DNA of 34,174 nt from Terriglobia bacterium (GCA_030037755.1 JASHQD010000575.1:1-34174); one strand, 5' to 3'. Positions 1-34,174 are shown, numbered from the stretch's first letter. The notes: generated by a model not told the origin, from the letters alone. Translations and numbers: made by a program.

Positions 1-267
1 GAGCGTGCAAACGGCGCCCTCGAGCGGTGTCGTCTGATCGCTGAGCACGCGGCCATCAAGGTTCGCGAGTTGCCCCTTCCGTTCCTGCGCCCAAAGCGCA
101 CAGGTCGAGGCCGGAAGCGCCCACATTGTCAAACAGGCCAGCAATGCAATCCACGAGAACGCGTTTAGACGCGACGCCGGCATTGGCGCGCGACGCAGGA
201 TCCCCTGCCGGCCGGACGACCACGGCCGCCCGAGGCGGGCGGGCTGTTCAGAAATTCCGTTCGACAT
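1..267 (-). CDS. Secreted protein, N-terminal fragment (cut by window edge)
   Basis: An open frame absent from the ORF track because its 3' end lies outside the window. Read on the minus strand it gives MSNGISEQPARLGRPW, an Arg-rich stretch, then a hydrophobic core (FSWIALLACLTMWALPAS) ending near CALWAQE, which looks like a signal peptide. The last visible residues, LANLDGRVLSDQTTPLEGAV, resemble the first strands of a carboxypeptidase-regulatory-like (transthyretin-fold) domain, common in exported acidobacterial proteins. A second in-frame ATG at 183 gives MPASRLNAFSW, a more usual signal-peptide length, and could be the true start; neither has a strong Shine-Dalgarno. The function of the missing part cannot be told. 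Confidence 0.6.
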   Translation of the reverse strand, partial: MSNGISEQPARLGRPWSSGRQGILRRAPMPASRLNAFSWIALLACLTMWALPASTCALWAQERKGQLANLDGRVLSDQTTPLEGAVCTL

Positions 268-327
268 GGAGTCGCAGGAAGGTACTCAGCGCCGCGTGAC
301 TTTCATGAGCTGCCCTGAGAATCCCCA

Positions 328-687
328 CTAATTCGATGCGGAAGTGGTGAAGGAGAAGCGAGCCTTGTCGAGATTCTCGTGTACTTCGAACACGGTACTG
401 AGCCGCGTGATCTGCATAACGTCCCGGACCCGCGCCGTAAGATTCGCCAGCTTCAATTCGCCTCCGCTGCGTCGCACGGAGGCGGCGCCGGAGACGAGCG
501 TGCCGAGCCCGGCGCTGTCAATGTAATCGACACCCGCAAGATCCAGCACAATGTTCTTGTGGCCCGACTCGGCCGCGTTCTTGATCCGCTGGCGCAGAAT
601 CTCCGTCTCCGGTCCGAGCGTTATCCGCCCGCGGGCTTCCAGGATCAGGACGCCGTCCAGCAATTTGTCGACGATGTGTAGAGGCAT
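328..687 (-). CDS. STAS-domain anti-sigma factor antagonist (SpoIIAA/RsbV-like)
   Basis: A 119-residue single-domain protein of the usual length for the family. It has the STAS pattern: an N-terminal strand pair (VLILEARGRITLG), then IVLDLAGVDYIDSAGLGTLV, where the Ser in DSAGLG is the residue phosphorylated in SpoIIAA/RsbV proteins, then SGGELKLANLTARVRDVMQITRL. Known members bind a HPK-like anti-sigma kinase and are reset by a PP2C (SpoIIE-type) phosphatase. No kinase is encoded nearby, but a GAF-GAF-SpoIIE phosphatase lies at 26.8-28.6 kb; a link between them is only inference. A heptamer array lies directly upstream of the ATG, and there is no obvious Shine-Dalgarno. Confidence 0.9.
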   Translation of the reverse strand: MPLHIVDKLLDGVLILEARGRITLGPETEILRQRIKNAAESGHKNIVLDLAGVDYIDSAGLGTLVSGAASVRRSGGELKLANLTARVRDVMQITRLSTVFEVHENLDKARFSFTTSASN

Positions 688-699
688 ATCGAAAAGTTG

Positions 700-882
700 C
701 TAGTGGCGAGTGACGAGTGACAAGAACCACGAGTGGGTCTCGTCACTTGTCACTCGCCATTTGCCGCTTCCCCATTGGTCTGTACTGAATTACCCATTTT
801 CAAGCGAAAGTGGCAAATGACAGTAGAGAAGAACGAGTCCCGGTGTCTTGTCACTCGCCACTTGTCACTCGCCACTCTTTCA

Positions 883-889
<7 letters not shown>
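700..889. repeat. Heptamer arrays between pnp and the STAS gene
   Basis: Three clusters of degenerate 7-bp units. At 702-722 the unit reads GTGGCGA/GTGACGA/GTGACAA, at 742-760 the complement (CACTTGT, CACTCGC) and at 847-877 the complement again. The first cluster is inverted relative to the other two, so long hairpins are possible. The last cluster begins at the pnp stop codon. No gene is seen between 688 and 882. Confidence 0.8.
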
Positions 890-2994
<2,105 letters not shown>

Positions 2995-3213
2995 TTATTC
3001 TCCTCCACACCGGACGCCCGCCTGGCGGACGCCGGGCCCGGCTGGCAGCGGAACTCGCAGGGCGCGAGCATCGGAGCGGCCGCCGGAGCGGGCACTCAGC
3101 CCGCAATTAAAGTGACTTGCTGATGACGGAATTGGCGAATCGAGACGAGGCAGGAAGGAATCCCCACCCACGAGAGGCGGGTACGATCGGTGCTCCACGC
3201 CCGGGTCATCCCC

Positions 3214-3230
3214 GGTTGAAGCCTTCAACC
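3214..3230 (-). promoter_or_regulatory. rpsO-pnp intergenic hairpin
   Basis: A perfect palindrome GGTTGAAGCCTTCAACC (7-bp stem, 3-nt loop), 31 bases past the rpsO stop, followed by a second GC hairpin formed from CCGGG and CCCGG at about 3201-3215. There is no T tract, so it is more likely an RNA-processing or stability structure than a terminator. In E. coli a hairpin in the equivalent spacer is cut by RNase III during pnp autoregulation; that parallel is inference. The rest of 2995-3261 holds no convincing gene. Confidence 0.45.
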
Positions 3231-3261
3231 CCTGATTTCCGCAGACTTCACTCACTACCAG

Positions 3262-3531
3262 CTATTTGCGGATGCCCAACCGCTCGATCAACTGCTTGTA
3301 ACGCGCAGGATCGCGGCGTTTCAGGTACTCCAAGAGCCGGCGGCGCTTGCCAACCATGATTAACAGACCGCGCCGAGACGCATGGTCCTTCCGGTGGACA
3401 GTAAAATGGTCGTTCAGGTAGGATATCCTCTCACTAAGAACGGCCACTTGCACTTCGGGCGAGCCCACGTCTTTGGGATTGATCCGGTATTGATTGATTA
3501 AGCCCGTTTTGGCTTCCCGCGTCAGTGGCAT
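3262..3531 (-). CDS. rpsO: 30S ribosomal protein S15
   Basis: An 89-residue protein, the standard S15 length, binding 16S rRNA helices early in 30S assembly. It carries the family signature: [61 protein letters not shown]. The ORF track begins 18 codons earlier (MLNTIQKEK), but MPLT is the conserved S15 N-terminus, is preceded by GAGGA, and the extension would overlap the predicted promoter. I therefore place the start at 3531. The gene leads the rpsO-pnp operon. Confidence 0.98.
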
Positions 3532-3580
3532 CCGCTGGTTTCCTCGCTTCTCTTTAGCTTTTTCCTTTTGTATCGTATTC

Positions 3581-3609
3581 AGCATAACACCTATTCGCTA
3601 CATTCGCAA
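3581..3609 (-). promoter_or_regulatory. Predicted sigma-70 promoter for rpsO-pnp
   Basis: On the minus strand TTGCGA (3604-3609) is separated by exactly 17 bases from TATGCT (3581-3586). Each hexamer matches 4 of 6 consensus bases. This would give a leader of about 40 bases before the S15 ATG. It is a prediction from pattern only. Confidence 0.5.
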
Positions 3610-3850
3610 GCCCATTGCACGGGCGACGGATCTTCCCCGGGCGGTCCCTCAGCCCTGCGCCATTTTTTGATTGACCGTCCTGGAGATTCTCCACGGGTTT
3701 CAGAGTCAGTCCGGATTGGCCTTTGCGCAGCCCCAAACCGGGGTCGAGTAGACGTGGAGTGTGATGGGCCGCAATCAGGCCATGTGGCGGCCTCGTCTGC
3801 ATCAAGTACAACGTTTTTCGCCCTCAGATTCCCTCTAAGTCTCTGTCCAT

Positions 3851-3958
3851 CAGCAACCTAACGGGATTAACCGTATAAGTCACTTTTTTTCAATAACCTA
3901 ACGGGATCCGACGACTATGGAAAACGGAAGCGCCCTATTTTCAGTAACCTAACGGGAT
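3851..3958. repeat. Three direct repeats with a 13-bp core AACCTAACGGGAT
   Basis: The core occurs identically at 3855-3867, 3895-3907 and 3946-3958 (start-to-start 40 and 51 bp). Similar bases precede each one (CAGC, CAAT, CAGT). The copies lie in an AT-richer stretch between rpsO and the HemJ-like gene, upstream of both transcription units. The arrangement suggests a protein-binding array; no partner is identified. Confidence 0.8.
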
Positions 3959-4256
3959 CGTTCGTGTAAAATTGAGACATCCACATTCGTCTCTCTTCCG
4001 AGCGTCGGGCATGGAAGCCCAACACGCTATTGTCCTCCCAAAATTTGGGACAGTGGGGAATAGTGAGAATAGTGAGAAACTTTATTTGCCTAGCAATTTG
4101 AATAACTTGGAGGCGAGAGTGTAAAAAATACCCTGTGGCGACGGCACCACCAAGGCAGTTTGCAGCAGCGAGTCCGCTCCAAAGCTCCAGTTGGCGTTAT
4201 CCGGAGTGAGTTGCCTGCCCCCCAGCACAGCCGTTAGGCAAGCGAACCATTGGGTG

Positions 4257-4270
4257 ATGGGTGCACCCAT
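4257..4270. promoter_or_regulatory. Perfect 14-bp palindrome, possible operator
   Basis: ATGGGTGCACCCAT is a perfect palindrome 108 bases upstream of the HemJ-like start codon. Its size and symmetry fit a dimeric repressor site. No regulator gene is adjacent, so the role is unproven. Confidence 0.35.
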
Positions 4271-4378
4271 TACCAACCATCGTTCTGGCTTGCGCCACGT
4301 GAACCCGTCAAGATAACATGTCGTCTTAGATTTCGCTGCCCTTCGATCAGGTCAGAAGCATCCAGCGAAGCCGTCCCT

Positions 4379-4813
4379 ATGAGCAGTCCCCTAAACTGGG
4401 CCCTGGTGGCGCACGTGATTGGAATCATTTACTGGATCGGCGGGCTGATTATGGCCGCGGAGATCCTCGTCCGGCTGAGCAAACAGGATCCGGCTGAGGC
4501 CCATAGCGAGCTGGCGGAATTCGAAAACAAGTTGCTGAAGAAGTTCGTCCATCCTGGTGCCGCGATCACAGTGCTCGCGGGAATTGGCATCTTGCTGGCC
4601 GACCCGGAGTACCTCCGGCAGACCTGGCTGCACATCAAGCTGGTGCTGGTGGTCATGCTGATCGCCGTCGATCTGCTGGTGACGGCGCGCTTTCGGGCTT
4701 ACCAGGCGGGGCGCGCCCCAATCCAGACGCGAGAGGCGAGAATCCTGTTTAGCCTGGTGTCGATATTTCTGTTTTTTATCGTCATCCTGGCGGTGCTCAA
4801 GCCGTCCTCTTGA
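4379..4813 (+). CDS. HemJ/CopD-like integral membrane protein
   Basis: A 144-residue protein with four predicted membrane segments (about residues 7-27, 55-75, 80-100, 122-140). The pattern fits the HemJ (protoporphyrinogen IX oxidase)/CopD superfamily: an early His in LVAHVIGIIYWIGGL, HPGAAITVLAGIGILL, then TWLHIKLVLVVMLI, and an end in VILAVLKP. The motif RxxNExPT that usually precedes the last HemJ helix is not evident (ARILFSLVS instead), so a haem-biosynthetic role is uncertain. I reject the upstream GTG/ATG starts of the 187-codon frame because ATG 4379 (MSSPLNW) matches the usual short N-terminus. The CDGSH gene follows about 95 bases downstream, separated by a REP-like palindrome. Confidence 0.7.
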   Translation: MSSPLNWALVAHVIGIIYWIGGLIMAAEILVRLSKQDPAEAHSELAEFENKLLKKFVHPGAAITVLAGIGILLADPEYLRQTWLHIKLVLVVMLIAVDLLVTARFRAYQAGRAPIQTREARILFSLVSIFLFFIVILAVLKPSS

Positions 4814-4848
4814 TTCGGCTGTTGCGCGCCTGTCCCAGGCACGCCCAT

Positions 4849-4875
4849 CGCGGGCGGCGACGCCCGCGCTACAGC
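4849..4875 (-). repeat. GTAG-headed palindrome (REP-like), copy 1
   Basis: Read on the minus strand it starts GCTGTAGCG and continues into a GCGGGCG...CGCCCGC stem. It has the same 27-bp length and the same head as the copies at 5191 and 7276, but a different stem sequence. It lies between the HemJ-like and CDGSH genes and might act as a transcript-stability hairpin. Confidence 0.65.
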
Positions 4876-4908
4876 GCGGTCCTTAACCGCGCACCCAGGA
4901 GAGTTCTC

Positions 4909-5172
4909 ATGACGAAAATAATCATTCGTAACCGCGGTCCGGTTCGGATCGAGGGCGACGATTTCACCATCTACGACGCCGAGGGCAACGCCTTCGACCT
5001 CGCCGGCCGTACCGCCATCAGTCTCTGCCGCTGCGGGCAATCGGCGGACAAGCCTTTCTGCGACGGCAAGCACAAGGAGTGCGCCTTCGACTCCGAAGTG
5101 AAGGCGCGGGCGCTCGCGCCGCCGGTGGTTGTGCCTCCTCCGCCCGCAACGCCCGTCAAATTGCAGGGCTGA
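4909..5172 (+). CDS. CDGSH iron-sulfur domain protein
   Basis: An 87-residue protein whose core is CRCGQSADKPFCDGKH. This is the CxCx(n)FCDGxH pattern in which three Cys and one His bind a redox-active [2Fe-2S] cluster, with Lys at the variable position of the CDGSH box. The N-terminal half (IIIRNRGPVRIEGDDFTIYDAEGNAFDLAGRTAISL) is the short strand-rich lead-in seen in bacterial single-CDGSH proteins. The C-terminus is a low-complexity Ala/Pro tail (PPVVVPPPPATPV). ATG 4909 is preceded by AGGAGAG at good spacing, so I discard the 33-codon upstream extension, which would translate the REP-like palindrome. Electron transfer or Fe-S handling is the family role; the partner is unknown. Confidence 0.92.
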   Translation: MTKIIIRNRGPVRIEGDDFTIYDAEGNAFDLAGRTAISLCRCGQSADKPFCDGKHKECAFDSEVKARALAPPVVVPPPPATPVKLQG

Positions 5173-5190
5173 TACAACCTTCATCCGCGC

Positions 5191-5217
5191 GCTGTAGCGG
5201 CGGTGTCCTCACCGCCG
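5191..5217 (+). repeat. GTAG-headed palindrome (REP-like), copy 2
   Basis: A GCTGTAGCG head is followed by a GGCGGTG-TCC-TCACCGCC hairpin. The same 27 bases recur at 7276-7302. It begins 18 bases after the CDGSH stop codon, a typical extragenic position. Confidence 0.85.
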
Positions 5218-5227
5218 AGTGACGGCT

Positions 5228-5455
5228 GCTGTAGCGGCGCTCTATGAGCGCCGGTTCTTCGGGCGCAGTTTCTTTAGTTCCTCTATCGTAAGATTCTGCC
5301 CTTTTCTGGCAGGATATTTTGGCCACTTCGGTTTGGACCTTGTTCATGCGGTTCGGAAATCTCCACCTGCTGACTGTCGACTGTCGACGTGTAGCCTCTT
5401 TGGTCCCAGCTCTGCCGGGTTAGGAAAACCGGCGCTCATAGAGCGCCGCTACAGC
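5228..5455. repeat. Composite element bounded by perfect 29-bp inverted repeats
   Basis: The left arm (5228-5256) and right arm (5427-5455) are exact reverse complements over 29 bases. Each begins with the GCTGTAGCG head of the REP-like family and carries its own stem GGCGCTC-TAT-GAGCGCC. The 170 bases between them contain copy A of the dispersed 151/165-bp repeat. No transposase frame is present, so it could be a non-autonomous mobile unit or a convergent-gene terminator. It lies between the convergent CDGSH and propeller/toroid genes. Confidence 0.8.
5274..5424 (+). repeat. Dispersed 151-bp repeat, copy A
   Basis: It matches 13936-14100 almost throughout, with shared blocks such as GGATATTTTGGCCACTTCGG and TAGCCTCTTTGGT. 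Copy A has two fewer GACTGTC-type heptamers, which accounts for the whole 14-bp length difference. No coding function is evident. Confidence 0.88.
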
Positions 5456-5468
5456 GCGTCGTCGATTT

Positions 5469-7349
5469 TCACTTGGACTCGATCAGCCCGTAATAACGGG
5501 CCATCCAGTAAGGCAGCAGAAAAAACGCGCCGTCGTCTTCCGTACGCCCGCCGTCGCCGCCGTCCAGTTCGAACGGATCGCCGTTCCATTTCATAACGGC
5601 ACGTTCGTTCGCAGGCAGCGCACGCGTGGACTGCGGCCGCCCGAATCGATTGTTGCGCGAGCGCAGCATGATATCGGCGCGTCCGGAGTTGTGAACCGTC
5701 CATTCGACGGTATTCATCGGTATCCGCTCCAGCGCCGCGCGCGCGGATTCAAAGTCGACCTCGCCGGGTGGCAGCGCCGCGGCGGCGATCGTGGCCCATA
5801 GCGGATTATCTTCGTCGCGGGTTCGCATCCAGAACTGGCTCAGAACGGCGCGGTAGCGCGCCGCCGGCCCCGGGCTGTCTTCCGCGCCCGCGGCCAGGGC
5901 GGAAGTTCCGCGCGCGTACGGCAATGGATCGGCAAGCGGCACGAAAGAAAGGTAAGCAAGCTCCTCATCCGAGTAGTTGACCTCCGCCGGCGTGGAACCC
6001 AGCTGCGCCACGTTTTCGAGATACCCGAGATCGAAAGCAACCCGATGATACGCAGACTCGAGCGCCGGTCGGCCCGAAATGCGCGAAGCCACGCGCAGAT
6101 GCGAGAGGATCTCGAGCGAATCGAGCCCGGCATCTTCGGCGCCTTCCGGCGTCCTGAAATACTCCGGCGTGTAATTGCCCCAACGTGTCATCCGCCCGTC
6201 GGGTCCCACCAGGCGAAGTCCCTGATCGATCAGCCGCTGGGCGATACGTCCGGCTTCGGCTGCGGCACGCTCGCGCAGGCCGTCAGCCGGAGCGCCAGAT
6301 CGATCGTTGCCCAAACTGCTTCCCGATGGGAGCAGCTTGTAAGCCACCCAATCGGCGAAGAAGTGGCCTACCAGCTCGTCTGAACTCGTGTCGCCCTTCC
6401 AGTACCGGCCCGCGCCTGCAGGATGCCATTCACCACCCGGATCGCGGTCCTCGCGGGAAGCGGCGATCGCGCGAGCCGGGAATCCGGGTGTCCCGGTCAC
6501 GGATTCCAGCCGCAACATGGCATCGAGCGATTCACGGGCGCGCGCCAGGGCTTCGGGCGAGTGTGTTACCGCATAGCGATAGCATTCGGCGGCTACATAG
6601 ATGGCCGTCCATAAGCCGTCGTTGTCGCTCGGCTCCGGGTGGCAGCTGGCGAGATCGCCGGGCGATGCCATAAAGCAGTCATCGACAAATCCGGCGCGCA
6701 AATGTCGCTTCGCGAGTCGATCCTCAAAGTACGCGGCTTTCTCGGCCAGCGTGTAGGGTCGAAACTCGATGTGCGAGACACCACCGCGGGTACGAATCCA
6801 CGCTCCCGATGCGTCGGGCGCAAGGCCAACCACGGCATCGTCGGCGAGATATCGCCGGCCGGAGAACAGATACCAACGGTGATCGGGCGGGGCCGAGGGA
6901 GAGAAAAGAACGGCGCCACGGTGCGTCGCGAGCCACAGTCCTGGGATCGATGTGGCGATGCCTTCGAGTTGTAACCACGGCAAGCCATCACGGCCTGTCC
7001 AGAGCTTGCGCCCGGCAGGACCGGTCGCGAGCAATCCCGCAGACGTGGCCCGCCACGTTGTACCGGAACGATCTTGACAAGTCCGCTGAATCGGGGCGGC
7101 CATTGCGCGGCGCACGTCAGGTGGGATCGCGGGGTCGGCGAGGGAATATTGATTGACGAAGATCTGGAGGTAAGAACCGCCTAAGCTCTGCCCGTATGCT
7201 CCTCGGCCGCTAAACAGGAGAAACAAAACGAGCGCATGCGGACCAATGACCGCGCACCAGATGAGAGAACGTATCGCTGTAGCGGCGGTGTCCTCACCGC
7301 CGCGATTACGATTCCTAAAGCATCTGGCTCGGGCAACGTCCTCGGTCAT
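5469..7349 (-). CDS. Exported propeller plus alpha/alpha-toroid protein, function unknown
   Basis: About 626 residues. I do not recognise a named family. After a hydrophobic export segment (VIGPHALVLFLLFSGRGAYG) comes a region with propeller-like repeats (RSGTTWRATSAGLLATG, GLWLATHRGAVLFS, GAWIRTRGGVSHIEF), similar to ligand-binding sensor propellers. From about residue 225 it becomes helical and Trp/Tyr-rich (DNDGLWTAIYVAAECYRYA, RWGNYTPEYFRTPEGAEDAG), like (alpha/alpha)6 barrel glycan-active proteins; that comparison is inference. I prefer ATG 7349 (MTEDVA) over the TTG at 7367. Both starts put a REP-like palindrome (7276-7302) inside the leader, encoding GGEDTAATA, and there is no ATG or GTG between it and the hydrophobic core. 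The gene follows the oxidoreductase on the same strand, about 75 bases away. Confidence 0.6.
   Translation of the reverse strand: MTEDVARARCFRNRNRGGEDTAATAIRSLIWCAVIGPHALVLFLLFSGRGAYGQSLGGSYLQIFVNQYSLADPAIPPDVRRAMAAPIQRTCQDRSGTTWRATSAGLLATGPAGRKLWTGRDGLPWLQLEGIATSIPGLWLATHRGAVLFSPSAPPDHRWYLFSGRRYLADDAVVGLAPDASGAWIRTRGGVSHIEFRPYTLAEKAAYFEDRLAKRHLRAGFVDDCFMASPGDLASCHPEPSDNDGLWTAIYVAAECYRYAVTHSPEALARARESLDAMLRLESVTGTPGFPARAIAASREDRDPGGEWHPAGAGRYWKGDTSSDELVGHFFADWVAYKLLPSGSSLGNDRSGAPADGLRERAAAEAGRIAQRLIDQGLRLVGPDGRMTRWGNYTPEYFRTPEGAEDAGLDSLEILSHLRVASRISGRPALESAYHRVAFDLGYLENVAQLGSTPAEVNYSDEELAYLSFVPLADPLPYARGTSALAAGAEDSPGPAARYRAVLSQFWMRTRDEDNPLWATIAAAALPPGEVDFESARAALERIPMNTVEWTVHNSGRADIMLRSRNNRFGRPQSTRALPANERAVMKWNGDPFELDGGDGGRTEDDGAFFLLPYWMARYYGLIESK
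7276..7302 (+). repeat. GTAG-headed palindrome (REP-like) inside a coding leader, copy 3
   Basis: Identical over 27 bases to the copy at 5191. Read on the minus strand it lies in frame within the N-terminal leader of the propeller/toroid gene and encodes GGEDTAAT. The copy at 7391 is inverted relative to it. Confidence 0.85.
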
Positions 7350-7390
7350 TGATTCTTGATAACACAAATGCGGCGGTTATCGCACAAACG

Positions 7391-7417
7391 CGGCGGTGAG
7401 GACTCCGCCGCTACAGC
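7391..7417 (-). repeat. GTAG-headed palindrome (REP-like), copy 4
   Basis: On the minus strand it reads GCTGTAGCGGCGG, an AGTCCTC loop and ACCGCCG, differing from copies 2 and 3 by one base. It sits in the short gap after the oxidoreductase stop codon and faces copy 3 in opposite orientation. Confidence 0.82.
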
Positions 7418-7425
7418 GCGCTGAT

Positions 7426-8808
7426 TTAATCAACTGGCTTTACGCTTTCCATCAATGCGAAGAACCCCTCGGCGAGCGTGGGATGAATGTAGATCGCTCC
7501 CTTGAGCAGCGTATACGGCTGATCGGCCAGCATCAACGTGTGCAGAATCTGGACCACTTCGCCGCCTTCCGAGCAAAGAATTGCAGCGCCCAAGACCTTA
7601 TCGGTCGCGGCATCGACGACCAGCTTCATCAACCCCGCCGTCTCGTCGCGTTCGAGAGCGCGCGACACCTGCGTCATGGGGATTTTGCCGATCTTCAGCT
7701 TGCGCCCCGCATCGCGAGCCTGCTGCTCCGTGATCCCGACGCGTCCCAGTTGGGGATCGGTGAACATGGAATAGGGCACGATCCTGTTCTTGATCGAGAG
7801 ATTCTTCTTCTCCACCAGGTTTCCGTAAATGATCTGGTAATCGTTGTAGGAGATGTGAGTAAACGCCGGACCGCCCTTGACGTCGCCGATGGCCCAGACG
7901 CCGGGAACGTTGGTTTCGAGCCGATCGTTCACCTTCACGTAACCATGTTCGTCGGCCTCGATTCCCGCACGATCGAGACCGAGATCGCCGGTGTCAGGCC
8001 GGCGTCCGGTTGCGACCAGCAGATGCGAGCCGGTCAAGGTTTCGGTGCGAGTGCCTTCCTCGGTCCTGGTTTCCACGGTCAGGGCAATACGACTCCCGTC
8101 CTGGCGCACCTGCACCGCAGTCGAACTTACCAGGAAGCGGATTCCTTCGCTTTCGAGAATCTTCTGCAATTCGCGGGCAACGTCCTCGTCTTCGCGCGCG
8201 AGCAACAGCGGCGCTCGATGCACCACCGTCACCGCGCTGCCGAATCGCCGGAACATCTGGCCGAACTCGAGGCCGACGTAGCCGCCGCCTGTCACCAGAA
8301 GGTGATCGGGGATGGCGCTCAGTTCCATGATGCTGGCATTGTCGAGGTACGACACCGAGTCGAGACCGGCAAGGGGCGGCAGGCCAGGCCGCGTTCCGGT
8401 ATCGATGAAGATCCGGTCGCTTTCAAGAACCTCGTCGCCCGCCTGAATCGAATGAGGCCCGGTGAAGCGAGCATGAGTGCGATAGAGGCGAAGCGTCTTG
8501 CGATCGCGAACTCGCTTCTCGTTCCCGCCCCGAAACAACTCGACCATCTTATTCTTGCGGGCGACGACGGCGGGCAGATCGACGGTCACATTCCCGGTCC
8601 GAACACCCCAGCGTTCGGCGTTCCGGGCGTAGTAGGCAACCTGGCCGCTCGCGACCATCGTCTTGGTCGGAGTGCATCCGGTGTTGACGCAGGTCCCGCC
8701 GAGTGGACCCTTCTCAACCAGAGCCACCGTCTGTCCAAGATCCGCCAGTGCGTACGCCAGAGGGTTTCCGCCCTGACCCGAACCGATCACGATCGCGTCA
8801 AATCTCAT
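7426..8808 (-). CDS. FAD-dependent pyridine nucleotide-disulfide oxidoreductase (class I, MerA-like)
   Basis: 460 residues. An N-terminal FAD Rossmann motif (DAIVIGSGQGGNPLAYALA) is followed by the redox disulfide box GGTCVNTGCTPTK (Cys40, Cys45), an NAD(P)H Rossmann motif (LLVTGGGYVGLEFGQMF), a second FAD motif (NVPGVWAIGDVKGG), and a C-terminal dimerisation domain with YSMFTDPQLGRVGIT and the His-Pro box IYIHPTLAEGF. Such genes are often annotated as mercuric reductase. This one has no N-terminal heavy-metal domain and no C-terminal Cys pair, and no mer genes are nearby, so mercury reduction is unlikely. There is also no lipoyl-enzyme context. The substrate is unknown. The ATG follows GGGAGGTG. 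Confidence 0.9.
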   Translation of the reverse strand: MRFDAIVIGSGQGGNPLAYALADLGQTVALVEKGPLGGTCVNTGCTPTKTMVASGQVAYYARNAERWGVRTGNVTVDLPAVVARKNKMVELFRGGNEKRVRDRKTLRLYRTHARFTGPHSIQAGDEVLESDRIFIDTGTRPGLPPLAGLDSVSYLDNASIMELSAIPDHLLVTGGGYVGLEFGQMFRRFGSAVTVVHRAPLLLAREDEDVARELQKILESEGIRFLVSSTAVQVRQDGSRIALTVETRTEEGTRTETLTGSHLLVATGRRPDTGDLGLDRAGIEADEHGYVKVNDRLETNVPGVWAIGDVKGGPAFTHISYNDYQIIYGNLVEKKNLSIKNRIVPYSMFTDPQLGRVGITEQQARDAGRKLKIGKIPMTQVSRALERDETAGLMKLVVDAATDKVLGAAILCSEGGEVVQILHTLMLADQPYTLLKGAIYIHPTLAEGFFALMESVKPVD

Positions 8809-9210
8809 CTGCCACCTCCCGCCTCGGATTCGCGCCCAATAGGAGCATTGAATAGATTCCTCAGGGACGCAATTGGTGTCCCCTAGGCCTTGAGAAGGCG
8901 GGCCTTCACGCCCGCCGATCGCTTTTCAGCGGCTAAGGCCGCCCTCTTCGTTGCACGTCTCCGGTGCGGCCGAAGCCTCGCCCTTTCGCAGTTCGCTCGC
9001 GCAGGCTTCTCTTCCCGGCAAGTGGTCCAGGCGTTTGCGGGTCACATTGAGCCGTGACTCGGGTCACAGGCAACTGAAGGGGTATCAGAGAAGCATGAAA
9101 TCGTACGAATCTTCCGGCAGGAAAAGACTAGCTCGAGAGGCGCGGTGTAGCGCCCACCGTCCTGTCGGACGAACGGGTGTGTTTTGGGCCGACCCGAAAG
9201 AGGAGGCAAC
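8809..9210. other. Divergent intergenic region with GC hairpin
   Basis: About 400 bases between the divergent oxidoreductase and TonB-receptor genes. A perfect 7-bp stem hairpin GGCGGGC-CTTCAC-GCCCGCC lies at 8897-8916. The 87-codon plus frame at 8951 and its minus shadow show no family resemblance or ribosome binding site. AGAGGAGG just before 9211 is the receptor's Shine-Dalgarno. I do not see a confident promoter. Confidence 0.5.
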
Positions 9211-12200
9211 ATGAGTTACAAGACAACACGGCGCCTCTTGGCGTATCTGCTGCTGAGCTTGTTCTTTGGAACACTGGTGTGCGTCTTCGGCGTCCGCGAT
9301 CTGCGGGCGCAAGCCGAAACAGGCCAGGTGGCAGGCACGGTTACCGATCAGTCCGGGGCAGTGGTCCCCAATGCGAAGGTGACCGTCACCTCGCAGGCAA
9401 CGGCCGCAGTCCGAACGACGCAGACAGGCGCCGCGGGTGAATTCGTGGTCCCCAACCTTCTACCTGGGACTTACAGCGTGAAGGTCGAGGCTCATAACTT
9501 CAAGAGCGTTGAACAATTCGCCACCATCGACCCCGGCGCGAAGGTCGGGCTCGATATTAAGCTCGAAATCGGCGTATCTACCACGGTCGTCGAGGTCGCC
9601 GGAAGCGCTGCCTCGGTCCTGGTGAATACCGAGACCCAGACCGTCAGCCAGACGATCAGCAACCAGCAGTTGATGGCGCTGCCTATCGCCACGATCAGCA
9701 ATCCCTACAGCCTGGTCGTGACCAGCGGTAACGTCTCCGAGGACGATCCCGCCGCGCGCGGTGTCGGCGTGGCCATCAACGGCATGCGTTCCGAGACGAC
9801 CAATATCCTGCTCGACGGCGCCTCGAACAACGACGAGTTCACAGCTACCACCGGCCAGGCCGTTCCCCTCGACTCCGTACAGGAGTACAACCTCCTAACC
9901 TCCGACTTCACGGCGGAATACGGACGCGTGGGCGGCGGCGTGGTGAACCTCACCACCAAGTCGGGAAGCAACGATTTCCACGGTTCCGCGTATGAGTACA
10001 ACCGGGTTTCCGACCTGGCGTCGAATGACTTCTCCAACAACGCCTATGGCATTCAAAAGGGCATTTACGACCGCAACGAGTTCGGATACTCCATCGGCGG
10101 CCCGGTGAAGAAGGACAAGCTTTACTTCTTCCAGAGCACCGAGTGGACGCGGGTCCGCAGCTCTTCGCCTTCCATCGCCTTTGTGGCGGATCCGGCCCTG
10201 GTCTCGCTGGCCGCGGCCAACACCCAGGGCTTTTACAGCGCCCGAGGCTCCTCGTTGGTGGCAAGCGCCGCCAAGCTGGCGGTCTACACACGGGGGCAGT
10301 TGGCTGCGCAGGGTGTCGATCCCTGCACCGGCGCAACTGGGACAGACGCGTGCACCGCCATTCCGATGTCCACGCCCATGTTCGACGAAGTGGCCTACAA
10401 CGTTCCCGCGGACGCGGGCGGCGGGTCACCCCAGAATACCTACGACCTGGTAGGGCGCGGCGACTGGAATGCATCCGACAAGACCACCGTCTATGGGCGT
10501 TACGCCCTGTACAGCGAACTCGACTTCCCGGGCACTATCACCAGCAGCCCCTACGCCGGGTACAACACGGGCCAGACGAGCAGGGACAACAATTTCGTGC
10601 TCTCTATGACCCACACGTTTTCGCCCACATTCGTCAGCCAGTCGAAGCTGGTCTTCGAAAGGCTGAATAACATTCAGCCCCTCGGCACGAATCCACAAGG
10701 GCCGACGATCTACACCAACCCGACTTCCGAGGGCAGCCTGCTCGGCCACGTCATTGACTTTCCCGGCTACAATCCCACCAGCCCGGGCACCGGCATTCCC
10801 TTTGGCGGCCCGCAGAACTTCGCCGAGATCTATCAGGACTTCAGCCGGGTCCATGGAACTCACGAAATCCGCTTCGGCGGGACTTTCACGTATATGCAGG
10901 ACAACCGGACGTTCGCAGCGTATGGAACCGCAGGCGAGGCATTGAGCGAAACCAGCGGTATTGCCGATGTCGCCATGGACAACTTCCTGAACGGCACCAT
11001 CGCTCAATTCACCGGAGCCGTCAACCCCGAAGGACATTACCCTTGCTACAACTCGATCGGCAATGCCTTCGCGGGCGATTTTGGAATTCCCTCCACTCCG
11101 ATTGCCACGCCGTCCTGCACCGTGACGCTGCCCACCACACAGCCCAATTTCAGCCGCAGCAACCGTTACAACGAGGGCGCGCTCTACGTCCAGGATGCCT
11201 GGAAGGCTTCGCCCCGGTTTACGCTGAACATGGGCGTTCGCTGGGAGTACTTCGGCCCGCAGCATGACACGGATCCGAATCTCGATTCCAACTTCTATCC
11301 GGCTTTTTCGGAACCGACTCTCCAGCTTGCCATTGCCAATGGCAACGTCAGCACGACACCGCAGAGCAACATCGGTGCGATCTGGAAGACGGACTATCAC
11401 AACTTCGGTCCGCGCCTGGGCTTCGCCTGGGACGTCTTTGGCAACGGGAAGACCAGCCTGAGAGGCGGATGGGGCATGAGCTACATCCGCAACTTCGGCA
11501 ACGTGACCTTCAATATATTCGAGAACCCGCCGAATTACGCGGTGGTCTCGCTGTTTGGCGGGCCGATTACCAGCAGCCTCCTCGGGCCGTTCTCGGGAAG
11601 TTCCGGATCCATCCCGCTCGGCGCCGTGGAGTTGCGGGCCGTGAATCCGGACATCACCACGGCTTACGCTCACACCTACAACTTGGACCTGCAGCGCGAA
11701 ATCGTCCCCAATGTGGTCCTGGACATCGGGTATTCGGGCTCCAAGGGCGTTCACCTCTATGACATCGCCAACGTGAACCGTCCGGGAGCCGGCAACCTCT
11801 ACCTGGGCGACCCATGTCCCGCACCGCTCGACTTGCCGGACTGCATCGCGCCGCTGGCAAGCTCGCAGTACACGTTCTTGAACTACCGCAGCGACAACGG
11901 ATTTTCCCACTACAACTCCTTGAACACCCGCGTCACCATCCGGAACGTGGGCCATTCCGGGGTCAACGTGGTGGGCAACTGGACCTGGGGCAACGCCATC
12001 GACAACCTGAGCGACACGTTCAGTTCTTCGTCGAACGACGTGAACCTCGGGTACCTCGATCCGTTCGATCCCAAGCTGGACAAAGGGCCGGCGCAGTTTG
12101 ATAACCGGCAGCGGATCGCCATCAGCGGCGTTTGGGACGCGCCTTTCTTCAAAAACACGCATGGCGCTTTCAAGCAGATCTTCGACGGCTGGAGCTTCGC

Positions 12201-12741
12201 GCCCATCCTCACGGCGCGCACCGGCAATCCCTACACGATCTACGATTGCACCATGGCGTTCTTCTACTGCCCGCGTATGATGGAGTCTTCGGCGCTTCCG
12301 ACCAATCCGCAGACGCCGATCGCGGTTGGTTCATCAGGACTTCCGGGCACTTCGGCAATTCCCGACACTTACAGCATTCTCAACGAATGCCAGAACGTCG
12401 TGACCTTCACGGGTTGCGCGTACAACTCGAGCTACGTGAATCCGATGCTGGGTTATTCGGACTGGGGCCCGTACCCCACCAGCATGACGCAGCGGGATCT
12501 ATTCCGCAGTCCGGGCGACTGGAACATGGACTTCGGCGTTCACAAGAACTTCAAGCTGACGGAACGCGTTAGTCTTGAGCTCCGCGGCGAGATGTTCAAT
12601 TTCTTCAATCACGCCAACCTGTACGTTGAGAACGAATCGTTCGGCGGCGGCGTGGTGCTGGGATCGGGCGGAGCGCCCTACGTCCCGGCCGATTACAGCG
12701 GCCATCGCAACGTCCAGGTGGCGGCACGCGTAACGTTCTAG
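9211..12741 (+). CDS. TonB-dependent receptor, Oar-like, with carboxypeptidase-regulatory-like domain
   Basis: 1,176 residues. Starting at ATG 9211 (after AGAGGAGGCAAC, nine codons inside the tracked frame) there is a signal peptide, MSYKTTRRLLAYLLLSLFFGTLVCVFG, with cleavage likely near RAQA. Residues about 35-115 are a CarboxypepD_reg domain (GQVAGTVTDQSGAVVPNAKVTV ... LLPGTYSVKVEA). A plug-like domain follows (INGMRSETTNILLDGASNNDEF, EYGRVGGGVVNLTTKSGSNDFHGSAYEY), then a long outer-membrane barrel with alternating aromatic strands, ending in a terminal Phe (NVQVAARVTF) as expected for BAM recognition. Cys pairs in extracellular-type loops (DPCPAPLDLPDC) suggest loop disulfides. Acidobacteria encode many of these; the substrate is not predictable. 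It is monocistronic, with its own terminator. Confidence 0.93.
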   Translation: MSYKTTRRLLAYLLLSLFFGTLVCVFGVRDLRAQAETGQVAGTVTDQSGAVVPNAKVTVTSQATAAVRTTQTGAAGEFVVPNLLPGTYSVKVEAHNFKSVEQFATIDPGAKVGLDIKLEIGVSTTVVEVAGSAASVLVNTETQTVSQTISNQQLMALPIATISNPYSLVVTSGNVSEDDPAARGVGVAINGMRSETTNILLDGASNNDEFTATTGQAVPLDSVQEYNLLTSDFTAEYGRVGGGVVNLTTKSGSNDFHGSAYEYNRVSDLASNDFSNNAYGIQKGIYDRNEFGYSIGGPVKKDKLYFFQSTEWTRVRSSSPSIAFVADPALVSLAAANTQGFYSARGSSLVASAAKLAVYTRGQLAAQGVDPCTGATGTDACTAIPMSTPMFDEVAYNVPADAGGGSPQNTYDLVGRGDWNASDKTTVYGRYALYSELDFPGTITSSPYAGYNTGQTSRDNNFVLSMTHTFSPTFVSQSKLVFERLNNIQPLGTNPQGPTIYTNPTSEGSLLGHVIDFPGYNPTSPGTGIPFGGPQNFAEIYQDFSRVHGTHEIRFGGTFTYMQDNRTFAAYGTAGEALSETSGIADVAMDNFLNGTIAQFTGAVNPEGHYPCYNSIGNAFAGDFGIPSTPIATPSCTVTLPTTQPNFSRSNRYNEGALYVQDAWKASPRFTLNMGVRWEYFGPQHDTDPNLDSNFYPAFSEPTLQLAIANGNVSTTPQSNIGAIWKTDYHNFGPRLGFAWDVFGNGKTSLRGGWGMSYIRNFGNVTFNIFENPPNYAVVSLFGGPITSSLLGPFSGSSGSIPLGAVELRAVNPDITTAYAHTYNLDLQREIVPNVVLDIGYSGSKGVHLYDIANVNRPGAGNLYLGDPCPAPLDLPDCIAPLASSQYTFLNYRSDNGFSHYNSLNTRVTIRNVGHSGVNVVGNWTWGNAIDNLSDTFSSSSNDVNLGYLDPFDPKLDKGPAQFDNRQRIAISGVWDAPFFKNTHGAFKQIFDGWSFAPILTARTGNPYTIYDCTMAFFYCPRMMESSALPTNPQTPIAVGSSGLPGTSAIPDTYSILNECQNVVTFTGCAYNSSYVNPMLGYSDWGPYPTSMTQRDLFRSPGDWNMDFGVHKNFKLTERVSLELRGEMFNFFNHANLYVENESFGGGVVLGSGGAPYVPADYSGHRNVQVAARVTF

Positions 12742-12802
12742 AGCTTTCTGAAACTCGGGCGAGTCCTGACTTGCCGCGAGCCTTGAAGATGTTCTGCAAT
12801 CT

Positions 12803-12841
12803 GGCGGGTGAGCCGAGAGGTTCACCCGCCGTTTTTGTTTT
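12803..12841 (+). terminator. Intrinsic terminator of the TonB-receptor gene
   Basis: GGCGGGTGA and TTCACCCGCC pair around a short loop and are followed directly by GTTTTTGTTTT. It lies about 60 bases past the receptor stop codon. This is the clearest rho-independent terminator in the window. The following 12842-13050 stretch holds nothing I can name. Confidence 0.9.
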
Positions 12842-13063
12842 CGAAGAGGCCCTTGGGGCGCCCGTGCCGCCTGGTGACGCGCGCTCGCATTTTCATCAGA
12901 GCGCGGCCGTGTCCTGATACCTCCCCACCCTTGGTCACACGAACGCTCAAGGTGCTCAGCCCCTACCACAAAATGGAATGTTCCGTAACCCACGACTTGT
13001 TTCGCCGTTTACACATCATGGATGATGGGTGCTGTCTCAGTTTGACGATCTTGGAGGTGGCTT

Positions 13064-13927
13064 ATGCCGGAACCTGCAAGCAAAACACGCGAGTATGCCC
13101 TGGGGCATTCCGCCCCGGAGCTGGATCGCCTGAGCCTGCAGGCGAAGCTGCTGGAGCCATTTACGCGGCGGGTGTTTGAGGACGCTGGAATCGGGCCCGG
13201 CATGAAGGTGCTCGACGTCGGCAGCGGTGCAGGCGACGTCGCCTTCCTGTTGCGGGAAATCGTCGGACCGGAGGGCAAGGTGGTTGGGGCGGACCGCCCG
13301 CCCGAAGCGATCCAGAGATCGCGGGAGCGCGCCGCGGCGCTCGGATATTCCAACGTGGAATTCGTGCAGGGCGACCCTGTCGATGTGGACTTCGACGAGC
13401 CGTTCGATGCCCTGGCTGGCCGCTTTGTGCTGATGTACTATCCGAGTCCGAGCGGCGCCCTGAGCCGGTTGGCGCGCCACGTCCGACCCGGCGGCGTGAT
13501 TGTCTTCCAGGAGTCCGATAATACGGGCGCGCGCACCTTTCCCCCGCAGCCCTTGTTCGAACGGCTCTTCGAACTGATGGTCAATGCCCTCGAGTTCTCC
13601 GGCGCGGAACCCCGAATGGCCCTGAAGCTTTACCCAACCTTCGTGGACGCCGGACTACCCGCACCTTCCCTGCAAACCCATGTCGCAATTATGGGATTCC
13701 AGGACCCCTTCGTCGAACCCTTATGCAACTTCCTGGTGCAAGGCCTCCGCAGCGTGACGCCGGTTCTTATCAAGCACGGTTTGGCAGCGGAGCGGGAACT
13801 GGCCCTTGACACCTACGCTCAGCGCATGAGCCAGGAGTTCCGCGCCGGACGCGGGGTCATGATGAGTCCGCCGTTCGTCGGCGGCTGGGTCCGGAAACCG
13901 GACGAAGGGTTAGGGGCTAGAGGCTAG
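13064..13927 (+). CDS. Class I SAM-dependent methyltransferase
   Basis: 287 residues. The Rossmann-type methyltransferase core spans about residues 40-155: motif I VLDVGSGAGDVAFLL (residues 49-63), the acidic end of strand 2 in KVVGADRPPEAI, motif II-like NVEFVQGDPVDVDFDEPFDAL, and RLARHVRPGGVIVFQESDN. The C-terminal 130 residues form a helical cap typical of small-molecule (UbiE/Coq5-like) enzymes rather than rRNA or protein methylases. The substrate is unknown. TTGGAGGTGGCTT before the ATG is a good Shine-Dalgarno. The last codons (EGLGARG) and the stop TAG lie in a GGCTAGA/GGCTAGG heptamer pair, so the C-terminal tail may derive from repeat DNA. It appears monocistronic. Confidence 0.88.
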   Translation: MPEPASKTREYALGHSAPELDRLSLQAKLLEPFTRRVFEDAGIGPGMKVLDVGSGAGDVAFLLREIVGPEGKVVGADRPPEAIQRSRERAAALGYSNVEFVQGDPVDVDFDEPFDALAGRFVLMYYPSPSGALSRLARHVRPGGVIVFQESDNTGARTFPPQPLFERLFELMVNALEFSGAEPRMALKLYPTFVDAGLPAPSLQTHVAIMGFQDPFVEPLCNFLVQGLRSVTPVLIKHGLAAERELALDTYAQRMSQEFRAGRGVMMSPPFVGGWVRKPDEGLGARG

Positions 13928-13935
13928 GCCTTAGA

Positions 13936-14100
13936 TTAGTTCCTCTACCGTAGGATTCTGCCCGTTTCTGGAAGGATATTTTGGCCACTTCGGTTTGGCC
14001 CTTTGTTCATACGGTTCGAAGGTCTCCACCTGCTGACTGTCGACTGTTGACTGCCGACTGTCGACTTGTAGCCTCTTTGGTTCCGGCTCTGCCGGTTAGG
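13936..14100 (+). repeat. Dispersed 165-bp repeat, copy B, with heptamer array
   Basis: Second copy of the 5274-5424 repeat, nine bases after the methyltransferase stop codon. It contains four phased heptamers GACTGTC/GACTGTT/GACTGCC/GACTGTC (about 14035-14062), against two in copy A. It lacks the 29-bp inverted repeats that frame copy A. The rest of 13928-14218 holds no gene; a CCCGC/GCGGG hairpin lies near 14143-14160. Confidence 0.88.
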
Positions 14101-14218
14101 TGTCTAAGTCTCACAGCACCAGCGCATTACTTCAAAAAAGCCGCTCCCGCAAAGGCGGGTCCTAACGGCCTGCCCACGCCCGCCCGATGCAGGTTACAAT
14201 ACGACCACAGGTGAAATC

Positions 14219-15019
14219 ATGGCGCAGAAGGATTGCCCGCACTGCCAGGGTACGGGCTGGAAGTTGGTGGAGGTGGAGGGCGTACTTCGCGCCCAGCGTT
14301 GCGGCTGCGGCCTGGCCCGGCAGCCCATCGACCTGCTACACCGCTCCCGGATTCCGCCCCGTTACGAGCACTGCACCCTGGCGAATTTCGATCTGCGCAA
14401 GGACGCGGCCACCGGGTCTGTCAACGGGTACCTGGAGCGAGCCAAGAGCGACGCCGCCTTCTTCGTGCGCGAGTATCCGAACGTCGACTGTGGCCTGGTT
14501 TTTACCGGCCCCACGGGCGTAGGCAAGACCCACCTGGCCGTGGCGGTGGTGCGCGGGCTGATCGAGCGCGGCTTCGACTGCCTCTTCGTGGATTTCCGCG
14601 AGCTGCTGCAGCAGATCCGCGAGAGCTACGATCCGGTGGCCGAAACCACCGAACTGCGTCTGCTGCAGCCCGTGATTGAAACCGAGGTTCTGCTGCTGGA
14701 CGAACTGGTGGCCGCCAATCCCAACGACTGGCTGAAGGAGCGGCTCGCGTACATCATCAACGCCCGCTACAACCAGAAGAAGGTCATGCTGATCACGACC
14801 ACGCTGGCGTTTGGCGACGCGGCGGGTGCGTCCGACGGCGAATCACGCGGAGCCCGGATGCCTTCGGGCGAATCGGTTCCCAATCTCGAGCGCTCGCTCG
14901 ATCAGTTCGGCGTCACGCTCAGTTCGCGCCTGTACGAGATGTGCAAACCGATCGAAATCCACGCGCACGACTTCCGCCGAGAGGTGAAACAGGCCGGCTA
15001 CCGGTTCTACGCCGATTAG
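14219..15019 (+). CDS. DnaC/IstB-like AAA+ ATPase with N-terminal zinc-ribbon
   Basis: 266 residues. The N-terminus holds CPHCQGTGW (Cys6, Cys9) and RCGCG (Cys28, Cys30), a probable small zinc-binding module. A DnaC/DnaI-type AAA+ domain follows: Walker A GPTGVGKTHLA (about 97-107), Walker B VLLLDEL (157-163), sensor-like VMLITTT, and an arginine-finger-like segment LSSRLYEMCKPIEI near the end. Relatives load the replicative helicase or act beside IS21 transposases. No istA is adjacent here, and the gene is paired with a DinG-type helicase 14 bases downstream, so a chromosomal replication or repair role is more likely. A Gly/Ser-rich insert (GDAAGASDGESRGARMP) separates sensor 1 from the C-terminal part. 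AGGTG precedes the ATG. Confidence 0.85.
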   Translation: MAQKDCPHCQGTGWKLVEVEGVLRAQRCGCGLARQPIDLLHRSRIPPRYEHCTLANFDLRKDAATGSVNGYLERAKSDAAFFVREYPNVDCGLVFTGPTGVGKTHLAVAVVRGLIERGFDCLFVDFRELLQQIRESYDPVAETTELRLLQPVIETEVLLLDELVAANPNDWLKERLAYIINARYNQKKVMLITTTLAFGDAAGASDGESRGARMPSGESVPNLERSLDQFGVTLSSRLYEMCKPIEIHAHDFRREVKQAGYRFYAD

Positions 15020-15033
15020 ATGCCTTGACTTCC

Positions 15034-17001
15034 ATGCCTACGATTGCACGGAAATCTCCGGGATCTTCGACGACGGCGGCGCCCGCCAACCTGGAGCGCG
15101 TCTTCGGGCTTGGTGGATGGCTCGCCCGCCATCATCCCCGCTACGAGCACCGTCCGGCGCAACTCGAAATGGCGGAGGAAGTCGCGGCGGCGCTCGAGAA
15201 TCGCAAGCATTTGATCGCCGAAGCGGGCACCGGAACAGGCAAGACGCTTGCCTATCTCGTGCCCATCATTCTCAGCGGCAAGCGTGTGGTGATCTCCACG
15301 GGCACCAAGAATCTGCAGGAGCAGCTTTTCACCAAGGACCTGCCTTTTCTCAAAAAGCTCTTCCCCGACGTGCGCGCCACACTGATGAAAGGCCGCGCGA
15401 ATTACCTCTGCCGCCAGAAGCTCTATGACGCCGAGCGCCAGCCCGTGCTGAGCGGCCTCGACGAGATGGACCTGTTCGCGCAGATTCGCAAGTGGGAGCA
15501 GCGCACCCAGACCGGCGATCGCGTCGAACTGCACCACATGCCGGACACGAGTGATTTGTGGTCGAAGCTCGACGCGCGCCGTGACACCTGCACGGGCCAG
15601 AAATGCCCCGAGTTCTCGCGCTGCTTTATCACCTTGATGCACCAGCGCGCCGCCGAATCGGACATCATCATCGTCAACCATCATCTGTTCTTCGCGGACC
15701 TCGCGCTGAAGCAGGACGATTACGCGAGCCTGCTGCCAGATTACGCCGCCGTGATCTTCGACGAAGCGCACGATTTGGAGGACGTGGCCACGCAGTATTT
15801 CGGAATGCAGTTCTCGAATTATCGTGCGGAAGAGCTGGCGCGCGACACGGAACAGACGCTGAAGCAGAAGGATCTGAAAATCGCGGACGTGCTGGCGGCA
15901 GTAGGGGATCTGCGCCGGCGTTCCGAGATGTTCTTTGACCTGTTCCCGGCAGGCGAAGGCCGGCATCCTTTCGACCGCCGCGACCAGTTTCTGGAAGGGA
16001 ATCGCGCGCATTACAGCAATGTCCAGAATGCCCTGCTGCGCCTCGAAACCGAGCTAAAGCGCGTCCCCGATCGGCCGGAGGAGATCAACAACCTGGCGCG
16101 CCGCGCCGAGGAGTTGCGCAAAACGCTCGAAACTGTGCTGGAAAGCCAGGACCGCAACTATGTCTATTGGTGGGAAAGGCGCGGGCGAGGCATATTTGTG
16201 GAGGCGTCGCCCATCGACGTCTCGGCGATTCTGCGCGAGCGCTTGTTCGAAAAAGTCGAATGCACCGTGCTCACTTCCGCAACGCTGGTGGTGGGCGGCA
16301 CGTTCGATTTTCTGAAGCGCCGCCTGGGACTCGACAACGCCACCGAGCGCGTGTTCCCCTCGCATTTTGATTTCAAGCAGCAGGCGCTGCTTTACACGCC
16401 GCAGCAGATGCCCGATCCGCGGGAGCCGAATTTCGGCGCGCGCGCGGCGGACGAGGTGGTCGAGATTCTAAAGGCGACTCGCGGACGCGCTTTCGTCCTG
16501 TTTACGTCGTACCAGCAGATGCGCGACACCTTCGAACGCGTGCGCTCGCGCGTGCGTTATCCGATGCTGATTCAGGGTCAGGCGCCCCGCAACGCGTTGC
16601 TGGAGCGCTTTCGCACCACGCCGCACGCGGTGCTCTTTGCCACCAGCTCCTTCTGGCAGGGCGTGGACGTGCAGGGCGAGCAGCTGAGCGCGGTGATCAT
16701 CGACCGGCTGCCGTTCGCCGTCCCGTCGGACCCTGTGGTCGCGGCGCGCATCCGGCAACTGAACGAGGACGGCGGCAACGCGTTTATGGAATACCAGGTG
16801 CCGCAGGCGGTGATCTCATTGAAGCAGGGATTCGGGCGATTGATTCGCAGCACCACCGATCGCGGCGTGCTGGTCATTCTCGATCCGCGGATCATCAAAA
16901 TGCGATACGGGCAGCAGTTCTTCGAAAGCCTGCCCGACTACGGGCGCACGTCGCGCATCGAGGCCGTGAAGGAGTTCATGGAGAGAAATGCTGAAGTATG
17001 A
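15034..17001 (+). CDS. DinG/XPD-family ATP-dependent DNA helicase
   Basis: 655 residues. It is an SF2 Fe-S helicase: Walker A AEAGTGTGKTLAYL (62-75), motif Ia STGTKNLQEQLF, four Cys spaced as in the XPD/DinG Fe-S domain (Cys126 in NYLC, Cys186, Cys191 and Cys197 in DTCTGQKCPEFSRC), DEAH box FDEAHDLEDVA (242-252), motif IV-like RAFVLFTSYQQM, motif V SSFWQGVDVQGEQL and motif VI QGFGRLIRS. Relatives unwind DNA or R-loops 5' to 3'. I cut the 31-codon upstream extension because it overlaps the DnaC-like gene. There is no Shine-Dalgarno before ATG 15034, so translation is probably coupled to the upstream gene. The stop codon lies inside a heptamer array. Confidence 0.93.
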   Translation: MPTIARKSPGSSTTAAPANLERVFGLGGWLARHHPRYEHRPAQLEMAEEVAAALENRKHLIAEAGTGTGKTLAYLVPIILSGKRVVISTGTKNLQEQLFTKDLPFLKKLFPDVRATLMKGRANYLCRQKLYDAERQPVLSGLDEMDLFAQIRKWEQRTQTGDRVELHHMPDTSDLWSKLDARRDTCTGQKCPEFSRCFITLMHQRAAESDIIIVNHHLFFADLALKQDDYASLLPDYAAVIFDEAHDLEDVATQYFGMQFSNYRAEELARDTEQTLKQKDLKIADVLAAVGDLRRRSEMFFDLFPAGEGRHPFDRRDQFLEGNRAHYSNVQNALLRLETELKRVPDRPEEINNLARRAEELRKTLETVLESQDRNYVYWWERRGRGIFVEASPIDVSAILRERLFEKVECTVLTSATLVVGGTFDFLKRRLGLDNATERVFPSHFDFKQQALLYTPQQMPDPREPNFGARAADEVVEILKATRGRAFVLFTSYQQMRDTFERVRSRVRYPMLIQGQAPRNALLERFRTTPHAVLFATSSFWQGVDVQGEQLSAVIIDRLPFAVPSDPVVAARIRQLNEDGGNAFMEYQVPQAVISLKQGFGRLIRSTTDRGVLVILDPRIIKMRYGQQFFESLPDYGRTSRIEAVKEFMERNAEV

Positions 17002-17066
17002 AGTTTGAAGTTTGAAAGCGGTGCGATCCTCGGCCTTGGCCGTTCATACTTCAGACTTCATACTTG
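16992..17066. repeat. Heptamer hairpin at the end of the helicase gene
   Basis: Units GTATGAA/GTTTGAA/GTTTGAA run through and past the TGA stop codon. After a 25-base loop come the complementary units TTCATAC/TTCAGAC/TTCATAC (17043-17063). The two arms pair imperfectly over about 22 bases and could serve as a transcription end or a stability element. Confidence 0.8.
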
Positions 17067-17114
17067 TAGTGGGTCGCAGGCAAGATTGTCTGCACGACGT
17101 TATGAGGGGCTATC

Positions 17115-17489
17115 GTGTTCGAAGTCTCGATTGACTATTCATTCTCCGCGGGTCACGCCTTGCGCGACTACAAGGGCAAGTCTGAAAACACGCATGGGCA
17201 CAACTACAAGGTCCGCGTTTCGGTTGAGGGCGAGAAGCTCGACTCGACCGGACTGCTGATCGACTTCATCGATCTGCGCGATGCGGTAAAGAGTATCGTG
17301 GACCGCTTCGATCATCAATTCCTCAATGAAGTAGCGCCGTTCGACGAGCTGAACCCGTCCGCGGAGAACATCGCGCGGTACTTTTCGGAGCAGCTGGCGC
17401 CGCGGGTGAGTCAGTACGGGGCGAGATTGCAGGCGGTCACGATTTGGGAGACGGATTCGAGCTTTGCAACGTACCGGCCCGGACGCTGA
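17115..17489 (+). CDS. QueD/PTPS-family 6-carboxytetrahydropterin synthase homologue with Cys-to-Ser change
   Basis: 124 residues, the usual T-fold length. Zinc ligands are seen in FSAGH and THGHNYKV, and DRFDHQFLNE and the late Glu in VTIWETDSSFATY are in place. QueD normally has Cys four residues before HGH. Here the box reads KSENTHGH, with Ser (TCT) in that position and Glu at minus 3. Glu near this position is characteristic of PTPS-III enzymes that supply the folate pathway, so the protein may serve folate rather than queuosine; this is inference from one motif. Translation starts at GTG 17115 after GAGGGG. No other queuosine or folate gene is in the window. Confidence 0.85.
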   Translation: MFEVSIDYSFSAGHALRDYKGKSENTHGHNYKVRVSVEGEKLDSTGLLIDFIDLRDAVKSIVDRFDHQFLNEVAPFDELNPSAENIARYFSEQLAPRVSQYGARLQAVTIWETDSSFATYRPGR

Positions 17490-17536
17490 TGTTCCGTGGC
17501 CGACAGTAAAATCTGGCACAGACAGGGAGAGGGATT

Positions 17537-18085
17537 ATGACTAATTCAGGGCTTGCACCGAGCGCGCCGGCTCTCACTCGGCCGGAGGCGTCCGAGCACG
17601 CGGCATATTATGGCAAATACATCGCGCTCGTTCCCGGCAATGACATCGTCCACGCGCTGGAAATGCAAGGACGAGAGACCGCCGAATTGCTGGACCGCCT
17701 CAGCGACTCGCAAGGCGCCCACCGCTACGCTCCCGACAAATGGACCGTAAAAGAAGTCATCGGCCACATCACCGATTCGGAGCGGGTTTTCGCCTATCGC
17801 GCGCTGCGGATTGCGCGCGGCGATCAAACGCCCATCGAAGGCTTCGAGCAGGACGATTATGTGCGCAGCGCACAGTTCGACCGCCTTTCGGTGTCGGAGC
17901 TTGCCGCGGAGTTCACGACGGTGCGCAAGGCCACGCTGAGTCTCTTCAAGAGCTTGCAGCCGGACGCATGGACGCGACGCGGCGTCGCCAACCAGAACGA
18001 AGTCTCCGTGCGTGCCCTTGCTTATATGATCGCTGGGCACGAACTGCATCATCGGCAAATTCTTAAAGACAAGTATGAAGTATGA
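17537..18085 (+). CDS. DinB-fold (DinB_2/YfiT-like) protein
   Basis: 182 residues. It is a four-helix-bundle DinB-superfamily protein with the metal-binding His triad visible: KEVIGHITDSERVF, then AGHELHHRQIL near the C-terminus. Segments WTVKEVIGHI and RALAYMIAGHELHH are typical of the DinB_2 branch, which includes thiol-dependent transferases (bacillithiol or mycothiol type) and many proteins of unknown function. The substrate is not known. GGGAGAGGG precedes the ATG. It lies 47 bases after the QueD homologue and may be cotranscribed with it. The last residues (KYEV) and the stop TGA are encoded by a heptamer array shared with the convergent neighbour. Confidence 0.88.
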   Translation: MTNSGLAPSAPALTRPEASEHAAYYGKYIALVPGNDIVHALEMQGRETAELLDRLSDSQGAHRYAPDKWTVKEVIGHITDSERVFAYRALRIARGDQTPIEGFEQDDYVRSAQFDRLSVSELAAEFTTVRKATLSLFKSLQPDAWTRRGVANQNEVSVRALAYMIAGHELHHRQILKDKYEV

Positions 18086-18124
18086 AATCAGAAGGAGTTT
18101 CATACTTCAGACTTCATACTTCTG
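18071..18124. terminator. Heptamer hairpin between convergent genes, likely bidirectional terminator
   Basis: AAGTATGAAGTATGAAA (18071-18087) faces TTTCATACTTCAGACTTCATACTT (18098-18121) across a 10-base loop. It fills the gap between the DinB gene and the convergent phosphoesterase gene and includes the DinB stop codon. There is no classic T tract, so the terminator role is inferred from position and fold. Confidence 0.5.
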
Positions 18125-18126
18125 AC

Positions 18127-21009
18127 TTATTGAGGCGGTTCCGCCTTCGGGTGTGTCTGTTCCCTCATCTCCCGCCGCATACGATCCGGATTGTCCAAAG
18201 GCTCTGACGGCGGTGTCCCGGCCGCGACCGGTTCCAAACCGCGCTCGACAACTCTGGCGGGATCGAAGACGCGGCGGTCCGGCGGGAGCGCGACGTAAGG
18301 CGTGAAATCCGGCTTGTCGGTGAAGCAGTCGGAGAGGTCGGTCGCAGCCGCGTCGTACTGGTTCAGGTAAGGCATGCCGAGGATCAGATCGAAGGTCTTC
18401 AGGATGCTTGCCATGCTGGTGTGGACGTGCGACACGCCGCGGCGCGAATACGGGCTGATGACCATCAGCACGCTACGATGCGCATCCACGTGATCGGTGC
18501 CGGACTGGGCATCGTCCTCGGTCACGAAAATCGCCGTGTGGTTCCAGAATTTGCTGTGCGAGACCAGTTCTACCAGGCGGCCGAGCGCGAGATCGTTGTC
18601 CGCCACGTAAGAGGCGCGATACGGGTAACCGTCGGCAGGCCGCGGATCCGAGGTGTGGTCGTTCGGCAGCCAGATGAACATGAATTGCGGCAGCGGCTCC
18701 TGTCCGCTGGCGTAGCGCTCATCCCACTCTTTCTTGAACTGCTGCAGCCGGTACTGGTCCGAGATGTTGGTGTTGAACGTCGGGTAGATTCGCGACGTGT
18801 TCTCGAACAGCGGCTCCGGCATCGGCATGTTCACCACTTCGCGCACGCCGGTCGGTTCGAGATCGGCTTCTTCGTCGTCATTCGCGGTCTCCAGACCTTC
18901 GCCGTAGTTGCGAAAGGTGATGTTCTCGCGCGCGAGATTCTCCCACAACGAGCCGGCCTCGAGATACGTCTCGGGCCACGGATGGGTGGAGCCGATCTCG
19001 ATTCTGCCGGGCGCCTCGGCGTCGAACTTGAAATCAAACTGGCCGCCATAGGCCGCGGGCCAGCCCGTCTCCAGCACTTCATTGGGGTAATTATCCACCA
19101 GCCAGTGATGCCCATCGACCGACACGTCGGAATCCACATAGTAGTTGTCGCTGAGACCAAAGCGTCGCGCGAGGGCGTGATGATTGGGCGTGACATTCGC
19201 ATGCTCGATCACCGGCAAATTCGCCGCTTCCCGCGCCGCCTGATCGTTGTCCTTCCCGTCGTTGCCGTGCTCGGGTGACGGCGACGCCGTGGCATCCGTG
19301 CCGTAGACCGCGAGCGACGGTTCGCCATTCACCTTGTCGGAATCCAGCTGCGGTAAATCGCCGAAAACCTGGTCGAAGGTACGATTCTCCTTGACGATGA
19401 AGATCACGTGATGAATCTGCTCGCTCGGTTTCAGCCCGCTTTTGGCCGATTCCGTCCGCTCCGCCGAGGGAATCGGGAACCCGGCGGGCCTTACGGTCAG
19501 CCTCTCCGGAATGAACCCGTTGTTCTCGAGGACCTGGTCCGTTTGGAACGTTAGCGAGTCCTTATCCGGAACGGGCAGAATCTCCACCACGCCGTGCGTA
19601 ATGTCGCCGATGTAAGTGCCTTCCGGACCGGGCTGAAAACTCGGACCGCCGTTCGGCCCGGCGCCGAATCCTTTGGCGTTCGCAACGTAGAGAGTCTTGC
19701 CGTCGGCGCTCACCGCGACACGAGCGGGAAACCACGCCGTGGGAATATAGCCCTTTACCTCCAAGCGGCGCGTGTCGACGACGGCGACGGCGTTGATTCC
19801 TGCGCAGGCCACGTACAAGCGCGACTCGTCCGGGCTCAGCGCCATTCCGAAAGGCAGCACGCCGCGCAGATGCCGCACGGAATCCGCGGGCTCGAGTTCC
19901 AGCCGGTGCTTCACGCGCAGCGTGTGCGCGTCAATCTTGACAACGCTGTCCTGCGAAGCGTTGGAGACAAATATCCACTCGCGTCCGGCGATCACAGCGC
20001 CCGGACTCGAGCCGCCGATCGACTTGTCGCCGACCGGGATGCCGGTATGAGTCCTGGCCAGCAACACGGGCCTGCCTGGATTGCTGACGTTCAAAGTCCA
20101 AAGCGAGTTCGACCCGGGAGAATTGGGATCGCCAAGACCCGGAATCTCGCGGCCGTCCACCATTGCGCCCTGCTCCGCCGGCTTCGAGGGATAGCCGAAG
20201 GGCGGGAAATCGAGCCCGGTATCTTTCTGGTCCTTGGGATCGAGACCCGGAACCAAGGAATAGCGGAACGTGCCGACGTTGGAAACATAGACGCGCTCGC
20301 CGTCCGGAGAAAGCTCGATACCGAAGGGCATCAGGCCCACCGGAATCGTTGACTCGATCTTGCGCGACGCCGTGTCGAACACGACCATGCGGAAGTGGCC
20401 GAGATCGAGAACGAATAAGTGGCGGCCGTCGCGCGAGAGCTTCATGTCGCCGGTCAGGCTGTCGCGCGTGGCGACGCCAGGTTCGCTTGGCGATGGATCA
20501 TCGAGCGACATGGCGCCGAGCCGCTGATGGGTGACGAGATCGAAGATGCCCACGTGTCCATCATTACCCTCGGAAACGTAGGCGGTGCGATTGTCGGGCG
20601 CGATGGCGATGCCGAGAAAGACGCTCTTCGGGTCCGCGTCGGAGGATTTGCCGTCCGGCGGAATCTGCGCCACGGTTGGATTGTCACCGTCGAGATGAGT
20701 GATGATCGAGAGGGAGAACGGAGAAGTCCCGCTGTTGACCGTCACCAGCGTGGACCCGTCCGGAGAAAGAACCATGCCGTACGGGTGCGGCGCGACACGA
20801 ACGTGCACGCCGCGCGGCGTGATCCGGCGTCCGTTGGGAAGGATGGTGGCGCCGTCGGGGACGATGCTCGCCGGGAGCATGCCAGCGGGGGCGCCCAGCT
20901 CGAAAGTCTCGTACTCCACAACGTCGTTGCGCTGGGTCTGCGCCGGCGTGGCGTCATGCATGACGAAGCAGGCGATCAGCATGACAGCAAAGCGAGGTGA
21001 AAGGCGCAC
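18127..21009 (-). CDS. Exported beta-propeller plus phosphoesterase (phospholipase C-like) protein
   Basis: 960 residues. The signal peptide is MRLSPRFAVMLIACFVMHDATPA. Residues about 65-480 form a YncE/YVTN-type propeller with repeated LSPDGxxxYV units (GMVLSPDGSTLVTVN, IAIAPDNRTAYVSE, IELSPDGERVYVSN, MALSPDESRLYVACAG, VAVSADGKTLYVANA). From about 530 comes the PF04185 phosphoesterase domain of the alkaline-phosphatase superfamily: HHVIFIVKENRTFDQVFGD, SVDGHHWLVDNY, FIWLPNDHT and FVTEDDAQSGTDHVDAHRSVL. Relatives hydrolyse phospholipids or other phosphate esters outside the cytoplasm; the substrate here is unknown. Translation starts at GTG 21009 after GGGGAA; the internal ATG (M10) would shorten the export signal. 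It is divergent from the carboxypeptidase-deacylase gene. Confidence 0.9.
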   Translation of the reverse strand: MRLSPRFAVMLIACFVMHDATPAQTQRNDVVEYETFELGAPAGMLPASIVPDGATILPNGRRITPRGVHVRVAPHPYGMVLSPDGSTLVTVNSGTSPFSLSIITHLDGDNPTVAQIPPDGKSSDADPKSVFLGIAIAPDNRTAYVSEGNDGHVGIFDLVTHQRLGAMSLDDPSPSEPGVATRDSLTGDMKLSRDGRHLFVLDLGHFRMVVFDTASRKIESTIPVGLMPFGIELSPDGERVYVSNVGTFRYSLVPGLDPKDQKDTGLDFPPFGYPSKPAEQGAMVDGREIPGLGDPNSPGSNSLWTLNVSNPGRPVLLARTHTGIPVGDKSIGGSSPGAVIAGREWIFVSNASQDSVVKIDAHTLRVKHRLELEPADSVRHLRGVLPFGMALSPDESRLYVACAGINAVAVVDTRRLEVKGYIPTAWFPARVAVSADGKTLYVANAKGFGAGPNGGPSFQPGPEGTYIGDITHGVVEILPVPDKDSLTFQTDQVLENNGFIPERLTVRPAGFPIPSAERTESAKSGLKPSEQIHHVIFIVKENRTFDQVFGDLPQLDSDKVNGEPSLAVYGTDATASPSPEHGNDGKDNDQAAREAANLPVIEHANVTPNHHALARRFGLSDNYYVDSDVSVDGHHWLVDNYPNEVLETGWPAAYGGQFDFKFDAEAPGRIEIGSTHPWPETYLEAGSLWENLARENITFRNYGEGLETANDDEEADLEPTGVREVVNMPMPEPLFENTSRIYPTFNTNISDQYRLQQFKKEWDERYASGQEPLPQFMFIWLPNDHTSDPRPADGYPYRASYVADNDLALGRLVELVSHSKFWNHTAIFVTEDDAQSGTDHVDAHRSVLMVISPYSRRGVSHVHTSMASILKTFDLILGMPYLNQYDAAATDLSDCFTDKPDFTPYVALPPDRRVFDPARVVERGLEPVAAGTPPSEPLDNPDRMRREMREQTHPKAEPPQ

Positions 21010-21037
21010 TCGTCAATTCCCCGTTCTGGCAAGTTCA

Positions 21038-21057
21038 ACATCGTAGCACAACGATGT
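21038..21057. promoter_or_regulatory. Dyad and promoter elements between the divergent exported-protein genes
   Basis: ACATCGT and ACGATGT form a perfect 7-bp inverted repeat with a 6-base spacer. On the minus strand it overlaps an extended -10 like TGCTACGAT (21040-21048), 31 bases before the phosphoesterase GTG. On the plus strand TAAACT (21057-21062) is a possible -10 for the fusion gene. A factor bound here could control both genes; this is a prediction. Confidence 0.4.
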
Positions 21058-21106
21058 AAACTGTCGGTCCGCAGAAGAGCAGGCAGCTTGCGGCATGGAG
21101 GATTTG

Positions 21107-24100
21107 ATGTCATGGCCTCGCCGGGTCGGGATTGCATGGGTCGCGAGCGTGGTGCTCCTTGGGCCCATTCTGATGACGGGCCCGGCAAGCAGCGCTCAGG
21201 CTCCGCAGCCTTCACTTGCCGAGCGCATCCGGCAGGTCACGGGCCGACCCGAGTTCAAGCACGCGACATTCGGCATCGAGTTCTATTCGCTCGATCGGCA
21301 GAAGGCGGTCTATTCGCTGAATCCCGAAGAGCTCTTCACGCCCGCTTCCACCACCAAGCTGCTGACGGAAGGTACGGCGCTGGCGCTGCTCGGAGCCGAT
21401 TTTCGCTTTCACACGCGCGTCTACCGCGTGGGCGAAGTTGACTCAGATGGCGTGCTGCATGGGGATATCGTGCTCGTGGCGGGCGGCGATCCGAATCTTT
21501 CCGGCCGCATTCAGCCCGACGGCACTCTGGCGTTCGAGAACGAGGATCATTGCTACGGCGGCAGTACGGACACGCGCGCTGTGCCGGGCGATCCGCTGGC
21601 GGTTTTGCGCGAGCTCGCGCGCCAGGTGGCCGCGCATGGGGTGAAGCGTGTCGACGGACGCGTGCTCGTGGACGCGACGCTGTTTCCCGAGGGCGAAGCC
21701 GAACTCGGCTCGGGCGCCATCATCTCGCCGATCGTGGTCAATGACAATATTATTGACGTGACCGCGAGCCCTGGCGCATCGGTGGGGCAGCCGGTGAGGC
21801 TCCAGATCTCGCCCGCCACGGCCTACGCGCAGTTCACCAATCAGGCGACGACCGGCGCACCCGATTCCGAGCCCAGCGTCAAGTTCTCCAACGATTCCGC
21901 AGGTCCGGACGGCCGCCGCGCGATCACCGTGACCGGCACGATGCCTCTCGGCAAACCCTCGATCCTCTTCAACTACGACGTACCTCAACCCACCATTTTT
22001 GCTGAGACCGCTTTTGCGCAGGTATTGACCGCGGAGCACATCCCGGTGAATGCCTTTACAAATGCTTCGGCGCCGGATTTCAAGAAGCTGGCTGCATTGT
22101 ACACTCCGCAGAACATGGTCGCGGAGCACCTCTCGCCTCCGTTGTCGGAAGAGATCAAGGTCACGCTGAAAGTCAGCCAGAACCTGCACGCCAGCCTGAT
22201 GCCGTACCTGCTCGGGGCATTGCTGGCGAAAGGCTCTCCCGATCTCTCCGCGGCCGGATTCGATCGCGAGCGGCAGTGGTTGCAGCAGGCAGGCCTCGAC
22301 CTGAGCCAGGCGTCGCAAGGCGACGGCGCGGGCGGTTCCGAAGCCGCATTCTATACGCCGGATTTCATGGTCCACTACCTGGCCTACATGGCTCGGCGGC
22401 CCGATTACCAGGTCTTCTTTCGCGCGCTGCCGATTCTCGGGCGCGACGGTACGCTGTGGAACATCCAGACGACGTCGCCCGCGGCCGGGAAGATTCATGC
22501 CAAGACCGGCACCTACACCGCTTACGATCCGCTCAATCGCAACGTAATGGTGACAGGCAAGGGTCTCGCGGGATACTTCACGACTCCGGCGGGCGAGCAC
22601 ATGGCCTTTGCGGTTTACGCAAATCGCGTGGCGGTTCCGGAGCAGGGCGATTCCGTCACGAACATTGTCGGTCAGGCTGTCGGCGAAATCGCCGCCGACG
22701 GGTACCTGGCTGGCGCTGCGCCGGAGTCCGCCTACGACGTCATCCTCAAAGGCGGGCGCGTGATCGACGGCACCGGGAACGGGTGGTTTTCGGCGGACGT
22801 CGCGATTCGAGGCGACCGGATCGCGGCGATCGGAATGCTGGATGGATCGCAGGCGAAACGCGTGATCGACGCCAGCGGACTGGTGGTCGCGCCGGGTTTC
22901 ATCGACATGCTCGGGCAGTCCGAAAGCTCGCTGCTGATCGACAACCGATCGCTCGCCAAGCTTTCGCAGGGAATCACCAGCGAGATCACCGGCGAAGGCC
23001 AATCCATCGCGCCGCAAGACGAGCAGACCTTGCTGCCGCTTCAGCCTTTTCTCGATCATTACCACCTGAAGATCGACTGGACGGATCTCGACGGTTACTT
23101 CCGCAGGCTCGAGCACGATGGGACGCCGATTAATCTTGGAACCTACGTGGGCGCGGCGCAGGTCCGTGAAGCGGTATTGGGCGACGTCGATCGGGCGCCT
23201 TCGCAAGCCGAGCTGGAGCGCATGGAGAGTCTGGTCGAGCAGGCGATGCAGCAGGGCGCGCTCGGACTCTCAACCGCACTGATCTATCCGCCGGGCCAGT
23301 ATGCCAGGACCGATGAGCTCGTCGCGCTGGCTAAAGTGGCGGCGCGCTACGGCGGAATCTACGCGACGCACATGCGAAGCGAAGGACAGGGAGAGATGGC
23401 GGCGCTCGATGAAGCTTTCCGCATCGGCCGCGAGGGCGGGCTGCCCGTCGAAATCTTCCACCTGAAGGTCACCGGCAAATCGCGCTGGGGTTCGATGCCG
23501 AAAATTGTCGAGCGCATCAATGCGCAGCGCGCGGCCGGGCTGAATGTTGCAGCCGATATGTACCCTTACCTGGCCGGAGCGACCGCCCTCGCATCGTGCC
23601 TGCCGCCTTGGGTCGCGGACGGTGGACCGGACAAGCTTCTCGACCGCCTGCGCGATCCCGCAACACGCAGGCGCATCAAGGCCGAAATGGCATCGGATCA
23701 TCCGGATTGGGAAAATCTTTATTACGACAGCGGCGGCGCGACGGGCGTCCGGGTCTCGGGCGTCTTCAACAAGGATCTTCAGCAGTACGACGGCGAAACG
23801 GTGGCCGAGATCGCACGCCAGCAGCGCAAGGAGCCGCTCGACGCCCTGTTCGATTTCGTCCTCGCAGACCACGCGCAGACCGGCGCCCTATACTTCATCG
23901 CCGGCGAGCAGGACCTTGAATACGGACTGCGCCAGCCGTGGACTAGCATCGGGCTCGACGCCAATGAAATGTCGCTCGATGGGCCGTTATTCGAGGCGCA
24001 CACGCATCCGCGGGCCTTCGGATCCATGCCGCGCTTCCTCGGCTACTATGTCCGTGACCATCACCTGCTGGACATGGACCAGGCGATTCGCAAGATCACC

Positions 24101-24349
24101 TCTCTGCCCGCAGACCGCGAGCGCTTGTACGAGCGCGGCCTGTTGCGTCCCGGATTCTATGCGGACGTGACGGTGTTTAATCCGGACACTATTGAGGACA
24201 CCGCGACTTACCAGCATCCGGCATCCGTCTCGCGAGGCGTCGAGTACGTGTTTGTGAATGGCCAGCTTGAGTTTGAGCAGGGGCATCTGACGGGCCTGAC
24301 AGCGGGACGCGTGCTGCGCGGTCCGGGCTGGATTGGACGAATCCAGTAG
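21107..24349 (+). CDS. Fusion: PBP4-type D-Ala-D-Ala carboxypeptidase (S13) + N-acyl-D-amino-acid deacylase-like amidohydrolase
   Basis: 1,080 residues from ATG 21107. I prefer this ATG to 21095 because GGAGG lies five bases before it. The signal peptide is MSWPRRVGIAWVASVVLLGPILMTGPASSAQA. Residues about 36-535 are a peptidase S13 domain with all three active-site boxes: PASTTK (nucleophile Ser81, Lys84), SQN (357-359) and KTG (466-468). From about 542 (YDVILKGGRVIDGTGNGWF) an amidohydrolase of the D-aminoacylase type follows, with IYATHMRSEGQGEM, VEIFHLKVTGKSRWG and LDANEMSLDG as likely metal-site regions. The usual HxH after strand 1 is replaced by GFIDMLGQSE. The frame is continuous with no internal stop. 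Expected roles are removal of terminal D-Ala from peptidoglycan peptides and hydrolysis of N-acyl-D-amino acids in the periplasm; coupling of the two is inference. Confidence 0.9.
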   Translation: MSWPRRVGIAWVASVVLLGPILMTGPASSAQAPQPSLAERIRQVTGRPEFKHATFGIEFYSLDRQKAVYSLNPEELFTPASTTKLLTEGTALALLGADFRFHTRVYRVGEVDSDGVLHGDIVLVAGGDPNLSGRIQPDGTLAFENEDHCYGGSTDTRAVPGDPLAVLRELARQVAAHGVKRVDGRVLVDATLFPEGEAELGSGAIISPIVVNDNIIDVTASPGASVGQPVRLQISPATAYAQFTNQATTGAPDSEPSVKFSNDSAGPDGRRAITVTGTMPLGKPSILFNYDVPQPTIFAETAFAQVLTAEHIPVNAFTNASAPDFKKLAALYTPQNMVAEHLSPPLSEEIKVTLKVSQNLHASLMPYLLGALLAKGSPDLSAAGFDRERQWLQQAGLDLSQASQGDGAGGSEAAFYTPDFMVHYLAYMARRPDYQVFFRALPILGRDGTLWNIQTTSPAAGKIHAKTGTYTAYDPLNRNVMVTGKGLAGYFTTPAGEHMAFAVYANRVAVPEQGDSVTNIVGQAVGEIAADGYLAGAAPESAYDVILKGGRVIDGTGNGWFSADVAIRGDRIAAIGMLDGSQAKRVIDASGLVVAPGFIDMLGQSESSLLIDNRSLAKLSQGITSEITGEGQSIAPQDEQTLLPLQPFLDHYHLKIDWTDLDGYFRRLEHDGTPINLGTYVGAAQVREAVLGDVDRAPSQAELERMESLVEQAMQQGALGLSTALIYPPGQYARTDELVALAKVAARYGGIYATHMRSEGQGEMAALDEAFRIGREGGLPVEIFHLKVTGKSRWGSMPKIVERINAQRAAGLNVAADMYPYLAGATALASCLPPWVADGGPDKLLDRLRDPATRRRIKAEMASDHPDWENLYYDSGGATGVRVSGVFNKDLQQYDGETVAEIARQQRKEPLDALFDFVLADHAQTGALYFIAGEQDLEYGLRQPWTSIGLDANEMSLDGPLFEAHTHPRAFGSMPRFLGYYVRDHHLLDMDQAIRKITSLPADRERLYERGLLRPGFYADVTVFNPDTIEDTATYQHPASVSRGVEYVFVNGQLEFEQGHLTGLTAGRVLRGPGWIGRIQ

Positions 24350-24368
24350 CGACGTCCGGTTGGGAGAA

Positions 24369-24519
24369 AGTGGCTAGTAGTTGGCGGCTAGTGGACTAGC
24401 GGCATGTTTTGGCGCGCGTGTGGCAGACGCGGCAAATCGCGGGCGGGACGGCCACGCTACACCGCCAAAATCGACCGTCGCGCCTCGGAAAATGTTCTAA
24501 CCGCTAACCACCAGCCACT
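24369..24519. repeat. Inverted heptamer arms flanking a degenerate REP-like palindrome
   Basis: The left arm (24369-24394) has units GTGGCTA/GTAGTTG/GCGGCTA/GTGGACT. The right arm (24497-24519) is largely its reverse complement (CTAACCGCTAACCACCAGCC). Between them, at 24438-24462, lies a diverged copy of the GTAG-headed palindrome on the minus strand. No gene is seen in 24350-24598. Confidence 0.7.
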
Positions 24520-24598
24520 CCGCCCGGTTCCTACACCAGAGCTCAGGCCGCAATAATCTGCGCTCGAAATGCCTGCTGAGTGGTAGATTCTCCATAGG

Positions 24599-25459
24599 AT
24601 GAACATCAATCGGGTCGGGATCACCTCCAAGCCGAACAAAGCCGAAGTCAGCGAGATCGCGCCGCCGCTGATGGGCTGGTTGCGCGAGCGGGGTATCGAG
24701 GTGCTCATCGATCAGGAGACGGCGCTCACCCTCGGCAGCCCGGAAGCGGGGAAGACGCGAACGCAGATCTGCGCCGCCGTCGATCTCGTAATCGTCCTGG
24801 GCGGCGACGGCACTTTTCTGGCGACCGCACGCGCCCTCGAAGGCCGGCCGGTGCCGATCCTCGCCGTCAATCTCGGCGGGCTCGGATTTCTTACCGTGGT
24901 AACCCGCGAGGAAATCTACGACGCTCTCGAGGCGATGCTCGCAGGACGATTCCGCCTCGAGTCGCGCGTGCAGATCGAGGCTTCGGTGATCCGCGACGGG
25001 CTGCAACTCGGTCCTTACGTCGCTTTGAACGACGTCGTGCTCAACAAGGGCGCGATCGCGCGCGTCCTCGATTTCGATGTCCGCGCCGACGAGCAGTTCA
25101 TCTCGACCTACAAAGCCGACGGCCTGATTGTCTCCACACCCACAGGCTCGACCGCGTACTCGCTCGCGGCCGGAGGACCCGTGGTCGCGCCGAACGTCCG
25201 CGCCTTCATCATTACGCCGATCTGCGCGCACACGCTCACGAATCGTCCGATCGTGCTGCGGGACAACGCCACGGTCGAGATTACGGTCAAGACCGACGAA
25301 TCGGTATATGTGACCGTGGACGGGCAAGTTGCAATCGAGGTTTATGCAGGAGACGGTGTGAGGATTCGGAAAGCGGCATCAACCGTTGAGATGATCCATG
25401 CCGTTGACAAGAGCTATTACGACATTCTGCGTCAGAAGCTGAAGTGGGGACAGCGTTAG
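24599..25459 (+). CDS. nadK: NAD kinase
   Basis: 286 residues, normal for the family. It phosphorylates NAD+ to NADP+ in the cytoplasm. The ATP/NAD-kinase signature GGDGTFLATAR (68-78) is present, then NLGGLGFL, the LNDVVL box (E or D at this spot binds NAD ribose), and TPTGSTAYSLAAGGPVV. The C-terminal strand-rich domain (IVLRDNATVEITV, VYVTVDGQ) is complete. The N-terminus MNINRVGITSKPNK matches the expected first strand. The ATG lacks a clear Shine-Dalgarno. It is convergent with lysA and appears to be a single-gene unit. Confidence 0.97.
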   Translation: MNINRVGITSKPNKAEVSEIAPPLMGWLRERGIEVLIDQETALTLGSPEAGKTRTQICAAVDLVIVLGGDGTFLATARALEGRPVPILAVNLGGLGFLTVVTREEIYDALEAMLAGRFRLESRVQIEASVIRDGLQLGPYVALNDVVLNKGAIARVLDFDVRADEQFISTYKADGLIVSTPTGSTAYSLAAGGPVVAPNVRAFIITPICAHTLTNRPIVLRDNATVEITVKTDESVYVTVDGQVAIEVYAGDGVRIRKAASTVEMIHAVDKSYYDILRQKLKWGQR

Positions 25460-25531
25460 TTCGTTCAGCAGGTTCCTGCAAAACGCAATTCATGTCATGG
25501 TCCGAAGGCGGTTTTTCAACAAACTATCGGT

Positions 25532-26779
25532 TTAGAGCTCCGCGGCAATCATCTCGTCAACCGTTTCCCGAGGCCTGATCAGGCGCATCTTCTCAGATTC
25601 AATCAAGACCTCCGCGGGCCGTGGACGGCTGTTGTAGTTGGACGCCAGCACGAAGCCGTAAGCGCCTGAGCCGAGCACCGCCAGCAAGTCTCCCGGCTTG
25701 AACTCGGGGAGCGATCTGTCACGAGCCAAAAAGTCGCCCGTCTCGCACAACGGGCCGACGACGTCTGCCGGGCTGTGCGTCCTGTCGCGCTGTTCCAGCG
25801 GAAGAATCTCGTGATAGGAGCCATAGAGCGCCGGCCGCAGAAGGTCATTCATGCCGCCGTCCACCACGATGAATCGCTTTGACTGCGTCTCCTTCACGTA
25901 GAGCACGCGCACCAGCAGAACTCCCGCATCGCCAATGACGGAGCGGCCCGGTTCGAGAAGGGGCCGGAGTTCCTGGCCGCGAAATCTGCATTCCAGCGCT
26001 GAAAAGAAGCGGTCAAACTCGAACGGATTCTCGTCGCGATAGGTGATTCCGAAGCCGCCGCCAATGTCCAGTAACTGGAGCGGAATATGGTGGGATCGCA
26101 GATCGCGTGCGAGCGCCAGCACCTCATCCACAGCGCGCAGAAACGGGTCTACATCGAGGATTTGCGATCCGATGTGACAGGCCACACCGCGCACTTCGAG
26201 GTGCGGGGAGCGCGCGGCGCGGCGATACAGTTCCAATGCATCAGCCTTGGGCACCCCGAACTTGTGAATCGTCTGCCCGGTGGAGATGTAGGGATGTGTG
26301 TCCGCTTCGACGTCGGGATTGATCCGGATCGAGACGGGTGCGGCTCCGGAGCCACGATGGCGAGAGCGGCTCTCGACCACCTCCAGTTCACCGGCCGATT
26401 CGACGTTGAGCATCAGGACGCCCGCCGCCAGCGCGGCATCGATCTCGTCGCTGGTCTTGCCGACGCCTGAAAAGACGACGCGCCCGGGGTCGGCTGCCAC
26501 CTGGAGCACTCGCCGGAGCTCGCCGCCCGAAACGATGTCGAATCCCGAACCCGCCTCCGCCAGCAGCTTCAAGATGGCGAGATTCGAGTTGGCCTTCACC
26601 GAATAACACGCGAGTCCGTTCAGCCTGCGCAGGGGCTCTGCGATTCGCCTGAAGTTCGCCAGAATGCGATCGCGGCTGTAGATGTACGCGGGCGTGCCGA
26701 ATCGCCCGGCAACTTGCGCCAGCTCCACGTCGTCGCAGCGAAGAGTGCCCGAACGATAATGAAAGGCTCCCGTTTCCAT
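25532..26779 (-). CDS. lysA: Diaminopimelate decarboxylase
   Basis: 415 residues. A PLP-dependent fold-type III enzyme that makes L-lysine from meso-DAP. The PLP lysine is K62 in CYSVKANSN. HIGSQI, LDIGGGFGI (phosphate-binding loop) and EPGRSVIGDAG follow in family order, and CETGDFLARD supplies the substrate-contacting Cys/Glu. The C-terminal barrel ends with GSGAYGFVLASNYNSRPRPAEVLI, typical of LysA. The gene begins 36 bases after the GAF-SpoIIE phosphatase gene on the same strand and is probably cotranscribed with it, an unusual pairing. There is no clear Shine-Dalgarno before the ATG. Confidence 0.97.
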   Translation of the reverse strand: METGAFHYRSGTLRCDDVELAQVAGRFGTPAYIYSRDRILANFRRIAEPLRRLNGLACYSVKANSNLAILKLLAEAGSGFDIVSGGELRRVLQVAADPGRVVFSGVGKTSDEIDAALAAGVLMLNVESAGELEVVESRSRHRGSGAAPVSIRINPDVEADTHPYISTGQTIHKFGVPKADALELYRRAARSPHLEVRGVACHIGSQILDVDPFLRAVDEVLALARDLRSHHIPLQLLDIGGGFGITYRDENPFEFDRFFSALECRFRGQELRPLLEPGRSVIGDAGVLLVRVLYVKETQSKRFIVVDGGMNDLLRPALYGSYHEILPLEQRDRTHSPADVVGPLCETGDFLARDRSLPEFKPGDLLAVLGSGAYGFVLASNYNSRPRPAEVLIESEKMRLIRPRETVDEMIAAEL

Positions 26780-26815
26780 CAGTGAAGAATAGAATCCCTC
26801 ATGCTGCGGCGAGCG

Positions 26816-28567
26816 CTAGAGAGCGCGAACCAGCATCAGCGTTTGATCGTCACGTGGAGGCTGGCCGCGCTCGAAGCGGGCGATTTCCGCAAAAACGAGA
26901 TCGACGATCTGGGCCAGCGGGCGCCTGGCATTTTCGCGGAACAGATTCTCCAGCCGCCGCATGCCAAACTCCACCTCGGAGCTTGCCGCCTCGACCAATC
27001 CGTCGGAAAAGAGCGCCAGCAGGTCGCCTTTTTCGAGCGTAACCGTGGTTTCCTGGTACTCCGTATTCTCCAGCAGTCCGAGCGGGACGCCTTCCGCGCG
27101 GATCGAATGGCTTCGCCCGCGCCGCACCAGAACCGGGAGTGGCATCCCGGAGTTCGCCAGCGTGAGCTGGCGGCTCTTGGTGTCCCACACGGCGTACGTC
27201 AACGTGATAAAGTGACCCTCGATCTTCCGCTCCAGCAGCATCACGTTCAGGCGGCGGAGCATTTCCGGCGGCGACAAGTGACGCGGCGCCAGGCTTCGAA
27301 GAATACCGCTCACCATAGCCCCGTAGAGCGCGGCGGGCGATCCCTTTCCGCTGACGTCGCCCACCACCAGGATGTGCCGGTCTTTGCCGTACTGCAGGAA
27401 GTCATAGAGATCGCCCCCGAGTTCGCGTGCCGGCTGAAACCGAGTCAGAACGTCGAGTCCGGGAATCGACGGCTTCAGCCCCGGCATCAGGTGGAGCTGA
27501 ATCTCGCGCGCCCGCGCCAGGTCACGTTCGAGCAGGGATTCACTGCGCACCACGCGCTCATAGAGCCGCGCATTCTCGATCGCCACCGCAATCTGCGGCG
27601 CCAAGGTGGAGAAGATCCTCACATGCTCGTCGGTGAAGTAGCCGAGCCGTGGACTCTCCAGGTCAACCACGCCGATCACCCGGTCGCGATAGATCAGCGG
27701 TACGGCCATCTCGGACCGAGTCTCAGGATTGGTGGCGATATAGCGCTGATCCTTGGTGACGTCGGGAACCACCACCGTCTGCCGGCTGGCGCCCGCAGCG
27801 CCTACCACGCCCTGCCCGAATGGAACCTGCGGTTTCTCCGGCATGCGTTCGTCCTGCTTGATGGAGATCACCGTGTTGTAGTTCCGGGTCCGATCGTCCG
27901 CCAGCAGAATGCCGAACCTGTGGTAGTTGATCAGATGCCGGGTGAGCTGCCCGATTTTCCGCAACAGGTCGTTGAGCACCAGCACGGAGCTCAGCTCGCG
28001 GCTGATTTCGTTCAGAAGATGCAGGGTACGCGCCTGGCGCAGGGTGCGCCGGTAGAGCTGCGCATTCTCGATGGCCGTGGCGATGCGCCCCGCCAGCACC
28101 TCCAGCAGGCTCTGGTGCCGCTCGCTGAAGAAGTTCGCCCACGGCGCTTCGAGATCGATCACACCCACGACCTTTCCCTTGGCGATCAGCGGCACCGCGA
28201 GCTCCGAGCGGATGCCGGTCAGCGAGGCGATGTAATCCGGATCCTTGCGGACGTCGTTGACCAGCAGCGAGCGCGCCGTCGCCGCCACGCGTCCGACGAC
28301 GCCCTCGCCGACCTTGATGCGCAGCCGCTCGACGGACTTCTCGGGATGGCCGATGCTGAAGCGTATCCTGAGCTCATGCTTCTTCTCGTTCAGGAGCAGG
28401 ATGGCGAAGACTTCGTAGTTGATGGCGCGCTTGACGAGTTCAGCCACGCGGCCGAGCAACTCGTCGAGGTCGAGGGTGGAGTTGAGTTTCTCGCTCGCTT
28501 CGAGGAGAAGGGTCAGCAGCTCCGTGGGTTCCAGGCGACGCGCAGCGGTTGGGGTGGCCTCAGGCAT
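26816..28567 (-). CDS. GAF-GAF-SpoIIE serine phosphatase (RsbU/RsbP-like)
   Basis: 583 residues, soluble, with no membrane segment. GAF 1 spans about 28-175 (RSELAVPLIAKGKVVGVIDLEAP) and GAF 2 about 190-345 (RSEMAVPLIYRDRVIGVVDLESP). A helical linker (SLLERDLARAREIQLHLMP) follows, then a PP2C-like SpoIIE domain at about 385-580 with ELGGDLYDFL, VVGDVSGKGSPAAL, FSDGLVEA and RDDQTLMLV. These carry the Asp residues that bind Mn/Mg. Relatives dephosphorylate STAS anti-sigma antagonists in partner switching in response to a signal sensed by GAF. A STAS protein is encoded at 328-687, but whether it is the substrate is unknown. Gene order suggests a two-gene unit with lysA. Confidence 0.95.
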   Translation of the reverse strand: MPEATPTAARRLEPTELLTLLLEASEKLNSTLDLDELLGRVAELVKRAINYEVFAILLLNEKKHELRIRFSIGHPEKSVERLRIKVGEGVVGRVAATARSLLVNDVRKDPDYIASLTGIRSELAVPLIAKGKVVGVIDLEAPWANFFSERHQSLLEVLAGRIATAIENAQLYRRTLRQARTLHLLNEISRELSSVLVLNDLLRKIGQLTRHLINYHRFGILLADDRTRNYNTVISIKQDERMPEKPQVPFGQGVVGAAGASRQTVVVPDVTKDQRYIATNPETRSEMAVPLIYRDRVIGVVDLESPRLGYFTDEHVRIFSTLAPQIAVAIENARLYERVVRSESLLERDLARAREIQLHLMPGLKPSIPGLDVLTRFQPARELGGDLYDFLQYGKDRHILVVGDVSGKGSPAALYGAMVSGILRSLAPRHLSPPEMLRRLNVMLLERKIEGHFITLTYAVWDTKSRQLTLANSGMPLPVLVRRGRSHSIRAEGVPLGLLENTEYQETTVTLEKGDLLALFSDGLVEAASSEVEFGMRRLENLFRENARRPLAQIVDLVFAEIARFERGQPPRDDQTLMLVRAL

Positions 28568-28641
28568 GCAAATTCGGCGCTCGGCCGCAGGTGCCGGTTT
28601 CCGCAGCTTCTACGGTGTCTTCAGTCGGCGTCTGATCGAGT

Positions 28642-28650
28642 ATTGTACCA
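28642..28650 (-). promoter_or_regulatory. Extended -10 promoter for the phosphatase-lysA unit
   Basis: The minus strand reads TGGTACAAT, an extended -10 (TGn plus TACAAT), 75 bases upstream of the phosphatase ATG. No good -35 is seen, as is allowed for extended -10 promoters. The 203-base divergent gap to tsaB also has a TAGGCT/AGCCTA hairpin at 28711-28729. Confidence 0.4.
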
Positions 28651-28770
28651 TAATCGTTCCGGGACCTTGACCCGGCGGATTCCAGCGCCCACACCTGCGC
28701 TGCGAAGTCGTAGGCTAGAAGTGAGCCTAGAGGCGCGCTCGCCGGGAACGCCAGGCCGCGCCGGACGACG

Positions 28771-29532
28771 ATGATCGTTCTCAGCTTCGACACCACGAGC
28801 GTGCACGGCGGAGCGGCTCTGTTCCGCGACCGGCAAAGCATGGGAGAACTGCGCGCCGTCGGAAGCGCGAACTATTCGGTTGAGCTTTTCGAGATGGTGA
28901 ACCGGCTGCTCGCGGCCGCTGATCTGAGACTGCGTGACGTCGATCTGTTCGCGGTCGCGACCGGCCCGGGCTCGTTTACGGGTATTCGGGTCGGCCTGGC
29001 CGCAGCACAAGGGTGGGCGCGCTCGCTCGATCGGCCCGTGCGGGGCGTCTCCGTATTCGAGGCGATGATCGAGGAAGCCCATCCGGGGAGCGGGGTCGCC
29101 GTCCCGCTCCTCGACGCGAGGCGCGGCGAGTTCTACTGCGGCATTTTTCGCGGAGATGAGGAGAGCGGCAGCAAGGATGCCGGCGGTGACGACACCGCCG
29201 CTACAGCAGCGATGGGGTGGACGCAATTGGGCGACGGGCTGGTCCTCGATACTGCTCGCATCGTGACGTTCGCTGGCGAGCTGAGTTCGCAAAGGGCCGG
29301 TGGATTGGCCTTCGTCGCGCGTGAGGACGACATCACGGCTCGCAGTCTGGCCGGGCGTCTCGGCAACGAACTTCAGCGGCCGGCTCATCCGATCATGGTT
29401 CCGAGTTTTCTGGCGGCCGCCATCGCTCGCGTGGCGCTGCGGGCGGCCAGCCAGGGGCGGCTTCAGCGGCCCGAAGAACTCGATGCCTTCTACATCCGGC
29501 GATCCGACGCGGAGTTGAATTGGCGGGAGTAA
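28771..29532 (+). CDS. tsaB: tRNA t6A37 biosynthesis protein TsaB
   Basis: 253 residues, slightly longer than typical. TsaB is the catalytically inert partner of TsaD in threonylcarbamoyl-adenosine formation at A37 of ANN-decoding tRNAs. The N-terminal ASKHA motif MIVLSFDTTSVHGGAALF and the hallmark ATGPGSFTGIRVGLAAAQGWA are present, and the middle holds PLLDARRGEFYCGIF. Immediately after that strand, residues about 132-148 (GSKDAGGDDTAATAAMG) are encoded partly by a GTAG-headed REP-like palindrome inserted in frame. This explains the extra length and probably forms a surface loop. The gene overlaps nothing upstream and abuts rimI directly (TAAATG). Confidence 0.95.
   Translation: MIVLSFDTTSVHGGAALFRDRQSMGELRAVGSANYSVELFEMVNRLLAAADLRLRDVDLFAVATGPGSFTGIRVGLAAAQGWARSLDRPVRGVSVFEAMIEEAHPGSGVAVPLLDARRGEFYCGIFRGDEESGSKDAGGDDTAATAAMGWTQLGDGLVLDTARIVTFAGELSSQRAGGLAFVAREDDITARSLAGRLGNELQRPAHPIMVPSFLAAAIARVALRAASQGRLQRPEELDAFYIRRSDAELNWRE
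29181..29207 (-). repeat. GTAG-headed palindrome (REP-like) inside tsaB, copy 7
   Basis: On the minus strand it is GCTGTAGCG plus a GGCGGTG-TCG-TCACCGCC hairpin, one base different from the copies at 5191 and 7276. The reading frame passes through it and encodes GGDDTAAT. This is an intragenic location for a family otherwise found between genes. Confidence 0.85.
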
Positions 29533-30012
29533 ATGGAAGTGAAGCCGATCGTCGTCCGGGACTTCAGGCCTGCCGACCTTCGATCTATCCTCGAGATTCA
29601 ACTCACGTCGCCGGAGATGGCGCAATGGCACCGAGCTGATTACGAGGCGCTGAGCCAAACGAGCGGTGGAATCATCCTGATTGCCGAGCCGCGTGACGAA
29701 CCGGGCGCGATGGTTGGCTTTCTGGCAGCGCTCGAGACCGGGCAGGAAGCCGAGATTCAGAACCTCGCCGTTCGCTTCGATTATCGCCGCCGCGGCGTGG
29801 CGCGCGCCCTGATTCGGGAAGCTCACCGCCGGCTGGACGGCCGATCGGCCAGGCAGGTGTTCCTTGAAGTGCGGCTGTCGAATCTGGCGGCCAGGAACCT
29901 CTATCGAAGCCTTGGCTACTCGGAATGCGGTCTCCGCAGGGGCTATTATGCCAGTGACGGCGAGGACGCGCTCGTCCTGCGCCGGCAGCTCTCCGGCGTA
30001 CCGTCGGATTAG
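29533..30012 (+). CDS. rimI: GNAT N-acetyltransferase, RimI-like
   Basis: 159 residues. The GNAT fold has motif A EIQNLAVRFDYRRRGVARALIREA, where RRRGVA is the acetyl-CoA pyrophosphate loop. The RimI-type C-terminal half is FLEVRLSNLAARNLYRSLGYSECGLRRGYYASDGEDALVL. RimI acetylates the N-terminus of ribosomal protein S18 and sometimes other N-termini. Its ATG follows the tsaB stop codon without a gap and GGGAG lies in the tsaB end. The tsaB-rimI order is common and supports the name. The target in this organism is inferred. Confidence 0.88.
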   Translation: MEVKPIVVRDFRPADLRSILEIQLTSPEMAQWHRADYEALSQTSGGIILIAEPRDEPGAMVGFLAALETGQEAEIQNLAVRFDYRRRGVARALIREAHRRLDGRSARQVFLEVRLSNLAARNLYRSLGYSECGLRRGYYASDGEDALVLRRQLSGVPSD

Positions 30013-30078
30013 ATGTGGGCCGGAGCAGTTCGCCGCGCGACAGTGAGCCGCACAATACGGGACGCGGTGTATGCAGGG

Positions 30079-30537
30079 TCATTTTTCCAGACGGGGACTG
30101 CGGAAATGCGATGGGTTGCCAATCCTGATCCTCGCGAAGTCCCGCTGACGGGGATTCAGCAAAAAATTGCGTTCCGCCGGGATTACCACGCTGGGAACTT
30201 GCAATACGGCCGAGCGTTCTGTTCTGGCCCACTCGTCGCCGATCTCTCGGAGCCTCAGCGGCGATGGTTCGGTTCTCCACTTTCGTGGCAGTCGCGAGCG
30301 ATCGATCTTGGCGATCAGCGACTCTTCGAATCGCACCTCGATCACAACGTACCTTCCAAGCAGCTCGGATGAATCGAGGTGAACTAGCATCTCGAGCGCG
30401 GCTAGCGACTGGGACTCCGCCGTGTAGACGACGGCAACGCCCGGGCTGTTCCAGCGGCCTCCGTAAAGACGCGCGCCCTCTCCTGTGAATGCGGCATTTG
30501 CGAATCTTCGCTTGACGATCCGCCAAGCGCTGATCAT
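30079..30537 (-). CDS. RES-domain toxin (type II TA, NAD+-degrading family)
   Basis: 152 residues. The RES fold is seen in AWRIVKRRFANAAFTGEGARLYGGRWNSPGVAVVYTAESQSLAALEMLVHL, with the Arg and Glu of the name. SVVIPAERNFLLNP supplies the Ser and the closing Asn-Pro motif. Characterised members deplete NAD+ by hydrolysis or phosphorolysis, giving growth arrest. The start codon overlaps the antitoxin stop by one base (TAATG), so translation is coupled and antitoxin is made first. The gene is convergent with rimI, with a 66-base gap that holds no gene. Confidence 0.93.
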   Translation of the reverse strand: MISAWRIVKRRFANAAFTGEGARLYGGRWNSPGVAVVYTAESQSLAALEMLVHLDSSELLGRYVVIEVRFEESLIAKIDRSRLPRKWRTEPSPLRLREIGDEWARTERSAVLQVPSVVIPAERNFLLNPRQRDFARIRIGNPSHFRSPRLEK

Positions 30538-31013
30538 TAGGAGAAGACCCCGTGCTCAAGCCGGCCAATGAGGTTTTCCACTTCTCGAGCTCCGGGTTCA
30601 GTTCGTGAGTAATCCAGCGGCGTCTTATGACCCAAAGCCTTCTTCGGAGTGGTCAGCCAGGTCACGGCGCCAGGTAGATCGCCTTCGAAAAGTCTCACCG
30701 CATTCTCAAAAACCCTCGACAAGCGCAGCAGGCGCTCCGATTCATCCGGCATCAACCTGCCACTCGCCTTGCGACGGGCGAGCGTCCTTTCCGGGATTCG
30801 GAGCGCCTCGGCCATCGTCGCAACAGGCATGCCGGTCAGGCTGGCAAGTGATTCGAGCGCAGCAAACGAAATTCCCTTTTCAATTTGGGCGACCAGGTCA
30901 TCCGTCCCATTCGCACGAAGCCCCAGACTTGAACCCTGCGTCCTGAACCGTGGCGCGACGTGGCCTGTTTCCATTCCCGTTCGAGCGATTTTGAGGCTGC
31001 GAGGCTGAGCCAT
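30537..31013 (-). CDS. Xre/MbcA/ParS-family antitoxin (DUF2384)
   Basis: 158 residues. The N-terminal part has an Xre-type helix-turn-helix (FAALESLASLTGMPVATMAEALRIPERTLARRK). The C-terminal DUF2384 toxin-binding domain has LLRLSRVFENAVRLFEGD, WLTTPKKALGHKTPLDYSRTEPGAREVENLIGRLEHGVF, the standard ParS/Xre ending. Family members neutralise RES toxins by blocking the active site and bind their own promoter. An inverted repeat and a TTGACA box lie just upstream. The first about 40 residues before the helix-turn-helix are longer than in many relatives and may be disordered. Confidence 0.93.
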   Translation of the reverse strand: MAQPRSLKIARTGMETGHVAPRFRTQGSSLGLRANGTDDLVAQIEKGISFAALESLASLTGMPVATMAEALRIPERTLARRKASGRLMPDESERLLRLSRVFENAVRLFEGDLPGAVTWLTTPKKALGHKTPLDYSRTEPGAREVENLIGRLEHGVFS

Positions 31014-31018
31014 GGCCT

Positions 31019-31068
31019 ATGATCTCAACCCGTCTGCCAAGTTGTCAATCCTGCCCTGCCACTTGGCA
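31019..31068 (-). promoter_or_regulatory. Promoter and probable autoregulatory operator of the TA pair
   Basis: On the minus strand a perfect TTGACA (31043-31048) is followed after 18 bases by GATCAT (31019-31024), ending five bases before the antitoxin ATG. Transcription would then start at or next to the ATG (leaderless). A perfect 8-bp inverted repeat, TGCCAAGT (31035-31042) and ACTTGGCA (31061-31068), brackets the -35 box, as expected for a dimeric antitoxin operator. Confidence 0.55.
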
Positions 31069-31075
31069 CCTTCTC

Positions 31076-31450
31076 TCAAACCGATGCCGGCGAGACGCGG
31101 AGAAACGCGACTACAAAAAGCGCGGCCCACACCAGATCCAAAGTGCCAAAGGCCATGATCGCCCCTGCCACTCGATTCTGAAAGGCGAGCACCAGCACCG
31201 CGAGACCATAGGTCAGCTTCTCGAGGATACCGACCAGCATCAGCGGCCGGTACCGCGCGGGATTCGAGGCGATGATCAGGAAGGCGACCTGCCAGGCAAG
31301 ACCGATGCCAACGAAGCCATAGTAGTACTCGAGATGAGTGATCGCCGGCGGGTAGACTCTCTCGATGTGGGCGCGTTCGAAGTACATGGGCAGCAGAACG
31401 CTGATGCCGTAGATTCCCGCGAGCGCGAAGATGAGGCGGGGGATTTTCAT
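31076..31450 (-). CDS. Small four-helix membrane protein, unknown function
   Basis: 124 residues with four predicted membrane segments (about 4-22, 43-62, 70-90, 98-118). Conserved-looking features are PMYFERAHIERVYPPAITHLEYYYGFVGIGLAWQ and an FGTLDLVWAALFVVAFLR end. I do not recognise a named family. A GGTTGCC heptamer array ends 5 bases before the ATG, so there is no Shine-Dalgarno; expression may rely on another mechanism. It lies between the TA promoter and the OPT transporter on the same strand as both. Confidence 0.75.
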   Translation of the reverse strand: MKIPRLIFALAGIYGISVLLPMYFERAHIERVYPPAITHLEYYYGFVGIGLAWQVAFLIIASNPARYRPLMLVGILEKLTYGLAVLVLAFQNRVAGAIMAFGTLDLVWAALFVVAFLRVSPASV

Positions 31451-31453
31451 TCT

Positions 31454-31486
31454 GGTTGCCGGTTGCCAGTCGTCGGTTGCCGGTTC
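31454..31486. repeat. GGTTGCC heptamer array upstream of the small membrane protein
   Basis: Phased units GGTTGCC/GGTTGCC/AGTCGTC/GGTTGCC/GGTTCAC begin four bases from the start codon on the minus strand. They replace the usual ribosome-binding region. Confidence 0.85.
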
Positions 31487-31523
31487 ACGGATTCGGTGGA
31501 TTCGCCACTGTTACGTGCTCTTG

Positions 31524-31565
31524 TCTCTCGTCCCTCGCCACTCGCCACTTGTCACTCGCCGCTAA
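31524..31565. repeat. Heptamer array at the stop codon of the OPT transporter gene
   Basis: Units CTCGCCA/CTCGCCA/CTTGTCA/CTCGCCG run up to the transporter stop codon. The core CTCGCCACTTGTCACTCGCC also occurs at 855-873 beside the pnp stop codon. Confidence 0.85.
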
Positions 31566-33626
31566 CTACATGATCGCCGCCGGTGGCGCCGGTTCGTCCG
31601 GACTGCCCGCGTTGGCGAGCGGCACGCGGATCATCGCGCTGACCAGCAAGGCGAGCGCGATCAGCGCGGCCAGGAAAGGCGGCGTCCACTTGAGGAGCGC
31701 GACGTCGTAGCCGGAACCCACCAGCCCGGCGATGACGAGTCCACAAAGCGCCTCGCCGGCAATCAATCCTGACGCGGTCAGCACGCCGGCATTATCCACG
31801 CGCGCCTTTTGAGCGTCATTCAGCCCCCGGCGATCCCGCAGCTTGTCCGTAGCCCAGCGAATCACGCCGCCGCAGAAGATGGCAAACGTTGTCCCGAGCG
31901 GCAGGTACATGCCGACCGAGAACAGCATCACGCTGCGCACCTCGATCATGATCATCGCGATGCCCAGCAGGATCCCCACAATTACCAGCGGCCACGCCAT
32001 GTCGCCGCCCACGATGCCCTTGGCGAGCATCGCCATCAATCCGGCCTGCGGCGCAGGCAGCGCCGGACTGCCGAAGTGATACGCCTTGTCGAGAACGGCC
32101 AGCGGCACGAACAGAACGAGCGAAGCCATCACGATGCCAAAAAGATCGCCGATCTGCATCTTGGCGGGCGTGCCACCGAGGATGTATCCCACTTTAAGGT
32201 CCTGCAGCATCTCGCCGGCCACCGCCGATGAGACGCAGACCACCGCCGCCACGCCGAGCACGGCCGCCACACCACCCGCGCCGGAGACGCCCAGCGCAAC
32301 CATGAGAAGGGCGGCGATCACCAGCGTGCAGAGCGTCAGGCCGGATACGGGATTATTCGACGAGCCGATCATGCCGACCAGGTTGCCGGAGACCGCAGCG
32401 AAGAAGAATCCGAGAACGACCATCACCAGCGCCGCGATTAGCGCGGCGGTCACGACCTTCGAAGTTGAAAGACTGCCGGCGCCGCCGATGAAAAAGTAGT
32501 AGAGCGCGATCATGGCGAGCAGCACAATCGCCACGCCGGCAAAAACCGCCTTGGCATTCAGATCGCGATCCGTACGGGAGGTCGCGGTGTGCGCCGCGGC
32601 GGATTTCTTCAGATCGGACACAGCCCGGCCCATGCCGGCCGCGAGTTGCTTGCGCATCCTGAACAAGGTGTAGGTTGCGCCCACCAGCATGCCGCCCACC
32701 GCGATGGGCCGCACAATCGAGAAATAGATCGCATTCGCGAGCAGCGTCCAGGAGAGCTCGTGCCCGGCAGGCTGCGAGGCCTCGATCGACGGGCCGAGGG
32801 CCCAGGTGAGCAGCGGAACCAGCAGGCCCCAGGCCAGCACGCCGCCCGCGAAATCCAGGGACGCAAGCCTGGGTCCAATGATGTAGCCGACCCCGAGGTA
32901 GGCCGGGCTGATGTCGGGCGCGGTCAGGATGGTGGCGCCGCCGGTCACGGTGGTCGCAACGCTGGGATTGGTGCTGGTGCGCAGCAGCAGCCGCTTGCCT
33001 ACGGTGCTGATGCTTACCGGAAACGTGTTGCCTGCCTTGAAGACGTTGATCGCGCCCATCAGGTAGATGAATCCGCCAAAGGCCATGTTGGCGAACAGGA
33101 TGATGGCGGCCTTGGCGCCCTGCTGGCCCGCTTTGTGGATTTGCGACGCGGCCACGGATTCGGGAAATGGCAGTTCGGCATCCTCCACCATCACGCGCCG
33201 CAGCAGGGTGACAAACAGAATGCCCAGCGTCCCGCCGATCACCATCAGCGCCACCGAGTTCCAATACTTGTCACGGCTAAGCCCCGGCCACAGGCCCGCC
33301 ATGATGAACGCGGGAATGGTGAAGACGGCGCCCGCCGCCACTGACTCGCCGATCGAGCCCACCGTCCGGGCGATGTTCTCTTCGAGCAGCGAGCCTTTCA
33401 TCAGCCGCAGCAGCGCCATGCCGATCACGGCCGCCGGGTAGGTGGCGGCAATCGTCATGCCGGCCTTAAGGCCGAGATAAGCATTCGCCGCCCCCAGGAT
33501 CGCTGTCATCACCAGGCCGATCAGCAGGGCCCGGATGGTGAATTCCTTCATTTGCATCGTCTCGGGAACGTAAGGGACGTGTTTCTTGGCGGTGGTTTCA
33601 GGAGGGCTGGCAAGTTGGGTGCTCAT
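31566..33626 (-). CDS. OPT-family oligopeptide transporter
   Basis: 686 residues with about 14-16 membrane segments. The OPT signature near the N-terminus is ILGAANAYLGLKAGMTIAATYPAAVIGMALL. NIARTVGSIGESVAAGAVFTIPAFI, ELPFPESVAAS and GMIGSSNNPVSGLTLCTLVI are further hallmarks of the bacterial branch. The family moves peptides or metal chelates by proton symport; the substrate here is unknown. I place the start at ATG 33626 (MSTQLAS), which has GAGGA at good spacing, rather than at the tracked TTG 33647. The gene appears to stand alone. A possible -10 (TATACT on the minus strand, 33743-33748) lies about 115 bases upstream. Confidence 0.95.
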   Translation of the reverse strand: MSTQLASPPETTAKKHVPYVPETMQMKEFTIRALLIGLVMTAILGAANAYLGLKAGMTIAATYPAAVIGMALLRLMKGSLLEENIARTVGSIGESVAAGAVFTIPAFIMAGLWPGLSRDKYWNSVALMVIGGTLGILFVTLLRRVMVEDAELPFPESVAASQIHKAGQQGAKAAIILFANMAFGGFIYLMGAINVFKAGNTFPVSISTVGKRLLLRTSTNPSVATTVTGGATILTAPDISPAYLGVGYIIGPRLASLDFAGGVLAWGLLVPLLTWALGPSIEASQPAGHELSWTLLANAIYFSIVRPIAVGGMLVGATYTLFRMRKQLAAGMGRAVSDLKKSAAAHTATSRTDRDLNAKAVFAGVAIVLLAMIALYYFFIGGAGSLSTSKVVTAALIAALVMVVLGFFFAAVSGNLVGMIGSSNNPVSGLTLCTLVIAALLMVALGVSGAGGVAAVLGVAAVVCVSSAVAGEMLQDLKVGYILGGTPAKMQIGDLFGIVMASLVLFVPLAVLDKAYHFGSPALPAPQAGLMAMLAKGIVGGDMAWPLVIVGILLGIAMIMIEVRSVMLFSVGMYLPLGTTFAIFCGGVIRWATDKLRDRRGLNDAQKARVDNAGVLTASGLIAGEALCGLVIAGLVGSGYDVALLKWTPPFLAALIALALLVSAMIRVPLANAGSPDEPAPPAAIM

Positions 33627-33758
33627 TGAAGATCCTCGCTCGGGCAAAAGGCCGGGAATTGGACTCTCTCAGCTGCTTCCACGCGCATGGTCATCAGCGT
33701 TCGGCAGGATTGGCCGGGCAACGCCTGCCACTATTCTCGAAGAGTATACGCCACATCG

Positions 33759-33907
33759 ATGACGGTTTCCGTGATAATCGAGCGCAGGTCCGCCGCATTT
33801 CGCCGCGCTTGCTGGCCCAGCTCCGGCGGCTGGCCGCGAAACAGTCCAAGCCCTACCAGACCCCTATCCACGAGTTGCTCGAAAAGGCCGCGAGCCGGAC
33901 GGTGTGA
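33759..33907 (+). pseudogene. Frameshifted CopG/BrnA-like antitoxin remnant
   Basis: ATG 33759 opens with MTVSVIIERRS, a ribbon-like strand typical of small antitoxins. The matching downstream half is in the frame one base earlier: ISPRLLAQLRRLAAKQSKPYQTPIHELLEKAASRTV, ending at TGA 33907. KPYQTxIHExLEKA is the pattern of CopG-type antitoxins. A single lost base at about 33775-33800 would explain the break. The tracked 93-codon frame starting at TTG 33626 joins the second half to an implausible N-terminus. No toxin gene is beside it. It could also be a sequencing error in an intact gene. Confidence 0.45.
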
Positions 33908-34030
33908 GGTGGAATCAGAGGTGCCACTCCGTCGTCTGAGCCGTTGCTTCTGTTTATCCCGTTATCCCGCGACAGGCCGGTGAGTGGCGAAGACCTTCGG
34001 TCGCGGGTGAGATTCCCCAATCGGCAGCGC
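33908..34030. other. Non-coding stretch with nested hairpin
   Basis: CCCGCGAC (33966-33973) and GTCGCGGG (34000-34007) form a perfect 8-bp stem, with an inner CGAAG/CTTCG hairpin. There is no reading frame of note. It could end transcription from the antitoxin remnant. Confidence 0.4.
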
Positions 34031-34174
34031 TGTCAAGGCAAAGTAAGAAGTTCCTATTCTGAGCAAAGTAGGAAGTTCCGCTTTGCTTTGGGGGGCGGCT
34101 GACCGAAGGAGCCCGTAGGGCGACTGAGGTTAGCCGCCCCCCAAAAAGTGCAGTACCCCCGGACTAGCCACTCT
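34031..34174. mobile_element. Possible terminus of an IS21-like element (runs off window)
   Basis: The stretch begins TGTCAAG and carries two near-identical 17-bp repeats GCAAAGTA(A/G)GAAGTTCC at 34038-34054 and 34063-34079, a 25-bp period. A TGT end followed by multiple short direct repeats is the layout of IS21-family ends. No istA or istB frame is visible in the last 95 bases, and a large hairpin lies at 34088-34144. The assignment is by layout only. Confidence 0.35.
34088..34144. repeat. Large 17-bp-stem hairpin near window end
   Basis: TTGGGGGGCGGCTGACC (34088-34104) pairs with GGTTAGCCGCCCCCCAA (34128-34144) with one G-T pair. The 23-base loop contains its own GCCC-GTA-GGGC stem. The fold is followed by AAA. 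I do not know what it belongs to; it could be a terminator, a small RNA, or part of a mobile element. Confidence 0.75.

Follow-up and report, generated by a model that had tools for sequence, protein, structure and literature searches.

Gene and protein architecture

The window (the whole stretch of DNA analysed, 34,174 nucleotides from Terriglobia bacterium, GCA_030037755.1 JASHQD010000575.1:1-34174) contains an open reading frame at 21095..24349 (+) which, uninterrupted by any stop, encodes 1080 amino acids from the ATG at 21107, most likely its start codon. The gene and the features of its N-terminal half are:

21107..24349, +: S13 peptidase-deacylase fusion gene (1080 aa; alternative ATG at 21095)
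21107..21199, +: Sec-type signal peptide, residues 1-31 (sequence read by eye)
21218..22639, +: S13 (PBP4/DacB-type) D,D-peptidase domain, residues 38-511 (PF02113, E 4.6e-62)
21347..21358, +: SxxK motif, S81TTK84
22175..22183, +: SxN motif, S357QN359
22502..22510, +: KTG motif, K466TG468
22709..22729, +: interdomain linker, about residues 535-541 (lowest interdomain pLDDT at 538-540)
22727..24325, +: D-aminoacylase-fold amidohydrolase domain, residues 541-1073 (1m7j, E 5.7e-86)

A preliminary description had proposed one uninterrupted, exported chain made of an S13 peptidase followed by a D-aminoacylase-type enzyme, and the reading frame, the Pfam matches and the fold matches all bore the fusion out. 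The N-terminal half scored 210.7 bits against PF02113 (Peptidase_S13; gathering threshold 22.8), and Foldseek superposed it on the R39 DD-peptidase (1w79) with a TMt of 0.83, a PBP4-type fold, PBP4 (2ex2) and the R39 enzyme being its best solved relatives. The active site was intact, as proposed: STTK, SQN and KTG were all found, and were shared by 52, 57 and 60, respectively, of 61 aligned S13 members. This half is predicted to be a serine D,D-carboxypeptidase/endopeptidase. Escherichia coli PBP4 (DacB), Actinomadura R39 and Bacillus subtilis PBP4a have the same motifs, signal peptide and fold (TMt 0.73-0.85); the window protein differs from them in belonging to a separate S13 clade (around 30-35% identity to other acidobacterial S13 proteins) and in carrying a C-terminal deacylase. 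The latter matched PF07969 (Amidohydro_3) at residues 585-1053 (E 1.4e-16) and the folds of D-aminoacylases and related deacetylases (TMt 0.90-0.92).

The Sec-type signal supports export, and cleavage would probably occur after SSA, leaving a predicted periplasmic protein. Residues 1-37 were conserved at only 41% with respect to the orthologue from a genome of the same genus, which is 87% identical across 1073 residues. An AlphaFold2 model built with 106 relatives (mean pLDDT 93.4, pTM 0.64; low confidence at residues 1-31 and 538-540) depicts two well-folded domains joined by a short linker, their mutual placement not being fixed. Linkers were variable across the fusions, Ala/Ser/Gly-rich and mostly short, though one was about 100 aa long. 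Purifying selection on each half is strong (dN/dS with respect to the genus orthologue, 0.09 for the S13 half and 0.05 for the deacylase half).

Occurrence of the fusion

Three hundred and ninety-nine genomes of the class were searched, the full-length protein and its two separate halves serving as queries, and frames were read directly. Both halves lay in one frame in 32 of these, from families f1, f6 and f10: two in the window's genus, one in another genus of f1, 28 in f6, and a single-contig genome in f10. Among the named records were Terriglobia, Candidatus Acidiferrales and further MAGs of Acidobacteria; one MAG carrying the title Betaproteobacteria grouped with the class genomes. In a sample of 396 genomes from the phylum, the window was the only full-length match and the other matches listed covered one half; the fusion was not found in the other classes sampled.

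The draft assembly of the window's genome is in 802 contigs, and two fused copies (G137 and G216) appear to be broken by frameshifts within the fusion gene, both of which would fit an assembly or annotation artefact in which a missed stop or frameshift, near codon 537 in the window, merged two genes that are always separate. However, independent assemblies shared the one-frame fusion at 60-87% identity, including the single-contig genome G226; these rule out the artefact, which we regard as extremely improbable. A few of the fused copies were cut by contig ends. Since the same one-frame fusion recurs in 32 of 399 genomes, it is neither a product of chance nor of a local frameshift, and the fusion is genuine and conserved.

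Other long frames were discarded as fusions: two deacylase candidates (L118, L121) matched an amidohydrolase alone in Pfam and a third frame (L123) S13 alone, and in an M16-deacylase candidate (L120) the M16 part, in the same frame, preceded a start codon with its own signal peptide and was read as a distinct gene. A literature search, with most subscription papers outside its reach, found no account of an S13-deacylase fusion. The protein apparently joins two known enzyme families, one of them with a changed metal site, in a way not described before.

The predicted metal site of the deacylase half

The positions of interest in the C-terminal half are:

22910..22918, +: L602-G603-Q604, replacing the HxH pair (LxQ in 80 of 115 aligned deacylases)
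22994..22996, +: E630, putative metal ligand in place of Cys96 of Alcaligenes D-aminoacylase (from the alignment)
23285..23287, +: Y727, substrate amide anchor, equivalent to PpOngB Tyr194 (80/80 of the LxQ clade)
23369..23371, +: H755, metal ligand, equivalent to Af His220 (115/115 aligned)
23459..23461, +: H785, metal ligand, equivalent to Af His250 (115/115 aligned)
23465..23467, +: K787, carboxylate anchor, equivalent to PpOngB Lys254 (80/80 of the LxQ clade)
23567..23569, +: Y821, carboxylate anchor, equivalent to PpOngB Tyr285 (77/80 of the LxQ clade)
23957..23959, +: D951, catalytic Asp, equivalent to Af Asp366 (115/115 aligned)
24011..24013, +: R969, carboxylate anchor, equivalent to PpOngB Arg379 (80/80 of the LxQ clade)

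Subtype V amidohydrolases bind one zinc at a Cys/His/His site (PMC12017989). The window's deacylase half resembles them in fold, sequence kinship, catalytic Asp and Tyr/Lys/Tyr/Arg substrate anchors, but has Glu630 for the Cys, both His being kept, and lacks the HxH after beta strand 1, where L602-G603-Q604 stands (GFIDMLGQSE, residues 597-606, as first noted). The same holds in comparison with the Alcaligenes D-aminoacylase (1m7j), the B. bronchiseptica N-acyl-D-Glu deacylase (3gip) and the Klebsiella D-acylase (9g5m), which share with it the fold (TMt 0.90-0.92), the His/His ligands, the catalytic Asp and the four anchors, whereas the window protein has Glu for Cys and LxQ for HxH, and is fused behind an exported S13 domain. 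A Glu/His/His metal site characterises subtype IV (PMC12017989), and by alignment the corresponding beta-metal residues are present here; as the window protein is kin to D-aminoacylase instead, its likeness to subtype IV enzymes (NagA, CE9) would be convergent.

The two metal-binding His, the Arg two residues past the first of them and the catalytic Asp were invariant in all 115 aligned deacylases. LxQ with Glu accounted for 80 of these, HxH with Glu for 11 and HxH with Asn-Cys for 9, other combinations being rarer. Every one of the 80 sampled LxQ deacylases had Glu at the Cys site, and LxQ with Cys was never found; a deacylase paralogue in the window's own genome (C100) combined HxH with Glu. 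A series from Cys+HxH through Glu+HxH to Glu+LxQ is plausible, the order being our reading of the sequences. Rare variants with QxH, MxW or MxQ at the HxH site (L032:1132-3699, L022, L122, L087), each of which has Glu in the position of the Cys, may be possible intermediates in this change.

It had been suggested that, lacking the HxH pair, this half might differ in its chemistry. Given the conservation of E630, H755 and H785, of D951 and of the carboxylate anchors, the lack of a metal site is not indicated, and its loss is not supported, Glu having taken the place of Cys. As regards the chemistry, the HxH pair is indeed gone, but this is a trait of the whole clade, accompanied by the Cys to Glu change, and not a defect of one copy. 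The predicted site would hold one metal at Glu630/His755/His785, with Asp951 as the catalytic residue, and for the LxQ deacylases it is more likely than not that such a one-metal site is active. E. coli NagA likewise has no HxH (Gln59/Asn61), and one zinc suffices for it.

The GlcNAc1A deacetylase PpOngB (9kb1) shares the D-aminoacylase fold, a one-zinc mechanism and alpha-carboxylate anchoring, with Lys254, Tyr285 and Arg379 at the alpha-carboxylate and Tyr194 at the amide, but it keeps the Cys and the HxH, which are essential there and absent here (PMC12017989). By these anchors, the deacylase half is predicted to require a D-amino acid whose alpha-carboxylate is free and whose amine is acylated. 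The choice of substrate from the specificity residue (PpOngB Q298, Af L298, Bb R295) was abandoned, as the alignment had no template residues in that loop.

Fused and separate halves

In the deacylase tree all fused copies fell in one clade of 42 (SH-aLRT 100), which also included 11 stand-alone proteins, and in the S13 tree a clade of 54 comprised 32 fused and 22 stand-alone rows, intermixed. Eight changes between the fused and stand-alone conditions were needed on either tree. The f6 genomes without the fusion had both halves (8), the deacylase only (3), S13 only (8) or neither (42), a co-occurrence with a Fisher p of 5e-4, uncorrected for kinship; across the survey, 8 of the 14 non-fused genomes having the deacylase also had the S13 half. 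In genome G097 the S13 gene, with its linker, terminates at a stop codon, after which the codons in frame match the C-terminal tail of the deacylase (L185:9444-9575; score 74 with respect to the L067 copy, and 0 of 1000 shuffles reaching the score with respect to the L072 copy). This decayed tail indicates the loss of the deacylase from a gene that had been fused. S13 alone occupied the operon position used by the fusion elsewhere at four loci (L185, L189, L190, L191).

Gene neighbourhoods

Neighbours were counted on fetched stretches of varying length, and the loci are not independent, coming mostly from one family and largely from one genus. An RpiR/SIS regulator accompanied 18 of 33 fused genes, 7 of 29 S13-alone genes, 2 of 11 deacylase-alone genes and none of 20 control deacylase paralogues. 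An M15 D-Ala-D-Ala dipeptidase (13/33, 10/29, 0/11 and 0/20, respectively) and an MR_MLE racemase (7/33, 4/29, 0/11 and 0/20) were also met, while GNAT and amino-acid permease genes were rarer neighbours of the fusion or the S13 half. For fused vs. control genes, Fisher tests gave 7e-4 for M15 and 2e-5 for RpiR, on these non-independent loci. The M15 neighbour matched dipeptidases of the VanX type (1r44, E 2.2e-18; NF007557). The racemase, an enolase-superfamily protein at first taken for an L-Ala-D/L-Glu epimerase, was reassigned after model and structure matches: its nearest match was the N-acylamino acid racemase 1r0m (E 2.8e-101), and it also exceeded the cut-off of TIGR01928 (o-succinylbenzoate synthase), its family containing such synthases.

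The common order at fused f6 loci was ilv genes, RpiR/SIS, (racemase), M15 and fusion, with a convergent gamma-glutamyltranspeptidase; ilvD/ilvB/ilvC often preceded the operon (e.g. L224, L225, L229, L231). Upstream of the fusion gene at L081 were a regulator, a permease, a GNAT-like ORF (29% identical to the GNAT of L126, no Pfam match) and an S12+M15 fusion, and L126 had a regulator, GNAT, racemase and permease nearby. Racemase and GNAT were linked to the query gene at L126, L220 and the S13-alone locus L087 of Granulicella sp. L60, where permease, M20, S12 and a separate deacylase (43%) also lay close, but not at the window. The racemase, GNAT and M20 genes near the fusion or S13 half in these relatives recall the N-succinylamino acid racemase route of D- to L-amino acid conversion, which Sakai et al. 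are said to have described in 2006; here, however, they stand beside exported wall peptidases, and at the window they are unlinked.

A second fusion in these neighbourhoods, of an S12 beta-lactamase-like peptidase with an M15 dipeptidase (L081:2705-5197, L128:8906-11449), was also seen in L178, L180, L181 and Gemmatimonadaceae L086, where it adjoins an S13 gene. Stand-alone deacylases of the fusion clade were flanked by S12 and GlmS/NagB-II-like double-SIS genes (L127:6885-7949, L130, L131, L192), hinting at amino-sugar use.

At the window the fusion gene adjoins a beta-propeller/phosphoesterase gene, NAD kinase and LysA. None of these belongs to a D-amino-acid pathway, and no such neighbours were found at the f1-family loci examined. 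The window's genome (a draft 86% complete, which may hide more pathway genes) has M15 (57%) and racemase (59%) homologues on other contigs.

Proposed function

With moderate confidence, we take the fusion to be an exported bifunctional hydrolase of peptidoglycan-derived peptides that serves D-amino-acid scavenging. The S13 half would release D-Ala or open D,D cross-links, and the deacylase half, with one zinc, would hydrolyse amides in which the amine comes from a D-amino acid that has its alpha-carboxylate free, candidate substrates being peptidyl-D-Ala, L-Ala-D-Glu and simple N-acyl-D-amino acids. The D-amino acids freed would be imported and, in relatives with the genes, turned into their L forms by the GNAT, N-succinylamino-acid racemase and M20 route, while D-Ala-D-Ala would be handled by the dipeptidase. 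That the partner domain is a D,D-peptidase, together with the neighbourhoods, favours peptidoglycan peptides as the source. The dipeptidase, regulator, racemase, GNAT and permease neighbours in relatives support the scavenging of wall D-amino acids, and the wall-recycling or scavenging role first proposed rests on them; the window's own neighbours do not contribute to it, and the case is weaker in the window's lineage than in f6. The coupling of the two steps, like the operation of the pathway in this organism, is an inference.

The occurrence of single halves in many genomes indicates that coupling is not obligatory. It fits a possible, though rather doubtful, reading in which a wall-remodelling carboxypeptidase and a scavenging deacylase share export and expression with no mechanistic coupling. 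The interleaving of single halves with fusions on both trees, the G097 operon that dropped the deacylase and retained S13, the variable linkers and a low pTM beside a high pLDDT, which does not point to a rigid interface between the domains, are consistent with such separate roles; the retention of the fusion across three families, the selection on each half and the co-occurrence of split halves argue against them. A distinctly less probable explanation is that the deacylase half is catalytically changed, acting on another bond or serving as a binding module that steers the S13 half. In PpOngB, changing HxH to Ala abolishes activity (PMC12017989), so this half could be inactive or perform other chemistry; the LxQ replacement extends over 80 aligned sequences, and relatives in the LxQ clade fall to 47% identity, so their substrates may differ. 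Set against this are the invariant His/His/Asp, the nearly invariant carboxylate anchors, a dN/dS of 0.05 and the exclusive pairing of LxQ with Glu, which points to an orderly replacement.

A narrower proposal, which we consider unlikely, is that the Glu/LxQ half is a zinc L,D-carboxypeptidase, from the amidohydrolase superfamily, that removes D-Ala4 after S13 has removed D-Ala5, supplying D-Ala to an operon dedicated to scavenging murein D-amino acids. One exported chain would then trim pentapeptide to tripeptide, and with LxQ/Glu this family would have a further, novel type of one-metal site able to support catalysis.

Remains of bacterial walls abound in soil, and bacteria living there readily break down D-amino acids (PMC4912152). 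The neighbourhoods in relatives suggest that some soil Acidobacteria feed on wall D-amino acids with the help of the fusion. The conserved fusion, in this setting, offers a testable route of peptidoglycan feeding for a soil group that is abundant and largely uncultivated, and brings to attention an extensive and so far unstudied clade of deacylases whose metal site has changed.

Other genes in the window

The gene divergent from the fusion (18127-21009, -) encodes a 960-aa protein with a beta-propeller (lactonase/YVTN repeats) and a PF04185 phosphoesterase domain, and is syntenic in the genus relative G001. Further along, an Xre/MbcA/ParS-type antitoxin gene (30537-31013, -) is directly followed by a candidate RES-domain toxin gene (PF08808; 30079-30537, -), both forming a RES-Xre toxin-antitoxin pair (30079-31013).
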